DNA of 64,000 bases from Bacteroidota bacterium. Its GTDB lineage: Bacteria > Bacteroidota > Bacteroidia > B-17B0 > Aurantibacillaceae. The translations under genes and the position numbers were made by a program. The notes under the pieces are model-generated. The model had not been told where the DNA came from. It did no database searches and was given only the letters and a program-made list of their open reading frames with translations. Of the stretch, positions 1 through 64,000 are shown piece after piece (position 1 is the first letter of the stretch; every line of letters begins with the position of its first letter). The stretch covers positions 124,001-188,000 of the forward strand of contig JAQZBQ010000001.1 of the NCBI GenBank assembly GCA_029237825.1. Direction: 5' to 3'.

Positions 1-2
1 TC

Positions 3-509
3 AAAAAAACTGTGAAGGGCATTGATTACGAAAACCTGAAACTGGTTTACGAACAAACCATAAATGACGAAACTTTAAATGAACTTAAAAAAATCATAGA
101 ATTCAGTGAACCAATTTTTGTTGGCGAACTGCAAAAAGGAAAATCCATTTTTGATTTCGCTGAAAAGCATATTCTCACTAATCATATAGGCATTTTACCA
201 ATCTATAAAATGGAAGGATATTTTATCCTTTATCCATACCAGTCAAGGGAAGTGAAAGCGTATTACTACACCTTTTCCAAAATAAACCTTTTACAAGAGG
301 ATGTATACGGGTTAAACTGCAACTTCTTCTCAAGCTATAAACTATCACTTGCCAATACCGTTGATAAAGTAAAACTCGACATTATTGACGCAAATCCGGA
401 ACTTCCTAACCCTGCAGTTTACCTGTTTAAAGCAAATGCTGCATTACCTAATGAAGAAACATTTTTGCCCATTGCCAAACGGCTACTCTACAAGAACCTT
501 GTCAATTAA
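3..509 (+). CDS. Hypothetical protein, probably cut at its 5' end by the window edge
   Basis: The reading frame is open to the left edge. The first possible start inside the window is a GTG at 12, which gives 165 residues, but the lysine codons before it are in frame, so the true start may lie outside. The protein is mixed charged and hydrophobic, with no signal peptide or membrane segment in the visible part. I recognise no family or catalytic motif. Its 3' end overlaps the end of the convergent LRR-kinase gene by 27 bp, so there is no room for a separate terminator between them. Function unknown. Confidence 0.6.
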   Translation, partial: KKTVKGIDYENLKLVYEQTINDETLNELKKIIEFSEPIFVGELQKGKSIFDFAEKHILTNHIGILPIYKMEGYFILYPYQSREVKAYYYTFSKINLLQEDVYGLNCNFFSSYKLSLANTVDKVKLDIIDANPELPNPAVYLFKANAALPNEETFLPIAKRLLYKNLVN

Positions 510-1805
510 TTGCTTAAGGTTAAAATGGATATCCGAAAATGAAGGACGTTCCATAGGATTCACAGACATGCATTCGGTTTGCAAACGTTTAACATACTGA
601 ACCCGCGGTTGCGCCTCCGCTTCAGGTTCCAGATGATTGAGAAGGTCATCAAGCAAACACCCGAAAGCCCTCACGTCAAGTTTTTCATGTAAGGAGGAAT
701 ATTCTGAATCAGGGTTATAAAGTGTTGCCGCACCAAAATCCCCGAGAAGGATGTTTGATTCCTTGTTAACCATGATGTTATGCGCGTAAAAATCGCCATG
801 CATAATGCCCTTTCGATGCAGGTGTTCCATGACTGAAGACGACTGCAGAGCTACCCGAAACAAATCCTGCAATGAAAAAACCGTACTGTTGTCGTATGTA
901 TCACGTGTACACGTTACAAAACTCGGTGGCTTGCCAAGATTTCGGTAAGAAGGCGGGATCAATTCAAAAACCAATCCTTCCTTATCCTGTGGATGGTAGT
1001 TAATTTTTCCCAGCAAGGTTACCAGGGAAGAATGATTTCCTGCAGCCGAACACGCGTTCATCTCACTTAAAGGCAAACCATCACTGGTTACTTCACCCTT
1101 AAATACTTTCACCGCTACTTCTTTTTCAAAAAAGGGTTTCCAAACTGCTTTTGAGATAATGCCGGATGCGCCTTCACCAAGCCTTTCTTTTAGAGTCAAG
1201 TCTTTCCAGTTGATTTCAGGCAATAGGGCAAAGGCCTGTTGATTGATAGCACACGGATTATCCGAGTAAGCAAGCCACGATAACCTTGGTAATTGAAATA
1301 GCCAGGAAGGCAAAACCTCTATGTTGTTAGCCGATATACGCAAAAGCTCGAGGTTACAACACGCTGCCATTTCATCGGGAAGGTTTTTTAATCTGTTTCC
1401 CGCAAGCGCCACTTTTTGTAAGCGGATACACTTTCCAATAGCGGAGGGCAATTTCTCAATTTGATTATTGGTTAGAATTAACCATCTAAGGTTGACCGAC
1501 AGCGCGTTTTCGGGAATATGATGTATGTGATTGCTTTTAAAACCTACCATCTCTAAAAGGGGGCAATCCGCCAGGACCCGGGGATACTCGGTAAAGAGGT
1601 TATCAGAAAAAAAAGCAATCTTTAACTTTGTGAACTTTCCAAAATCGGAAGGTAATTCTTTGAGGTGGTTTCCGGACAAATCCAATAACTCCAATGTTTC
1701 AGACATCTGAAATAATTCTACAGGAAATTCCGTAAGGCCACAGGAGAGCTTTACCGATGCACTGCCTGTCAAAACTCCGGAGCGTAATTCCTCTAACGTT
1801 TGCAT
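483..1805 (-). CDS. Leucine-rich-repeat protein with C-terminal Ser/Thr-type protein kinase domain
   Basis: Residues about 18-185 hold seven or so leucine-rich repeats of about 23 residues (pattern LxxLxLxxNxLxxLP). Residues about 204-435 form a eukaryotic-like protein kinase domain: glycine loop GEGASG at 210-215, ATP-anchoring Lys233 in VAVKVFK, catalytic loop HGDFYAHN at 336-343, and DFG at 356-358. The usual HRD is HGD, so this is a non-RD kinase, but the catalytic Asp and Asn are present and activity is plausible. There is no signal peptide or membrane span, so it is probably cytoplasmic. LRR-kinase fusions of this build are known in bacteria, but their substrates are mostly unknown. The start lies 2 nt after the pepD stop, so the two are probably co-transcribed. 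Confidence 0.88.
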   Translation of the reverse strand: MQTLEELRSGVLTGSASVKLSCGLTEFPVELFQMSETLELLDLSGNHLKELPSDFGKFTKLKIAFFSDNLFTEYPRVLADCPLLEMVGFKSNHIHHIPENALSVNLRWLILTNNQIEKLPSAIGKCIRLQKVALAGNRLKNLPDEMAACCNLELLRISANNIEVLPSWLFQLPRLSWLAYSDNPCAINQQAFALLPEINWKDLTLKERLGEGASGIISKAVWKPFFEKEVAVKVFKGEVTSDGLPLSEMNACSAAGNHSSLVTLLGKINYHPQDKEGLVFELIPPSYRNLGKPPSFVTCTRDTYDNSTVFSLQDLFRVALQSSSVMEHLHRKGIMHGDFYAHNIMVNKESNILLGDFGAATLYNPDSEYSSLHEKLDVRAFGCLLDDLLNHLEPEAEAQPRVQYVKRLQTECMSVNPMERPSFSDIHFNLKQLIDKVLVE

Positions 1806-1807
1806 GC

Positions 1808-3265
1808 TTACTTTTTTGGAATTCGGGATAAAGTTTCCAGTAAGAATCCCCAGAATTTTTGTACTGAACTGATCTGAACTTTTTCATCGGGTGAATGTGC
1901 TCCCGTGATATTAGGGCCAAAGGAAATCATTTGCATTGTGGGATAATTGGTTCCGAGGATACCACATTCCAGCCCGGCGTGGCAGGCGCTTACCTTCGCA
2001 TCCTCTTTGTAACGCTCCCTATACAATTCGCTCATCAATTTAACAATAGGCGCGGACGGTTTTGGCGTCCATCCGGGATAGGAACCGGCTGTAACAATGG
2101 CCGCGCTTAACAGTTCAAAGGCCGACGAAATAGCGGTTTGTAGGTCCTGTTTTTCGGAATCAACCGAACTGCGGGTAAGGCACTGAACCTGAAAAGAACC
2201 ATCTTTTACAATAACACGTGCTACATTATTGGAAGTTTGCACCAGATCAGGTATATCCGGACTCATCCGGTATATTCCAACAGGGCAGGCGTAAACACTG
2301 CGGAGAAGTTTAGTTTGAAACTGGCGTTCCAGGACCGATCCCGGCGCTTCGCATGTTTCAATTGAAATTTCCAGTTTTGGATCGGTAATTTGATATTCTG
2401 ATTTTACTACGCTAGAAAACGTATTAACCGCTGAAGTTAGTTTTTCCTTATTCCCTTCCGAAACCATGATCACAGAAACAGACTCCCGGGGAATGGCATT
2501 TCTCAGGCTACCACCGTCAATAGAGCCGATCCTGATTTGAAACTCCTTATCAAGAGTAAACAGTAATCGGTTCATGAGTTTATTAGCATTCCCTCTCCCC
2601 TTATGAATATCCATTCCCGAATGCCCGCCCGTTAAACCCTTTACAGTAAGTTTAAAAGACTTTTCCGTTCCCGGCTTTTCTGTTGTATATGTCCCACTGG
2701 CTGTTACATCAACACCGCCTGCGCAACCGATTGTTAATTCATGATCATCTTCCGTATCGAGGTTCAGCATAATTCCCCCCTCCAATAAACCGCCTTTTAA
2801 AGCAAGAGCCCCTGTCATACCTGTTTCTTCATCGATGGTGAACAAAGCTTCCAAAGCCGGATGCGGAATGTCGGTTGACTGCAACAAAGCCATGATGGCC
2901 GCTACACCAATTCCATTATCAGCGCCTAGCGTAGTACCATTCGCCTTCACCCAATCCCCCTCAACCAGCATTTCAATTCCCTGTGTATTAAAATCGAAAT
3001 TAGTGGCCGAGTTTTTCTGATGCACCATATCCAGGTGACTCTGCAAAACTACGGTTACGCGATCTTCCATTCCTTTGGTTGCCGCTTTCTTGATAATCAC
3101 ATTTCCAACCTCATCCACCTGTGTGGGTAGGTTGAGCTTCTGACCAAAATTTTTCATGAACGCGATCACCCGCTCTTCTTTTTTTGATGGGCGGGGAACA
3201 GCATTTAAATCAGTAAAGAAATTCCATAAGGCAGTGGGTTCGAGCTGTCGGATAGATTCATTCAT
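1808..3265 (-). CDS. pepD: Aminoacyl-histidine dipeptidase (Xaa-His dipeptidase, M20 family)
   Basis: This is a cytosolic zinc dipeptidase that hydrolyses Xaa-His and other dipeptides. The 485-residue length is normal for PepD. Visible M20 metal and catalytic residues are His77 and Asp79 (SHLDMVH), Asp116 (GADNGIG), the Glu146-Glu147 pair (DEETGMTGA), Asp170, and a C-terminal His in the GAHSPDE motif. A lid/dimerisation domain is inserted between about 190 and 370. It is the first gene of a likely two-gene unit with the LRR-kinase 2 nt downstream. It reads divergently from the secreted Fn3-like protein across a 208-bp gap. Confidence 0.93.
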   Translation of the reverse strand: MNESIRQLEPTALWNFFTDLNAVPRPSKKEERVIAFMKNFGQKLNLPTQVDEVGNVIIKKAATKGMEDRVTVVLQSHLDMVHQKNSATNFDFNTQGIEMLVEGDWVKANGTTLGADNGIGVAAIMALLQSTDIPHPALEALFTIDEETGMTGALALKGGLLEGGIMLNLDTEDDHELTIGCAGGVDVTASGTYTTEKPGTEKSFKLTVKGLTGGHSGMDIHKGRGNANKLMNRLLFTLDKEFQIRIGSIDGGSLRNAIPRESVSVIMVSEGNKEKLTSAVNTFSSVVKSEYQITDPKLEISIETCEAPGSVLERQFQTKLLRSVYACPVGIYRMSPDIPDLVQTSNNVARVIVKDGSFQVQCLTRSSVDSEKQDLQTAISSAFELLSAAIVTAGSYPGWTPKPSAPIVKLMSELYRERYKEDAKVSACHAGLECGILGTNYPTMQMISFGPNITGAHSPDEKVQISSVQKFWGFLLETLSRIPKK

Positions 3266-3429
3266 ATTTTTGGGCTTTAGGTGATTAAAACCTTAAAGAT
3301 AATGGTTCTTTTTATTCGAAACATACATTTTACAAGGTAGGTCAAATCGTGAAAGTTGCATTCTTGCGTAAAATCTTACATAGGAAACTTCGGGTGGCTA
3401 TTGACTTTTAGTCACTGGAATAAGAGCTC

Positions 3430-3437
3430 TAATTTTG
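3430..3437 (+). promoter_or_regulatory. Candidate -7 promoter element (TAATTTTG)
   Basis: The octamer fits the Bacteroidota TAnnTTTG consensus exactly and lies 36 nt before the ATG of the secreted Fn3-like protein, giving an expected leader of about 33 nt. No well-spaced TTG/TTTG -33 box is visible; the nearest TTG is 26 nt away, which is too far. Confidence 0.45.
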
Positions 3438-3473
3438 GTCCATTAAAAAACCAAATAATTTAATGCGATTATC

Positions 3474-4118
3474 ATGAAAACATTTCCTCATATCTGCCGC
3501 CTCATAATCTTAACCTGTATCCTGACATTTTCCAATATGAATTTCACTGCGTTTGCCGGCACCAAACCCGGTAAAGCTTCCACTTCTACTATTGAACCCT
3601 CGGAATTAAATAACTTTGAGGCCATTTCCAAGAGCGACAAGGTAGAACTTTCATGGGATATCCACATCAAATCAAATCATGTAACGTATGTTCTGGAACG
3701 TTCAAAAAACGGAGTTCGTTATGAAAAAATCGCTAAAGGGGAAGTGCATAACAGTTCAAATAACACCATTCAATTTATTGAAACGGATCACAAACCTCTG
3801 AAAGGAAAAGTATACTACCGTTTAAAAATAATTACTTCTAAACACAAAACCTGTTATTCCAGTGTTCTGGTTTTACCCAACGAGGTCTCACCAGAAACAA
3901 AAATACCATCAGCAGAAATAAATACCTGGGGAGAAAAACCGGTGCTGGTCGTATTAAGAGATTCGCATGGAAAAGAATATTTTTCTAAAATTCATGTGAC
4001 AGCAGTAGAATCCCGGATCATAGGAACCGATACAGAACATAAACTCAAACCAGGAAAATATACCATAAAAGGAACCTCGTTGAACGCCTTATACAGTCAT
4101 GAATTGATAGTGAAATAA
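3474..4118 (+). CDS. Secreted protein with fibronectin-III-like domain, function unknown
   Basis: The protein begins with a signal peptide (about residues 1-29, charged start, hydrophobic core, cleavage near AFAG). Residues about 45-145 resemble the Fn3-like module common in Bacteroidota exported proteins: an SDKVELSW strand, then VLERSKNGVRYEKI, then KVYYRLKII. The last 70 residues may be a second beta-rich domain. It does not end in a clear Por-secretion sorting sequence, and at 214 residues it is short for that class. It reads alone and is followed at once by a strong bidirectional terminator. Probably periplasmic or surface exposed; no specific function can be given. Confidence 0.75.
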   Translation: MKTFPHICRLIILTCILTFSNMNFTAFAGTKPGKASTSTIEPSELNNFEAISKSDKVELSWDIHIKSNHVTYVLERSKNGVRYEKIAKGEVHNSSNNTIQFIETDHKPLKGKVYYRLKIITSKHKTCYSSVLVLPNEVSPETKIPSAEINTWGEKPVLVVLRDSHGKEYFSKIHVTAVESRIIGTDTEHKLKPGKYTIKGTSLNALYSHELIVK

Positions 4119-4127
4119 GGGGGAATA

Positions 4128-4156
4128 AAAAGAGGCCTTTATTCAAGGCCTCTTTT
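4128..4156. terminator. Bidirectional rho-independent terminator
   Basis: A perfect 12-bp stem (AAAAGAGGCCTT paired with AAGGCCTCTTTT) has a 5-nt loop. Both arms begin with A and end with T runs, so it can serve the convergent genes on either side. Confidence 0.9.
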
Positions 4157-4157
4157 G

Positions 4158-4307
4158 CTAACAGCAAGTACTATTGCAATTACAAGGAACACAGCTACAA
4201 GCATTGCAGGAACACGCACATTGGCAGTTACCGGTACATGAGCAGTTAGCATTGGCATCTCCCAGATTGATTTTGGTGTTGCAGGAACATTGATTTTGAT
4301 TTTCCAT
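4158..4307 (-). CDS. Small cysteine-rich metallothionein-like peptide (49 aa)
   Basis: The 49-residue peptide has 14 cysteines (positions 7, 9, 22, 24, 28, 30, 32, 34, 37, 39, 42, 44, 48, 49), mostly as CxC pairs separated by Asn, Ser, Ala and Gly. That is a metal-thiolate composition, although it matches no metallothionein family I can name. There is no signal peptide. I chose the ATG at 4307; the frame stays open further upstream into the sigma-factor gene, but that extension has a different composition and would overlap sigZ. The gene lies 73 nt behind the SigZ-like gene, whose own C-terminus is Cys-rich, which suggests a shared metal or thiol theme. Binding of Cu, Zn, Cd or Fe is inferred from composition only. 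Confidence 0.72.
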   Translation of the reverse strand: MENQNQCSCNTKINLGDANANCSCTGNCQCACSCNACSCVPCNCNSTCC

Positions 4308-4380
4308 GATGTTTGATTGTTTTAGGTTATACTTTATTGAATTATAACCTATAGACGGGAACCTTTTGAAAAGACGCAAT

Positions 4381-4926
4381 TTATTCTTTGCAGCCGCAGT
4401 CTTTTTTACATTCATGGTCAGTTATGTTCCCATACTTATCCGATTCAATGGAACAGCATTCATGAAACAAACTGTGTAATTGCTGACGAGCTCTTTGAAC
4501 ACGTGACTTAGCCCCGGAGTAAGAAATTCCTGACTTTTCCGCATATTCTTTTTGAGATAAGGAACCCATTTCCGTTTGGAGTATAGCGTCTTTATAATCG
4601 CCAGGCAACTGATCTATCATCGGCTTTAAGCATTTCACCAGTTCTGCATTAAACACCTTTTCTTCTTCCAGTTCAACCATCTGATCAGTTAATGGCACTT
4701 TAGTTTTTTGTTTACGGAAATGATCCATAATACTGTTCCTGGTAATCTGGTAAACCCAGGAGGCAAGTTTGTCCTTGTCGCTGAGCGTGCCAATCTTTAA
4801 ATGAATTTTGATAAATACGTCCTGCAAAATGTCTTTGGAGACATCTTTATCATTTACCCGTTTGTTGATGAAGTTAAACAGTTCCTGGTGAAAGGCTTTC
4901 CATATAGTTTCGGTGGTTGGTGTCAT
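4381..4926 (-). CDS. sigZ: ECF-type RNA polymerase sigma factor, SigZ-like
   Basis: This sigma-70 family factor has region 2 at about residues 15-80 (DVSKDILQDVFIKIH, then SWVYQITRNSIMDHFRK) and region 4 at about 103-155 (LPGDYKDAILQ, SLSQKEYAEKSGISYSGAKSRVQRAR helix-turn-helix). The tail has the CC-x-D-x-YGNI feature I associate with SigZ proteins, then a run of cysteines (DHECKKDCGCKE), making five cysteines in the last 25 residues. No anti-sigma gene is adjacent, so the tail may itself sense metal or redox state; this is inference. I chose the ATG at 4926, since a longer frame would begin at a TTG five codons earlier. The Cys-rich peptide gene follows. Confidence 0.87.
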   Translation of the reverse strand: MTPTTETIWKAFHQELFNFINKRVNDKDVSKDILQDVFIKIHLKIGTLSDKDKLASWVYQITRNSIMDHFRKQKTKVPLTDQMVELEEEKVFNAELVKCLKPMIDQLPGDYKDAILQTEMGSLSQKEYAEKSGISYSGAKSRVQRARQQLHSLFHECCSIESDKYGNITDHECKKDCGCKE

Positions 4927-4965
4927 AAGATAAAGACGCAACGATTTGGAAAAAGACGCAGGGAA

Positions 4966-6183
4966 TTATTTCAACTGAAAATTAATTGGCAGATTAAAAA
5001 ATACTGGGACTGCCTTTCCATTTTGAGTTCCTGGCCTCCATTTCGGCATTAGAGTGACGACTCTTATAGCTTCATTATCACATTCAGGACAGCCTGGCAC
5101 CCCCTTTACAACTTCTACATCCCGCACTTCCCCCTCATCACCAACAACAAATTTCAAAAAACATTTGCCGACAATTCCTTTCTCCTTAACAACATTGGGT
5201 AATACAATATTACTTTGAACAAATTTCATCATTTGTATAGGCCCACCTGGAAACTCAGGCATTTCTTCCACCAGAGTAAAAACTTCTTTCGACGAATCTG
5301 GTAGGATACTTTTTATATTTTGCATTTTATTGTAAACTTTCCTGTCGCTAACGACAAGGTCACTTTTCTTAAATTCCACCGTTAAAAATGATTGATACTT
5401 TACCTCCCTTCCTCTGTATTTCGCAGGTTCGAAATGAGCTAATTTATAAAGAGTCCTTGCAAGGGTGTCGGAACTTCCATCTCTAAGTCCTAGTAAAACC
5501 TTAACCCGGGTAACTTTACCATTCGAACCTATCGTTAGTGCAAGATCAACTTTTCCACTCTTCTTGTTTTGAGTGACAATTTTATAGAAACTGGAATACG
5601 TTTTAATAAATTCGGCAATTGACTCGTTACCTCCGGCATATATAGCACTGGATACATCTTGACTTTTCAAATAAATCGTGTCATATCCCATTATAATGTA
5701 GGAAAGACAAAGTTCACCTCTCTTATTATATTTTTGATATTCGCTATTTCGATTGTATTTATATTGAGTTATAAAGCTTGCAAATTCAAAATCTTGAATC
5801 GTACCCTTTTCTTGATTGGCTTTTGTGAAAATCGTATCAATTGCCGCGCACTCCTTACAATAGAGCCTATAAGATTCCTTATCATTCATATTTGCGGCAG
5901 CTGAAAGATCTATACAATACCCACTAAAATCATTCATCCTTCGCCGACAAACAGCTCTATTAAAATAAGTATCTGGGTGTGGCCAAATTTTTAATGATAA
6001 TGTAAATAATGAATCCGCTCTATCAAATTGTTTTTCGGAAAACGCGATGTTTCCCAAATCGTAGAGTCCTTTTGATTCAACATCGAGAATATTATCATGC
6101 TTAATTATTTTTGAAGTGGATCCATAACTCTGCGCAAAATACAATTGACTGGAAAATAATAGTAAAATAAGGTATGTTCTCAT
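4966..6183 (-). CDS. TPR-repeat protein with TonB C-terminal-like domain(s)
   Basis: A signal peptide (about residues 1-17) is followed by TPR-like helices (about 38-110, with a LYDLGNIAFSEKQFDRADSLF unit), a linker, and two TonB_C-like segments. The first, about 205-270, is divergent (GKVTRVKV, then LAHFEPAKYRG). The second, about 305-405, is clear: the MPEFPGG entry motif, GIVGKCFLKFVVGDEGEVRDVEVVKG, and MPKWRPGTQNGKAVPV. Such proteins are often annotated as energy transducers, but there is no proline-rich spacer or N-terminal anchor, so it may act as a periplasmic partner rather than a classical TonB. It ends 39 nt before the sigZ start and could be in the same transcript as sigZ. Confidence 0.75.
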   Translation of the reverse strand: MRTYLILLLFSSQLYFAQSYGSTSKIIKHDNILDVESKGLYDLGNIAFSEKQFDRADSLFTLSLKIWPHPDTYFNRAVCRRRMNDFSGYCIDLSAAANMNDKESYRLYCKECAAIDTIFTKANQEKGTIQDFEFASFITQYKYNRNSEYQKYNKRGELCLSYIIMGYDTIYLKSQDVSSAIYAGGNESIAEFIKTYSSFYKIVTQNKKSGKVDLALTIGSNGKVTRVKVLLGLRDGSSDTLARTLYKLAHFEPAKYRGREVKYQSFLTVEFKKSDLVVSDRKVYNKMQNIKSILPDSSKEVFTLVEEMPEFPGGPIQMMKFVQSNIVLPNVVKEKGIVGKCFLKFVVGDEGEVRDVEVVKGVPGCPECDNEAIRVVTLMPKWRPGTQNGKAVPVFFNLPINFQLK

Positions 6184-6203
6184 ATAACAATAGGTGTGAA
6201 TTA

Positions 6204-6234
6204 AAAAGCCTCTCTAAAATTCAGAGAGGCTTTT
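6204..6234 (-). terminator. Rho-independent terminator behind nrdA
   Basis: A 12-bp perfect stem (AAAAGCCTCTCT paired with AGAGAGGCTTTT) with a 7-nt loop lies about 35 nt past the nrdA stop. On the minus strand it ends in a T-rich run. Confidence 0.87.
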
Positions 6235-6269
6235 CATAGGGTTAAACTTTATTTCCATTTATCTTATGC

Positions 6270-8681
6270 TTATGATCCACAAGCTTCACAACCTTCAGGA
6301 TTATCCAAAGAGCAGGATAGTTGTGCCTGTTGTTCTTCGAAGCTTAGCAGTTGTGTCTGTCCGCGTTCTACTAACAACGCATCTTCGTTACCTAATACCG
6401 GTACTGATAACGCAGCCTGGTCAACGGTGAACTTAATCGCATCAGCAGCAGCTTTCGTACGTAAGTAATACATGCCTGTCTTTAATCCTTTCTTCCACGC
6501 ATAAAAATGTGCCGAAGATAATTTTGCAAAGTTCGCATCCTGGATGAACAGGTTCAATGACTGAGACTGGCAAATGTAAGCGCCACGGTCGGCAGCCATA
6601 TCAATGATGGTACGTTGTTTGATCTCCCAAACTGTTTTGTAAATATCCTTGATGTTTTGAGGAATCTCCGGAATATTTTGTACGGAACCATTAGACGCAA
6701 TGATCTTGTTTTTCAAAGCATCGCTCCATAATCCTAATTTCACTAAGTCACGTAACAAGTGTTTGTTTACTACTGCAAACTCACCGGATAATACACGACG
6801 GCTATAGATGTTAGAGGTATAAGGTTCAAAGCATTCGTTGTTTCCTAAAATCTGAGAAGTAGAAGCGGTTGGCATTGGAGCAACCAATAATGAGTTACGT
6901 ACACCATATTTTGCTACTTCTTCTTTTAAGATATTCCATTCCCAACGCGGGCTCGGCGTTACACCCCACATATCAAACTGCATGATGCCTTTTGATAACG
7001 GAGAGCCTGGGAAAGATTCGTATGCGCCATCCTTGATCGCTAAATCCTTAGAAGCGGTCATGGCCGCATAATAAATCGTTTCGAAAATTTCCGCATTTAA
7101 TTTTTTGGCTTCCTCACTTTCAAATGGGAAACGCATTAAAATGAATGCATCAGCTAATCCCTGAACACCTAATCCAATTGGTCTGTGACGCATGTTTGAA
7201 TTACGCGCTTCTGGAATCGGATAATAGTTACGGTCGATTACTTTATTTAAGTTCTTTGTGATGGTATAGGTTACATCAAATAAACGTTGGTGATCAAATG
7301 TTCCGGTTTTTTCATCCACAAAACGTGGTAAAGCAATTGACGCCAGGTTACAAACCGCGACTTCATCCGGACTTGTATATTCAACGATCTCCGTACATAA
7401 GTTGGAAGACTGAATGGTACCTAAATGCGTTTGGTTTGATTTTAAGTTACAAGCGTCCTTAAATAACATATACGGATTTCCTGTTTCGATTTGTGAATCG
7501 ATGATGGCTGCCCATAATTCTCTTGCCGGCACTTGTTTGCGGTATTTCTTTTCTTCTTCGTACTTCGTATAAAGGGCTTCAAATTCAGCGCCGTGAGATG
7601 TATGTAAACCAGGGCATTCATTAGGGCACATTAAACTCCACATGCCTTCTGCCTCCACTCGCTTCATAAATAAGTCAGGAATCCATAAGGCTGTAAATAA
7701 ATCACGGGCACGCATTTCTTCTTTACCGTGGTTTTTACGTATATCAAGGAATTCAATGATATCAGCATGCCAAGGCTCTAAATACACTGCAATGGAACCT
7801 TTACGTTTTCCACCACCCTGATCAACGTAACGCGCTGTTTCGTTGAACACTTTAAGCATTGGCAAAATACCATTTGACGTACCGTTAGTTCCTTTAATAT
7901 AAGAACCGGTTGCACGTACTTTATGAATAGCTAACCCTATTCCACCGGCAGATTGAGAGATACGCGCGCATTGCTTTAACGTGTCGTAAATTCCATCAAT
8001 ACTGTCGTCTTTGGTTTGTAATAAGAAACATGAACTCATCTGCGGTTTTGGCGTACCGGCATTGAATAATGTAGGTGTAGCATGCGTGAACCAACGCTCA
8101 CTCATTAAATTATACGTTTCAATGGCTGCCGCGATGTCTTCTTTGTGGATACCAATAGACACACGCATTAACATGTGTTGCGGACGCTCGGTCACTTTAC
8201 CGTGTGTTCTTAATAAATAAGAACGCTCTAATGTTTTAAAACCAAAATAGTCGTAACCGAAATCCCTGTCGTAAATAATAGAAGAATCCAATAGCTGAGC
8301 ATTCTTCATTACAATTTCATAAACGTCATCGGCAATTAACGACGCTTTTTGATTGGTTTTAGGATCGATGTATTTGTAAAGAATGTCGATCGTTTTTGAA
8401 AACGATTTGATTGTATTTTTGTGCAGGTTACTAACCGCAATACGGGAAGCTAACTGAGCATAATCAGGATGCTTTGTAGTTAAAGACGCGGCAGTTTCCG
8501 CTGCAAGGTTATCAAGATCAACGGTGCTTACGCCATCATACACACCATCAATTACTTTCTTCGCAACCTGGATTGGGTCCACGAAAGCCGGATCCAAGCC
8601 GTAGCTGAGTTTTTGAACGCGCGCCGTGATCTTGTCGAATTTCACAGTCTCTTGAGTGCCATCTCTTTTAATTACAAACAT
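6270..8681 (-). CDS. nrdA: Ribonucleoside-diphosphate reductase, class Ia alpha subunit
   Basis: This is the catalytic large subunit that reduces NDPs to dNDPs with NrdB. The N-terminal ~90 residues form an ATP-cone ([22 protein letters not shown]), so allosteric dATP/ATP control is likely. Active-site cysteines are visible in MSSCFLL, SNLCTEI and [12 protein letters not shown]. The radical-path tyrosines lie near the C-terminus ([19 protein letters not shown]). The tail [11 protein letters not shown] carries the CxxC pair that is re-reduced by thioredoxin or glutaredoxin. The 803-residue length is normal. It lies downstream of nrdB, separated by 283 bp, which leaves room for its own promoter. 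Confidence 0.97.
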
Positions 8682-8729
8682 TGCCTTTTGGTTTAATTGG
8701 TTTTACTTAGTTTTTGAGTATTGGTTTCC

Positions 8730-8747
8730 GTTATAACAAGTTATAAC
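8730..8747. promoter_or_regulatory. Tandem 8-bp palindromes upstream of nrdA, candidate operator
   Basis: The palindrome GTTATAAC occurs twice, separated by AA, so the two centres are 10 bp apart (one helical turn). It lies about 49-66 nt upstream of the nrdA start. It does not match the NrdR box consensus I know. A regulator-binding site is plausible but unproven. Confidence 0.35.
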
Positions 8748-8964
8748 TATAATTTTTTCTTTTTTGTCACCCAGCAATTTGATATTAACAAACTACCGGT
8801 TAATTAATTTTTTTATTCTCCTATTAAGCTATGCTACGCTTTTTTACAGTTTTAACATTTAAAGAGCGTTTCTTCCGGAGGTTAGTATTCCCGTACAAGA
8901 TTTAAACCTTGTTCAATGATTATCAATAAGATACGAAACGGGAAATTTAGCCGACGAAAATTAT

Positions 8965-9936
8965 CTAAAAATCCTCATCCAGGTTAAATACATTATTTTC
9001 TTCTTTGTTGTTCATTACACCTGATTTCTGGTATTCTGCAACACGTTTTTCGAAGAAATTTGTTTTTCCCTGTAAGGAAATCATTTCCATGAAATCAAAA
9101 GGATTTACCGCGTTATAGAATTTATCGCAACCCAATGCAACTAATAAACGGTCAGCACAAAACTCGATGTATTGACACATCAAATCTGCATTCATCCCTA
9201 TCAAACGAACAGGAATAGCGTCCGACACGAACTCTTTTTCTATCACCACAGCGTCGGTAATGATTTTAGTTACCTGTTCTTTTGGCAATTTGTTTTTAAC
9301 ATGGTCAGAATAAATCATACATGCAAAATCACAATGCAAGCCTTCGTCACGCGAAATTAATTCGTTACTGAAACTCAAGCCTGGCATTAATCCGCGTTTT
9401 TTTAACCAGAAGATGGAGCAAAACGACCCTGAAAAGAAAATTCCTTCCACAGCGGCAAATGCAATCAAACGTTCTGCAAAAGTACCGTTTGAAATCCAGG
9501 TTAAAGCCCAATCGGCCTTCTTTCCTACACAAGGAACCGTTTCAACAGCATGTAATAATTTATCCTTTTCAACCGGATCTTTAATGTAGGTGTCTATCAA
9601 TAAGGAATATGTTTCAGAATGGATGTTCTCCATCATTACCTGGAAACCGTAAAAGAAACGTGCTTCCGGATATTGAACTTCATTTAAAAAGTTAATGGCT
9701 AAATTTTCATTTACAATACCATCACTCGCAGCAAAAAACGCTAATACATGTTTTATAAAATGACGCTCGTTATCATTTAACTTATTATTCCAATCACTGG
9801 TATCGTTTGATAAGTCAATTTCTTCAGCCGTCCAGAAACTTGCTTCTGATTTTTTATAATATTCCCAAATATCATTGTGTTTGATCGGGAAAATAACAAA
9901 GCGGTCTTTGTTTTCTGCTAGTATCGGTTCTGTCAT
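8965..9936 (-). CDS. nrdB: Ribonucleoside-diphosphate reductase, class Ia beta subunit (radical-generating)
   Basis: This small subunit houses the di-iron centre and tyrosyl radical. Metal ligands can be placed at Asp72 (AASDGIV), Glu103 and His106 ([10 protein letters not shown]), with further Glu residues and a His in [10 protein letters not shown]. Tyr110 is the radical position, seven residues after Glu103 as in E. coli. Because the tyrosine is kept, this is a conventional class Ia enzyme and not the tyrosine-less Ic type. The C-terminus NVFNLDEDF is the usual peptide that docks onto NrdA. It is 323 residues and precedes nrdA on the same strand. Upstream is a 495-bp AT-rich gap shared with the divergent DUF5606 gene. 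Confidence 0.97.
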
Positions 9937-10431
9937 AATTCGGTGTTCTTATGGTGTAAGCTTAACGATTTATTAAGCATGTTTAGTTCATTCTTCGTTT
10001 TACAAAACTGATTAAAATTGATTGGATTTTCAGAAAATGAAATTAACATTAGGCTTGTTTTTTTAACATTGAAAAAAATATGATCAACAGCAAAAAACAG
10101 GTGATTATCTTATCTATCAGGCAATTGAACAAAAAATAAAAAATAATGAAAAAAAAATCACCGATGTATTTATTTTTTTGTTAAGGGCAATCATCGATCT
10201 AATATATAACCTGTCAAACATCAACAAAATAAAGGCATTTACCATTATATTAACGAAAAAAACTTACGTGTTGTAATTCGAATTATTCTTGCTTTATAAA
10301 TGTCTTCTATGCAAAAAATCACTTACTACGTGTGATTTGTGTAAGCTGTTTCCACCCTCGTAATTTTTATTGTTTTATAGGCTTAGTATTAAAAAAGTGC
10401 TATTTTTGTTATCTAATTATAAAAAAGAACC
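9937..10431. other. Long AT-rich divergent intergenic region (nrdB / DUF5606)
   Basis: This is the longest gap in the window. It holds no convincing reading frame, tRNA or strong hairpin. It is very A/T rich with several A and T tracts, and must carry the promoters of nrdB (left) and the DUF5606 gene (right). A 7-bp inverted repeat with a 9-nt loop (AAATCAC at 10316 with GTGATTT at 10332) may be a protein-binding site. I could not find a pair of NrdR-like boxes by eye. Confidence 0.5.
10401..10408 (+). promoter_or_regulatory. Candidate -7 promoter element (TATTTTTG)
   Basis: It matches TAnnTTTG exactly, 23 nt before the ATG of the DUF5606 gene, with a predicted leader of about 20 nt. A clear -33 box at the usual distance is not visible. 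Confidence 0.5.
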
Positions 10432-10986
10432 ATGATTGATTTAACAGGAATTATTGCTATTAGCGGACAACCAGGATTATATAAAGTGGTTGCTCAATCC
10501 AAAAACGGAATTATTGTTGAAGGCTTAGCAGATAAAAAACGTACTTCTATAAGTTCAACAGCTAAAGTAAGTTCACTTGAAGATATTAGTATGTTTACAA
10601 CCGGTGACGACAAGCCGGTTTCTGAAATCATGAAGGCTATTTATGATAAAGAAAAAGGTGGCCCAAGCATCGATGTAAAAGCAGATGATAAATCGGTGAC
10701 TGCTTATTTTGAATCGGTTCTGCCTGATTATGATAAAGAACGCGTTTATACAAGTAACATGCGTAAATTGTTCAACTGGTACAACGGTTTACAGACTTCA
10801 GGCAATTTAAAAGTAAAAGAAAAAGAAACGGAAGCCACTGAAGAATCTGCTGAGAAAAAAATCGTAAAAGCTGCTACTGAGAAAAAAGCCGCGGTTAAAA
10901 AAACAGCTGCTAAAGATACTACAAAAACAAAAACCAGCACAGGCGTTAAAAAAACAGCCGGAGTGAGAAAAACCGGTGTTGCTTAA
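10432..10986 (+). CDS. DUF5606 family protein with Lys/Ala-rich C-terminal tail
   Basis: The first ~125 residues match the Bacteroidota-specific DUF5606 pattern: DLTGIIAISGQPGLYKVVAQ, a short basic segment (LADKKRTS), SSLEDISMF, and an acidic/aromatic helical part (LPDYDKERVYTSNMRKLFNWY). The last ~55 residues are low complexity, rich in Lys, Ala, Thr and Glu (KKAAVKKTAAK-type repeats), like the histone-H1-like tails of bacterial nucleic-acid-binding proteins. The cellular role of DUF5606 is not established as far as I know. DNA or RNA binding by the tail is inferred from composition. It is a single gene with its own promoter candidate and a strong terminator. Confidence 0.83.
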   Translation: MIDLTGIIAISGQPGLYKVVAQSKNGIIVEGLADKKRTSISSTAKVSSLEDISMFTTGDDKPVSEIMKAIYDKEKGGPSIDVKADDKSVTAYFESVLPDYDKERVYTSNMRKLFNWYNGLQTSGNLKVKEKETEATEESAEKKIVKAATEKKAAVKKTAAKDTTKTKTSTGVKKTAGVRKTGVA

Positions 10987-11002
10987 TAACTTAACCAACT
11001 AA

Positions 11003-11036
11003 TGAAAGCCCTTTCGAATGAGAGGGCTTTTTTTTT
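11003..11036 (+). terminator. Rho-independent terminator behind the DUF5606 gene
   Basis: Stem AAAGCCCT paired with AGGGCTTT, extendable by two pairs, with a 6-10 nt loop and then an uninterrupted run of T. This is a textbook intrinsic terminator. Confidence 0.92.
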
Positions 11037-11116
11037 GAAAAAAATGTCGTGATGCAGTTGGTCAGTCGGCAAATACAAAAGATCCGCAAAAAAACACCAA
11101 ATTTACCATAACACAC

Positions 11117-11160
11117 CCACCTTAATCCCACCTAACTCTCACCTAACTCCCACCTTATCC
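11117..11160 (+). repeat. 11-bp imperfect tandem repeat, G-free on this strand
   Basis: Four consecutive 11-bp units read CCACCTTAATC, CCACCTAACTC, TCACCTAACTC and CCACCTTATCC, and a degenerate fifth copy may follow. The + strand has no G here, so the minus strand carries regularly spaced GG/GGG runs. It lies between a terminator and the M3 peptidase gene, in about 240 bp that otherwise hold nothing I recognise. Confidence 0.7.
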
Positions 11161-11276
11161 CGACCAAGCCCCGGCGGAATTGTACCATATGGTGTGCCAA
11201 GACCATAATGTTATAAGGCATCCAAATTTGCAGAGTCTTGATAAACAACTATCTTCAATCCATAAAAATAAATTTC

Positions 11277-12968
11277 ATGAAGCGCCATTACCTCTCCGAA
11301 GATTTTCAAGTAAGCAACTGGGAAAACTTAAAACCTTTTTTCGATGAATTAAAATCCAGAAAAATCAATGCAGTTGCAGAACTTAAACAATGGATGAAGG
11401 ATTACAGTGAATTAGAAGCGGTTTTAAATGAAGATGGTGCCTGGCGCTATATCAAAATGACCTGTAACACGCAAAATGAGGAACTTCAGGATTCATTTAA
11501 TTATTTTGTTACTGAAATAGAGCCCAACGTTTCTCCCTATACCAATGAACTTCATAAAAAGCTTGTTGAGAATCCATTTATTGATCAGTTGGAAAAGGAT
11601 ACTTATTTTGTTTTTGTTCGTGGAGTTAAAAAAAGCATTGAGCTATACCGGGAAGAGAATATTGCCTTGACCACCGAGCTTCGCCAAAAGGAACAGGAGT
11701 ACGGCAATATATCTGCTGCACAAACCATTACGCATAATAACGAAGAAATCACTTTGCAAAAGGCAGCAACCTATTTCAAAAGTACCGACCGTGTTCTGCG
11801 GGAATCAATCTACCATAAAATTCAGGCACGCCGAGCGGAAGATGAAAATGAATTGAATAAATTATACGATGAGTTAATTGAGTTGCGCAAAAAGGTGGCT
11901 TTAAATACCGGCTTTTCTAATTACAGGGATTTTAAACACGAAGAGCTTGGACGATTTGATTACTCGGTACAGGATTGTTATAATTTCCATACTGCCATTC
12001 AGCAACACATTGTTCCTTTGGTAAAACAAAATGAACAAGCGCGTAAAAGTGCTTTGAAACTTGGCACTTATAAGCCATGGGATAAGGACGTGGATGTGGA
12101 AGGTAAATCACCCTTAACACCATTCACTAACGGTTCAGACCTTACTGAAAAAACAATTACCTGCTTCTCAGATATTGATCCTTACTTTGCCGAATGCATC
12201 CGGACCATGAACGAAATGAAACGCCTTGATCTGGAATCCCGCATTGGAAAAGCCCCGGGAGGATATAATTATCCTTTGATGGAAACAGATGTCCCATTCA
12301 TTTTTATGAATGCCGTTGGATTACACCGCGATATGGTAACCATGGTTCACGAAGGAGGGCATGCCATCCATGCGTTTTTAGCGGCAGACCTGGAATTAAC
12401 AGAATTCAAAAGTACGCCAAGTGAAGTAGCTGAGCTCGCCAGCATGAGCATGGAACTCATCAGCATGGAACACTGGGAAGCCTTTTTTCCACAGCCGGAA
12501 GATTTGAAAAGGGCAAAAAAGGAACAGCTGAACGATGTTTTAAAAGGTTTACCATGGATTGCTTCCATTGACAAATTCCAACATTGGGTTTACACACACC
12601 CCGATCATACAGTATCTGAACGTTATGCCGAATGGATGAAGATTTCAAATGAATTTGGAACAGGCGTTGTGGATTATACCGGATTAGAAGGGAACCTGCA
12701 GCGGTCATGGCAGGCACAATTACATTTATTTGAAGTTCCTTTTTATTATATTGAATATGGCATGGCGCAATTAGGCGCGATTGCAATGTGGCGCAATTAT
12801 AAATTAAACCCTAAAAAAGCTTTAGAAGCTTATAAAAAAGCACTGTCGCTTGGGTATACCAAAACCATCCCTGAGCTGTACCGCGCGGCAGGAATCCAAT
12901 TTAATTTTTCACCAGATTACGTGAAAGAATTGGCGGATTTTGTAAAGAGTGAATACGATAAACTTTAA
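11277..12968 (+). CDS. M3 family oligoendopeptidase (PepF-like)
   Basis: This is a cytoplasmic zinc oligopeptidase of family M3. The zinc motif is HEGGHAIHAF (His358, Glu359, His362 in the chosen frame), with the downstream third ligand in the TPSEVAELASMSMELIS region. The helical N-terminal half (with the RxxExxxxY-type segments) and the 563-residue length suit the PepF/oligoendopeptidase branch. I chose the ATG at 11277, because a longer frame adds 13 residues beginning MINNYLQ that do not look conserved. It is a single gene, convergent with cphA across a perfect hairpin. A role in degrading short peptides is general to the family. Confidence 0.92.
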   Translation: MKRHYLSEDFQVSNWENLKPFFDELKSRKINAVAELKQWMKDYSELEAVLNEDGAWRYIKMTCNTQNEELQDSFNYFVTEIEPNVSPYTNELHKKLVENPFIDQLEKDTYFVFVRGVKKSIELYREENIALTTELRQKEQEYGNISAAQTITHNNEEITLQKAATYFKSTDRVLRESIYHKIQARRAEDENELNKLYDELIELRKKVALNTGFSNYRDFKHEELGRFDYSVQDCYNFHTAIQQHIVPLVKQNEQARKSALKLGTYKPWDKDVDVEGKSPLTPFTNGSDLTEKTITCFSDIDPYFAECIRTMNEMKRLDLESRIGKAPGGYNYPLMETDVPFIFMNAVGLHRDMVTMVHEGGHAIHAFLAADLELTEFKSTPSEVAELASMSMELISMEHWEAFFPQPEDLKRAKKEQLNDVLKGLPWIASIDKFQHWVYTHPDHTVSERYAEWMKISNEFGTGVVDYTGLEGNLQRSWQAQLHLFEVPFYYIEYGMAQLGAIAMWRNYKLNPKKALEAYKKALSLGYTKTIPELYRAAGIQFNFSPDYVKELADFVKSEYDKL

Positions 12969-12973
12969 GAAGT

Positions 12974-13003
12974 GTTCCAGACTTCTCAAGTGAAGTCTGG
13001 AAC
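12974..13003. terminator. Bidirectional terminator hairpin between pepF-like gene and cphA
   Basis: A 12-bp perfect stem (GTTCCAGACTTC paired with GAAGTCTGGAAC) with a 6-nt loop sits in the 39-bp gap between convergent genes. There is no long T run, but the position and stability favour a terminator. Confidence 0.75.
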
Positions 13004-13007
13004 TATT

Positions 13008-15629
13008 TTACTTTATCTGCTGACGTTCTTTATCGAGGTAAGAATGCACCACCTCAATCGCATTATCAATTACATCACTTAAAGCAATGATAAATGATCC
13101 GGGTTTCGCAATGCTGAATGCATGGTTCAACGCTTCAATTTCTTTAGGCACATATTCGTAAGACGTTTCAGGATTTACCTGTTGAATACCTTCTACCAAA
13201 AGGCGAACGATATCCTCTGCCTGTCGTCCCCTTAAAAATTTATCCTGACGAATTATGATGTGATCAAACATTTCTGCTGAGATTTTACCCATCAAACGGA
13301 TATCGTCATCACGCCTGTCACCGGTTCCTGTGATGATTCCAATTTTTGATGTGGATTCAACGGTTGATAAATACTCTTTTATGCCACGAAAGCCATCCGG
13401 GTTATGGGCAAAATCAATCATGACTTTGTAATCTTTAAAATCGAAAATATTCATACGTCCGGGAGTTTGAGCAGCTGAAGGAATAAAGGTTTCAAGACTG
13501 GTTGCAATATCCTCCGTTGCAAACCCATACACATACGTGGCAAGCGTCGCTGCTAAAACATTCTGTATCATAAAAGAAACACGGCCACCAAATGTGAGCG
13601 GCACGTTAGTTACCTTTTGCACCCTGAATTTCCAATCACCTTTTTTAATGGTAATAAATCCGTTTTCATAAACTGCTGCAATCCCACCACGGCGGCAATG
13701 TTCTTTAACCACCATGTTATTTTCATTCATACTGAAATATGCGACCTGGCAATCTGCGTTTTCCCCCAGCTGAACGCAATATTCGTTATCCGCATTCAAA
13801 ACCGCATAGCCGTCACGCTTCACGCTTTCTACCACAACACCTTTCACGCGAGCCATATCTTTCAACGTATTAATATCCGATAACCCCATGTGATCTTCCT
13901 GGATATTTGTCACTACAGCAACGTCACACCGGCCAAAGCCGAGTCCGGCCCTTAAAATTCCTCCGCGGGCGGTTTCCAACACAGCAAATTCAACAGTGGG
14001 ATCTTTTAAAATAAATTCGGCGCTCACAGGGCCGGTAGTGTCTCCTTTAGTCAAAAGCGAGTTCCCAACATAAATCCCGTCACTGGTTGTAAATCCAACT
14101 TTAAACCCATTGTTTTTCACGATATGTGAAATCAGTCGCGTAGTAGTGGTTTTACCATTTGTTCCCGTTATGGCTATTATCGGTATGCGACAGGATTTCC
14201 CAGCAGGATATAGCATGTCTATTACTGGTGCGGCCACATTCCTTGGCAATCCTTTTGCGGGGGCAAGGTGCATCCTAAATCCGGGAGCTGCATTTACTTC
14301 AAGAACAACACCTCCGGTAGTTTCTAAAGGCTCACTTAAATTCGATGCCATGATATCAATCCCACAAATGTCCAAACCGATGACACGGGAAATGCGCTCG
14401 CAGATAAAAATGTTGTGCGGATGAACAATATCCGTAACATCGGTAGATGTTCCACCTGTGCTGAGATTGGCCGTTCCTTTTAAGTAGCAAATTTCATCCT
14501 TTTTTAAAATTGTATCTAAGGTGTACTCTTTTTTGGCCAGTTGATCAAGCGTTTCCCGGTCAATACTAATTTCAGTTAAAACGTTTTCATGTCCGTATCC
14601 CCTTCTTGGATCATGGTTTTCCTTATCAATCAGTTGCTGAATGCTGGACGTTCCATCTCCCGTAACATGAGCTGGTTCCCTTAAGGCTGCCGCTGTAAAT
14701 TTGTTATTTATCACGAGCACCCTAAAATCATAACCGGTGATGAATTTTTCAATGATGATTTTCCGTGAATATTTCTTGGCATGTTCAAAAGCACCCCGGG
14801 CATCTTCCATTGTTTTCACATTAATAGATGCACCCTTTCCATGGTTCCCATCAAGAGGTTTAAATACAAGTGGGAATCCAACAGAATTCACCGCTTCCTC
14901 CAAAGCATCCGGGTCTGAAATACAAACTCCCTTCGCTACGGGAATTGCCGCATCCTTCAGCATTCTTTTTGTTTCATCTTTATTACTTGCTAGATCCACA
15001 GCAATCGAACTGGTACGATCAGTCATCGTTGCTCTAAAGCGAACCTGGTTCTTTCCATACCCTAATTGCACCAACGATTCAGAGTTGACGCGTATGAACG
15101 GAATATCCCTGGCAATGGCTTCATCAACGATTGACCCTGTACTGGGCCCAAAACGAACACTCTCCCGTAGTTCACGCATCTTACGAATATCCGCGTCCAG
15201 GTCGTAGGCTTCTCCGGCAATCAGACTTTCCGCCAGTTTTACCGCAGCCTTAGCTGCATAAATACCAACCGCTTCTTCCATGTAGGAAAAAACAACATTG
15301 TATACTCCCTTTTTTCCCGTGCCGCGTGTTCTTCCAAAACCACATTCCATCCCTGCAAGGGTTTGGAGTTCCAACGCAATATGCTCAATCACGTGACCCA
15401 TCCAGGTTCCATCCTTGATCCGCACAAATAAACCGCCCTTTTTTCCTTCAGAACAACGGTGATCCATTAACGAGGGTAGTATCTGAAGAAGACGCTCTCC
15501 AAACCCTTCAATTTTATTGGTTGGCCGCTCTTCGAGATCTTCAAGGTCAAGTTTCATCACGATGAGTTTCTTTCGGGCTATCGACCAGTAGTTGGGCCCG
15601 CGCATCACTTTAATATCTATAATTTTCAT
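13008..15629 (-). CDS. cphA: Cyanophycin synthetase
   Basis: The enzyme builds multi-L-arginyl-poly-L-aspartate from Asp and Arg with ATP. The 873-residue layout is that of CphA1: an N domain (1-160), an ATP-grasp domain (about 200-475; VFKPLDGNHGKGAS, IIIEKFITGYDFRVLVI, LEVNAAPGFRMH), and a Mur-ligase-like domain (about 480-873) with P-loop GTNGKTTTT at 489-497 and DRRDDDIR near 785. The N domain contains HxxEH (His79, Glu82, His83), which resembles the cryptic endo-hydrolase centre I recall from some CphA1 enzymes; this needs checking. Cyanophycinase is divergent across 220 bp and an isoaspartyl peptidase lies beyond it, so the organism probably stores N, C and energy as cyanophycin. Confidence 0.96.
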   Translation of the reverse strand: MKIIDIKVMRGPNYWSIARKKLIVMKLDLEDLEERPTNKIEGFGERLLQILPSLMDHRCSEGKKGGLFVRIKDGTWMGHVIEHIALELQTLAGMECGFGRTRGTGKKGVYNVVFSYMEEAVGIYAAKAAVKLAESLIAGEAYDLDADIRKMRELRESVRFGPSTGSIVDEAIARDIPFIRVNSESLVQLGYGKNQVRFRATMTDRTSSIAVDLASNKDETKRMLKDAAIPVAKGVCISDPDALEEAVNSVGFPLVFKPLDGNHGKGASINVKTMEDARGAFEHAKKYSRKIIIEKFITGYDFRVLVINNKFTAAALREPAHVTGDGTSSIQQLIDKENHDPRRGYGHENVLTEISIDRETLDQLAKKEYTLDTILKKDEICYLKGTANLSTGGTSTDVTDIVHPHNIFICERISRVIGLDICGIDIMASNLSEPLETTGGVVLEVNAAPGFRMHLAPAKGLPRNVAAPVIDMLYPAGKSCRIPIIAITGTNGKTTTTRLISHIVKNNGFKVGFTTSDGIYVGNSLLTKGDTTGPVSAEFILKDPTVEFAVLETARGGILRAGLGFGRCDVAVVTNIQEDHMGLSDINTLKDMARVKGVVVESVKRDGYAVLNADNEYCVQLGENADCQVAYFSMNENNMVVKEHCRRGGIAAVYENGFITIKKGDWKFRVQKVTNVPLTFGGRVSFMIQNVLAATLATYVYGFATEDIATSLETFIPSAAQTPGRMNIFDFKDYKVMIDFAHNPDGFRGIKEYLSTVESTSKIGIITGTGDRRDDDIRLMGKISAEMFDHIIIRQDKFLRGRQAEDIVRLLVEGIQQVNPETSYEYVPKEIEALNHAFSIAKPGSFIIALSDVIDNAIEVVHSYLDKERQQIK

Positions 15630-15800
15630 AAGTACGTTTTAAATCCTACACTTCAAAAAGGGCTTGCATAATACCTACAAACACTCGAATCATTCTTATA
15701 TAATTGCAAGCTAACCACTTTTTTTTTAAATGTATGTTATGTTTTTTATATAAACAATTTAATGTTTAAAATAAGGATACCATCTTTTGTCTAAATTATC

Positions 15801-15831
15801 TTGGCATTTGCTGGATTTTACGATAGTTTTA
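15801..15831 (+). promoter_or_regulatory. Candidate cphB promoter (TTG-N20-TAGTTTTA)
   Basis: A TTG at 15801 and a -7-like TAGTTTTA at 15824 are spaced 20 nt, close to the Bacteroidota layout; the last base of the -7 box deviates. It ends 18 nt before the cphB ATG, in the gap shared with cphA. Confidence 0.4.
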
Positions 15832-15849
15832 CATTAAATTTTTATTTCT

Positions 15850-16755
15850 ATGGCACCAAAAGGGAAGTTAATTGTTATTGGCGGTTCAGTTGATAAAGGA
15901 AGCTTTTCCGCAATACCGGAAAAATTACCAAATAATTTAAAGTTTTTTGAAAAAGGAATTTTAAAACGAATGATCGATGAATCAGATAAAGGAACTTCCT
16001 CACGCATTGAAATTATTACAACCGCAAGTAGTATACCCGTTGAAGTTGGTGCCGAATACATTGAAGCATTTAAACACCTGAATGTTAACGACACTGCCGT
16101 GCTTGACATCCGTACACGGGAAGAGGCAAATGATCCGGTAAATATTGAACGTTTACGTGCTGCCGATGTGGTAATGTTTTCGGGTGGTGATCAATTACGG
16201 TTGTCTTCAATTTTTGGAGGAACTTCATTTCATCACATGTTATTGGACCGGTATGAGAACGAAAATTTTATCATTTCAGGTACTTCAGCCGGAGCCGCTG
16301 CGAGTTCAAATAACATGATTTACCAGGGGAGCAGCTCGGAAGCGTTATTGAAAGGGGAAGTTAAAATTACCGGCGGATTAGGATTTATTAATAACGTTAT
16401 CATTGATACACATTTTGTACAACGCGGGCGCATTGGCAGACTAATGTATGCCTGTGCAAGTAATCCTATAAATTTAGGGATAGGTTTAGGAGAAGATACC
16501 GGCCTGCTAATTACAGAAGGCAGAAATATGGAAGCGATCGGTTCAGGGCTAATTATTTTGGTGGATGCGACTCATATGCGTCATACAAATATTACCAGCG
16601 TAGCGATGGGGGAACCCGTTTCCATTGATAACCTAACGGTTCACGTAATGGCTTACGGTGATAATTTTGATCTTAGAACCAAACTTTTAACTTTGCATTC
16701 GGTTAAAAATCCTGCCCCGGCAGAAATTGACATTGAAGATTTAAGAGGGGATTAA
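15850..16755 (+). CDS. cphB: Cyanophycinase
   Basis: This S51-family serine exopeptidase releases beta-Asp-Arg dipeptides from cyanophycin. The nucleophile elbow GTSAGA is at 144-149 (Ser146). FSGGDQLRL at 110-118 and the DTHFVQRGRIGRL segment near 192 (catalytic-triad His and Arg-binding region) are typical of CphB. The 301-residue length fits the longer cyanophycinases seen outside cyanobacteria. There is no signal peptide, so it is cytoplasmic and suited to intracellular granules. It sits between cphA (divergent) and the isoaspartyl peptidase (convergent, 8-nt gap), which makes the substrate assignment strong. Confidence 0.96.
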   Translation: MAPKGKLIVIGGSVDKGSFSAIPEKLPNNLKFFEKGILKRMIDESDKGTSSRIEIITTASSIPVEVGAEYIEAFKHLNVNDTAVLDIRTREEANDPVNIERLRAADVVMFSGGDQLRLSSIFGGTSFHHMLLDRYENENFIISGTSAGAAASSNNMIYQGSSSEALLKGEVKITGGLGFINNVIIDTHFVQRGRIGRLMYACASNPINLGIGLGEDTGLLITEGRNMEAIGSGLIILVDATHMRHTNITSVAMGEPVSIDNLTVHVMAYGDNFDLRTKLLTLHSVKNPAPAEIDIEDLRGD

Positions 16756-16763
16756 TTCAAATC

Positions 16764-17705
16764 TTATTTGTAGATTCCTATGTAAAGGCTATCGTTATGC
16801 TTTTTTGAAGCGCGATACATTCCATCCGAATTAAATGCAAGTTCAATATTGCCTGCAGAGTCGAGTGCTACAAGTCCGCCCTCACCTCCTATTTTCACAA
16901 GCTTATCCATAACTACAATGTCACAGGCTTCCTTCAAGCTGAGATTTTTGTATTCCATTAAACAGGAAATATCATAAGCTACAACCGATCTCATAAAAAG
17001 CTCACCGTGGCCTGTGCAAGAAACCGCGCAGGTTTTATTATTAGCGTAAGTACCTGATCCGATGATGGAACTATCTCCTACTCGACCATATTTCTTATTT
17101 GTCATTCCACCTGTTGACGTACCTGCTGCAAGATTACCTTTCGTATCCATGGCCACGCACCCTACAGTACCAAATTTTTTCTCCCCGGTTTCGGTAATGT
17201 TAATGGTGTGGTCCAGTACCATACTATTGGCTTTTTTAGCTTCCTGCAACTGGTCATACCTAAGCTGAACGTAAAAGTATTCATCCGTCTCAAACCGCGC
17301 GTTTACCGATTTTGCAAATTCAATTGCGCCATTCCCGGTAAGAAGTACGTGTTCCGATTTTTCCATTACTGCGCGGGCAAGAGAAATGGGATTTTTTATA
17401 TTTTGTACACCGGCAATTGCGCCGGCGCGCAAATCATAACCGGTCATAATTGAGGCATCCAGTTCGTGCAGCCCATTATGTGTAAATACAGCCCCTTTAC
17501 CAGCGTTGAATAATTCATTGTTTTCCAATTCAATAACTGCAGCTTCTACCGCATCAAATGCTGAGCCACCGTTTTTTAAAATGGCCTCTCCGCATTCAAT
17601 GGCTGCTTTCAAGCCATTACGGTACGCCATTTCCTTTTCGGGAGTCATTAAATTCTTTAAGATTGTGCCGGCGCCGCCGTGAATGGCGATAGAATACGAA
17701 TTCAT
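16764..17705 (-). CDS. iaaA: Isoaspartyl peptidase / L-asparaginase (plant-type Ntn hydrolase)
   Basis: This autoprocessing N-terminal-nucleophile hydrolase is made as one chain and cut before Thr180 (FGTVGCVAMD), leaving Thr180 as the nucleophile. IHGGAG at 8-13, NAGKGAVF near 67-74, the GTSTGG loop at 195-200 and RVGDSSIIGSGTYA are all present. The 313-residue length is normal for the family, and there is no signal peptide. The family hydrolyses beta-aspartyl dipeptides. Beside cphA and cphB the probable substrate is beta-Asp-Arg, giving free Asp and Arg as the last step of cyanophycin breakdown. It is transcribed toward cphB from its own upstream gap of 107 bp. Confidence 0.93.
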   Translation of the reverse strand: MNSYSIAIHGGAGTILKNLMTPEKEMAYRNGLKAAIECGEAILKNGGSAFDAVEAAVIELENNELFNAGKGAVFTHNGLHELDASIMTGYDLRAGAIAGVQNIKNPISLARAVMEKSEHVLLTGNGAIEFAKSVNARFETDEYFYVQLRYDQLQEAKKANSMVLDHTINITETGEKKFGTVGCVAMDTKGNLAAGTSTGGMTNKKYGRVGDSSIIGSGTYANNKTCAVSCTGHGELFMRSVVAYDISCLMEYKNLSLKEACDIVVMDKLVKIGGEGGLVALDSAGNIELAFNSDGMYRASKKHNDSLYIGIYK

Positions 17706-17812
17706 TTAATAATTAGTTTGCTTTTGATGAAACAAGAGGCCTATGCCTGTAACGAATATACAACATAGTTTTCAGAATCATATTTGCATAAAACCAGAAT
17801 TTTTACGCGGTG

Positions 17813-20473
17813 TTAAAAGTCCTCATCATCCTCGTCTTTCTTTTTGGGTTGTAGAGGTTTTACATTTTTCTTAGAATCATTACCGTATTCAAGCTGAAAT
17901 GACTGATTCGTCTTCTGGGATGTTCCTGGCACCACTGTATCCTTTTTAAAGAACCCAAATTCTTCTCTCAACAGTTGCTTAAGATTTTGCTTTTCCTGCT
18001 GAATTTCATATTTGATTTTTTCTTTCGCACCTTTTCGGTCATATTTAATAACGGGATTATCCACCGTACCTGTCATCAGGATAAATACAGATCTCCGGTT
18101 TTCCGGATCGTCTTCAACCAGCGACAACTCGTCATCCAGGCTTTTATTCGCTTTGGCCCGTTTCGCCAGAAGTTCGCTCAGGAGTAAACGGATATGGTAA
18201 TCTATTTTATTATCAAAGGTATGTTTACCCCAAAGTTCTAAATTAATGGCGTTGGACTTTATACTTGTTTTTGGAAGCGTTATTATTCGATCTTTAATTT
18301 CGACGGCGCTCTGCAACGTTGAGAATTTGATATGCCGTAATTCATTCACGTCGATATACTTTGCCAAGCTTTCTAATGGTTTAAAAGCAATGAGTTCACC
18401 TTTTTCGATCAAAATACTGCTTGTTAAATTTAATGCCGCAGGATCGGATTTTAAATTACGGTCCCATGTTCCGGAAAAGTCAATCGATGCAGTGATAAAT
18501 CCTTTCAAGTTTTCATCCTGCAGCGTTGTCTGGCCCAGATTGTTCAGCTGAGTAAATAATTTTTTGATATTCAGTTTATTCAAATCACAATCGGCTGTTA
18601 CCCTTATGTTTTTTCCACTTGCGTCTGCAAAAGCGTTTAACTTAACTTCGCCGTCCGTTGAATGTAGAACAACCTCTTTCAGGGCAACTTTCTGGTTTTT
18701 CAACAACATGTTACCTTTAATATCACTGGCAACAAACTTGCCGAATGTTAAGTGTTTTACGTTTACAGAAATATTAAAGTCAAGCTTATCTGAAATTTTC
18801 ACTTCTGAGTTTGGGGTATCAGCTCCTGCTCCGAAAAGGAAGTCTTCAACATCTATATTCTCACTGTTTACATGCGCAATGATAGTTAGTGGCGCGTTTG
18901 GCTCGAATATATAACTTAAGAAACCGGGAATTTCTCCAACCAACATCACGTCAGAATTTCCTTTTATTAATTTAAGACCGTATACGTTCAAATGACTGTT
19001 GTTTAATTGCAGTTCACCTTCGGGTATGTTTACCAACTTTGAAGATTGTTTAAACTTTGCTTTTAAATCTGCAATGTTTGCTTTTCCCTTAGCTTTTATA
19101 GTGGGACTATAAACTTTTGTTCTCATTTCCGAGACAAGGCCTTCTATTTCTGCCGACATAGCAATATTACCGCTTACTTCCTCAAGCGTATCGATCGGGT
19201 AAAACGAAATTAAATCCTCAAGTCTGGTTGTTGCCGCCATATTTATTTTTAAATACGGGTCTTCAAAATTTGAAAGTTCGAGATTCCCATTAAATGTGTT
19301 GTTATTTAAGGCCGCTGTTATGTCTTTCAAGCGCAGAACACTATAGTGATTTCGTAACTCAATATGTCCGGTAAGATTTACATTGGTTAAGGTTGTGTTT
19401 TGTTGTTTGTAGGTGATTGAGCTGTTTTTAATTCCGAAATCTGACTTCAATACAAACGGTTTTCCAGCTTGATAATGGCATTGGCCAGAGGCATAAAATT
19501 CACCCTCGCTTTCGTATTCCGATATTTTACTTTTGAATTTTTCGGGCAATAAAGATAATGTTGTAGAAATATCCAGATTCTTACCATTAAAATCTATATC
19601 CAGAGATTGTAGACTGTCTTTAATTACAAAATTACCGCGACTGGCAATATGGGTTGAGTTGATAAAACTTTCCGATTTCCTGATCGTGTAAGACGAACCG
19701 CTAACGTTAAGTTCAATATCAAACTTAAGATTTTTATCATTCAGATACTTCACCTTTTCAACCTGAAACTGGTCAACAAATGCAGCGCCATCTGTTTTTA
19801 AAACATAATTTTCGTCATGAAACTTCCCTTTAAAATTAACTTCTTTGAGAAAGGTGTTAAGTTTAATCCGATGTTTACTATCTCTATAAATCAGACGAAT
19901 GTTTGTGACATGGATTTTTTCAAGCGCAAAATTCAAACTGTCATGTTCGCCTTTCTTTTCGTCAGACTTCCACACCAAATAGTTAGCATTGCCTTTTTTA
20001 TCAACTTTTAAATAACACCTGGCTTCATCCAGAACAATTTTTTTTATGGTGTAATTTCCATTGAACAACTCGCTTACATTAAAAGCAAGCGATAGGCGTT
20101 TGGCATACAAGAGTGTATCTCGTGAGCCGAAATCTTTCGGATCCATTGCCGTAAGCTCTTTGAATTCGATGGCACAATCGGGAAATGATTTTAAAATAGT
20201 AAGATCAATGTTGTTGGGATGAATGCGTACTTCTGTTTTTAAATATTTATTCAACTCCTTAATAATGAGGTTTACCACATCTTTTTCGTAAATAATAACC
20301 AAAGAAATACAAATACCAATAAAAGATACAATCATAACAAACACCCATAAAAACAGACGTTTAATGAACCGCAAACTTCCATGCCTTTTAGGTTGCGGTT
20401 CCTCGATTTGTTGATTATGTTGTAGTGTTTCGATGGTATAAATTTCAGGTTTAAGACGAGTTAATTTCGCCAA
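17813..20473 (-). CDS. AsmA-like envelope protein with one N-terminal membrane anchor
   Basis: This is an 886-residue protein with a cytosolic N-terminus (about 1-35, basic), one transmembrane helix (about 38-60, LFLWVFVMIVSFIGICISLVII) and a very long beta-rich periplasmic part. The region after the helix (EVRIHPNNIDLTILKSFPDCAIEFKELT) is the AsmA N-terminal signature. A C-terminal AsmA_2-type region (FSGTWDRNL, then FSTLQSAVEIKDRIITLPKT) follows near 690-760. AsmA-family proteins are thought to form grooved bridges that move phospholipids or affect outer-membrane assembly. The C-terminal ~100 residues are charged and low complexity. It appears monocistronic. Confidence 0.83.
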   Translation of the reverse strand: MAKLTRLKPEIYTIETLQHNQQIEEPQPKRHGSLRFIKRLFLWVFVMIVSFIGICISLVIIYEKDVVNLIIKELNKYLKTEVRIHPNNIDLTILKSFPDCAIEFKELTAMDPKDFGSRDTLLYAKRLSLAFNVSELFNGNYTIKKIVLDEARCYLKVDKKGNANYLVWKSDEKKGEHDSLNFALEKIHVTNIRLIYRDSKHRIKLNTFLKEVNFKGKFHDENYVLKTDGAAFVDQFQVEKVKYLNDKNLKFDIELNVSGSSYTIRKSESFINSTHIASRGNFVIKDSLQSLDIDFNGKNLDISTTLSLLPEKFKSKISEYESEGEFYASGQCHYQAGKPFVLKSDFGIKNSSITYKQQNTTLTNVNLTGHIELRNHYSVLRLKDITAALNNNTFNGNLELSNFEDPYLKINMAATTRLEDLISFYPIDTLEEVSGNIAMSAEIEGLVSEMRTKVYSPTIKAKGKANIADLKAKFKQSSKLVNIPEGELQLNNSHLNVYGLKLIKGNSDVMLVGEIPGFLSYIFEPNAPLTIIAHVNSENIDVEDFLFGAGADTPNSEVKISDKLDFNISVNVKHLTFGKFVASDIKGNMLLKNQKVALKEVVLHSTDGEVKLNAFADASGKNIRVTADCDLNKLNIKKLFTQLNNLGQTTLQDENLKGFITASIDFSGTWDRNLKSDPAALNLTSSILIEKGELIAFKPLESLAKYIDVNELRHIKFSTLQSAVEIKDRIITLPKTSIKSNAINLELWGKHTFDNKIDYHIRLLLSELLAKRAKANKSLDDELSLVEDDPENRRSVFILMTGTVDNPVIKYDRKGAKEKIKYEIQQEKQNLKQLLREEFGFFKKDTVVPGTSQKTNQSFQLEYGNDSKKNVKPLQPKKKDEDDEDF

Positions 20474-20571
20474 TTAATTCCTTTGTATAAACAATGGACT
20501 ATTAATAATTAAAAGATATAACGCTGCAATTCCAATAAAGTACAGGTAATTTTAGTTTGCAATCCAAGACC

Positions 20572-21147
20572 ATGCATTTCGATTATTTCAGCTGGATCAT
20601 CTTACCCATTCTCATTTTCATTTCCCGTTTGGGCGATGTAACCATGGCGACGCTAAGGCATATTTTTATTTCGAAGGGATTAAAAAAAATAGTTCCCTTC
20701 CTGGGCTTTTTTGAAGTTTTAATTTGGCTTGTTGCAATGCGTCAGGTTTTCAGCCATCTTGATAATGCCGCCTGTTTTGTGGCATGGGCTGCAGGATTCA
20801 GTGCCGGCACGTATTTGGGAATGCATATTGAAGAAAGATTGGCCATTGGGACACAAATCATTCGTATCATTACCGCCGAAGACATTGTTCCCCTCATTGA
20901 AGTCTTAAAAAAACGCAATCAGGGGATAACCATTGTAGACGGACATGGCGCAGTTGGACCAGTCAAATTAATTTTCACAATCGTTAAACGCACTAACAAA
21001 GCTCAGGTGATTGAACTGATACGAATTTATACGCCAAAAGCGTTTTATTCCATTGAAGACGTAAAGGGTTCGGAACGAGGGATATTCACGGATAAAGGAG
21101 AAACTACAGCCATACGCAGACTTTTTTCAGTTAACGCGGGGAAGTAA
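20572..21147 (+). CDS. DUF2179/DUF5698 membrane protein (UPF0316-like)
   Basis: The protein has three hydrophobic helices (about residues 5-25, 38-60, 65-85), with the conserved SRLGDVTMATLRHIFISKG after the first and GTYLGMHIEERLAIG at the membrane exit. A soluble alpha/beta domain (about 95-175; VDGHGAVGPVKLIFTIVKR, YTPKAFYSIEDVKG) matches DUF2179. This build is shared with UPF0316 proteins, whose biochemical function is unknown. I chose the ATG at 20572; an in-frame codon 15 nt upstream would add five residues. Its 3' end overlaps the convergent neighbour by 17 bp. Confidence 0.85.
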   Translation: MHFDYFSWIILPILIFISRLGDVTMATLRHIFISKGLKKIVPFLGFFEVLIWLVAMRQVFSHLDNAACFVAWAAGFSAGTYLGMHIEERLAIGTQIIRIITAEDIVPLIEVLKKRNQGITIVDGHGAVGPVKLIFTIVKRTNKAQVIELIRIYTPKAFYSIEDVKGSERGIFTDKGETTAIRRLFSVNAGK

Positions 21148-21826
21148 GGGGAATGATTGAGCTGTTGTAAAGTTCAACAACTTTGGCCAATTTAATCTTC
21201 TTTTTTCTAAAACTTCGTAATGCTAAGGTTTCAAGACCGATTCCAATTCCCAGTGAAGTCAGGCCCACCGTAATACCATCTTTTTTAATTTGTGCGACCT
21301 GCTCCTTGCTTTTATAGGCATTTGGATATTGGATTAAAGAACTAAAACAATACAAACCGCCAATAGCCACAACGGCTATTCCTGTGAAAAAAAGTCCGTT
21401 TGTGTTATGGTTTGATATTTTCAGGTTACGAACAGATTTTAAAAGTTCGTGTGACCCTGTCTCTTTTCCCAAACATTTTGCTCTTTTTACGAGTTCTCTC
21501 TCGCCAATTGGTTTTGAATATGAAGAGTACACTAAATGGTAGCGATTGCCTGTTCTTTCAATGGGTGGTTGATCAGATGCAGAATATTCCGATTTGATGG
21601 TATCAACGACACCATTCGCATATTTAATGCGGGCTATTTTCTTTTTTGCATCTTGATGAAGGTTATCATCATTCCTATCAAAGTATCTATATTTCACCAA
21701 CTGAGGGTTTATCTCCAACACCTTTACTGAAATAATTTTACCATTTTTAAACACAATAGTATCCTGAGTTTGACCGATGAAATGAGCTATAAACAGAATA
21801 AGGGTAAAAATGAATTTCTTCTCCAT
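21131..21826 (-). CDS. Exported hypothetical protein with one internal membrane segment
   Basis: The signal peptide (about 1-20) ends in IGQTQD. A short beta-rich segment (about 22-80) follows, beginning TIVFKNGKIISVKVLEINPQ, a pattern frequent in Bacteroidota secreted proteins that start 'DTI..KNG..I.gkV.EI....vkYk'. A hydrophobic helix at about 145-167 and a second weaker one near 185-205 suggest membrane association. The C-terminus is basic. I do not recognise a named family for the whole protein. It ends inside the 3' end of the DUF2179 gene and starts 6 nt before the TauE-like gene's stop, so it is probably the third gene of a unit with the TauE-like and barrel-protein genes. Confidence 0.65.
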   Translation of the reverse strand: MEKKFIFTLILFIAHFIGQTQDTIVFKNGKIISVKVLEINPQLVKYRYFDRNDDNLHQDAKKKIARIKYANGVVDTIKSEYSASDQPPIERTGNRYHLVYSSYSKPIGERELVKRAKCLGKETGSHELLKSVRNLKISNHNTNGLFFTGIAVVAIGGLYCFSSLIQYPNAYKSKEQVAQIKKDGITVGLTSLGIGIGLETLALRSFRKKKIKLAKVVELYNSSIIPLTSPR

Positions 21827-21831
21827 ACATT

Positions 21832-22218
21832 TTATTTACCTAATAACATTTTCGCGCCCAGTATGATGATGATTGCACCAAAAATCTGTTTTACCGTTTT
21901 TTGGTCCAGCGAAATAGAAAGTTTGCTTCCGAAATAACTTCCAAAAATAAACGTTGAACAAATGATTAATCCGGTTTTAAAGTCTACATATCCTTGCTTG
22001 TGGTAATTCAGCACGCCAAGTATCCCAATTGGTAATAAAAACATAAAGAGTGTGGTGCCTTGTGCCTGATGCTGCGTAAAGCCTAAAAAATAAACCAAAA
22101 CGGGCACGATGATGATGCCACCACCAATTCCTACCATGCCACTTAAAAATCCGGCAGCTAAACCTACTGCTAATAAAATTAATAGAATACTGATACTCAT
22201 GGGCTTTTTGTTTTGCAT
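21832..22218 (-). CDS. Half-length TauE/SafE (DUF81) family membrane transporter
   Basis: The protein of 128 residues is almost entirely membrane helices (about four). The DUF81 entry motif GLAAGFLSGMVGIGGGIIIVPVL is at the N-terminal helix, a QHQAQGTTLF segment follows, and a GSYFGSKLS turn precedes the last helix. Typical TauE/SafE proteins are ~250 residues with two such repeats, so this has one. Single-repeat forms annotated in Bacteroidota would need to dimerise. The family exports sulfite, sulfoacetate or other organic anions; the substrate here is unknown. I chose the ATG at 22218 over a TTG one codon upstream. It starts 5 nt behind the large barrel-protein gene. Confidence 0.82.
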   Translation of the reverse strand: MQNKKPMSISILLILLAVGLAAGFLSGMVGIGGGIIIVPVLVYFLGFTQHQAQGTTLFMFLLPIGILGVLNYHKQGYVDFKTGLIICSTFIFGSYFGSKLSISLDQKTVKQIFGAIIIILGAKMLLGK

Positions 22219-22223
22219 CAATC

Positions 22224-25200
22224 CTAAAAATCGGTTGTTAAGGATAAATAGGTCATTCCTTTCTGAACTTTTCGATCGTCAACGCCCCATGCGAAGTCAA
22301 CACGGATAAAATATCCCAGTAAACGTGAACGTAGTCCAAAACCATAGCCTCCAACAATTGGTTCCTTTTGATTATAGATAGTGAGAGTAACCGGATTTCC
22401 AACATACACATTTTTGTTTAGTACATTCTCTTCACTATACGGATTCTTATCATACCAAGCCATTCCTACATCACCAAATCCAATCACCTGAAAATTCTGG
22501 ATAAAATCAGAACGGATCGGGCGATTTAAAAGGTATCTGAAAATTGGCCAACGGATTTCACTGTTCCAAACCACAAAATTATTTCCATTGCGTATATTTT
22601 GTTTGAAACCACGCATATTGGTTGCCAATGTTTGAAACTGGTATTGATCCTGATTAACAATATTAATCGTTTTATCAAATTGCGGGTTCAACCAGTTATC
22701 AACCCCGCCCATATAATAAATCAGACGGTCTGTTCCCCATGATGTTGCTCCCGCAAAGCGATTGGCCCAAATTAAATCCCTATGAATTTTTTTATAATTT
22801 CTCCAGTCAAATCCAAACGTAAATAAATCATGTTGTTCCCGATGGATTAACCTGAAATATTCTGTCCACACTTTAAACCGTGTTCCGTTAAAAAGATTCA
22901 AGCCACGCTTTCTGGTATTGTCAAAAATATATTCCGCTTTTAATCCGCCATAATTATCATATAAATTAGGCTCTGGCAAACTCTCGTCGCTAACAGAAGC
23001 AAAAACCATCCTGTCGTTACGATACATTACCGACAAACGCGTTGCGGCTACCTCACTGAACGGAATTTTCCATGAATATCGGGCGTCATGGGTTTGAATT
23101 TTGGTAACGCCCTGTGACCCATTGACTTTTAGAAAGGATTGTCTGTGAAGCACAAGTTGCCTGTCAACCTGGCGGATCCGGTTTTCCCAGCTTAATAAAT
23201 ACTCATTATCAAGTGTGCCAGCAATACGGAAACCCGCTACAATGCGTTTATCTTCAAACAAATCACTAAGACCAATTTTAAACAATACATTTAATCCGGG
23301 ATTGAGGTATACCGGGCTTCCGCCACCGGCAAAACGCTGATAAGTAGTAGATAAAAATGAATTATCCAATTGAGAAACCACCTGATCTGTTTTAAAACTG
23401 GTATAATAGTTTTGCTGAATCGGGAAAATTAAATCCGTAGACTTTTTTGAAATCGAATCCTGGCTTTTGTTAACCACTTTCAAATTGTCGTCAGTCCGGC
23501 CTGGTTGATCTTCGGTAGTGTTTGTTGCAGGAGGCTCTATTCGTTTTTCCCCTTTCAGATTATAATTTTCAAAATCAATGCCGTCATTCTTTGTGGTGGT
23601 ATCTGTCTTCTTAGGTCCCAGGTCTTCATCCCTCCGAATGGGGTTGGTGATGATAATTTTGTCGGGATCTGATAAATTAGTGCGTGGTGACGCTTTAAAC
23701 CAAGTTTTATTGATGGCGAGCGGCTTAATCTGATCGGGCGGGATTAATGAAGAAACCATCAGTTTTTCTCTGAAATCATCCACAATAATTTCGGCATATT
23801 TGGTAAAGCGTGAATTGATGTGATGTTCCTGGATATTTTTTTGATAGTTAGTGATAGGCCGTGAATTATAAAAATAACGGTAATGTTCGGTTGTATCAAC
23901 AAAGGATATAGAACTATCAAGGACACCAATATACCGGTTGTAGATACCGTTAAACTCACTCAAATAGGAAATTACACCTTTACTATATTCCTGAGGCTGC
24001 GTTTCATTCACATTTGGTGTATTTGTTACCCGATACAAAACTGTGGATTTAGTTCCTGCGTTGTAATAAAATACGTCATTATTTTTAGAAAATTTTAGAT
24101 TGAGTTTAGCATCTTCGTTAGCACGAATGGTATCGTGCGCGCGATTGGATTCAAACAGAATGCCTTTGGAGTTATCTACAAAAACCGGATTATTATCATC
24201 CCAGGCATCGTTGGTTATTTGTTCAATTCCGCCAGAATTTAATGTAAAAATAAAAATATCCGACTGTCCTTTTCCTTTTTTTACCGCACTCATGACAATG
24301 CGTTTTCCGTCATGCGAAAACGCATAACTGTTTACCTTTTCAAAGCCAGTAACGTTTCGCTTATTGGTTTCCTTAGTTTCGATATCATAGGTGTGAAGCT
24401 TTAAAATATTTTTTCGTTCATAGATCATTGACACGATTGCATTATTTGGGTGCCATGCGATTAATGGATAACTGTTATCCTCCAACCTTTCGAGTTTTGG
24501 ATTCAGCTTTATCAAGCGGCGCGTCTTTTTATCACCAAGAGTATTCACCCAAACCTTGTATTGACCAAGTTCACTGGTTGCATAACTAATTTTCTGTCCG
24601 TCGGGACTGAGTTTCAGCTGATAATAATGCCTTGATTTTTTTTGCTTTCTTATGACCGATTCTGAAACAGGGTTCCTACGTGTAGTATCCCGGTAATCAA
24701 AATAACGCTTTGCCATTTTATTGGTAAACTCGCTGGTCATATTTTGCACAGATAATCCTAACACATACAAAAACGCGTTATTTGCGTTACGGCTTACTTT
24801 AGTCATGTATAAAAGGTTAGGTATGATAGCCTCGCCGTATTCTTCAGCCACATAATACCACATCGCGTGACCAGCCATTGTTGCTTCTTTCCCGGTGAGC
24901 TGGTTAAACTTGAGAAAACGATCATTTTGGATTGCATCCATGACGCGGTTATCAATAGAAGAATTCCAGCCTTCGGATATATAGGCAATCAATCCGTTTT
25001 TAAACCAATCGGGTAAATTTAAAAGTGTTGAGTTCCTCACTACATCCCTCGTTCTGCCCCCGTACATCATCTGATCGATCATTAATTCCGCAAGCGCAGC
25101 GCGAATTTGCCTGTCCAGATCGGAACGTGAACCAGTAAAATAAATAAAGATTTTATCGCCAATGATGCGTGTAACACCGCCAATATTCCCGTTCTCTTCT

Positions 25201-25520
25201 CCCGCTAAACCAATATTACTTTGTTTAAAATCATTTTGATTATTGTAAACAATTACATCGACTTTATCATCAAGCTGAAAATCCAGACGCTTTTCCATAA
25301 TAGGTAACTGGCGGTTTACCGATGTAGCTGCATACCTCGCAATTTCCTGACCGCCTTCATAGAGGTAAACGCGGAAACGCTCGAAATCAAAATAAGTCCA
25401 GTTAAAGGACTGATACTGGATCCTGTTTTTTCCAAATTCCAATTGCGACCCATAATAAAACTGACTGAACACAGTTTTAACACACATCACTAGCAAAAAT
25501 AAAGGGAAAATGCGCCTCAT
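22224..25520 (-). CDS. Large surface protein: peptidase-MA-like head, TolB-like propeller, C-terminal beta barrel
   Basis: This is a 1098-residue exported protein with a signal peptide (1-19). Residues about 20-280 resemble peptidase MA-like domains (YFDFERFRVYLYEGGQEIARYAA, LPDWFKNGLIAYISEGW), but no HExxH is visible, so this part may be inactive. Residues about 300-560 hold TolB/WD40-like blades (KLSPDGQKISYATSELG, AFSHDGKRIVMSAVKKG, NPVFVDNSKGILFESNRAHD). A charged linker (about 640-720) follows. The last ~370 residues look like an outer-membrane barrel of the surface-antigen type, ending in the aromatic residue Phe. It is probably anchored in the outer membrane; substrate unknown. A perfect TAnnTTTG box precedes it. 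Confidence 0.75.
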   Translation of the reverse strand: MRRIFPLFLLVMCVKTVFSQFYYGSQLEFGKNRIQYQSFNWTYFDFERFRVYLYEGGQEIARYAATSVNRQLPIMEKRLDFQLDDKVDVIVYNNQNDFKQSNIGLAGEENGNIGGVTRIIGDKIFIYFTGSRSDLDRQIRAALAELMIDQMMYGGRTRDVVRNSTLLNLPDWFKNGLIAYISEGWNSSIDNRVMDAIQNDRFLKFNQLTGKEATMAGHAMWYYVAEEYGEAIIPNLLYMTKVSRNANNAFLYVLGLSVQNMTSEFTNKMAKRYFDYRDTTRRNPVSESVIRKQKKSRHYYQLKLSPDGQKISYATSELGQYKVWVNTLGDKKTRRLIKLNPKLERLEDNSYPLIAWHPNNAIVSMIYERKNILKLHTYDIETKETNKRNVTGFEKVNSYAFSHDGKRIVMSAVKKGKGQSDIFIFTLNSGGIEQITNDAWDDNNPVFVDNSKGILFESNRAHDTIRANEDAKLNLKFSKNNDVFYYNAGTKSTVLYRVTNTPNVNETQPQEYSKGVISYLSEFNGIYNRYIGVLDSSISFVDTTEHYRYFYNSRPITNYQKNIQEHHINSRFTKYAEIIVDDFREKLMVSSLIPPDQIKPLAINKTWFKASPRTNLSDPDKIIITNPIRRDEDLGPKKTDTTTKNDGIDFENYNLKGEKRIEPPATNTTEDQPGRTDDNLKVVNKSQDSISKKSTDLIFPIQQNYYTSFKTDQVVSQLDNSFLSTTYQRFAGGGSPVYLNPGLNVLFKIGLSDLFEDKRIVAGFRIAGTLDNEYLLSWENRIRQVDRQLVLHRQSFLKVNGSQGVTKIQTHDARYSWKIPFSEVAATRLSVMYRNDRMVFASVSDESLPEPNLYDNYGGLKAEYIFDNTRKRGLNLFNGTRFKVWTEYFRLIHREQHDLFTFGFDWRNYKKIHRDLIWANRFAGATSWGTDRLIYYMGGVDNWLNPQFDKTINIVNQDQYQFQTLATNMRGFKQNIRNGNNFVVWNSEIRWPIFRYLLNRPIRSDFIQNFQVIGFGDVGMAWYDKNPYSEENVLNKNVYVGNPVTLTIYNQKEPIVGGYGFGLRSRLLGYFIRVDFAWGVDDRKVQKGMTYLSLTTDF

Positions 25521-25548
25521 TAATTTGGATAATAAGCCCTAAATTTAG

Positions 25549-25556
25549 CAAAAATA
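25549..25556 (-). promoter_or_regulatory. Candidate -7 promoter element (TATTTTTG, minus strand)
   Basis: It matches TAnnTTTG exactly, 28 nt before the start of the large surface protein gene. The -33 region is weak. Confidence 0.4.
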
Positions 25557-25570
25557 TCATATAAATTGCC

Positions 25571-26209
25571 ATGATAAGCTTACACTTTTTTACCTTCGGG
25601 CCCTTCCAGGAAAACACATATATCCTTTGGGATGAAACTAAAGAATGTATTATTATCGACCCGGGAAATAGTAATGCGTCAGAAAACAAAAAGTTAAGTG
25701 ATTTTATCAATCAATCACAATTGTTACCTAAGCGTTTGATATTAACACATGGACATGTAGATCATATAAACGGTAACAAATACGTGTCGGATGCGTTCGG
25801 ACTGCTGCCGGAAGTTCACAAAGACGATGTTTACTTCATTGAAAAACATTCAGCAACAGCTAACATGTATGGAATTCCTGCAGAGCAAAGCCCGATGCCT
25901 GTTTCTTTTATCCGGGAAGGAGACATAATTTCTTTTGGGAATTCTTCTTTAAAAACGCTTCATACTCCTGGTCACTCACCTGGCAGCCTATCATTTTACA
26001 GCATGGATGATGCGCTCATCATCGGTGGCGATGTACTCTTTTACGGAAGCATCGGCCGATCTGATTTACCAATGGGTAACCATGAAACATTGATTCAATC
26101 AATCAAGGAAAAGCTGATGCCTTTAGGCGACCATATGAAAGTATACAGCGGGCATGGAATGGCAACAACCATTGGATTTGAGAGAATGAACAATCCTTTC
26201 CTCGTTTAA
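25571..26209 (+). CDS. MBL-fold metallo-hydrolase (glyoxalase-II-like)
   Basis: This cytosolic metallo-beta-lactamase-fold hydrolase has the metal motif THGHVDH (His60, His62, Asp64, His65), a further His in LHTPGHSPGS, the bridging Asp in IIGGDVLFYGSIGRSDLP, and the last His in YSGHGMATTIG. The 212-residue length and GRSDLP turn place it in the YcbL/GloB-like group rather than among beta-lactamases. These act on thioesters such as S-lactoylglutathione or on related compounds; the exact substrate is not shown by sequence. It is divergent from the surface protein with a 50-bp gap. Confidence 0.9.
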   Translation: MISLHFFTFGPFQENTYILWDETKECIIIDPGNSNASENKKLSDFINQSQLLPKRLILTHGHVDHINGNKYVSDAFGLLPEVHKDDVYFIEKHSATANMYGIPAEQSPMPVSFIREGDIISFGNSSLKTLHTPGHSPGSLSFYSMDDALIIGGDVLFYGSIGRSDLPMGNHETLIQSIKEKLMPLGDHMKVYSGHGMATTIGFERMNNPFLV

Positions 26210-26308
26210 ACTCCCGGCGCTTCCTTAATTTTTGAATTGCATACAATACTTCATTGTTATGGAGTAGTATATTCGTAAAAACTTACGCACTTAAAAAGAT
26301 TAAGACCT

Positions 26309-28321
26309 ATGCCTAATCACCTCATTAAAGAAAGCAGTCCCTATTTACTACAACATGCAAACAATCCGGTTAACTGGTACGCGTGGAATGACGAAACCTT
26401 AAGTATTGCCAACCGTGAAAACAAGCTAATATTAGTAAGTATTGGGTATAGCGCCTGTCATTGGTGCCATGTGATGGAGCATGAAAGCTTTGAAGATGAA
26501 CATGTGGCAGAAATTATGAATAAGTACTTTATTAATATTAAAGTTGATCGTGAAGAGCGGCCGGATATTGATATGGTTTACATGGGTGCTGTGCAGCTGA
26601 TGTCGGGTCATGGCGGATGGCCACTCAATTGCTTTGCCCTCCCGGATGGAAGACCAATATATGGCGGAACCTATTTCCCTAAACACCAGTGGATTAATGT
26701 ACTGGAGAATCTTGCCAACCTTTTTAAAACCGATCCGCAAAAAGTGTTTGAGTACGCAAAGCATTTAACAGATGGCTTGGAACAATTAGAAATGCCAAAA
26801 CCATTACCTGATCATGATTTTAGTGCCGACACCCTTTCCAAATCGGTTTCAAAATGGAAGCAGGCGTTTGATCCAACCTTTGGAGGCCCAAATAAAGCTC
26901 CGAAATTCCCGTTGCCAAATAATTACTTGTTTCTTCTACATTACTCATTCTATGAAAATGACATAGCATTAAAAAAACATATTGATCTTACCCTTACCCG
27001 CATGGCATGGGGCGGGATTTATGATCACATCGGTGGAGGGTTTGCACGTTATAGCACTGACTTGTTCTGGAAAGTTCCGCATTTTGAAAAGATGCTTTAT
27101 GATAACGCGCAACTCATTACTCTTTATTCTCTTGCATTTAAACAAACGCAAAATCAATTGTACAAAAATGTCGTTTACGAAACCGTTCAATTTGTGGAAC
27201 GGGAACTGATGAACTCCGAATTTGGTTTTTATTCTGCGTTGGATGCTGACAGCGAAGGCGTTGAAGGAAAATATTATGTCTGGAAAAAAGAAGAACTTCA
27301 GTATCTCCTGGGGTCTGACTTTGAAATTTTTGCAGACTATTATTGTGTAAATGAAACGGGATATTGGGAGGAGGAGAATTACGTATTGTTGAAAAACGCG
27401 GATGAATCTCTTATCGCCTTTAACCACGGCTTAATGGTTCATGAACTGAAATTTAAAATTGATAGTTGCCGGCAAATTTTGTTAAGCGCAAGAGATCAGC
27501 GAATCCGTCCAGGTTTAGACAACAAAGTTTTGGCATCATGGAATGGCCTAATGTGTAAAGCGTTATGCGACGCGTACCTCGTGTTCGAAGAACCAAAATT
27601 TAAAGATCTGGCTTTAGGAAACGCTAATTATCTCTTAACCAACTATTGCAAGCCAGGAGGGAAAATCCTCCGGGTCATTAATCATAAAACAACGATTCAT
27701 GGCTTTCTTGAGGATTACGCATTTGTATCGGAAGCAATGATTAGTTTATACCTGATTACAGCCAATGAAGAATGGCTGATTAAATCAAAAGAACTTACTG
27801 AATATGCCATCGCTAATTTTTATGAAGCCTCCAAACAAACGTTTTATTTCACCGACCTCACGCAGGAGAAACTGGTTGTAAGGAAAGCGGAATGGAGTGA
27901 CAATGTTATGCCGGCGTCCAGTTCGCAAATGGCCATCAATCTTAAAATATTATCCGTATACTTTAACAATCCGGAATGGGCACACATCTCAGAAACACTC
28001 CTGAAATCTGTCATATCAGAAATTGAAAACTATGGCCCGGGATACAGCAACTGGGCACTTCTCCTTCTGCAAGTTATCAAACCTCAAACTGAACTTGTAA
28101 TTGTTGGTAACCGTGTTAATGAAAAAATTCTTAGCATTTACAAACGAACCCCGCCAAATGTGATATTTGCTTTAAGCGAAAATGCTTCAGAATTGCCACT
28201 ATTGAAAGACAGGTATGTAAAAGATAAGACTGTGTTTTATGTGTGCAAAAACAAAAGTTGCCTGTTGCCAACTGAGTCTGAGGAAGAGGTATTGAAACAC
28301 ATTGAAGAAACAAGAACTTAA
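26309..28321 (+). CDS. DUF255 thioredoxin-domain protein (YyaL / SSP411 family)
   Basis: This 670-residue protein has an N-terminal thioredoxin-like DUF255 domain (about 1-165), with the diagnostic [11 protein letters not shown], the CHWC motif at 50-53, and [10 protein letters not shown] near 78-87. It is followed by an (alpha/alpha)6 barrel related to six-hairpin glycosidases or N-acylglucosamine epimerases ([40 protein letters not shown]). It lacks a signal peptide. The family is highly conserved from bacteria to humans (SPATA20), but its reaction is not established. The stop overlaps the start of the next gene by 20 bp. Confidence 0.93.
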
Positions 28322-29351
28322 TAACACACACAACAAAAATGCATTTCAATTTTGGAATGCCAACCGCTGTTTTACCAACTCCTTTTTCCTGCTTTCTTTA
28401 TTTATGTATTTGCCTGCAATAGTAAAAGGCCAAGCCCTGCTACCAACAGCCGAAACAGCATTTGAAAGCCAATTACCGTTCAACACTGAATATATAAAAA
28501 CACAGAAAATAAAATCCATTACATTTGATATTATTGATAAAAAAGACTTACAGGTTGCAGAAGACAAAGGGCTTTTAAATTATTATGAATTTAACAAAGA
28601 AGGCCTGATTACTCGTTTTTATTATACATCAATCATTAAAACCATTCAAAAAGAGTTTCATACAGGCCCAAAATACCATAAGCGAAAACTAGTGAGTAAC
28701 GGGCATTCGTATATAAAAAACGAATACGTGTACGACACAGTTTCCACGAATTACTTTTATACCCCCGAAAACAAGCTCAAGCTAAAGCGGTACAACGATG
28801 GCACTTACTATGAAAGTTTTTATTACGACTATACTCCGGATGGGAAAGTAGCAAAAGAAAAACGCTATAAAGAAACCAACATCTCGGAAAACAAACACGA
28901 ATTTCGTCTTGGCGGTCAGTACCTCATCAGCGCAGAAACGTATTCCTATCAATCAACGGGTAAAAACCAGTTTAAAAAAATAAGTATGAATGATGAAGGG
29001 AGGCCGTATAAAGAGTCGATTTACACATTGAACGATGCTAAAAAAATAATAAGTATCAACGAACAATATACTGTTGCATGGATAACCCAAAACAGTTCAT
29101 TTAATTACAACACGAAGGGTCAACTTATAAAAGCAAGTTATAAAAGCAATGCTAATGGTGAAGAGGAACAATTACGAACGTATGAATACGATTCAAAAGA
29201 TTGCTTGCTGACTGAAAAGCACTTTAAAAATGGCGTTTTACTGAAAGAGATCAGTTATGTTACTGATACCTATAACCGGGTTAACTCCTATATTATCCGT
29301 GATCCAAATAATAAAACCATCCGAATCACAAAATTATTTTACCAGTATTAA
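28302..29351 (+). CDS. Exported hypothetical protein with YD-like strand repeats
   Basis: A hydrophobic stretch at about residues 26-43 ending in VKGQ looks like a signal peptide behind an unusually long N-terminus. The best visible start is a TTG overlapping the DUF255 gene, so the start is uncertain. From about 130 onward, tyrosine-rich strand repeats resembling YD/RHS or MORN-like repeats recur ([62 protein letters not shown]). The protein is probably periplasmic or surface located. It is translationally coupled to, or at least overlapping, the DUF255 gene. No function can be assigned. Confidence 0.65.
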
Positions 29352-29888
29352 CTATTTATCACGGTAAATCACCAAATTAATAATTCCTTTGGTGGGAGTA
29401 CTATTATCTGTTAACGAAACTACGAATGGCTTCCGCTGACCCTCGAAGCAATTGTAAACGACAAACCCTTTATCTTCGGTAGGATTTGGCAACTTCTTCT
29501 CATAATAGGTTTTAAGATCCATAAATAAACGGGCACTTAAATCAACGTCGTTGCAATCAATCTCAACGTCAACTTCGTCTAGGCTGTCATTTTTTAAATT
29601 ATACGCAACTGAATAACTGGTCACGCTATCAATTTCGTATTCAAAGTAAAGATAATCATGGTCCACTTCTGTAGGCGCCTTTGTTTCGGCCTTTGTAATG
29701 ACAGAGGCAGGACTGTTTAAGTCGATCCCTCTTATTACACCTTCTTTTGAACGTATAATTTCATCCAGCGCCTCGCTGTATTCTGGAAAAATACGTGGCT
29801 TTTCTTGTTTAACTTCAGCAGGCTCCTGCCGGCATGAAAAAAAACCAATCGTTACAACTAATAAACCGAAATAAAATAAATGACGCAT
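29352..29888 (-). CDS. Hypothetical lipoprotein
   Basis: The N-terminus has a hydrophobic core and a lipobox (IGFFSC, Cys19), so the mature protein should be lipid-anchored in the envelope. The ~160-residue mature part is acidic and alternates beta strands (YLYFEYEIDSVTSYSVAYNL, DEVDVEID) with a short helix (LFMDLKTYYEKKL). I recognise no family. Its stop codon touches the stop codon of the convergent YD-like gene with no gap. Confidence 0.7.
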   Translation of the reverse strand: MRHLFYFGLLVVTIGFFSCRQEPAEVKQEKPRIFPEYSEALDEIIRSKEGVIRGIDLNSPASVITKAETKAPTEVDHDYLYFEYEIDSVTSYSVAYNLKNDSLDEVDVEIDCNDVDLSARLFMDLKTYYEKKLPNPTEDKGFVVYNCFEGQRKPFVVSLTDNSTPTKGIINLVIYRDK

Positions 29889-29941
29889 ATAATGTTTTAA
29901 TGTCTTCTGTTATTGAATCAGGACATATTTTTCTGTAGGCA

Positions 29942-31483
29942 CTATGCCGAGGCTTCCTCCTCCTCAGCTTTTTTTTCTGGTCTCATCTGCGGGAACAACA
30001 GAACATCCTGGATAGAAGGCTGATTTGTCAGCAACATACACAAACGGTCGATTCCAAATCCAATTCCTGCTGTGGGCGGCATTCCATATTCAAGAGCACG
30101 TAAGAAGTCGTAATCAATGAACATCGCTTCATCATCGCCACGTTCCATTAATTTAACCTGGTCCTCGAAGCGTTCCCGCTGATCAATCGGATCGTTTAAT
30201 TCCGAATAAGCATTGGCAATTTCTTTTCCATTAATCATTAATTCAAAACGTTCAACCAGTCCTGCCTCTGTCCGGTGCTTTTTAGTTAACGGACTCATTT
30301 CAACCGGATAGTCAGTAATAAAGGTTGGTTGAATGTAATTCCCTTCACATTTTTCCCCGAAAAGCGTGTCGATTAATTTTGCTTTACCCATCGACTCATC
30401 AATTTCGATATATAGCTGTTTACAAACTGTTCTTAGCTCCGCTTCATCCATTTTGCTGACATCGATTCCAGTATGCTCTTTAATTGCATCCATAATAGTG
30501 ATGCGTTTGAACGGTGGTGCAAAACTGATTGTTTTATCGCCTACCACCACATCAGTAGTTCCATGCAAATCCATGGCTATTTTCTCTAGTAATTTTTCAG
30601 TGGTGTTCATCATCCAGAAATAATCGCGGTAAGCCACGTAAAATTCAAGTACAGTAAACTCAGGATTATGAGTTCTGTCCATTCCTTCGTTTCGGAAGTT
30701 CCGGCTAAATTCATACACCCAATCAAACCCACCAACTATAAGTCTTTTTAAATAAAGTTCATTTGCAATTCGTAAGTACAACGGCATGTCAAGCGCGTTG
30801 TGGTGTGTTAAAAAAGGTCGCGCGGCTGCACCTCCTGGAATTGATTGCAACACAGGCGTGTCAACCTCTAAAGCGCCATGATCATTTAAAAAGTTTCGGA
30901 TAGAAGAAATAATTTTTGTTCGTTGCGAAAAGGTTTTTTTTACCGCGGGGTTAATGATCAAATCTACATAACGTTGCCTGTAACGGAACTCCGGATCAGT
31001 AACTTCATCAAATGCATTTCCGTCCGCATCCGTTTTCACAACTGGTAGGGGTTTCAACGCCTTACTTAATAGTTTCAAGGAGGTCACATGGATGGAAGTT
31101 TCGCCCGTTTTAGTTGTGAATACGTATCCTTCAATTCCGATAATATCCCCAAGGTCAATTAACTTTTTCCAAACAATATCATATAAAATTTTATCATTTT
31201 CATCAGGGCAAATATCATCTCTCCGCACATAAATCTGGATGCGTTCTGTACTGTCCTGTAACACAGCGAAAGCAGCCTTTCCCATATCACGTACACTCAT
31301 GATACGGCCAGCAAGTTTAATATCCTTATAATTGAGTTTATCGCGCTCATAATTTTCTTTGATATCAAGCGCAGTAACATTTACTTTAAATTCCTCGGCA
31401 GGATAAGGATCAATTCCCAATTTTTTCAATTCGGTTAATTTTTCCCGTCTTAATTCTTCTTGTTCGCTCAGTTCCTGAAACAT
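29942..31483 (-). CDS. lysS: Lysyl-tRNA synthetase, class II
   Basis: This enzyme charges tRNA-Lys. It has an N-terminal OB-fold anticodon-binding domain (about 55-150; KLAGRIMSVRDMGKAAFAVLQD) and a class II catalytic core with motif 1 (about 185-215; FLNDHGALEVDTPVLQSIPGGAAARPF), motif 2 (EFSRNFRNEGMDRTHNPEFTVLE, about 260-283) and motif 3 (PTAGIGFGIDRLCMLL, near 475). The 513-residue length is usual. The tail is acidic and low complexity (EKKAEEEEASA), a common feature in Bacteroidota. It is monocistronic, 53 bp upstream of the lipoprotein gene's start. Confidence 0.97.
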   Translation of the reverse strand: MFQELSEQEELRREKLTELKKLGIDPYPAEEFKVNVTALDIKENYERDKLNYKDIKLAGRIMSVRDMGKAAFAVLQDSTERIQIYVRRDDICPDENDKILYDIVWKKLIDLGDIIGIEGYVFTTKTGETSIHVTSLKLLSKALKPLPVVKTDADGNAFDEVTDPEFRYRQRYVDLIINPAVKKTFSQRTKIISSIRNFLNDHGALEVDTPVLQSIPGGAAARPFLTHHNALDMPLYLRIANELYLKRLIVGGFDWVYEFSRNFRNEGMDRTHNPEFTVLEFYVAYRDYFWMMNTTEKLLEKIAMDLHGTTDVVVGDKTISFAPPFKRITIMDAIKEHTGIDVSKMDEAELRTVCKQLYIEIDESMGKAKLIDTLFGEKCEGNYIQPTFITDYPVEMSPLTKKHRTEAGLVERFELMINGKEIANAYSELNDPIDQRERFEDQVKLMERGDDEAMFIDYDFLRALEYGMPPTAGIGFGIDRLCMLLTNQPSIQDVLLFPQMRPEKKAEEEEASA

Positions 31484-31683
31484 TTGTAGTTATTTTTGCC
31501 CGAAGTTAACGAAATAGTAAAGCATGCCCTTACAGGAAATTCCTTAACTATTCACAATTTATCAATATTCGGGTCACCTTAAATTACTATTGTAGCGTAG
31601 TCCTTAATTTTTGGTTCCAGCGATACCCAAAGCGATTTAATATATTTTTAGACTGGAGGCAAAGAAAATGGATAAATTAAGCC

Positions 31684-31691
31684 TATTTTTG
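31684..31691 (+). promoter_or_regulatory. Candidate -7 element (TATTTTTG) almost at the start codon
   Basis: It matches TAnnTTTG exactly but ends only 4 nt before the ATG of the barrel protein. If used, the transcript would be essentially leaderless. No -33 box is seen at the usual distance, so a chance match is possible. Confidence 0.3.
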
Positions 31692-31695
31692 AATA

Positions 31696-32646
31696 ATGAA
31701 GCTCCGATTAATCCTTACACACCTTCTGTTTTGCGTTATTTGCTCACATTCGCTAACTGGATTTGCACAGGAAGACGACGTTTCTAATGATTCCAGTTCT
31801 TTCCGATCAGGGTACAAACATAAAGGATTTCACGCGGGGTTATACGTGGGTGCGTTCTGGGCAAACAGGCACACAGCATACATTTACGATGGATATGGCT
31901 TTGATGAAAACGGACAACGCAATACATTTTCGAACAGCATCCTTTATAACCAGATTGTGAATGTTTATGGAGGAGCTAATGGCGGCAACGATTATATAGC
32001 CCAACTCCTGAATGTGAACCATGGAGACTGGTATTTTACTGAACAAGACATGCCTATTAACCTGCGTTATACAACTACGTACCTGGTTGGTTTAAACGCT
32101 CGCTATCAGATTCATAAAAAAGCGGGGATCATGTTAAACATTAATGCGTCAAAACTGATTGTCAACGGTAAATTCACCATCAGCTCAACCACACGTAATA
32201 ACGGCTTTCAAAGCCAGGCTAAAATAAATGAGTTTACCATCACCGGTGCAGAACAACGATTGATGTTTCAGTTAGGGTACCAGAGAATCCTGGGTGATAA
32301 TGAAAAATTAAATTTAATGGTAGAAGGCGGATTAAACATCATATTTTCCAAAGCCCAGAAAAATCAGGCTTTTTTAAATAGTGAGTTAAATGAAGGTGCA
32401 AACAATTTTACAATCGATTTAATGACTGTCTACAATCAACCACCGTATAGCTTTTACAGTGTTAAATATTTAATTGGAGCGGGTATTGGTGCAGTGGGCG
32501 GCATTGGCTTTCATCTCACTTTTAATCCCAGGTACACAGTTCAGCTTCTTTACAGTCCTTCATACGACCGGGTGGGACTTGGCTATAACCCATCATTCAG
32601 ACTCCAGCACGGTGTTGGCTTAAGGGTATATTTCAATATGAGCTAA
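31696..32646 (+). CDS. Outer-membrane beta-barrel-like protein, function unknown
   Basis: A signal peptide (about 1-24, ending GFAQ) is followed by a sequence dominated by alternating beta strands with aromatic girdles and Gly/Asn turns (GFHAGLYVGAFWANR, YLVGLNARYQIHKKAGIMLNINASKL, LMFQLGYQRILGDNEKLNLMVEGGLNI, LIGAGIGAVGGIGFHLTF, GVGLRVYFNMS). This is typical of PorT/OmpA-like outer-membrane barrels of Bacteroidota, but I cannot name a family. It stands alone. Its stop directly adjoins the stop of the convergent corA. Confidence 0.72.
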   Translation: MKLRLILTHLLFCVICSHSLTGFAQEDDVSNDSSSFRSGYKHKGFHAGLYVGAFWANRHTAYIYDGYGFDENGQRNTFSNSILYNQIVNVYGGANGGNDYIAQLLNVNHGDWYFTEQDMPINLRYTTTYLVGLNARYQIHKKAGIMLNINASKLIVNGKFTISSTTRNNGFQSQAKINEFTITGAEQRLMFQLGYQRILGDNEKLNLMVEGGLNIIFSKAQKNQAFLNSELNEGANNFTIDLMTVYNQPPYSFYSVKYLIGAGIGAVGGIGFHLTFNPRYTVQLLYSPSYDRVGLGYNPSFRLQHGVGLRVYFNMS

Positions 32647-33693
32647 TCAGATCCACTTTTTTTTCCTGAAATAAAAAAGTAGTCCGATAATGATACTGAG
32701 CATGACTCCCCATGTAATATAGTAACCATTTCTACTATGTATTTCGGGCATATTGTCGAAATTCATACCATAGACTCCGGCAATAAAAGTCACAGGAATG
32801 AAAATGGAGGACATGATGGTGAGTACCTTCATGACCTCGTTCATGCGATTAGCGTTTGTGCTTAAATAAATGTCCATTATTCCGGATAATAGGTCACGGT
32901 AGGTTTCAACCGTGTCAATGATTCGGGTCACATGATCGCTTAAATCATGTAAATAAATATCACTGGAAGGATTGATCAGGGTAGTTTCTGAACGAATCAT
33001 ATTATTGATCATATCGCGCATTGGCCACACTTGTTTTCGTAGGTAAATCATTTCACGCTTTAAATGATATAGTGCCAATAATGACTTCTTATCGGATGAG
33101 TCGATGATGTCCTCCTCTATTAATTCTATTCTGTCTCCAATTTTTTCAATTGCCATAAAATAGCAATCCACAACAGCATCCATCACAGCATAAGCAAGAT
33201 AATCCGGACCTAATTTTCTCACACGTCCTTTATTTTGTCTAAGGCGGGAACGGATGATATCAAACGCATCGCCGTTATGTGGTTCCTGGAAAGAGATAAC
33301 TGTATTTTTACATAAGATTACAGCAAGTTGTTCCGCTTCTACTTTGGTCCCATAGCTGATCATCTTCATAATAGCAACTACATAATGATCATAATCCTCA
33401 AACTTAGGCCGCTGATCCACGTGTACAATATCTTCCAGGGTTAAAGGGTGGATATTATAGATCCTGCCAATTTCTTCTACCAATTCGGGACGATGCAGAC
33501 CTTCCACATTGATCCATTTCACCATATTTGGTTTTACGTGAGATAAACAGTCAGAAAGATCATAGAACTCTTCTTCAAAAAAATCAGTTTCGTTGTACTC
33601 AATCAGCGTTATCTTGACGCGATCAGTGCGTATTTCACCATTGTAAAATAATGTGCCGGGAGGGGCGCCGATATTTTCTGAAACGGAAGGCAT
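32647..33693 (-). CDS. corA: CorA family magnesium/cobalt transporter
   Basis: This homopentameric inner-membrane Mg2+ channel has a large cytosolic N-terminal funnel (about 1-280; VDQRPKFEDYDHYVVAIMKM, GDAFDIIRSRLRQNKGRVRKLG) and two C-terminal helices. The first ends in the signature GMN (VYGMNFDNMPEIH), the pore-mouth selectivity filter, and the second precedes the basic end FRKKKWI. I chose the ATG at 33693 (348 aa); a longer frame would need an ATT start. It lies 67 nt downstream of the aspartokinase gene on the same strand. Confidence 0.94.
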   Translation of the reverse strand: MPSVSENIGAPPGTLFYNGEIRTDRVKITLIEYNETDFFEEEFYDLSDCLSHVKPNMVKWINVEGLHRPELVEEIGRIYNIHPLTLEDIVHVDQRPKFEDYDHYVVAIMKMISYGTKVEAEQLAVILCKNTVISFQEPHNGDAFDIIRSRLRQNKGRVRKLGPDYLAYAVMDAVVDCYFMAIEKIGDRIELIEEDIIDSSDKKSLLALYHLKREMIYLRKQVWPMRDMINNMIRSETTLINPSSDIYLHDLSDHVTRIIDTVETYRDLLSGIMDIYLSTNANRMNEVMKVLTIMSSIFIPVTFIAGVYGMNFDNMPEIHSRNGYYITWGVMLSIIIGLLFYFRKKKWI

Positions 33694-33760
33694 ACCTGAT
33701 AAAATTAATAACAAAAAGTAAAAAAACAATTACAAAAAAAAGCAGAACTATTTGAGCAAT

Positions 33761-35038
33761 CTACCCTGCCTGGGCTTCGCTTTTCATGACCATCTGAACG
33801 GTAAACCGGCTTCTTTGTTCCACTAAAATAACCTTATTACTTGTTAAAGAATCGATTGTTTCCTGTGTATAATAACGAACGGTCATTAACTCAAGTCCTG
33901 AATTATAGAGCACTTTAAATTGCTGCTGCAACTCCTCTACCAGACATTTAATCTTATCCGGATCACTGTCGCAACAAACTGAAAAACTTATGGCTGACAA
34001 TTGCATGAGGTTGATTTTAATGCCATGCTTAGAAAATAATTCGAAGATATCACTAAGGTTGTCTTCAGCGATAAAAGAAAAATCCTTCGGCTGTATCGAA
34101 ATCAAAACCTGATCTACTTTGAAAATGTAAGATGGTATATTCAGCCTTTTTTCACCATCCCTGATAATTGTTCCCTCACTTTTAGGTTCAAGAAAAGATT
34201 TAACATACAACGGAATATTTTTATTTTGAAGAGGCTTGATTGTTTTAGGATGAATTACTGTTGCGCCATAATACGTAAGTTCAATGGCATCATGGTATGA
34301 AAGTTCGTCAATTTTCTTTGTGCGTGCAAACCATTTGGGATCGGCATTTAAGACGCCAGGAACATCCTTCCATATTGTAACGGACTCGGCATTGAGACAG
34401 TAAGCTAAGATAGAAGCTGTGTAATCAGACCCTTCCCGACCTAAAGTAGTTGTAAAGTTTTCTGAGGTACCCCCAATAAAACCCTGCGTAACCATAATGT
34501 CAACGCTTTTCAAAAGTGGCGGGACATCTTTAGTGATGAGAGTTTCTGTGAGTGGGAAATCCACTTTTCCTTCGCGATACGTGTTATCTGTTTGTATGAG
34601 GCTTCGCACGTCTACCCATTTATTTTTTATACCAACTTCATTCAGATAGGCTGAAACTATTTTCGTAGAAAGTAACTCGCCCATGCTCACAATCTGGTCA
34701 TATTCAAAATCAAAACCCTGCGTTGGATCATCTTCAATGATCCAATGAATTTCTACAAAACTATTCTCAAGTTCTGTAAAAATATGGTGAGCCGGCGATG
34801 GGAAAAGCTCGTGACAGATATTGAAATGATAGGTTTTGATTTCTTCTAAAATAGCCTCTGCGTCCTCCGATTTATAAAAATAGGCTTTTGTAAGTCGCTC
34901 TAGGTTGTTGGTGGTTTTTCCCATAGCCGAAACAACAACACAGAGTTTTGAAAGAGGAAATTGTCTTAAAACCTCAGCAACATTCTTTACGTTTTCCGCG
35001 TCCTTAACTGAAGCTCCGCCAAATTTAAATACCTGCAT
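33761..35038 (-). CDS. lysC: Aspartate kinase (monofunctional)
   Basis: This enzyme phosphorylates L-aspartate as the entry step of lysine/DAP, threonine and methionine synthesis. The N-terminal KFGGASV motif, VVSAMGKTTNNL, TTLGREGSDYTAS and the GVLNADPKW segment mark the amino-acid kinase domain (about 1-280). The C-terminal ~130 residues are ACT-type (INLMQLSAISFSVCCDSD), so feedback control is likely. There is no homoserine dehydrogenase fusion. It follows mrp by 19 nt, so the two are probably co-transcribed. Since murE here has the DAP-type DNPR motif, this enzyme probably also feeds cell-wall DAP. Confidence 0.93.
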   Translation of the reverse strand: MQVFKFGGASVKDAENVKNVAEVLRQFPLSKLCVVVSAMGKTTNNLERLTKAYFYKSEDAEAILEEIKTYHFNICHELFPSPAHHIFTELENSFVEIHWIIEDDPTQGFDFEYDQIVSMGELLSTKIVSAYLNEVGIKNKWVDVRSLIQTDNTYREGKVDFPLTETLITKDVPPLLKSVDIMVTQGFIGGTSENFTTTLGREGSDYTASILAYCLNAESVTIWKDVPGVLNADPKWFARTKKIDELSYHDAIELTYYGATVIHPKTIKPLQNKNIPLYVKSFLEPKSEGTIIRDGEKRLNIPSYIFKVDQVLISIQPKDFSFIAEDNLSDIFELFSKHGIKINLMQLSAISFSVCCDSDPDKIKCLVEELQQQFKVLYNSGLELMTVRYYTQETIDSLTSNKVILVEQRSRFTVQMVMKSEAQAG

Positions 35039-35057
35039 AAGGTTAAGTCAAACAAAA

Positions 35058-36152
35058 TTAAACTTTCTCGGCGCTTTGTTTTACTTTTTGCGCATTCAAA
35101 ATTGCAACCTGCTGAGCAACATTTTGGGCCATTTCGCGGAACGCTAAAGCCTGCGGCGTGGTTTCCTGTAAAATTGCAGGTCTTCCGGCATCACCGGATT
35201 CACGAATGCTTTGAACTAATGGTATCTGACCTAATAACGGAAGGTCCATTTCGGTAGCCAAATTCTTAGCGCCATCACGCCCAAAGATATAATATTTATT
35301 GCCCGGTAATTCTTCCGGCGTAAAATATGCCATATTCTCTACTATGCCTAAAACGGGAACATTGATGGCAGGTAATTTAAATAAAGCGATTCCTTTGCGC
35401 GCATCCGCTAAAGCTACCTGCTGTGGAGTACTTACAATAACGGCTCCAGTAATTGGCACTGTGCTGCAAAGAGTAATTTGAATATCACCAGTTCCCGGAG
35501 GAAGATCGACAATTAAATAATCGAGCTCGCCCCATGCGGTATCAGTAAATAATTGCGTTAAGGCCTTAGAGGCCATTGGCCCTCGCAAAGCAATAACCTG
35601 ATCAGGGCCAGCCAAAAATCCAACAGAATTTAATTTAACGCCATAGCTCTCAACGGGTTTCATTTTCGGTTTTCCTTCGTACTCTCCTTTCCCGGGCATA
35701 TCATTCTGCACATCAAACATAATGGTTTGAGATGGACCATAAATATCAGCATCCACTAAACCTACTTTAGCGCCCTGTTTAGCCAGAGCTACCGCAAGAT
35801 TTGCAGATACAGTAGATTTTCCAACGCCACCTTTCCCGGAAGCTACAGCAATCACGTTTCTAACTTTCGATAAGGTTCCAAGGTCTTTTTCTCTACTCGT
35901 TGTTACATTGGCCGTCATATTTACATTAACCAATGCTTCCTTATCCACATAATGCTTTATGGCGTTGATACACGCATTGTGGATCATATCTTTCATAGGG
36001 CAGGCAGGAGTAGTTAGCACTACAGTAAATGAAACATTTTTTCCGTTCACCGCCACGTCCTTAATCATTCCCAAGGTAACCAGGTCTTTTTTAAGATCCG
36101 GGTCATCCACATATTTTAATGCGTTGATAACGCTGTCTACTGTAATTTCCAT
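35058..36152 (-). CDS. mrp: Mrp/NBP35-family Fe-S cluster carrier ATPase
   Basis: An N-terminal MIP18/DUF59 domain (about 1-80; DPDLKKDLVTLGMIKDV, TTPACPMKDMI) is followed by a deviant-Walker P-loop NTPase (GKGGVGKST at 106-114; LVDADIYGPSQ; DLPPGTGDIQIT). The family carries or loads Fe-S clusters onto apo-proteins. The CxxC often found before the final third in other phyla is absent here (the ENMAYFTPEELPGNKYYIFG region has none), as I recall for Bacteroidota homologs. Cytosolic. It lies between gatA and lysC on the same strand. Confidence 0.93.
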   Translation of the reverse strand: MEITVDSVINALKYVDDPDLKKDLVTLGMIKDVAVNGKNVSFTVVLTTPACPMKDMIHNACINAIKHYVDKEALVNVNMTANVTTSREKDLGTLSKVRNVIAVASGKGGVGKSTVSANLAVALAKQGAKVGLVDADIYGPSQTIMFDVQNDMPGKGEYEGKPKMKPVESYGVKLNSVGFLAGPDQVIALRGPMASKALTQLFTDTAWGELDYLIVDLPPGTGDIQITLCSTVPITGAVIVSTPQQVALADARKGIALFKLPAINVPVLGIVENMAYFTPEELPGNKYYIFGRDGAKNLATEMDLPLLGQIPLVQSIRESGDAGRPAILQETTPQALAFREMAQNVAQQVAILNAQKVKQSAEKV

Positions 36153-36235
36153 TGTCGTATGTTGTTTATCCGCAGAATCTACGAAGTATTATCTCGAAAT
36201 TGCAGAACTTTAATATTATCTTTTCAGTTCAGGTT

Positions 36236-37648
36236 TTATATCTGGTTAGCCAGATTCAATAAATTTCCTTCTTCAAAATCACGTCCCATAATCTGTAGGC
36301 CAATCGGCAAACCATTGCTGTGCATGCCATTCGGCACCGAAATTGCCGGGCATCCAACGATGTTTGCCTGTACGGTAAAAATATCTTCAAGGTACATTTT
36401 GATGGGATCAGTGCTGTTCTTCCCGAATTCAAATGCTGTACCGGGAGTAGAAGGCGTTACAATGAAATCATGCTCAGTAAGTATTTCACGTGTTTTCTGA
36501 CGGATCTTATTTCTAACTTTCTGTGCCTTTCCATAATAAGCATCATAGTAGCCGGCACTTAACACAAATGTGCCTAACATAATACGGCGTTTTACCTCCT
36601 TACCAAAACCTTCACTCCGCGTTTTTTTATAGGTACTTTCTAAATCCGTTGCATTTGGGCTTCTGTATCCAAAGTGAACACCATCAAAACGTGAAAGGTT
36701 GGAAGATGCTTCAGCGGTAGTTAATACATAATAGGTAGGAACAAGAAAATCGAGGAATGGAAAATCAACTCCTGTTACTTCATGACCACTGGCTTTTAAT
36801 TTTTCGAGGGCATTTAATGTTTGTTTCTTGACTTCAGGATCTAAACCGTTAGATTCCACACACTCATTCAGGTATGCAATCCTGAACTTTTTATCTTCGG
36901 ATAATCCCGATGTATAGCTGTCCACTTTTTTTTGGGATGCTGTTGTGTCAAATTCATCTTTTCCAGCCATAATTTCAAGCAATAGTGCTGCATCTTCAAC
37001 CGTTTTCGTAATCGGACCAATCTGATCAAAAGAAGAGGCGTAAGCAACCAATCCCCAACGCGAAATCCGACCATAGGTTGGCTTTAATCCAACTGTTCCT
37101 GTAAATGAAGCAGGCTGCCGAATTGAACCGCCCGTATCTGAACCCAAAGCCACATGGCACAAATTAGCAGCAACTGCAACTGCAGACCCTCCTGATGATC
37201 CACCAGGCACCGTTTTTTCGTTTATCGGATTCAGTACTTTACCAAAAGCAGAATTCTCATTACTACTCCCCATCGCGAATTCATCACAATTCAAACGCCC
37301 GATTATAATAGCGTCTTCAGATAAAAGGCGTTCAACTACTGTTGAAGAATAAAGTGACTCGAAACCCTCCAGAATTTTAGAAGAACATGAAACTTTATGG
37401 CCTTTATAACAGATATTGTCTTTCAATCCGATTATTACACCCGCAAGTTTTCCTGCTGTCTTCCCTTTAATTTTCTCATCCACTAACAACGCTTGTGCTA
37501 AAGCAGACTCGTTGAAAACTTCGAGAAACGCGTTCAGGTGTTTTTTCTCTTCGATAAATTGAACGGTTTGGTTCACCAACTGAACACAAGAAGTATTGCC
37601 GGTAGCAAGGTCCGACTGAAGATTCTTTATTGTTGAAAATGTATACAC
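36236..37648 (-). CDS. gatA: Asp-tRNA(Asn)/Glu-tRNA(Gln) amidotransferase subunit A
   Basis: This is the glutaminase subunit of the GatCAB complex, which makes Gln-tRNA and/or Asn-tRNA by transamidation. It has the amidase-signature Ser-cisSer-Lys triad: Lys in IGLKDNICYKG, serines in GGSSGGSAVAVA and GSDTGGSIRQPA. I chose a GTG start at 37648 (470 aa; protein begins MYTFSTIKNLQSDL, matching the family's usual N-terminus). The longer frame begins inside the hairpin that terminates tatA. gatB and gatC are not in the window. Confidence 0.93.
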   Translation of the reverse strand: MYTFSTIKNLQSDLATGNTSCVQLVNQTVQFIEEKKHLNAFLEVFNESALAQALLVDEKIKGKTAGKLAGVIIGLKDNICYKGHKVSCSSKILEGFESLYSSTVVERLLSEDAIIIGRLNCDEFAMGSSNENSAFGKVLNPINEKTVPGGSSGGSAVAVAANLCHVALGSDTGGSIRQPASFTGTVGLKPTYGRISRWGLVAYASSFDQIGPITKTVEDAALLLEIMAGKDEFDTTASQKKVDSYTSGLSEDKKFRIAYLNECVESNGLDPEVKKQTLNALEKLKASGHEVTGVDFPFLDFLVPTYYVLTTAEASSNLSRFDGVHFGYRSPNATDLESTYKKTRSEGFGKEVKRRIMLGTFVLSAGYYDAYYGKAQKVRNKIRQKTREILTEHDFIVTPSTPGTAFEFGKNSTDPIKMYLEDIFTVQANIVGCPAISVPNGMHSNGLPIGLQIMGRDFEEGNLLNLANQI

Positions 37649-37667
37649 AATTGATCTATTAAAAAAT

Positions 37668-37698
37668 AAAAGCGTCACCCTAATAGAATGACGCTTTT
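37668..37698 (-). terminator. Rho-independent terminator behind tatA
   Basis: A 10-bp perfect stem (AAAAGCGTCA paired with TGACGCTTTT) with an 11-nt loop is followed on the minus strand by a T-rich run. It separates tatA from gatA and argues against the longest possible gatA frame. Confidence 0.85.
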
Positions 37699-37717
37699 AA
37701 AAATACAGTGAATTAAA

Positions 37718-37912
37718 TTATTTTTTTTCTACGTCAGTCGATTCAGAGGCGCCATCCTTGGCATCTTTAAATTCTTTCATCCCTTTACCTAATCCTTTCA
37801 TTAACTCAGGAATTTTTTTACCGCCGAACAGTAATAAAACAATTACTAAAATAATGATGATTTCCGGTGCACCCAGTCCGCCTAACATACCTAAGATTAA
37901 TGCTTGTGTCAT
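37718..37912 (-). CDS. tatA: Twin-arginine translocase subunit TatA/TatE
   Basis: This 64-residue protein has one short N-terminal transmembrane helix ([16 protein letters not shown]), the [21 protein letters not shown] amphipathic helix that follows the FG hinge, and a short charged tail. That is the full TatA layout. It forms the pore-lining component of the Tat pathway, which exports folded proteins; tatC is not in the window. It has the best promoter in the window upstream and its own terminator, so it is a one-gene transcription unit. Confidence 0.95.
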
Positions 37913-37930
37913 TGTAATAAATTTAGGCTA

Positions 37931-37961
37931 CAAATATACGGTTTTATTGCTTTTAAGCAAA
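37931..37961 (-). promoter_or_regulatory. Canonical Bacteroidota promoter of tatA (TTTG-N19-TATATTTG)
   Basis: On the minus strand TTTG is followed after exactly 19 nt by TATATTTG, a perfect match to the -33/-7 consensus of the main sigma factor of this phylum. The box ends 18 nt before the tatA start, giving a leader of about 15 nt. Confidence 0.8.
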
Positions 37962-37976
37962 TTGGAGGAAAACTAC

Positions 37977-37984
37977 TATTTTTG
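37977..37984 (+). promoter_or_regulatory. Candidate -7 promoter element for the epimerase gene (TATTTTTG)
   Basis: It matches TAnnTTTG exactly, 14 nt before the ATG of the epimerase gene, in the 86-bp gap shared with tatA. The -33 box is not clear. Confidence 0.5.
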
Positions 37985-37998
37985 GTAAAAATAGCGCC

Positions 37999-38406
37999 AT
38001 GATTAAGAAAATTGAACATATTGGAATTGCTGTGAAAAGTTTAAACAGCTCAAACGATCTTTTTAAAAAACTGTTTGGAAAAGACCATTACAAGGTCGAA
38101 TCGGTTGAAAGCGAAGGCGTAAGCACCTCCTTTTTCCAACTGGGAGAAACCAAGATCGAACTTTTAGAAGCAACGAAGGAGGAAAGCGCGATTGCTAAAT
38201 TTATTGATAAAAAAGGTGAAGGAATTCACCATATTGCTTACGAAGTGGATGACATTTATCAGGAAATGGAGCGATTAAAATCCGAAGGATTTGAAGTATT
38301 GAACAAAGAACCGAAACAGGGTGCTGATAATAAACTTATTTTCTTTTTGCACCCGAAAAGCACCAATGGTGTTTTGGTGGAATTGTGCCAGGAAAAATCT
38401 GTTTAA
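37999..38406 (+). CDS. mce: Methylmalonyl-CoA epimerase
   Basis: This small (135 aa) vicinal-oxygen-chelate enzyme interconverts (R)- and (S)-methylmalonyl-CoA in propionate and branched-chain metabolism. Metal ligands are visible as His7 (IEHIGIAVK), a His in GIHHIAYEVDDI, and the Glu in VLVELCQE. The HIAYEV and LIFFLHPKSTNGVLVEL blocks are diagnostic against general glyoxalase-I proteins. It is monocistronic, divergent from tatA. The mutase genes are not in the window. Confidence 0.92.
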   Translation: MIKKIEHIGIAVKSLNSSNDLFKKLFGKDHYKVESVESEGVSTSFFQLGETKIELLEATKEESAIAKFIDKKGEGIHHIAYEVDDIYQEMERLKSEGFEVLNKEPKQGADNKLIFFLHPKSTNGVLVELCQEKSV

Positions 38407-38577
38407 ATCCCATTTGATTCCCTCGCAGGATTCATGACTGAAAAAGACTGAACAAGATGATATTCATTTTATTGAAACCGATATAGGATATCACCCATAA
38501 TACCTGTCGCCTTTATAAAAAAAATTCCCTTATTTATTGATGTTCCGGCACAACGAATTCATCACAATTTTAAATTT

Positions 38578-41547
38578 CTACAATTGTTTATGAGTGTGAA
38601 CTCCTACCCATTCTCTAATTGAATTATCGGGATTCAAAACAGGGATTGCCCTTATCGAAAACCATTCATAGTTTCCGTTCACTGTTTTCACACGATGTTC
38701 AAATTCAAATGGCTTTCTTTCAATTACAGCTTCATTCCACGCATCAACAGTGGCCTGCGCATCTTCCGGATGGACAGCTTTCGCCCATCCAAAGCCCTGA
38801 TACTCTTCCGGTTTCTGTCCGGTTAATTCTTCCCATCCTTTTTGTTCTCCCGTCATTTCACCATTAGGACTATTAGTCCATAATATACCCTGTATGGCTT
38901 TTACAGCCGCCTCAAAGCGCTGTTCGCTTTCCTCAATTCTGTTACGAGACATTACCTGTTCGGTAACATCAACACCAATACCTACAATTCCATGGGTTTC
39001 ATTGGCGCTATTTTTAAGCGGTTGATAGATGAAATTAATGTAAAGTGTTTCCTGCTTTCCATGCCTTAATAGAGTTACCGGCATTTCGTTGGCGATAAAA
39101 GGGTTTCCAGTTTGATATACATCATCCAGAATTTTTCCAAAGCCTTGTGAAACCAGCTCGGGAAAAGCATCCAATGCGGATCGATCAATCACTTCTTCAG
39201 ATTTCTTTCCCCATAATTCCAAGGCCATGACGTTTGCCAGTTTAATTACCTTATCTTTTCCCAAAAGCATTGTCATAGCCACAGGCGATTGATTGATTAC
39301 GCTTGTCAGGTTCTCATTAACTTTCTTTTTGGCTTTTACCATTCTGAGTTGAACAGCAATCCTCGCCAATAATTCTTTTGATGAAAAAGGTTTTATAAGA
39401 TAATCATCTGCTCCGGTATCATATCCTTCCAATTGTGCCTCTTCACCGGCCCTGGCAGACAAAAGCACAATTGGAATATGATTTATACGTTCATCATTCT
39501 TGATTTCTTTTACCAACTGATATCCGTCCATAATTGGCATCATTATATCACTGATCACGAGCGTAATGTTTCCGTCTTTTAATTTGTGTAATGCCTCCAT
39601 GCCATTTGCTGCGGTAACAACATTATATGTTGTTTCTAAAAGGCGTTTGATATGTTCGCGCATATCTGGATTATCATCCACCAGAAGAATTGCCTCTGTC
39701 ACTTCCTTTTCTTCTTTCACAGTTTCCGGATTATTTATAAATCCGGAAGCTTCCGCAATCAGAAGATTGTCTATTGGAAAATCAAAGTCAGCTTTCTTTT
39801 TTACTATTTGATCAAGTGGCAAATGATTCTTCCCAAAGGGAATTGAAACGGTGAAGCGACTACCCACACCTTGCTTACTGTCTACTGATATAGTACCACC
39901 ATGAATTTTTACAAGTTCTTTAACAAGGGATAGTCCAATACCAGTTCCTTCGTGAGTTCTTGCATCATTTCCTTGCACACGGTGAAACCGTTCAAACATA
40001 AGCGGGAGCTCCGACTGTGGGATTCCTACTCCTGTATCCTCAACAGTTAAAACCGCATTTTGGTGTTCCGAAAAAACATGAACTGTAATGGATCCACTCA
40101 GCGTGTATTTAAATGCGTTCGACAAAAGATTAAATACAATTTTCTCCCATATCCCTTTATCAATGTACACAGGCTGAACAAATTCTTCTGTTTTCACATT
40201 AAATTGGACTCCGGCTTTCTCAATCATTGAACGAAAATTACCGGCAAGATTTTTTGTATAGGCAGAAATATCTTCGAGGCTAAAATCTGCTGTTTGTCTT
40301 CCGGACTCAATCCTGCTAAAATCCAAAAGATTATTAACGAGCTTCAGCAGGCGCATCGCATTTCTATGCGTTGTATCGATATGCTGCTTTTGTAACTGTG
40401 TTAAGTTGCCCTCTGAGTTCCTCAATAATTCTTCAAGCGGACTTAATATCAACGTAAGGGGTGTTCTGAATTCGTGGCTTATGTTAGAGAAAAATATAGT
40501 TTTTGCTTTATCAATTTGTTCTAGCACCTCTCTTTTCGTTCTTTCTACCTCAATAGAGCGAATATTATTTATGGTAATACCAATAATATTTGCAGTCTCT
40601 TTAAGAAAAGAATAATAATCATTATCAAGCCGCTTTCGACTATTCAAACCGAAGACAACGTATGAACTAATCCTTCCATCAACTTCCCTGAGAAGAAATA
40701 TAATTGCCTCGGATGTCGGCTCTGACCATAAACTTACCGGTGTGTTTTTCAGATACTGATCAAGATTATAGAGGTGGAGACTGTTTTCACTTTCATCGAT
40801 TTCGTCAAATGGGAAAGGTTGAACAACTCCTAATTTGTCAAACTCTTCATCAGTCAAAGAATGTGTTTTTAATTCCCTGCCATTTACTTTATCAAGTGTA
40901 TATAAAAAACTGAAAGGGAGATCAATTAAATCCCTGCGAAAAAGTTCTTTCAGGTTATCATACACATCAGGTTCACTTTGGCAAGATGATAAATCCAAAG
41001 CAAGTGTGTTTATAAAAGAAGCTCTGCGATCTGAAATAACGCGGTAGGTGGTTTCAATTGCAGCATTAAAAATACCCGCTACAGCGCCCGATTCGTCATA
41101 TACCGGTGTAAACGTAAAATCAAAATAACATTCTTCAACTATCCCGTGCCGCTCCATCGGAAGCAAAGCATCTTTTGATCCGGTTGGCGTGCCGTTAGTC
41201 ATGGTTTCTTTGAATAATGGTTCAATATCATTCCAGATGTCGGGCCAAACCTCAATAGCAGGCCTCCCAAGTGCCCAGGGATGTTTATTTGCAAGTATTG
41301 GGCTCCAGGCATCATTATACAATAAAACCAAATCTTTACCCCAGTAAATCCCAATCGGGAAATTAGAACTCAGGCAAATGCTTAAAGTTGACCGAAGGTT
41401 TGATGGCCATTGAGAAATTGGCCCAATTTGCGTTGCTTCCCAATTGAAGTTACGAATTAAGTCGCCCATAGAACCTCCTCCGGAAAGGAAACGCAGAGAG
41501 GCATTCTGTGGATCCTTACCATTTTTAGTTTTCGTTTTAGTTTTCAT
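38578..41547 (-). CDS. Hybrid sensor histidine kinase / response regulator with PAS domains at both ends
   Basis: The domain order is PAS-like sensor (about 20-172), GAF-like region (about 175-335), HisKA with phospho-acceptor His358 in FSNISHEFRTP, HATPase_c (about 455-575; N box LLSNAFKY, EDTGVGIP, GTGIGLSLVKELV), a receiver domain (about 618-735; DD near 624, Asp667 in VISDIMMP, Lys719), then two more PAS domains (about 745-865 and 870-989). No membrane helix or DNA-binding output is visible, so it is cytosolic. The protein ends directly after the last PAS core (EWVGVHTHKQL), where homologous arrangements often continue into another kinase. The signal and partner are unknown. Confidence 0.88.
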   Translation of the reverse strand: MKTKTKTKNGKDPQNASLRFLSGGGSMGDLIRNFNWEATQIGPISQWPSNLRSTLSICLSSNFPIGIYWGKDLVLLYNDAWSPILANKHPWALGRPAIEVWPDIWNDIEPLFKETMTNGTPTGSKDALLPMERHGIVEECYFDFTFTPVYDESGAVAGIFNAAIETTYRVISDRRASFINTLALDLSSCQSEPDVYDNLKELFRRDLIDLPFSFLYTLDKVNGRELKTHSLTDEEFDKLGVVQPFPFDEIDESENSLHLYNLDQYLKNTPVSLWSEPTSEAIIFLLREVDGRISSYVVFGLNSRKRLDNDYYSFLKETANIIGITINNIRSIEVERTKREVLEQIDKAKTIFFSNISHEFRTPLTLILSPLEELLRNSEGNLTQLQKQHIDTTHRNAMRLLKLVNNLLDFSRIESGRQTADFSLEDISAYTKNLAGNFRSMIEKAGVQFNVKTEEFVQPVYIDKGIWEKIVFNLLSNAFKYTLSGSITVHVFSEHQNAVLTVEDTGVGIPQSELPLMFERFHRVQGNDARTHEGTGIGLSLVKELVKIHGGTISVDSKQGVGSRFTVSIPFGKNHLPLDQIVKKKADFDFPIDNLLIAEASGFINNPETVKEEKEVTEAILLVDDNPDMREHIKRLLETTYNVVTAANGMEALHKLKDGNITLVISDIMMPIMDGYQLVKEIKNDERINHIPIVLLSARAGEEAQLEGYDTGADDYLIKPFSSKELLARIAVQLRMVKAKKKVNENLTSVINQSPVAMTMLLGKDKVIKLANVMALELWGKKSEEVIDRSALDAFPELVSQGFGKILDDVYQTGNPFIANEMPVTLLRHGKQETLYINFIYQPLKNSANETHGIVGIGVDVTEQVMSRNRIEESEQRFEAAVKAIQGILWTNSPNGEMTGEQKGWEELTGQKPEEYQGFGWAKAVHPEDAQATVDAWNEAVIERKPFEFEHRVKTVNGNYEWFSIRAIPVLNPDNSIREWVGVHTHKQL

Positions 41548-41606
41548 GTAATCAGGGATAGTTAACGGATCGTACGAAAACCCTTTTTAAGTCAGCGGGA
41601 TCGATG

Positions 41607-41614
41607 CAAATATA
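41607..41614 (-). promoter_or_regulatory. Candidate -7 promoter element (TATATTTG) for the hybrid kinase
   Basis: A perfect TAnnTTTG on the minus strand ends 59 nt before the kinase ATG. No -33 box is seen at the usual spacing. Confidence 0.4.
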
Positions 41615-41714
41615 TAAAATTATGGGCAGAAGGATAAGAGGATAATTTTGCAACAACCCCACTTTTCAAAGAAAGAGGTGAAAAATGATCCGGGTAAATA
41701 AGATGTTTGATACA

Positions 41715-44123
41715 TTATAACCTTACCTGTAACGTCACATAAAAATTTCTGGGATCTGATGGCAAAATTCCTGGTCCCGGATACCCTTCCGCGCGGCGGG
41801 TAAAATACACTTCATCCATAAAATTGTTGATACCGGCCGAAAGGTTTAACATCTTCCATGTGTATTGTGCCGACCAGTCGCAAATGGTATAAGCGGGAAT
41901 AAGGCCTGTGATGGCGTTCGTACTGAATTTTGAATTACTCGCATCAGCATACTGCTCTGCTGTATAGGAACCTTGAACAGTTGTGCTAAAGTGTTTGTAT
42001 TTATAGGTTATTCCCGAACGTAAGATTGATTGAGGAACCAATTCAACAAATTTGTTATCAAACCCACTTTGCTGACTGCTGATGTAACGTGCATCCGTAT
42101 ATGAGGCGTTTACAAAGACACTTAATTTATGTTTGGCATCTTTCCTTATCAACCTGATTATGTCAAGTTCGGCGAAACATTCGGCGCCCATGTTTCGACT
42201 ATCAGAAATATTAGTCCGGTAGCGGTATAATACGAAAGTCGATTCATCCACTTTAATAACCGACCCAATTCGATTATTATAACGCAGGTAATACACGCTG
42301 AAATCCAGGTATAATAAATCCTTGAGACTGATACGTACGCCGCCATCTGTCGTGTATCCGGTTTCGTCTTTTAAATTCGGGTCTACCCGGGAATTAGGGT
42401 TCACAACCCGCATATCGTTGAAATTAATCGATCGGTAATTCTGACTGAAATTCACATATAATTCAATTTTATTGATGGGCTTATAAAGGAGGCCTACCCC
42501 ACCCAATACAAATGAACGCGCGCTGTTTCTTTCTTCTTGGTGCCTTAAATCAAGGATAACATTCCCAGCCAAATCACGGTTAGTTTCCCGGTAATAACCA
42601 TTGGCAGATGTATTTATGTACTCGAATCTCACCCCGGGTGTGATACTTAATTTAGGGCCCAACTGAAAAATATTTTCTGAAAAAACAGCGATATTCCTAC
42701 TTGGGAAAGTATAATCACTATGCTCCAGATTGTCTGGAAAATTAAAATTGAAATGAGCCTTTGACGTGGTATCACCCAAGCCTTGTTTACGCAAAGTATG
42801 GCCCTGGTAGTATCGCGTGCCAATCAAAAAAACTGATGTTTGCCTGAATAACTGATAACGTTGAAGCAACTTTAATTCTGAGCCAAAGTTTTTATAATGG
42901 TCATCCATAATATCGCGCTCATTTAATGGATCTGCCCGATTAATTTGCCCGAGATAACCTACAGTTGTCCTATCCGCTAATAAGCCAAAATTCATCCAAT
43001 TAATACGTGTTTGCGGTGTTAACTTCCAATCAAAAGCGATGGAAGCGAGGTTCCAGTTTACTTTAAACCAGTTACGCTTTCGTATACTTTGCGCGGGATC
43101 CCTTTCAAATTGTTTATCCGTTAAACCCCCAGGCTGTTGCGCCAGGTAAGTCATGTAGGTATACTCGGCAGTGATTTTAATTGCCGATGAAATCTGAAAA
43201 TTTAAAGATCCATGAGCAGTATGCATCTTAAACTGAGAGTTAGGACGCCAACTGTTACCCTTTTTATATTGGTAAAAAGTATAATAACTGAGCTTTTTTA
43301 CTGTACCACCCAAACTATTAAAACTGTTGAACAAACCAAATGACCCATAGGTTTGCCTTGAAGTAAGCTGTATTTTTTTTTCGCTGGGTGGTTTACGGAA
43401 CTTAAAATTTATGAAGCCGCCAAACTGGGTTCCATATTGTAAACTTGCTGCGCCGCGTATTACTTCAATCCTGTCCAATGCTTCTGTAGGAGGTGTATAA
43501 TAACTCTCCGGATAACCCAAAGCATCGGCACTGATATCATATCCGTTTTGGCGTGTGTTAAAATTGGAAACGCGGTTTGGATTTAAGCCTCTACCTCCAA
43601 TTCCTAATTGTATTCCAGCGCCATCGTTCTCGAAAATATTTATTCCTGCCACTTTTGCGAACACTTGCCTGGAATTATTGGTAGCGAGGTTGGCGTTAAT
43701 ATCGTTTAGCAAAACAACTTCACTTTTTTTTCCGGCATAGATAGATGTACCTTCCACATTCATTAATTTTCCAATACCAAATGAATTTTCCTTTTCGGCT
43801 TCAATTACAATTTCTGAAAGGTTTGTGCTTAACGAGTCAAGTGTAATCAACAAACTCGTATCGGAAACAAGTTTTATTTTATGAGAATAACTTTTATAGC
43901 CCTTTAAAAATATATGAAGTGTTACATCGCCCTCACGGAGACCTGTGAGTATAAAATATCCCGCTGCATTAGTCTCAGTTTTCTTGCCTTGTGCATCGAC
44001 ATCAGCCTGAGAGGCAACCATGCCATTAGCTGCAAAAACAGTACCGTGGACGGTATGCAAATTCTGCGAAACCGCCATGGAACCAGCAATCAACATGAAT
44101 ATAATCAGGAACCGCTTTTTCAC
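41715..44123 (-). CDS. TonB-dependent outer-membrane receptor (FecA-like) with carboxypeptidase-regulatory-like N-domain
   Basis: The order is a signal peptide (1-19), a carboxypeptidase-D-regulatory-like beta-sandwich (about 25-95; HTVHGTVFAANGMVASQADV), a plug domain (about 105-235; QVFAKVAGINIFENDGAGIQ, LDRIEVIRGAASLQYG) and a 22-strand-type barrel ending LQVRL. The plug sequence IQLGIGGRGLNPNR resembles ferric-citrate-type receptors, so iron-chelate uptake is likely but unproven. It begins with GTG exactly after the TAA of the HTTM gene. It is the last gene of the DUF4856/imelysin/HTTM block. Confidence 0.9.
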   Translation of the reverse strand: MKKRFLIIFMLIAGSMAVSQNLHTVHGTVFAANGMVASQADVDAQGKKTETNAAGYFILTGLREGDVTLHIFLKGYKSYSHKIKLVSDTSLLITLDSLSTNLSEIVIEAEKENSFGIGKLMNVEGTSIYAGKKSEVVLLNDINANLATNNSRQVFAKVAGINIFENDGAGIQLGIGGRGLNPNRVSNFNTRQNGYDISADALGYPESYYTPPTEALDRIEVIRGAASLQYGTQFGGFINFKFRKPPSEKKIQLTSRQTYGSFGLFNSFNSLGGTVKKLSYYTFYQYKKGNSWRPNSQFKMHTAHGSLNFQISSAIKITAEYTYMTYLAQQPGGLTDKQFERDPAQSIRKRNWFKVNWNLASIAFDWKLTPQTRINWMNFGLLADRTTVGYLGQINRADPLNERDIMDDHYKNFGSELKLLQRYQLFRQTSVFLIGTRYYQGHTLRKQGLGDTTSKAHFNFNFPDNLEHSDYTFPSRNIAVFSENIFQLGPKLSITPGVRFEYINTSANGYYRETNRDLAGNVILDLRHQEERNSARSFVLGGVGLLYKPINKIELYVNFSQNYRSINFNDMRVVNPNSRVDPNLKDETGYTTDGGVRISLKDLLYLDFSVYYLRYNNRIGSVIKVDESTFVLYRYRTNISDSRNMGAECFAELDIIRLIRKDAKHKLSVFVNASYTDARYISSQQSGFDNKFVELVPQSILRSGITYKYKHFSTTVQGSYTAEQYADASNSKFSTNAITGLIPAYTICDWSAQYTWKMLNLSAGINNFMDEVYFTRRAEGYPGPGILPSDPRNFYVTLQVRL

Positions 44124-45473
44124 TTAATTTGAATTGGGAAGAATCCATTTTTTTTCAGCAAAATCATCTTCCGCTAAGCTCAAATCTGTTGATTTATTTA
44201 CCATTAAGCGGCTGGCTTTACCATTCAATGTAACATAAGATTCCACGAGAATTTCGGGATCATTCATTCCCTGAGATTTAAACTCATTCTTTAAAAAATG
44301 AGCATAATTGATTAACATATCCGGTTGAGTTGCCATCATCTTTTCCTGCATGGGCGTAAGGTAATCGCAGTTAATAATTTCAGTTTCGCGTCCGGTACTT
44401 TTATCACGAACATAAAAAACCGCTGTTCCAGCTTTTTCCATGAGCATGACTCTCCAGGAAAAACGATATCCTTGCTCAGTCCAATATAAATTACCACCAT
44501 ACAATAAATAACGAAACGGCATCAACACTTGGATGGTAAAATGAATTACAAACAAACAGGTTAAGGGAGCTAACCGTAATTTTTCGGGAACATACAACAC
44601 TTTTATTTCCGATAGTTCCTTTTTACCGGTACGTAATCTCAACCATCCGATAATTTTTAAATGAAAGTTTTCTGTAAAAAAAATCGTGGTTAATGCGATC
44701 ATGATGTAAGGGAACATTCCAATATTAAAAAGAAGGGAAGTTGCCAAATGAAACACAATCACAAAAAAATAAGCGGGTTTAACAAAACGGGGAATAAATA
44801 ACAGAAATGGAATAGTAAGATCATAAATACATCCAAACCAGCTGAAAAAATAGGCAACCCATTCTTTCGTTAAAAACGAACCTATCAGCGGCATTTCACT
44901 ATGGGCAGGCAACCAGATTTTCAAAGGCTGTGCTTCCAAAAGCCAGTCGTTATTAATCTTTGCTAGTCCGGCGAAGAAATACACTACAAAAACCTGCAGT
45001 TTAATAGCGAGTATAAAATAATTTGGAACGTGCGATGCTTTTAATTTCTTGTTCCTCCACACATCCATCGAAAAATATCGGTGTGCCGGTAAAAAAATCA
45101 AAATAAAGGACGCAATGCTGATAAAATAATAGTGATTGAGGTAGTTGGTTTTGTCAATCAATTCAACGTAAGTGAATAAAACAAAAAAAAGCACTGCGGA
45201 TGCCCGATAGAAAAAACCCAATGCAATAAAAAGCGATGCAATTGCCAGAATAATAAAAACAAGGTACATTCCTATTGAATCCAGTGGCTTAATCCATTCA
45301 AAGCCATAATATGGAAAAAAAAGTTTAGGCTTTATGTACATGTCATATACCCAGCCTTTAGCAATAAATCTTAAAACTGAAGCGAGCATTAAAATGCCAA
45401 AGGCCATTCTGAAAACGGCCAATGGAGCAAGATGAACAGGTTTCGTAAAATATGAATAAAGTTTATTAATCAC
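44124..45473 (-). CDS. HTTM-domain membrane protein (vitamin-K-dependent carboxylase-like)
   Basis: This protein has about eight hydrophobic helices in the first 300 residues and a soluble tail. LAVFRMAFGILMLASVLRF, YWFP-like FFPYYGFEW, NHYYFISIASFILIFLPAHR and VYFFAGLAKINNDWL are the HTTM landmarks; the Lys in GLAKINNDW corresponds in my reading to the catalytic Lys of human gamma-carboxylase. I chose a GTG start that overlaps the imelysin stop as GTGATTAA; a TTG start 27 nt further upstream would also be in frame. Bacterial homologs are recurrent partners of imelysins, and their reaction is not known. Confidence 0.85.
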   Translation of the reverse strand: MINKLYSYFTKPVHLAPLAVFRMAFGILMLASVLRFIAKGWVYDMYIKPKLFFPYYGFEWIKPLDSIGMYLVFIILAIASLFIALGFFYRASAVLFFVLFTYVELIDKTNYLNHYYFISIASFILIFLPAHRYFSMDVWRNKKLKASHVPNYFILAIKLQVFVVYFFAGLAKINNDWLLEAQPLKIWLPAHSEMPLIGSFLTKEWVAYFFSWFGCIYDLTIPFLLFIPRFVKPAYFFVIVFHLATSLLFNIGMFPYIMIALTTIFFTENFHLKIIGWLRLRTGKKELSEIKVLYVPEKLRLAPLTCLFVIHFTIQVLMPFRYLLYGGNLYWTEQGYRFSWRVMLMEKAGTAVFYVRDKSTGRETEIINCDYLTPMQEKMMATQPDMLINYAHFLKNEFKSQGMNDPEILVESYVTLNGKASRLMVNKSTDLSLAEDDFAEKKWILPNSN

Positions 45474-46587
45474 CGTCGCCGTCCTGATAGGTAATAACAA
45501 TGCCCATTTGTGAAGGCATATCTGTTTTCAATAACACTAAAAGCTTTACCATTTCTATGTAAGCAGCATCCACAGTGGCATCATCATTGATTACTGCTAG
45601 TGATAAAGGCTCATTAATTAAATTTACTTTTGCACGGGTGATTGAAAATTGTGTTTTAATCGCATCATTAAGGGTTCCCGTATTATGCTGCGCTCCAAGT
45701 GCATCCAGGTAATCATCAAGACCTAATCCGTCAGAACCGTTCAATGACCGGCCTCTGTACACATTTTCAATATTATCAAGACAGGATTTTAATAAACTCA
45801 CTGAAATTGAGTTTGTGTAAATGGCTTCGCATTTTTCCGGCAACTTTTGTCCTAGTGATTTTTTTCCTAAAGGGATACCGACCTTAGCATTTTTCATCAA
45901 ATCGATCTGAAAATTCAGATTATTCACTAAAAGTCCCAGGGAACTGCCTATTTCAGATCCGGTTGAACTATTAAAAGTTGATTGGTAACCGCCTACCCAA
46001 CCACTTAGTATAATGGAGGCTTTTGACTGCATTTCATTCAAACAATCCGTCATATAGTTTTCACGGGCCGGTATGTTAACAAAAAGGTTCACAATATCTG
46101 CATCACTTAGGCCTGGACTGAATAATAAATAATCTAATGCTGGAAAACCTTTTGCATCCAGGTTACTAACGGCTGCGAGGTTATACCCGCCATTTGTTAT
46201 ATTCGATTGAATTTGATTGGTATCCGTAGGAAAAGTATTAAAGTTAGCATAAATAATCTCGTTTTCTCCCGGCCCAATTCCAAACAATTCCATCTTTTGG
46301 TAATCTGTATATGCCTGAATAAATTTTTGACGGACAACTAAAAGATTTGAAACCGTTTTATTTAATTTAAAATTATTAAAAGCGAGGGCAAAAGAATCGA
46401 GGGAGTTTTTAGCGAACTGTAAATTGGGAATCACCACATTGGACGAGTAATTACTAAGCATGCCTGGCTTATCAAAGGAAATTTCCTCTTCTTCAATTTC
46501 AGGATCTTTTTTCTTTTTGCATTGAACCACCGTTACTGCCATGATCAGCAGCAACATCCATGAGACTATATTCTTTAAGTTTACCAT
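45466..46587 (-). CDS. Imelysin-family lipoprotein (peptidase M75 fold)
   Basis: A lipobox (AVTVVQC, Cys23) follows the signal sequence, and the mature part starts with a Lys/Glu-rich linker. Residues about 40-360 match the imelysin helical fold: VVIPNLQFAKNSLDSF, LVVRQKFIQAYTDYQKMELFGIGPGENE, GFPALDYLLFSPGL, GLDDYLDALGA. The GxHxxE motif of classical EfeO/IrpA-type imelysins reads GFPALD here, so the metal-binding His is missing and the Glu is conservatively replaced. Imelysins are envelope iron-uptake proteins. It sits behind a DUF4856 lipoprotein and overlaps the HTTM gene, which supports a joint role in metal capture. Confidence 0.88.
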   Translation of the reverse strand: MVNLKNIVSWMLLLIMAVTVVQCKKKKDPEIEEEEISFDKPGMLSNYSSNVVIPNLQFAKNSLDSFALAFNNFKLNKTVSNLLVVRQKFIQAYTDYQKMELFGIGPGENEIIYANFNTFPTDTNQIQSNITNGGYNLAAVSNLDAKGFPALDYLLFSPGLSDADIVNLFVNIPARENYMTDCLNEMQSKASIILSGWVGGYQSTFNSSTGSEIGSSLGLLVNNLNFQIDLMKNAKVGIPLGKKSLGQKLPEKCEAIYTNSISVSLLKSCLDNIENVYRGRSLNGSDGLGLDDYLDALGAQHNTGTLNDAIKTQFSITRAKVNLINEPLSLAVINDDATVDAAYIEMVKLLVLLKTDMPSQMGIVITYQDGDGD

Positions 46588-46649
46588 AACTGTGCGATAC
46601 TCTGGCCGACGATTTAATCTTTAAAAAGGGATTGAGTATTTAAAATTAA

Positions 46650-46680
46650 AGAAAAGAACCCAAACACCAGGTTCTTTTCT
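46650..46680 (-). terminator. Intra-operon hairpin between DUF4856 and imelysin genes
   Basis: An 11-bp perfect stem (AGAAAAGAACC paired with GGTTCTTTTCT) with a 9-nt loop lies 15 nt past the DUF4856 stop. On the minus strand the sequence after it is T-rich but interrupted. It could be a leaky terminator or an mRNA-processing element that makes DUF4856 more abundant than the genes after it. Confidence 0.65.
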
Positions 46681-46694
46681 CTTGCAATAATTTT

Positions 46695-47858
46695 TTACAA
46701 TTTATTTTTATCAAGGCTAAACTTTGTAGCAAGTAAATCAATGGCCAAATCAATATTAGCTGTTGTTACATTATAAGTGTCTGTGCCTAAATATCCTTCC
46801 AGTGTTGCAATTTCAGCGTTTGTTAAGGTTTTTGAAGGATTGTATTTAAATGCTCTTACAAAACCAATTCCTTCTGAAACAAGGTGCGCAAATTGAGCTG
46901 CATCACTTACATTGGTTTTCGCCAGTTTCATATAACTAATGAAACGTCCTGCTCCAACTTTCTCCCATGATTTTAAAATAGTAGTTTTTGCGGCATCGCG
47001 TCCTGCTGCATCTTTATTGCTAATTGCTGCGCGTCCTTTCAACCAGGCATTCATCACCGTAACATTTAATGAAGAAGAGCTATTTACGTTTGGAGCATCC
47101 AATGCATTGCTAACGGAATTACAATAGCTTCCCCAGTTTTTTAAACCAACTGTATATGTTGGAAAAGAAACAGGAACACCGAAATATCCAAACGCTTCAT
47201 CCCAGGCTCTTTCCTGAGCAGTAGTACCACTAGTGATAGTTGAATTATCATAAGTTGCAATATTGGTTAAAAGCGTTGTGCCTTCGGAGTAAAAAATAGC
47301 TCCCATTAAACCTTTCTCCACAATTTCCTTGTATTCATATCCATCGGCATTAACTAAGTATGCTCTGCTACCTACAACAATTTTTCCGGCAACGCCATCC
47401 GATGCTGTTGTAACCGTTGGGTTTAGTGCAGAAAAATTGCTGGCCGCGGCTGCATCGTCAAAATACGTATCCATATCCGTCTGTAAATTTAACAGATTGT
47501 TTGTTTTGGATTTTAGGTCAATTCCGCTTGAATTTAAGCCCGTTGTGGTAAACTGTGACGCCGCATTAACAAACATATCTTTCAACTTCTGTGCATTTAG
47601 TGTTGGCTGAGTTGTTTGTGTTGTAGTGTGTGCTGTTCTGATATAAGTGGTCATTTCACCTAACATGGCAATACGTGCTGTAGAACTAGAGAAATCAACA
47701 CCGGCAAAATTATAAGTAGTGGGAACATTATACGCTGGCTCCTCTACCGGAGCTACGATTTCAATTGGCTCTGGTGATTCTTTTTTACAAGAAGTTGTAA
47801 ATAAAAAAAGAGCTGCTGGCAGGCCGATCAATAATGCGTTTTTGTAGTTTGTCTTCAT
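46695..47858 (-). CDS. DUF4856 family lipoprotein
   Basis: The signal peptide has a lipobox (LFTTSC, Cys24) and is followed by KKESPEPIEIVAPVEEP, a typical disordered linker for surface lipoproteins. Residues about 45-385 match DUF4856 as I know it (YNFAGVDFSSSTARIAMLGEMTTYI, EKGLMGAIFYSEGTTLL, RAWDEAFGYFGVP, ISYMKLAKTNVSDAAQFAHLVSEGIGFVRAF). The fold is mainly helical and may be remotely related to imelysins. It is the first gene of the block and carries the block's promoter candidate. The function is not established; metal or chelate binding is inferred from its neighbours. Confidence 0.87.
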   Translation of the reverse strand: MKTNYKNALLIGLPAALFLFTTSCKKESPEPIEIVAPVEEPAYNVPTTYNFAGVDFSSSTARIAMLGEMTTYIRTAHTTTQTTQPTLNAQKLKDMFVNAASQFTTTGLNSSGIDLKSKTNNLLNLQTDMDTYFDDAAAASNFSALNPTVTTASDGVAGKIVVGSRAYLVNADGYEYKEIVEKGLMGAIFYSEGTTLLTNIATYDNSTITSGTTAQERAWDEAFGYFGVPVSFPTYTVGLKNWGSYCNSVSNALDAPNVNSSSSLNVTVMNAWLKGRAAISNKDAAGRDAAKTTILKSWEKVGAGRFISYMKLAKTNVSDAAQFAHLVSEGIGFVRAFKYNPSKTLTNAEIATLEGYLGTDTYNVTTANIDLAIDLLATKFSLDKNKL

Positions 47859-47889
47859 AATTTTATTTAGAATGATTTTAAATATGAGC

Positions 47890-47938
47890 CAAAAGTAGCG
47901 TATGCAAAGTCAACCCACCATACCTAAAAAAAGGTATG
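47890..47938 (-). promoter_or_regulatory. Promoter candidate with overlapping inverted repeat, DUF4856/imelysin block
   Basis: A perfect minus-strand TAnnTTTG (TACTTTTG, at 47890-47897) ends 31 nt before the DUF4856 ATG. A 7-bp perfect inverted repeat with a 6-nt A-rich spacer (CATACCT and AGGTATG, 47919-47938) covers the place of the -33 box. That is where a repressor would bind. It could instead be a weak terminator of the DUF6340-type gene, but no T run follows it on that strand. Confidence 0.5.
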
Positions 47939-47963
47939 TCCGTAAAATGAAGAATAAAAGGGG

Positions 47964-48998
47964 CTATTTCCTTTGAGATTCCTGAAGGTAGGATCTCCTG
48001 TTTTTCAATAGATTGACGTATTTAAGGGCCAATTTATTATTATAATTCTCATAAGACTTTTGTGCCCAAATTATGGCTTCGTCCAGATTCCCGTCAATTT
48101 CATTCAAAATCGCCATGTTATAACTGGCACGTCCTGCAATCTTACGCTTAGCGTGTTTCGTATCCTTTTCCCATAATTCGCCCGCACCTGCCCAATTCCC
48201 TGTTTTTGCCTTGCGTGTTGCAATTTTAAAGTTTGGAGAACCTTTAACATAATAATCCCTGGTTATTGTAACCGGGTATGGAATAATCTGTTCTGCATAA
48301 GACGTACCCATCTTATAGGCACTTTGTTTAATGGCCTCTTTTCTCCCAAGCATTGCTTCCGCCGTGTTGATGATATTGACAGTAGATGCTGTAACAATCA
48401 GGTTTTCTGACATCGGATATTCATCCAATATCAGCATATTGAGCGGATCATAGATTCTCCAGCCAACTTTTACAGTGGTGATGATGTTTACTCTCGCCTG
48501 AGTAGCAGCATTTAATACATCCACCACTGTATTTAAACCTGGTGGTGGCGTGTTTAAGGGAACCACTTTTAATTCGCTGCTGAATACTTCCAGTACAAAT
48601 AATAAATTTACATTCTGCGCACGACACAAACTATCTACAAAAGGCCACGAAAGCTGCGACGGAAAGGTTCCTGAAACAGGTGAGTTAAGAAGATCACCCG
48701 AAAAAATTTTAATTGAATCGAAACGGTTATGGCGAATTAACGCGTCTTGCAAGCCACGAATGGACTCCGCACTCGATTCTTTAATTAATTTTAAAGTTTC
48801 TGCCCTCACTGCCTGATGAAATGCATTCAGCGCTTTATTTTCTTCAGAAGGCGTTGTTCGGCATATGATACCTACTTTTTTAATAGCCCTATTCAGAGGA
48901 ACAGGCGCGGGATTGTAAGAATGGATATAGACATGATTTGTTTTACAGGAAACGCATACTACGCATACAAACACCAGAACGAATGAAAGGATCCTCAT
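47964..48998 (-). CDS. DUF6340-type lipoprotein with TPR-like C-terminus
   Basis: The signal peptide ends in a lipobox (VVCVSC, Cys18). The N-terminal ~230 residues resemble the Bacteroidota family labelled DUF6340: KKVGIICRTTPSEENKALNAFHQ, SWPFVDSLCRAQNVNLLFVLEVFSSEL, VKVGWRIYDPLNMLILDEYP. The C-terminal ~90 residues contain two TPR-like hairpins (ATRKAKTGNWAGAGELWEKDT, ASYNMAILNEIDGNLDEAIIWAQKS). It is probably an outer-membrane-anchored periplasmic protein of unknown role. The start is 2 nt after the ispF stop, so ispF and this gene are likely one transcript. Confidence 0.78.
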   Translation of the reverse strand: MRILSFVLVFVCVVCVSCKTNHVYIHSYNPAPVPLNRAIKKVGIICRTTPSEENKALNAFHQAVRAETLKLIKESSAESIRGLQDALIRHNRFDSIKIFSGDLLNSPVSGTFPSQLSWPFVDSLCRAQNVNLLFVLEVFSSELKVVPLNTPPPGLNTVVDVLNAATQARVNIITTVKVGWRIYDPLNMLILDEYPMSENLIVTASTVNIINTAEAMLGRKEAIKQSAYKMGTSYAEQIIPYPVTITRDYYVKGSPNFKIATRKAKTGNWAGAGELWEKDTKHAKRKIAGRASYNMAILNEIDGNLDEAIIWAQKSYENYNNKLALKYVNLLKNRRSYLQESQRK

Positions 48999-49000
48999 GA

Positions 49001-49483
49001 TTATTTTTTATAAATAAGTGCCACCGCATACGCATTTACGCCTTCACCACGTCCAACGTAGCCAAGTTTTTCGTTTGTTGTGGCTTTAATGGAAATATCA
49101 TTCGATGTAATTTGCATGATCGGTGCCAATATATCCTGCATAGAGGTAATGTGAGGGTTTACCATCGGCGCTTCTAAACTCAAAGTGGCATCTACGTTTC
49201 CAATACCGTAACCGTTTTGATTCAGTAAGTCCACAACTTCTTTTAACAACAATTTACTGTCTGCGCCCTTGTATTTCGGATTTGAATTAGGGAAATGAAA
49301 TCCAATATCTCTCAAATTAGCGGCGCCAAGTAAGGCATCGCAAATGGCATGCAATAACACATCTGCATCACTATGACCTACGCATCCTTTATTAAATTCC
49401 AGTTTAACGCCGCCAAGCCATAGCTCCCTGCCTTCGCCAAGCGGATGCACGTCGTAACCAAATCCAACCCTTATGTTTACCAT
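49001..49483 (-). CDS. ispF: 2-C-methyl-D-erythritol 2,4-cyclodiphosphate synthase
   Basis: This is a trimeric zinc enzyme of the non-mevalonate isoprenoid pathway that converts CDP-ME-2-phosphate to MEcPP. The metal site is visible as GYDVHPLGEG (Asp11, His13) and a His in GHSDADVLLHAICDALLGA. FHFPNSNPKYKGADS and IKATTNEKLGYVGRGEGV complete the signature. The 160-residue length is normal, and it is not fused to ispD. It is followed 2 nt later by the DUF6340-type lipoprotein. Confidence 0.96.
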   Translation of the reverse strand: MVNIRVGFGYDVHPLGEGRELWLGGVKLEFNKGCVGHSDADVLLHAICDALLGAANLRDIGFHFPNSNPKYKGADSKLLLKEVVDLLNQNGYGIGNVDATLSLEAPMVNPHITSMQDILAPIMQITSNDISIKATTNEKLGYVGRGEGVNAYAVALIYKK

Positions 49484-49551
49484 GAATTTTAAGAATTAAG
49501 CGTAAAATTTATACAAAACAGGAATTTAGTCCACAGTGTTCCAAACTAAGG

Positions 49552-50406
49552 TTATTTATCTTTCATATAATCCTCAAAAGGAATTCCTTTCATAAAATCT
49601 ACTGAATAAATATACTGATAAATTAAATCCGACCATTCTTTGTGAGTTTTCCGTTCGGTTAACAATTGGGAATCAAACGGCTTACTATAATGTATACGGA
49701 TTGTTTCCTTACGCGCTTTAAACATTTCATCCGGTAAAAACAGCATTTCAATATTTGCCTTTATTCCAATTTTTTTGCGTAAGCGCGCGAAATTATAGAA
49801 AAACTCGGAATTCTTCCCTTCAATAAAAACCGGCTGAATCATTCGTTTATGATCGATTGCCTGTGTAACAAAACTCTTTTTCCACGGAAGATCCCGCACG
49901 ATGCCATTCTCCTTTCTGGAAACCAACCCTGCCGGGAAAAACAACACTGCGCATTCTGTCATAAACACCTCTTCCATTGTTCTTAGCGAACGCGTAGACG
50001 AAGCTCCTACTTTATTTACAGCAACAAAAATTTCTCCGTAATTTTTTAAATTCTTTAAAATATCATTGACGAAAAAACGAACATCCGGGCGTACGTCACC
50101 AACCGATTTGATAAGGGCCATGCCATCCAAACCACCCAAGGGGTGATTAGCAGCGATAATAATAGAACCGGTTCTCGGAATCAACTCTGCGTGGATGGAT
50201 TCCACTTTTGCACCGAGCCTCTCCAGTCCTTTCCGGTTAAATTCAAGTCCCTCATCATCTTTGAGGTGCAGCATGGCCGAATTGATATCGTCTTCATGCA
50301 ATTTTCTCTTCAGCCATTTAATAGCGAACCCCGGCAACCACTTGTAAAGCTTGAAAGCCTTTTCTTTCAAAACTTTCTCTACATCTATAAATTTTGCGTT
50401 TTCCAT
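49552..50406 (-). CDS. PlsC-like 1-acyl-glycerol-3-phosphate acyltransferase family protein
   Basis: The acyltransferase motif I reads NHPLGGLDG (NHxxxxD variant), motif II lies in the VNDILKNLKNYGEIFVAVNKVGASSTRS region, and motif III is LFFPAGLVSRK. Variants with this spacing are close to hemolysin/ornithine-lipid acyltransferases in Bacteroidota, so ornithine- or glycine-lipid synthesis is an alternative to phosphatidate synthesis. There is no long membrane helix. I chose the ATG at 50406 (284 aa) over a TTG start eight codons upstream. A TTG-N18-TACCTTTG promoter ends 10 nt before it. Confidence 0.82.
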   Translation of the reverse strand: MENAKFIDVEKVLKEKAFKLYKWLPGFAIKWLKRKLHEDDINSAMLHLKDDEGLEFNRKGLERLGAKVESIHAELIPRTGSIIIAANHPLGGLDGMALIKSVGDVRPDVRFFVNDILKNLKNYGEIFVAVNKVGASSTRSLRTMEEVFMTECAVLFFPAGLVSRKENGIVRDLPWKKSFVTQAIDHKRMIQPVFIEGKNSEFFYNFARLRKKIGIKANIEMLFLPDEMFKARKETIRIHYSKPFDSQLLTERKTHKEWSDLIYQYIYSVDFMKGIPFEDYMKDK

Positions 50407-50416
50407 ACAAGTTTTG

Positions 50417-50445
50417 CAAAGGTAAAACAATTGTTAATATCCCAA
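50417..50445 (-). promoter_or_regulatory. Promoter of the acyltransferase gene (TTG-N18-TACCTTTG)
   Basis: On the minus strand a TTG is followed after 18 nt by TACCTTTG, a perfect -7 element. The predicted leader is only about 7 nt, and the position supports the ATG at 50406. Confidence 0.6.
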
Positions 50446-50595
50446 CAGACTCATTTCGCCTTTTTTACAGATCTCCGATTTAAGCACTTTCTTTAAAAAG
50501 GCAATAAAATCGAGCCACAACACATAGAATGCAAATTACCTGATACAAAATTTTTAAATGTACTGGATTTTCAAAATTTCTATTTATCAACAAAA

Positions 50596-50630
50596 GTGGT
50601 AAAAAATGGCATAAAGTGGTAAAACGTGGT
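50596..50630 (+). promoter_or_regulatory. Probable MraZ operator: four GTGGT-like repeats at 10-bp spacing
   Basis: GTGGT occurs at 50596, 50616 and 50626, with ATGGC at 50606, so the four units begin exactly 10 bp apart, each preceded by an A run. MraZ proteins of other phyla bind tandem GTGG-type repeats in front of their own gene, so this is very likely an autoregulatory site of the dcw operon. Confidence 0.8.
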
Positions 50631-50641
50631 AAAATTTTAAT

Positions 50642-50649
50642 TATTTTTG
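50642..50649 (+). promoter_or_regulatory. -7 promoter element of the dcw operon (TATTTTTG)
   Basis: A perfect TAnnTTTG lies 24 nt before the mraZ ATG and 12 nt after the last GTGGT repeat. The repeats occupy the place where the -33 box would lie. Confidence 0.6.
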
Positions 50650-50673
50650 ACACTATTCTAACGAAACCCACGA

Positions 50674-51144
50674 ATGACAAGCCTTATAGGAGAATTTGAC
50701 TGCAAAGTAGATGCGAAAGGGCGTTTCATGTTTCCTGTTAACCTCAGGAAGCAGTTAGATGATGTTTTTGATAAAGGATTTGTAATTAACAGGAATCTTC
50801 ACCAGAAATGCCTGGTGCTGTACCCAATTGCAGAGTGGAATAAACTCAATAAAAAATTAAGTAAACTGAACCGATTAATTAAAGCAAACGATGTATTTGT
50901 AAGGAAATTTACCGGTGGAGCCACCGTTGCAGATGCGGATACCACTGGCCGGGTTTTGTTACCGAAACCATTAGTAGAATACGCTGATATTAAAACGGAT
51001 ATTAAAGTGCTTGGGAGCAATAATGTGATTGAGATATGGGATAAAAAATCCTATGATCATTTCCTTGCCCAGGATGTTGATATTGAAAAATTAGCTGAAG
51101 ACGTTTTAGGAAACTTAAATTTTAATGAAGGTGATGATGAGTAA
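50674..51144 (+). CDS. mraZ: Division/cell-wall cluster transcriptional regulator MraZ
   Basis: This 156-residue protein has two AbrB-like SpoVT repeats: GEFDCKVDAKGRFMFPVNLRKQL in the first half and GATVADADTTGRVLLPKPLVEYA in the second (the DxxGR signature in each). MraZ forms ring-shaped oligomers that bind tandem repeats upstream of its own operon and modulate dcw transcription. The operator-like repeats just upstream fit this. It is the first gene of the dcw operon, and rsmH begins within its last codons. Confidence 0.95.
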   Translation: MTSLIGEFDCKVDAKGRFMFPVNLRKQLDDVFDKGFVINRNLHQKCLVLYPIAEWNKLNKKLSKLNRLIKANDVFVRKFTGGATVADADTTGRVLLPKPLVEYADIKTDIKVLGSNNVIEIWDKKSYDHFLAQDVDIEKLAEDVLGNLNFNEGDDE

Positions 51145-52051
51145 CCCTTATCACATTCCCGTTCTTTTACAACCTTGTATAAATGGCCTTGATATTAAAC
51201 CTGATGGTGTTTATGTTGATTTAACTTTTGGTGGCGGAGGACATTCAAAAGAAATTCTCAAACATCTCTCAGCAAAAGGAAAACTTTTTTCATTTGATCA
51301 GGATGAAGATGCAAAATCAAACGTGCCTTCCGACGACCGTTTAACCTTCGTCCCGCATAATTTCCGGTACATTTCGAACTACCTGAAATTATACGGCATT
51401 ACAAAGGTTGACGGGATTTTGGGCGATTTGGGCGTTTCGTCTCACCAGTTTGATAAAGGTGAACGAGGATTTTCAATTCGTTTCGAAGCTGAGCTCGACA
51501 TGAGGATGAATCAAAAGTCGGACCTCACCGCGAAAAAAGTGCTTAATACCTACGATGTAAAAAAGCTTACTGCAATATTCAGGGAGTATGGAGAAGTGGA
51601 CAATGCGTTTAAGATAGCAAATTTAATTGTTGATGCGCGTTCTAATGGCAGCATTGATACAACCACACAGCTAAAAGAAATTATTAAGCCAGGTACGCCA
51701 AAATTTGAGGAAAACCGGTATCTGGCAAAAGTTTATCAGGCAATACGGATAGAGGTAAATCAGGAAATGGAATCTCTGAAAGAATGCCTCACACAATGCG
51801 TAGAATTACTAAAGCCCGGAGCGCGTCTTGTGGTGATGAGTTACCATAGTTTGGAGGACAGGTTGGTTAAAAATTTAATCCGGTCGGGAAATGTAGAAGG
51901 TGTCGAAGAAAAAGACCAGGTATTTGGCAGAATAACCAAATATTTTAAATCACTCACGTCTAAGCCTATTGTGCCGGATGCAGAGGAAATTGAACAGAAC
52001 CCAAGAGCAAGAAGCGCCAAACTTAGGATCGCGATAAGAATAGAGAGTTAG
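51137..52051 (+). CDS. rsmH: 16S rRNA (cytosine-1402 N4)-methyltransferase
   Basis: This SAM-dependent methyltransferase (formerly MraW) modifies C1402 in the ribosomal P site. The start region HIPVLLQPCINGL, SAM motif DLTFGGGGHSKEIL, LGDLGVSSHQFD, GFSIRFEAELDMRMNQ, and C-terminal MSYHSLEDRLVKN are all family signatures. I chose the ATG whose first codons overlap the mraZ stop as ATGAGTAA; two further in-frame ATGs lie 3 and 12 nt upstream. The 304-residue length is normal. Confidence 0.96.
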   Translation: MSNPYHIPVLLQPCINGLDIKPDGVYVDLTFGGGGHSKEILKHLSAKGKLFSFDQDEDAKSNVPSDDRLTFVPHNFRYISNYLKLYGITKVDGILGDLGVSSHQFDKGERGFSIRFEAELDMRMNQKSDLTAKKVLNTYDVKKLTAIFREYGEVDNAFKIANLIVDARSNGSIDTTTQLKEIIKPGTPKFEENRYLAKVYQAIRIEVNQEMESLKECLTQCVELLKPGARLVVMSYHSLEDRLVKNLIRSGNVEGVEEKDQVFGRITKYFKSLTSKPIVPDAEEIEQNPRARSAKLRIAIRIES

Positions 52052-52102
52052 GCGTCAGAATTGCCTCATTTAAAATTAGGGTCAGAAAAAGAATAATACG
52101 AA

Positions 52103-52558
52103 GTGGCAAATAAATTCAGGGAAATACCTAAGCAGGAAGAAATCGAGGAACTCGAAGAGTTGGTGAAGCTGGAAGAACCTAAGTTGAGCCCAAAGGCATC
52201 GAAGCAGGTTAAAAAAGGGGTGCTGGCCAAAGGACTTTCAAAAGTATTTGGCGGGTCTTTTTTAAGTGACGATAGAGCAATACAGCACATTCCTTTTATC
52301 CTGTTCTTGGGAATGATCGCTATTCTATATATCGCAAACGGATATTATGCAGATGATAAAATAAGGGAGGTTAATAAAGTAAGCAACCAGATTAAAGAAT
52401 TACATACTGAATACATTTCATCTAAATCTGATCTCATGTTTGTTAGTAAACAAAGTGAAGTTGCAAAAGCGGTAGCCGCACTGGGATTAAAAGAGCCCGT
52501 AGTAGCGCCAATGAAAATTGAAATGGATAGTGTAAAACCCGGGGTACGAAAAAAATAA
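52103..52558 (+). CDS. ftsL: FtsL-like divisome protein
   Basis: This is a bitopic protein with an acidic then basic cytosolic N-terminus (about 1-58), one transmembrane helix (about 60-79, HIPFILFLGMIAILYIANGYY) and a short coiled-coil periplasmic part (DKIREVNKVSNQIKELHTEYISSKSDLMFV). Position between rsmH and ftsI and this topology identify FtsL, which normally pairs with FtsB/DivIC and activates FtsW-FtsI. FtsL sequences are poorly conserved, so the assignment relies on context. The cytosolic segment is longer than in E. coli. The start codon is GTG. Confidence 0.85.
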   Translation: MANKFREIPKQEEIEELEELVKLEEPKLSPKASKQVKKGVLAKGLSKVFGGSFLSDDRAIQHIPFILFLGMIAILYIANGYYADDKIREVNKVSNQIKELHTEYISSKSDLMFVSKQSEVAKAVAALGLKEPVVAPMKIEMDSVKPGVRKK

Positions 52559-52592
52559 AATGATGAATCACTTTAAACAGTGAATCAAAAAA

Positions 52593-54740
52593 ATGGAAAA
52601 CAAAAAAGACATATTATCCAGAACCTATTTAGTATACATATTCCTATGTGTTTTTGCTATTGCGATTCTTTATAAGATGTGCATTATCCAGTTTAAGGAA
52701 GGTTCTGAGTGGAAAGCAAAAGCCGAAGCCTTCAATACGCAGGTTCATGAAATTCAGGCCGTACGTGGGAATATTTTTGATATCAATGGAAATTTATTGG
52801 CAACGTCCCTACCCTATTACGAAGTAGCAGTAGACATCAATGCGCCTTCGATTGATAAAAAATTGTTTGAAAGCAAAGTAGATTCCCTCGGAACGATGCT
52901 ATCAGAATTATTTAAAGATAAAACACCCAAGCAATACATCAAGCTGCTGAGAAAGGCACGTAAAAGCGGAGACCGTTACGTTGTACTTAAACGTAATGTC
53001 CCATACAAAGACCTTCAAACCCTTAAAACCTTTCCAATTTTTAAAAAAGGCAAACGTGGCGGACTTGTTACTTTACAAACCAATAAACGTGAAAGGCCGT
53101 TCAAAATGCTTGCCGCACGTACAATTGGAATGGCCCGTGCCGGAGTAAAACCCGTTGGGCTTGAAGGGGCATATGATACGGTGTTAATGGGCATAAGCGG
53201 ACAACGACTCATGCAAAAAATTGCCGGTGATGTGTGGCGACCGATAAATGATGAGAACGAAGTTGAGCCAAAAGATGGCAGCGACCTATTTACAACAATC
53301 GATATTAATATCCAGGACGTGGCAGAAAATGCGCTCCTGAACACGCTTATCAAAAATAAAGCATCACACGGTTGCGCTATATTAATGGAGGTGAAAACCG
53401 GTGAAATAAAAGCGATAGCAAATTTAACCAGGGATGGGAAAGATTCAAGTTCATATTCAGAAAGTTTAAACTATGCAATCGGTTACGCCACAGAACCTGG
53501 ATCAACGTTTAAACTGGCCTCTTACCTGGCTGTGATGGATGATTATGACGTTAACCTTGACGAAAAAATTCGCGTAGGGAATGGTGAGGTTACGTATTAT
53601 AATAAAACCATTCGTGACGCTCATCCCCCTGAAACCCCTATGCTCACATTAAAGCGTGCTTTTGAGGTATCGTCAAACGCTGCAGCCGCACTGACTATTG
53701 TAAAATATTATTCAAAAAATCCACAGCAATACATCAATAAACTTAAATCCTTTCACTTAAATCAAAAATTAGGCTTGGCCATTCCCGGAGAAGCGAACCC
53801 CTTAATTAAAGAACCAAAAAGCAAAGATTGGTCTGGCTTAACATTACCACAAATGGCCTATGGATATGAGAGTTTGATAACACCGCTTCAAACTCTTGCG
53901 CTATATAACGCTATAGCCAATGACGGAAAAATGGTTAAACCAAGGTTTGAGAAAGAAATCAAGCATAACGGAAAAACTGTAAAAACTTTTACCACGGAAG
54001 TCCTGGTAGAACAAATCGTGAAGCCTGAGACAGTAAAGAAAGCAAAAGAAATGCTGGAAGGCGTTGTAGAAAATGGCAGTGGAAAAGGATTAAACATTAC
54101 AGCTTTTAAGGTGGGCGGGAAAACCGGAACTGCACAAATTGCGAAAGTTGGTGTAAAGAGAGGTGCCGGCAAAACCGCGTATGGCGATGTAGGGGAAAGA
54201 AACTACCAGGCATCATTCGTGGGTTACTTCCCGGCAGACAAGCCCCTCTATACATGCATTGTAATCATAAACTCACCAAGTAATGGCATCTATTATGGGG
54301 GATTAGTTGCAGGACCAGTGTTTAAAGAAATTGCCGAAAAAGTATACTCCAATAGTCTGGATTTTATTGAACCACTCAATACCAAAAAACAGATTCTAAC
54401 CAAAGTGCCGGCATGTGTAAAATCCCGTAACGACGAAATTGTTACTGCTTCCAAGGCATTTAAAATTAAAGTAAAATCCCAGGTTGCTGAAAATAATTAT
54501 GTGGTTAAAAATAATGATGATACACTGTCGATTTCATTACGCTCTGCTAACCTGGAGAACCAATTAAAGAAAGGCGTTGTTCCGAATTTAAATGGATTGT
54601 CTGCAAAAGATGCGCTGTTCCTACTTGAAAATTCAGGGTTTCATGTAAAACTATATGGAATGGGTTCTGTAAAAAAACAATCCATTGAGGCTGGAAAAAA
54701 ATTTAATAAAGGCGATAAAATTACTTTGATCCTGTCTTAA
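52593..54740 (+). CDS. ftsI: Penicillin-binding protein FtsI/PBP3 (division transpeptidase) with PASTA domain
   Basis: An N-terminal membrane anchor (about 12-32) is followed by the pedestal domain (RGNIFDINGNLLATSLPYYEV) and a class B transpeptidase domain: SxxK at Ser304-Lys307 (EPGSTFKLAS), SSN at 360-362, and KTGT at 510-513. One PASTA domain occupies about 645-715 (VVPNLNGLSAKDALFLLENSGFHVKLYG). It cross-links septal peptidoglycan with FtsW. The 715-residue length and terminal PASTA are usual in Bacteroidota. It lies between ftsL and murE in the operon. Confidence 0.96.
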   Translation: MENKKDILSRTYLVYIFLCVFAIAILYKMCIIQFKEGSEWKAKAEAFNTQVHEIQAVRGNIFDINGNLLATSLPYYEVAVDINAPSIDKKLFESKVDSLGTMLSELFKDKTPKQYIKLLRKARKSGDRYVVLKRNVPYKDLQTLKTFPIFKKGKRGGLVTLQTNKRERPFKMLAARTIGMARAGVKPVGLEGAYDTVLMGISGQRLMQKIAGDVWRPINDENEVEPKDGSDLFTTIDINIQDVAENALLNTLIKNKASHGCAILMEVKTGEIKAIANLTRDGKDSSSYSESLNYAIGYATEPGSTFKLASYLAVMDDYDVNLDEKIRVGNGEVTYYNKTIRDAHPPETPMLTLKRAFEVSSNAAAALTIVKYYSKNPQQYINKLKSFHLNQKLGLAIPGEANPLIKEPKSKDWSGLTLPQMAYGYESLITPLQTLALYNAIANDGKMVKPRFEKEIKHNGKTVKTFTTEVLVEQIVKPETVKKAKEMLEGVVENGSGKGLNITAFKVGGKTGTAQIAKVGVKRGAGKTAYGDVGERNYQASFVGYFPADKPLYTCIVIINSPSNGIYYGGLVAGPVFKEIAEKVYSNSLDFIEPLNTKKQILTKVPACVKSRNDEIVTASKAFKIKVKSQVAENNYVVKNNDDTLSISLRSANLENQLKKGVVPNLNGLSAKDALFLLENSGFHVKLYGMGSVKKQSIEAGKKFNKGDKITLILS

Positions 54741-54777
54741 TACTAAAAACAAGAAGCAAACTAAAGAGATCAACATA

Positions 54778-56241
54778 GTGAAACTGTTAAGCGACATATT
54801 ATATAAAACAAGACTTGAGGAAATTGTCGGCTCAACAAATGTGGCCATTTCTTCGGTGACCTTTGATTCACGTAAAGTAAAAAAAGACGCGCTCTTCATT
54901 GCAACACGTGGAACTGCTTCCGATGGACATCATTACATTAATAACGCGATTGAGGAGGGAGCTGCTGCAATTGTATGCGAAGATTTCCCGGACACATTCA
55001 GGGAAAACATCACCTATGTGAAAGTGTTAAACGCTTCATCAGCTCTTGGCTATATCGCTTGCCATTTTTATGACAATCCCTCAGAAAAACTAAAACTTGT
55101 TGGCATCACTGGCACAAATGGTAAAACTACCACCGTGACGCTGCTATTTAATTTATTCAGGGGCCTTGGTTATAATGTTGGCTTAATATCCACGGTAGAA
55201 AATAAGATTAACGGAACAGTTATTCCATCCACGCACACAACTCCTGATGCGCTCACACTTAATGAACTTCTTGCAAAAATGGTGGATGAAGGTTGTCAGT
55301 TTGCATTTATGGAAGTGAGTTCTCATGCCATTGTTCAACACCGTATTACCGGAGTAAAATTCACGGGCGGGGCTTTTTCCAATATCACACATGACCATCT
55401 TGATTATCATAAAACATTTGATGAGTACATCCGCGCAAAAAAACAATTTTTTGATCACTTACCTGACGACGCATTTGCGCTTACAAATAAGGATGATCGG
55501 AATGGTTTAGTAATGCTGCAGAATACAAAAGCAAAGAAATTCACTTATGGATTAAAATCAGTTGCTGATTTCAAATGCAGGGTGATCGAAAACCACCTTA
55601 ACGGACTACTGTTAAGCATTGATAACCAAGAAATCTGGGTAAAACTAATCGGATCATTCAATGCATATAATGTATTAGTGGTATATGCCATATCCGTTTT
55701 ATTAAAACAAGATAAAGTGTCGGTGCTTACAACGTTAAGCAATTTAAATTCTGTAGAAGGCCGCTTTCAGTATATCAAATCCAGGAATGGAATCGTGGCT
55801 ATTGTAGATTACGCCCACACGCCAGACGCCTTGAAGAATGTACTTGAAACTATCAAAGATATCCGTACAGGAAACGAACAAGTAATTACACTTGTTGGAT
55901 GCGGCGGTGATCGTGATGCTACTAAACGGCCTGTCATGGCAAAAATTGCGTGCGAGTACAGTAACAAAATTATTTTAACGAGCGACAATCCCCGAACCGA
56001 AGATCCGGAAGATATTTTAAATCAAATGCAATCGGGAATCAATCCTGCAGATAAGAAGAAAACCCTGCGCATCAGCGACAGAAAAGAAGCGATAAAAACT
56101 GCAATCGCTTTTGCAAAAGAAGGCGACATCATATTAGTTGCCGGAAAAGGCCATGAAAAATATCAGGAAATAAAAGGAACGAAGTATCCTTTCGATGACT
56201 TCGCCATTGTTAAAGAAAATTTTAAAACGCTAGAGGAATAA
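54778..56241 (+). CDS. murE: UDP-MurNAc-L-Ala-D-Glu:meso-DAP ligase MurE
   Basis: This Mur ligase has P-loop GTNGKTTT at 112-119, the carbamylated-Lys segment RAKKQFF near 219-225, and the DNPR motif at 403-406 that recognises meso-diaminopimelate rather than lysine. So the peptidoglycan is of the DAP type. The 487-residue length is normal. The start is GTG. It is 37 nt behind ftsI and 1 nt ahead of mraY. Confidence 0.96.
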
Positions 56242-56242
56242 T

Positions 56243-57514
56243 ATGTTCTATTATCTATTTCAATATTTGGATCAATACCTCAACTTCCCAGGAGCTGGAG
56301 TTTTTCAATACATCTCATTTCGTGCTGCTCTGGCGTTAATGACATCGTTATTGATTTCAATGGTGTTTGGAAAACGGATCATCAGTTACATCCGAAAAAA
56401 ACAAATTGGGGAAACGATCAGGGAGCTGGGGCTCGAGGGACAAAACGAAAAAGCGGGTACGCCAACCATGGGAGGACTTATTATTCTGGCAGCAATTATC
56501 ATTCCTACCTTACTCTTCGCCAAAGTTCACAATGTATACATCGTGCTGATGCTTATTTCAACTATATGGCTTGGTTGCATCGGATTTATGGACGATTATA
56601 TCAAAGTATTCAAAAAAAATAAAGAAGGCTTAAAAGGTAAATTCAAAGTAGTTGGTCAGATAGGAATTGGATTATTAGTAGGTGCTGTTTTTTATTTCCA
56701 TCCGGATGTCGTAATTAAAGAACGCGTCACATCAAACCAGCAAAGCGCTTATTCATTTGATGAAGCCATCAGCAGCCAGAAGAATCTGACGATTCCGAAA
56801 TATGCGGCTACCCCTACAAAAACCATTAAAACAACAATACCATTCGTAAAAAATAATGAATTTGATTATACAAAAATTCTTTCATTCATGGGCGATACTG
56901 CGGCCCATAACTATGGCTGGCTGATATTCATTCCAATTGTTATTTTAATTGTCACCGCAGTTTCAAATGGCGCAAACATTACCGACGGCATTGACGGTTT
57001 AGCTGCGGGAACGAGTGCTATTATTGGCGCCACCCTTGGCATTCTTGCATACGTAAGTGGCAATACAGTTTTCGCGGATTACCTAAACATCATGTATATA
57101 CCAAACACCGGTGAACTGGTAGTTTTTATGGCTGCATTTGTTGGTGCCTGTGTTGGGTTCTTATGGTACAATGCTTTTCCTGCACAGGTATTTATGGGTG
57201 ATACAGGTAGTCTTGCCATTGGAGGAATTATTGCGGTATTCGCAATCGCAATCCGAAAAGAACTTCTAATACCAATCTTATGCGGAATATTTTTAGTAGA
57301 AAACCTCTCAGTTATTCTGCAGGTATATTATTTCAAATACCAAAAGAAAAAACGGGGACTTGAATTCGCAAAAGCAAATCGCCTTTTTAAAATGGCACCG
57401 TTGCATCACCATTATCAAAAGTCTGGTTTTCACGAATCCAAAATCGTTATGCGCTTTTTCATTATTGGGATAATGCTCGCAGCCCTAACCATCGTAACAT
57501 TAAAATTAAGATAA
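56243..57514 (+). CDS. mraY: Phospho-N-acetylmuramoyl-pentapeptide transferase MraY
   Basis: This integral membrane enzyme makes lipid I. Key sites are [10 protein letters not shown] near 72-80, Asp117-Asp118 (MDDYIK), [15 protein letters not shown] at 242-256, and the HHHYQ histidines near the C-terminus. It has 423 residues against about 360 in E. coli. The extra ~55 residues lie at about 155-212, in a soluble loop ([17 protein letters not shown] to FDYTKILSF), an expansion I believe is shared by Bacteroidota MraY proteins. It is in the operon between murE and murD. Confidence 0.96.
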
Positions 57515-57519
57515 ACTCA

Positions 57520-58866
57520 TTGAACAAACGGATAGTCATACTTGGTAGCGGGGAAAGCGGCATCGGCAGTGCAATATTAGCGCAGTCAAATGGGTTCAGT
57601 GTGTTCGTCTCTGATAAGGGCTTGATAAAGGAGAAATATAAAATCGAACTGATTCAAAATAACATTCCTTTTGAGGAAGGTAATCATACGGAAGATTTAA
57701 TCCTGAATGCTGCCGAGATCATTAAAAGTCCTGGTATTCCGGATAATATTGAATTGATTTTAAAAGCTAAAGAAAAAAACATTCCGGTTATCTCTGAAAT
57801 TGAGTTCGCCGGAAGGTACACCAAAGCTAAAACAATTTGCATAACGGGAAGTAATGGTAAAACAACTACCACCATGTTAACCTATCATATACTTCAAAAA
57901 GCCGGATATAAAGTTGGATTAGGTGGTAATGTCGGAAAAAGTTTTGCCTATCAGGTAGCAAAAGAGAATTATGAATATTACGTTTTAGAGCTGAGTAGTT
58001 TTCAACTGGATGGCATGTTCAACTTTAAGGCGGACGTTGCTGTTTTACTGAATATCACGCCCGACCATCTCGATCGTTATGATTACAAATTTGAGAATTA
58101 CGTGGCTTCTAAGTTCCGGATAACCCAAAACCAAACAAAAGAAGACGCGTTTATCTATTGTGCGGATGATTCAGTGATACAAGAATATATGACACATCAT
58201 TCTTTGCACGCTCAATTGATCCCTTTTAGTATCAAAAAAAAAATAGACGGGAATGGCGCGTACTTAATCAACAATGAAATAACCCTTAATTATAATAATA
58301 ACCCTAAACCCTTAATCATGACCCTAGAACAATTGGCTCTTGCAGGTAAACACAACGTTTACAACTCCATGGCTGCATCCTTAGCAGCGCGTATCGTTGA
58401 CATACGCAAAGACATCATTCGTGAAAGTTTAGAAGACTTTGTAAACGTTGAACACCGTTTAGAATTTGTTGCTTCAATCAACGGCATTGAATTTATAAAT
58501 GACTCTAAAGCAACCAACATCAATTCTACCTGGTACGCATTAGAAAGTATGCAAAAACCTACAGTTCTGATTCTTGGCGGCCAAGACAAAGGCAACAATT
58601 ACGATGAACTCATGGACCTCGTTAAAGAAAAAGTTAAAGCTATCGTATGCCTTGGAGTGGATAACAAGAAAATCATAAAGGCGTTCAAAGGCTCAGTAGA
58701 AACGATCATGGAAGCCGGTTCAGCAGTTGAGGCAGTGGCCATGTGTTACAAATTAGCTACGAAAGGCGATGCAGTATTGTTATCACCTGCATGTGCAAGT
58801 TTTGATTTGTTTGAAAACTACGAAGACAGAGGTGCCCAATTTAAATCAGCTGTACGAGGTTTATAA
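57520..58866 (+). CDS. murD: UDP-MurNAc-L-alanine:D-glutamate ligase MurD
   Basis: The three Mur domains are present: a Rossmann-like N-domain (VILGSGESGIGSAIL), a central ATPase with GSNGKTTTT at 110-118, and a C-domain with EHRLEFV at 311-317, DSKATN at 328-333, GGQDKGN at 353-359, and SPACASFDLFENYEDRG at 422-438. All D-Glu-binding landmarks of E. coli MurD (DSKATN, the Lys after GGxD, the Ser and Phe of the last motif) are kept, so this is the working enzyme. The start codon is TTG. A second, shortened C-domain gene follows after 2 nt. Confidence 0.96.
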   Translation: MNKRIVILGSGESGIGSAILAQSNGFSVFVSDKGLIKEKYKIELIQNNIPFEEGNHTEDLILNAAEIIKSPGIPDNIELILKAKEKNIPVISEIEFAGRYTKAKTICITGSNGKTTTTMLTYHILQKAGYKVGLGGNVGKSFAYQVAKENYEYYVLELSSFQLDGMFNFKADVAVLLNITPDHLDRYDYKFENYVASKFRITQNQTKEDAFIYCADDSVIQEYMTHHSLHAQLIPFSIKKKIDGNGAYLINNEITLNYNNNPKPLIMTLEQLALAGKHNVYNSMAASLAARIVDIRKDIIRESLEDFVNVEHRLEFVASINGIEFINDSKATNINSTWYALESMQKPTVLILGGQDKGNNYDELMDLVKEKVKAIVCLGVDNKKIIKAFKGSVETIMEAGSAVEAVAMCYKLATKGDAVLLSPACASFDLFENYEDRGAQFKSAVRGL

Positions 58867-58868
58867 TT

Positions 58869-59339
58869 ATGAAAGAGAATGCCCTTGGCCATAAAACGTT
58901 TTCGATTAGCAGGGAAACGGATCATAGTTTTGAATTTGTTGCAACCATTAATAATGTTACTTTCATCAATGATTCAAAAGCAACCAATGCAAGACTTGCC
59001 GTAGAGAGTATTAATTCTGTAGATGCAGAAATTGTGCTCATCCTAGGTGGCGATGATATGAAAACCGATTATTCCTGGTTTACGAACATAAACTATTATA
59101 ACATCAAAACCGTTATCTACTTCGGGAGAAGATTTTCCGAAATAAAAAACATTTTTAATAAACATGTAATGGTAATTGTTGCTGAAAATTTAGAAAGTTC
59201 AGTGTTGCTGGCAAAATCAATGGCAATAAAAAATCAGGCGGTACTCTTTTCACCCGCGTGTCCAAGCTATGATCCTTTTGATAATTATAAAAACAGGGGC
59301 AATAAGTTTAAAAGCTTAGTGATAAGTGACAAAAGTTAA
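58869..59339 (+). CDS. Stand-alone MurD C-terminal-domain paralog, function unknown
   Basis: The 156-residue protein aligns along almost its whole length with the C-domain of the MurD just upstream: FEFVATINNVTFINDSKATN at 21-40, VLILGGDD at 56-63, and SPACPSYDPFDNYKNRG at 128-144. It has no N-domain and no P-loop, so it cannot be a ligase on its own. The HRxE motif is HSFE, three residues are missing after DSKATN, and the Lys after GGxD is shifted by one. The frame is intact with an ATG 2 nt after the murD stop, and it lies inside an essential operon. It may be a decayed tandem duplication, or a domain kept to bind D-Glu, a nucleotide, or MurD itself. Confidence 0.82.
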   Translation: MKENALGHKTFSISRETDHSFEFVATINNVTFINDSKATNARLAVESINSVDAEIVLILGGDDMKTDYSWFTNINYYNIKTVIYFGRRFSEIKNIFNKHVMVIVAENLESSVLLAKSMAIKNQAVLFSPACPSYDPFDNYKNRGNKFKSLVISDKS

Positions 59340-59347
59340 GTGATAAG
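59316..59347 (+). repeat. TTAAGTGATAAG-type short repeat pair
   Basis: TTAGTGATAAG and TTAAGTGATAAG lie 20 bp apart at the 3' end of the MurD-C paralog, covering its last codons. The same 12-mer occurs twice at the end of murC. Confidence 0.6.
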
Positions 59348-59404
59348 AAAAAATTTCAAAAAGCTCATCCACACACTATAACTCGCTTACCTACAACTAA
59401 AAAA

Positions 59405-60562
59405 ATGAAACAACTATCGTACTTAAAAGGAGACCGGGTGATTTGGGCCATTGTGTTCTTATTATCACTGCTATCGGTACTGGTAGTTTACAGTTCGGTA
59501 GTAACATTAGCCCACAAATACAAACAGGGAAATACAGAAGCCTACCTGATCAAGCATGCGATAACCATTGCGGGTGGAATCTTAATTATGTATGCGGTAC
59601 ATAAATTAAAATACACCTTGTTTTCGAGAATAGCGCAGATAGGAATTTTTTTAGTTGTTCCGTTATTACTGTTTACCCTTTTAAAAGGAGTAAGCGCAGG
59701 CGAAGCTAGCAGATGGGTTGAAATTCCAGGGTTAGGGTTAACATTTCAATCATCTGACGTCGCAAAAATCATTTTACTGATTTTTGTAGCACGTACGCTT
59801 ACTATCCGCCAGGGACAGTTAGAGGATTTTAAGTCGGTTTTTAAATACCTTTTGGTGCCGGTAGGATTTATTTGCCTATTAATTTTTCCGGCAAACTTTT
59901 CTACAGCCGCATTATTATTTGCCAACTGTTTATTCCTGATGTTTGTTGGTAGAATAAAAGTAAAATTCATTAGTTACATTTTGGGCGCCTGTGCAGGATT
60001 CGCGCTTTTGCTAGGCATCACAATTTATCAATTCCCCGACCTGATACCACGAGGCGCAACCTGGAAAGCACGAATAGAAAACTTCAGTAAAGGTGATTCA
60101 AAAAGCAACTACCAAAGTGAACAGGCAAAAATTGCAATTGCAACCGGTGGCGTAATTGGCAAGGGACCTGGCAACAGCACACAGAGGGCATTCTTACCAC
60201 AAGCTTCTTCTGATTTTATCTATGCAATAATCATTGAAGAATATGGTTTATTGACAGGGTTTGTAATGCTTTTTTTATACATGATACTTCTTTTCCGCGG
60301 CATACGCATACTTAGAGATTCCGAAAAAACGTTTGGCGGACTAATGGCAGTTGGTTTAAGTTTCAGTCTGGTCTTCCAGGCACTCATTAATATGGCTGTG
60401 GCGGTAAACCTTTTCCCGGTAACTGGTCAGCCTTTACCATTAGTAAGTATGGGAGGAACCTCTATATGGTTCACCTGTATTGCAATCGGAATAATTTTAA
60501 GTGTGAGCAAAGCTAACGAAGATGGCGGAACAAAATTAAATAAAGACGTAATAGCAAATTAA
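59405..60562 (+). CDS. ftsW: Septal peptidoglycan polymerase FtsW (SEDS family)
   Basis: This protein has about ten membrane helices over 385 residues. SEDS landmarks are SLLSVLVVYSSV in the first helix, the GLTFQSSDVAKI loop, KGDSKSNYQSEQAKIAIATGG-type extracellular loop with GKGPGNSTQRAFLPQASSDFIYAIIIEE (containing the catalytic-region Asp), and LFPVTGQPLPLVSMGGTS near the end. It polymerises lipid II at the septum with FtsI as partner. It follows the MurD-C paralog by 65 bp, with murG 69 bp downstream. Confidence 0.95.
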   Translation: MKQLSYLKGDRVIWAIVFLLSLLSVLVVYSSVVTLAHKYKQGNTEAYLIKHAITIAGGILIMYAVHKLKYTLFSRIAQIGIFLVVPLLLFTLLKGVSAGEASRWVEIPGLGLTFQSSDVAKIILLIFVARTLTIRQGQLEDFKSVFKYLLVPVGFICLLIFPANFSTAALLFANCLFLMFVGRIKVKFISYILGACAGFALLLGITIYQFPDLIPRGATWKARIENFSKGDSKSNYQSEQAKIAIATGGVIGKGPGNSTQRAFLPQASSDFIYAIIIEEYGLLTGFVMLFLYMILLFRGIRILRDSEKTFGGLMAVGLSFSLVFQALINMAVAVNLFPVTGQPLPLVSMGGTSIWFTCIAIGIILSVSKANEDGGTKLNKDVIAN

Positions 60563-60631
60563 GCACAGCTTTTATTCTGTAGAAGCTATTGATACGTATT
60601 GAAAAAAAATGATGAATATCTGGAATTAAAA

Positions 60632-61741
60632 ATGAAACCTTTGAAAGTCATATTAAGTGGTGGTGGAACCGGAGGTCACATTTTCCCGGCGGTTTCCATC
60701 GCTAACGAAATTAAGAAGCTTGTACCACAGGCAGAGATTTTATTTGTAGGGGCCATCGGCAGGATGGAAATGGAAAAAGTACCAAACGCTGGCTTCAAAA
60801 TAATTGGCGTGCCAATTGCCGGACTCCAAAGAAAATTTACTCTATCGAATTTTAAACTGCCTTTTCTTCTTTTAAAGAGTTTATTCCAAACCAGGAAAAT
60901 AATCAAAGAATTTAAACCAAATGTGGTTGTAGGGACCGGTGGATATGCATCGGGTCCTTTAATTAAAGCGGCTGTTCATTACAATATACCGGCATTACTT
61001 CAGGAGCAAAATTCGTACGCTGGAATTACCAATAAATTATTAGCAAAAAGTGCGCAAAAAATTTGTGTGGCTTACCACGGGATGGAAAAATTTTTTCCAA
61101 AAGAAAAAATACTATTAACCGGAAACCCTGTTCGCCAGGACTTAAAAGATGTAAAGCAACATAAATCTGAAGCCTTAGAATATTTTAAATTAAGCCCGAA
61201 TAAAAAAGTCGTATTGGTAATCGGCGGAAGCTTAGGTGCACGAACTATTAACCTAGCAATCGGTGCAGGGCTTCAACACCTGGTGGACAATAACATTCAG
61301 TTAATCTGGCAAACCGGAAAAGGATATTATGATACTGCCAACCAGCAAACACAAACGTATTCAAATCAAAATCTGTACGCTATGGAATTTATTTCAAGAA
61401 TGGATCTGGCCTATGCTGCTGCAGATATTGTCATTTCAAGAGCCGGAGCAAGTTCAGTTTCTGAACTATGTAACATTGGAATGCCAAGCATTTTAGTTCC
61501 ATCACCAAATGTTGCAGAAGATCATCAAACAAAAAATGCAATGGCCTTGGTGAATAAACAAGCGGCAATATTGGTAAAAGATGAAGAAGCAGATCGCGCA
61601 TTAATTCCAACTGCGGTTTCCCTCCTTAACAATAGACAACAGCAGGAAACTCTCACTAATAACATAAGTTCACTTGCTTTCCAGGATTCGGCTCACGTCA
61701 TAGCGCTTGAAGTATTAAAACTTGCAAACTACACCCTGTAA
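60632..61741 (+). CDS. murG: UDP-GlcNAc:undecaprenyl-PP-MurNAc-pentapeptide GlcNAc transferase MurG
   Basis: This GT-B glycosyltransferase converts lipid I to lipid II at the inner face of the membrane. The N-terminal GGGTGGHIFPAV, VGTGGYASGP, LLQEQNSYAG, VIGGSLGARTIN, and donor-site RAGASSVSEL and PSILVPSPNVAEDHQ are all present. I chose the ATG at 60632 (369 aa), which begins MKPLKVILSGGG; a longer frame starting at TTG adds eleven charged residues not typical of MurG. Its TAA overlaps the murC ATG by one base. Confidence 0.96.
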   Translation: MKPLKVILSGGGTGGHIFPAVSIANEIKKLVPQAEILFVGAIGRMEMEKVPNAGFKIIGVPIAGLQRKFTLSNFKLPFLLLKSLFQTRKIIKEFKPNVVVGTGGYASGPLIKAAVHYNIPALLQEQNSYAGITNKLLAKSAQKICVAYHGMEKFFPKEKILLTGNPVRQDLKDVKQHKSEALEYFKLSPNKKVVLVIGGSLGARTINLAIGAGLQHLVDNNIQLIWQTGKGYYDTANQQTQTYSNQNLYAMEFISRMDLAYAAADIVISRAGASSVSELCNIGMPSILVPSPNVAEDHQTKNAMALVNKQAAILVKDEEADRALIPTAVSLLNNRQQQETLTNNISSLAFQDSAHVIALEVLKLANYTL

Positions 61742-63147
61742 TGAATATCCTTGATTATAAACTATATTATTTTTTAGGTGTTGGTGGGATTGGCATGAGT
61801 GCATTGGCCCGTTATTTCAATCATTACGGAAAAATGGTTCGTGGTTATGATAAAACTCACACACTCTTAACTCATCAGTTACAATCAGAAGGAATTGAAA
61901 TTCATTTCAACGAAGATGTGGTCCTGGTGAAGGACTTGTTTTCTGCATATAAAAAAGAAGAGATTCTCGTAATTTATACGCCTGCTATACCACAGGAACA
62001 CCTGGAGTTGAAATTTATCCAAGACTCAGGCTATAAAATTCAAAAGCGCGCATGGGTATTAGGAGAAATTACAAAACAATTCCGCACCATAGCAATCGCT
62101 GGCACACACGGAAAAACCACCACAACCACTCTTGTAACACATTTATTAAAAACAGCCGGAATTAATTGTTTTGCGTTTCTTGGCGGAATCTCCCAAAATT
62201 ACAATACGAATTTATTACTTGGAGATGCGGATGACAAAAACGCAATTGTAGTAGTAGAGGCGGATGAGTATGACCGTTCTTTCTTAACCTTATACCCATA
62301 CATTACTGTAATAACGAGTGTTGACGCTGACCACCTGGATATTTACGGAGACAAAAATGCCATGCATTTAACCTATACGCAATTTGCTTACCAGGTACAA
62401 AACGGTGGATATTTGATTGTTAAAAAAAGTGTTGATAACGATTTGAAGCTCAACGTTAAACGCCTACTCTACTCACTAAATTTAGATACTGAATATTCTG
62501 CTAATTCTATTGAAATTGTTGATGGAGAGTTTTGTTATAACATCAATAGTCCGATAGAGCCTATAAGCACTGTAGCAATTGGACTACCAGGCTTACACAA
62601 TGTAGAAAATTCAATTGCAGCGGTTGCAGTTGCACAACAATTAGGTATTAAGGGTGACGATATAAACAAAGCCCTGCGTTCTTTTAAAGGTGTGAAGAGA
62701 AGGTTTGATTACCGGGTAAAAACAAGCGATGTTATTTATATCGACGATTACGCTCATCATCCGGAAGAATTGAGAGCAGCCATTACTGCGGCAAAACAAT
62801 TGTTTCCTTCTAAAAAAGTGATGGGAATTTTTCAACCACATCTGTTTTCCCGCACAAGGGATTTTGCAGATGGCTTCGCTGAAAGCCTTGATTTATTGGA
62901 TACATGTGTGTTACTCGAAATTTACCCGGCACGTGAAAAACCCATCGCAGGAATCAACTCACAGATGCTCCTGGATAAAATGAAATGTAAAGAGAAGTAT
63001 TTGGTGAGAAAAGAAAATATTCTGGAATTTCTGAAAACACAGGTCCCAGAAGTACTTATGACACTTGGAGCAGGAGATATTGATAGTTTGGTTGAGCCGA
63101 TTGAGGGGCTTTTAAGTGATAAGAATAAAGTATTAAGTGATAAGTGA
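61741..63147 (+). CDS. murC: UDP-N-acetylmuramate:L-alanine ligase MurC
   Basis: This Mur ligase adds the first amino acid. FLGVGGIGMSALARY is at the N-terminus, the P-loop region is AGTHGKTTTTTLVTHLL near 120-136 (His in place of the Asn of MurD and MurE, as usual for MurC), then VVEADEYDRSFL, DADHLDIYGD, YAHHPEELRAAI and FQPHLFSRTRDF. The 468-residue length is normal. The last residues LLSDKNKVLSDK are encoded by two copies of the TTAAGTGATAAG repeat, so the natural end may once have been a few codons earlier. ftsQ follows after 45 bp. Confidence 0.96.
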   Translation: MNILDYKLYYFLGVGGIGMSALARYFNHYGKMVRGYDKTHTLLTHQLQSEGIEIHFNEDVVLVKDLFSAYKKEEILVIYTPAIPQEHLELKFIQDSGYKIQKRAWVLGEITKQFRTIAIAGTHGKTTTTTLVTHLLKTAGINCFAFLGGISQNYNTNLLLGDADDKNAIVVVEADEYDRSFLTLYPYITVITSVDADHLDIYGDKNAMHLTYTQFAYQVQNGGYLIVKKSVDNDLKLNVKRLLYSLNLDTEYSANSIEIVDGEFCYNINSPIEPISTVAIGLPGLHNVENSIAAVAVAQQLGIKGDDINKALRSFKGVKRRFDYRVKTSDVIYIDDYAHHPEELRAAITAAKQLFPSKKVMGIFQPHLFSRTRDFADGFAESLDLLDTCVLLEIYPAREKPIAGINSQMLLDKMKCKEKYLVRKENILEFLKTQVPEVLMTLGAGDIDSLVEPIEGLLSDKNKVLSDK

Positions 63148-63180
63148 TAAATAGCTTCAACTCACCATTAATCACTTAAC
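63112..63180 (+). repeat. TTAAGTGATAAG direct repeats and nearby inverted copy
   Basis: TTAAGTGATAAG occurs at 63112 and 63133 (the second runs on into TGATAA), and an inverted version (ATTAATCACTTAA) ends at 63179. The first two lie inside the murC 3' end and the third in the murC-ftsQ gap. A hairpin between the direct and inverted copies is possible. Confidence 0.6.
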
Positions 63181-63192
63181 ACTAAACAGAAA

Positions 63193-64000
63193 ATGAAGAA
63201 GATAAATTTTAGAAAAATAGTTACTGTCGTTCTTTGGATTATTGGATTATCAGGACTGGTTACATCTTTAGCTTTCGCAAATGCAAAGGAGAAAGAGGTA
63301 TTAGCCGAAAATGTATTCGTATCAGTGAATAACACCGATGTCAACACATTCATTGACGAGGAGGATGTAAAAGATTTTTTCAAACAAAGAAGCGATTCCA
63401 TCCTTAACACCTCAGTAAAAAACATTAACGTCACTAATCTGGAAAAAGCGCTGAATACTCACCCCGCCGTTGAAAATGCCGAGGTTGCAATAGACGTTAA
63501 TGGAGATGTTTCCATTGAAGTGCTACAACGCACGCCGTTAGTGAGAGTCATAAATCTGAACGGCGAAAGTTATTACATCGACTCTCAATCTAAATTGATG
63601 CCGTTAAGCGACAAATATACTGCGAGGGTTCTTATCGCTACCGGTGCGATTATTGAACCTTATGCAACGAGATACCAGGTATCGGCTAAGGAGATAGCAA
63701 ACAATGAAATTTTTAGCAAAGTGAGTGTCCTCGATGACATCTTTGAAATATCGGAGTACATCGCTAAAGATTCAATATTAACCAGTCTGATACATCAAAT
63801 TAATATTACAAATGAAAAGGAAATAGAATTATACCCGGCAATTGGCGATCACCGGATAATTTTTGGGGAGGCGAAAAACTTTGAAAAAAAATTCCAGAAG
63901 TTAAAATTATTCTATACGGAAGGATTAAATAAAACAGATGGATGGAATAAATATTCAATCATCAATATAAAATATAAAAACCAAGTGGTTTGCACTAAAA
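63193..64000 (+). CDS. ftsQ: Cell division protein FtsQ (3' end outside the window)
   Basis: 269 codons are visible and the frame is still open at the right edge. It has a short basic cytosolic tail (MKKINFRKI), one membrane helix (about 9-29, TVVLWIIGLSGLVTSLAFA), and a periplasmic POTRA-like part with the beta-domain (FIDEEDVKDFFKQRSDSILN, LEKALNTHPAVENAEVAIDVNGDVSIEV, then RTPLVRVIN-YYIDSQSKLMPL). This is the FtsQ/DivIB layout. Position after murC is standard in Bacteroidota, where ftsA and ftsZ normally come next. FtsQ links the early and late divisome with FtsL and FtsB. Confidence 0.9.
   Translation, partial: MKKINFRKIVTVVLWIIGLSGLVTSLAFANAKEKEVLAENVFVSVNNTDVNTFIDEEDVKDFFKQRSDSILNTSVKNINVTNLEKALNTHPAVENAEVAIDVNGDVSIEVLQRTPLVRVINLNGESYYIDSQSKLMPLSDKYTARVLIATGAIIEPYATRYQVSAKEIANNEIFSKVSVLDDIFEISEYIAKDSILTSLIHQINITNEKEIELYPAIGDHRIIFGEAKNFEKKFQKLKLFYTEGLNKTDGWNKYSIINIKYKNQVVCTK

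Follow-up and report, generated by a model that had tools for sequence, protein, structure and literature searches.

The division and cell-wall (dcw) gene cluster of a member of the Aurantibacillaceae (Bacteroidota) was found to carry, between murD and ftsW, an intact gene that specifies the C-terminal (third) domain of MurD and nothing else of that enzyme. The window analysed was a stretch of 64,000 nucleotides (GCA_029237825.1, contig JAQZBQ010000001.1, positions 124,001 to 188,000), and the label SA is used for such a stand-alone MurD third-domain gene. SA has an intact frame and a recurrent slot before ftsW, its copies fall into one main clade, and it is under purifying selection in its genus; it has a predicted domain 3 fold, has lost the counterpart of Lys348 in most copies, and persists in the cluster after murD has left the slot. 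MurD, an essential enzyme and antibiotic target, has been studied in depth, and its third domain is described as binding D-glutamate (D-Glu) and closing on the active site. If lone third domains are indeed selected in the dcw cluster after the ligase has left, then the domain would have another partner.

The explanation tentatively favored here is that SA acts without catalysis, as an adaptor or regulator of the dcw-encoded assembly line for lipid II, since it is a lone domain, mostly without K348, that is selected, recurs in the same slot, and does not depend on a canonical MurD. SA would be an old partial copy of murD, largely inherited vertically and specifying domain 3 only, to which many families add the final ATPase-domain helix. 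Lying beside precursor enzyme genes, and with residues for ligation lost in most families, it would serve the dcw assembly line, that is, the Mur ligases, MraY, MurG, and FtsW. It presumably acts as a protein, in a non-catalytic role, with a partner among the dcw-encoded proteins.

The SA Gene

The frame has 156 codons and an ATG start, with the murD stop codon 2 nt upstream and the ftsW ATG (59405) 65 nt downstream (Table 1), an arrangement proposed in the original prediction, which was made from the sequence alone, and confirmed by the frame listing. A chance frame is excluded, because intact orthologous frames occupy the same position in other genomes of the genus. A BLASTP comparison with the adjacent MurD matched residues 311-445, of which 53 of 135 were identical (39%; E 3e-28 for this comparison), and the NCBIfam murD profile (TIGR01087) matched at positions 303-439 of 441 only (E 1.1e-35), which together confirm the proposed match to the MurD C domain alone, the N and ATPase domains being missing. 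The profile score of 123.5 bits was below the equivalog cut-off of 211.95. Pfam searches up to E 1 gave no match to Mur_ligase_M or MurD_N, and SA has neither the UDP-binding N domain nor the ATPase middle domain of a MurD; Mur_ligase_C (PF02875) matched at E 7.4e-5 and 24 bits, under its gathering score of 28.4. Lys348 and Arg302 of MurD are replaced in the window's SA by Met and Ser. The gene is equally distinct from MurD2, the L-Glu-adding enzyme, which is a complete ligase carrying Glu at D182 and Arg at K348; the window's SA is without domain 2 and has Met at the K348 place. The translation contains the FINDSKATN-type (here NDSKATN), GGDD, and SPACPSYDPFDNYKNRG motifs, as well as the predicted change of HRxE to HSFE. 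A loss of three residues after DSKATN, part of the same prediction, was a misreading: 16 residues lead from DSKATN to LILGG in both proteins, so the alignment to the neighboring MurD is gapless there, and its single one-residue gap lies elsewhere.

Table 1. Genes and SA motifs in the window (positions of the 64,000-nucleotide stretch).
Feature	Position	Strand	Basis
mraY, directly upstream of murD here and directly upstream of SA in family f72	56243..57514	+	named from sequence; homologues
murD, full length, 448 aa, TTG start	57520..58866	+	Pfam Mur_ligase_M and Mur_ligase_C above cut-off
SA gene, MurD third domain alone, 156 aa	58869..59339	+	frame, BLASTP, and profile matches; fold from orthologues
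HSFE (residues 19-22), counterpart of MurD HRxE; His and Glu retained, Arg gone	58923..58934	+	
NDS (residues 34-36), counterpart of N316-D317-S318	58968..58976	+	
GGDD turn (residues 60-63); Lys348 counterpart right after it is Met	59046..59057	+	
SPACPSYDPFDNYKNRG (residues 128-144), counterpart of the S415/F422/R425 loop	59250..59300	+	
ftsW, directly 3' of SA, also at loci without murD	59405..60562	+	predicted fold of an orthologue matches FtsW/RodA

Distribution

SA was present in all 20 genomes of the genus, the window's own included, with 19 full-length copies and one (G015) whose end is cut by a contig edge. In the rest of the family it was found in 2 of 40 genomes of the sister genus g2, in the single genome of g6, and in none of 26 others, a patchy presence which indicates that it is dispensable in many relatives. 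When the class was sampled evenly, an SA-sized second match was found in 78 of 396 genomes, which belong to 19 of 77 family codes. The search of relatives that had been proposed thus showed that a short MurD C-domain gene between murD and ftsW recurs in many families, and the absence from close relatives expected of a decaying duplicate did not appear.

A draw of the phylum included 73 genomes of the class, all of high completeness, where SA was found only in the window's own genome; among its 223 genomes of other classes, SA was detected in none at E 1e-10. Second matches in two genomes outside the class (G476 and G608) were rejected as split or cut murD genes. Fifteen of the best 80 named contigs had SA beside murD, and these were metagenome assemblies labelled Bacteroidetes, Bacteroidota, Bacteroidia, Flavobacteriales, or Chitinophaga pinensis. 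A contig labelled Candidatus Nomurabacteria (L094) carried a lone SA-like frame of 179 aa at about 3384-3923, with no murD-like frame found beside it in the available stretch; it may be a mis-binned contig or an outside member of the SA group.

Gene Order

At 94 of the 103 loci read (some genomes being counted twice), murD lay directly before SA, and ftsW followed SA in nearly all. About 700 nt separate SA from ftsW at one locus (L196), and another (L165) stops at a contig edge. An ATG of the SA frame, here a candidate start, was within 50 nt of the murD stop codon at 91 of the 94 loci. Together with the 2-nt gap in the window, this makes coupled expression of murD and SA likely, and it favors an unlikely alternative to the adaptor reading, namely a partner dedicated to MurD, in which SA docks on domains 1-2 of MurD (or on its domain 3) and so caps the enzyme or adjusts its activity. 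Against such a dedicated partner, the cluster of G126, the sole such genome found, is split between murD and SA, and SA remains with ftsW. A tandem pair of SA genes was seen between murD and ftsW at one locus (L204, in G361).

Selection and Evolutionary Rate

The dN/dS ratio of SA (Nei-Gojobori, last 145 codons) was 0.007-0.22, with a median of 0.079, in 17 genus pairs, chosen for dS <1.6 in both SA and murD from 120 pairs that include the window's copy; murD gave 0.03-0.096 (median 0.084) in the same 17 pairs. On stop-to-stop whole frames, in a run that left out the window's own copy, the SA ratio was 0.013-0.225 (22 closest genus pairs), and three pairs of family f9 gave 0.14-0.33. For the window's SA by itself the ratio is unreliable, given its distance from the 15 genus copies with which it was compared (dN 0.067-0.237; dS at least 1.28 or saturated, the latter in 8 of 15). 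These codon comparisons indicate that SA is under purifying selection in the genus. The earlier view of a gene strongly diverged and yet selected is upheld by 39% identity to the MurD C domain and by genus ratios far below 1, and the ratios near 1 with stops in sister strains that would mark decay were not seen, the frames being intact. A decaying duplicate was rejected for the genus on the low dN/dS, the intact frames, and the presence of SA in 20 of 20 genomes.

In eight of nine families SA outpaced the MurD C domain in its evolution, by a factor of 1.5 to 6.4. This rapid change, and the patchy presence described above, are what would be expected if SA were a functionless partial murD duplicate, a neutral leftover, but the depth of its clade and its fixed position in the cluster speak against this, as do the low ratios and intact frames in the genus, and it is very improbable; for the genus it is refuted unless saturation badly biases the estimates. 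The exception to the rapid change was family f12, where SA was slower than the MurD C domain (0.4). In seven within-genus pairs of f12, SA was 91-99% identical, compared with 62-87% for the first two MurD domains, and in all seven none of the other five stretches compared was as well conserved as SA.

Phylogeny and Origin

A quick tree with 60 SA rows, long branches included, placed SA on one side of a branch with an SH-aLRT value of 98. In a tree of 36 SA and 57 MurD rows the SA group had support of 96/91 and lay within the Bacteroidota MurDs. A constraint joining SA and MurD of the window's family was rejected (AU p 0.002, for a group named only after the tree had been seen), and a recent duplication inside that family was rejected by this test. 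After the addition of six rows from f72, the main SA clade (33 rows) had support of 100/98 and the f12 and f72 copies joined each other at 98/62; the unity of all SA dropped to 74/83, with all SA in one group in 72% of bootstrap trees. The SA copies therefore group together in the trees and separately from MurD, with strong support for the main clade and weak support with f12 and f72 included; on these values a single origin is likely, and two origins are possible. In a quick tree of MraY and FtsW, 16 SA-bearing families and one SA-less row grouped together (SH-aLRT 88), with f12 and f72 outside the group.

The MurD proteins of f12 (L169, L171, L172, L223, L225, L226, and L228) grouped with MurD of Cytophagales, at 100/97 on the C domain and with an SH-aLRT value of 90 in a quick full-length tree. 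As MraY and FtsW of f12 did not in their quick tree, murD of this family was probably replaced by transfer. At the start of many f72 copies of SA there is a segment similar to the closing part of the MurD ATPase domain, a hint that an internal start of murD gave rise to the gene.

Both observations would suit a history with two origins, in which the main SA clade arose by partial duplication in tandem, and the f12 and f72 copies are native dcw murD genes trimmed after a foreign MurD or MurL/MurD2 had taken over ligation. The joining of f12 with f72, the low support for the unity of all SA, and the retention in f12 SA of most catalytic C-domain residues, including K348, also fit such a history. 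It is nevertheless rather unlikely, as all SA still come together in most bootstrap trees; it concerns origin only, and would still imply that domain 3 alone was worth keeping.

Residues of the Ligand Pocket

Residues were counted in 93 distinct linked SA copies (97 linked rows, four genomes being double) and in 88 distinct neighboring MurDs. The E. coli numbering was anchored by HRxE, which was taken to be His301-Arg302, and D317 was likewise taken to contact the nucleotide in MurD. With that anchoring, T321, K348, and S415 fall in place as given in the available text of PMC4652230, where T321, K348, S415, and F422 are the residues of domain 3 said to touch D-Glu, and according to which MurD holds D-Glu only in its closed form, with a residue of domain 2.

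The most marked difference was at K348, which is Lys in 12 of 93 SA copies and in 86 of 88 MurDs. At the other positions the residue was invariant in the MurDs (88 of 88 each): Arg302 was kept in 47 of the 93 SA copies, Thr321 in 69, Ser415 in 78, Asp317 in 82, Glu304 in 91, and both His301 and Pro411 in all 93. Ser410 was kept in 88 of the 93. The best-kept residues of the linked copies, H301, E304, D317, and S410-P411, are on the side of the active site, a further point in favor of a partner dedicated to MurD. Eight f12 rows retain K348, Arg302, and most other catalytic C-domain residues, so that "non-catalytic" is not a general description of SA.

The same counts bear on the proposal that SA is a sensor, its half-pocket binding a nucleotide or UDP-MurNAc-peptide and reporting the precursor or energy level. 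In its favor are the retention of D317 (also in 40 of 40 f72 copies), S410, and P411, and the pocket of the window's family, where 19 SA rows have Thr at T321 in 14, Ser at S415 in 18, and Tyr at the F422 place in all 19. Yet among the same 40 f72 copies, H301 was kept in about 60%, and S415, Tyr422, and R425 in 30-42%. Lys348, a contact of D-Glu, is rarely kept, and closed MurD holds D-Glu with the help of a domain-2 residue (contacts as given in the available text of PMC4652230) that SA lacks. D-Glu sensing, the one half of the earlier suggestion, is weakened by these losses; sensing of a nucleotide, the other half, survives within an alternative that is on the whole improbable. The sensor and the MurD-dedicated partner overlap in part with the adaptor or regulator favored here.

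Family f72

An SA-sized match was present in 51 of 61 genomes of f72. All 41 loci examined (40, and that of G335) have the order mraY-SA-ftsW without murD, which indicates that the role of SA is independent of an adjacent canonical D-Glu-adding MurD. These loci also speak against a partner dedicated to MurD. With G126 they weaken the earlier suggestion of a regulator of MurD or of a subunit that swaps into it.

In f72, murD is located elsewhere, with frames of 885-1093 aa at that location in 26 genomes. The two that were examined, L238 (G335:C12) and L300 (G735:C16), have a MurL-like first half: the G335 frame matched NF041275 with E 1.4e-76 and 258 bits (cut-off 700), and the half in G735 was assigned by its similarity to the G335 frame. 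The f72 MurD copies read had R at K348 in nine of nine and E at D182 in eight of nine. According to the available text of PMC8788868, Xanthomonas MurD2 used D-Glu in place of L-Glu once these two residues had been changed to K and D, and a D-Glu-using MurD with Arg at the K348 place is also noted there, so that these residues are no proof of MurD2. A murI gene was found in none of ten f72 genomes tested and in four of four others. D-amino-acid transaminase is another source of D-Glu. Taken together, the MurD2-like residues, the MurL-like halves, and the lack of a detected murI suggest that f72 probably makes D-Glu by the MurL route, using MurL and MurD2. SA may bind MurD2 in this family.

A wider reading of f72 and f12, possible but doubtful, is that domain 3 has a second, non-catalytic function in the Bacteroidia, required next to MraY and FtsW at the stage of lipid II. 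A separate gene would have taken over this function and outlasted the ligase, which gave way in f72 to a MurL/MurD2-like route and in f12 probably to a Cytophagales-type MurD.

The family is also of note as a family of Bacteroidota with MurL-MurD2-like fusion frames and with murI undetected in the ten genomes tested. The bacteria for which MurL is given in the available text of PMC8788868 and PMC5808125 are Proteobacteria, actinobacteria, and a few others; the main texts of these two reviews do not contain the word Bacteroidetes (the former) or words in Bacteroid- (the latter).

Predicted Structure and Partners

Pairs were modelled with AlphaFold2 as read-through fusions of in-frame gene pairs, and both models were judged without an inter-domain error matrix. 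The prediction of the MurD-SA pair that had been proposed, in this makeshift form, gave no confident pose (28 rows, pTM 0.61), nor did that of SA-FtsW (34 rows, pTM 0.67). With shallow alignments and short linkers these are weak negatives, of which the first counts somewhat against a partner dedicated to MurD. The SA part of both models had ten-residue block means of 64-94, most above 85, and the SA models, which are of orthologues, had the same order of secondary elements as the third domain of MurD, so that the third-domain fold (PF02875) was found by prediction. Foldseek matched the SA-FtsW model to MurD structures with E about 1e-7 for the fused model as a whole, the best of them over about 140 columns at 1.6-1.9 A. 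SA is predicted to fold on its own. The SA profile found 11 solved sequences, all of them MurD of at least 437 residues, and no lone third domain.

Covariation of evolutionary rates was rejected as a means of naming a partner, being weak and driven by f12: partial rho was 0.39 with mraY and 0.40 with murG, or about 0.2 without f12, and 0.0-0.1 with ftsW. This weak covariation and the two models without a confident pose count against the adaptor reading, as do the patchy presence of SA, its rapid change in most families, and the catalytic residues kept in f12.

Relation to Known Systems

With MurD, SA shares domain 3, its predicted fold, 39% identity, and the motifs H-x-x-E, N-D-S, S-P-A-C, and N-Y-x-x-R-G, but it lacks the UDP-binding and ATPase domains, scores below the equivalog cut-off, and in the window lacks Arg302 and Lys348. 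A Mur-ligase-like protein that works with a partner is known from GatD/MurT of S. aureus, where MurT retains the ligase core. GatD/MurT was a weak fold match of the SA-FtsW model (rank 42, E 4.2e-3); it differs in that SA consists of a C domain alone, and that those neighbors at SA loci which carry a label are dcw genes. The MurD2/MurL route of Xanthomonas (available text of PMC8788868) resembles the enzyme side of f72, with its R at K348, E at D182, and MurL-like half, but SA is not MurD2: it has a different location, within the dcw cluster, and is without ligase domains. The MurG scaffold of Mur enzymes in Bordetella offers a model of the contact between Mur ligases and the membrane stage; the same source gives precedent for MurD, MurE, and MurF meeting MurG and MreB, and for MurF meeting MraY (PMC6420597, available text). 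SA adjoins ftsW and murG. The available part of that report mentions no stand-alone Mur domain. If SA has such a partner, that partner could reveal how the synthesis of soluble precursors is tied to MraY, MurG, and FtsW. The statement that no stand-alone MurD C-domain gene has been described held among the matches listed in full-text literature, a scope outside which most subscription papers fall.

Copies Apart from murD

At the remaining nine of the 103 loci (L230-L238), the copies lie apart from murD; one of them, L238, is the MurL-MurD frame itself. Three are divergent, unlinked SA paralogues from two families (L232 in G130, L234 in G039, and L235 in G168), and in all three an aldehyde dehydrogenase gene adjoins on the opposite strand (PF00171, E <1e-160 in each). 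A further unlinked, SA-like frame (L237, G405:C72) has kept most catalytic-domain motifs (HRLE and SPACASFDLFENYEDRG), and lies in a region crowded with overlapping frames.
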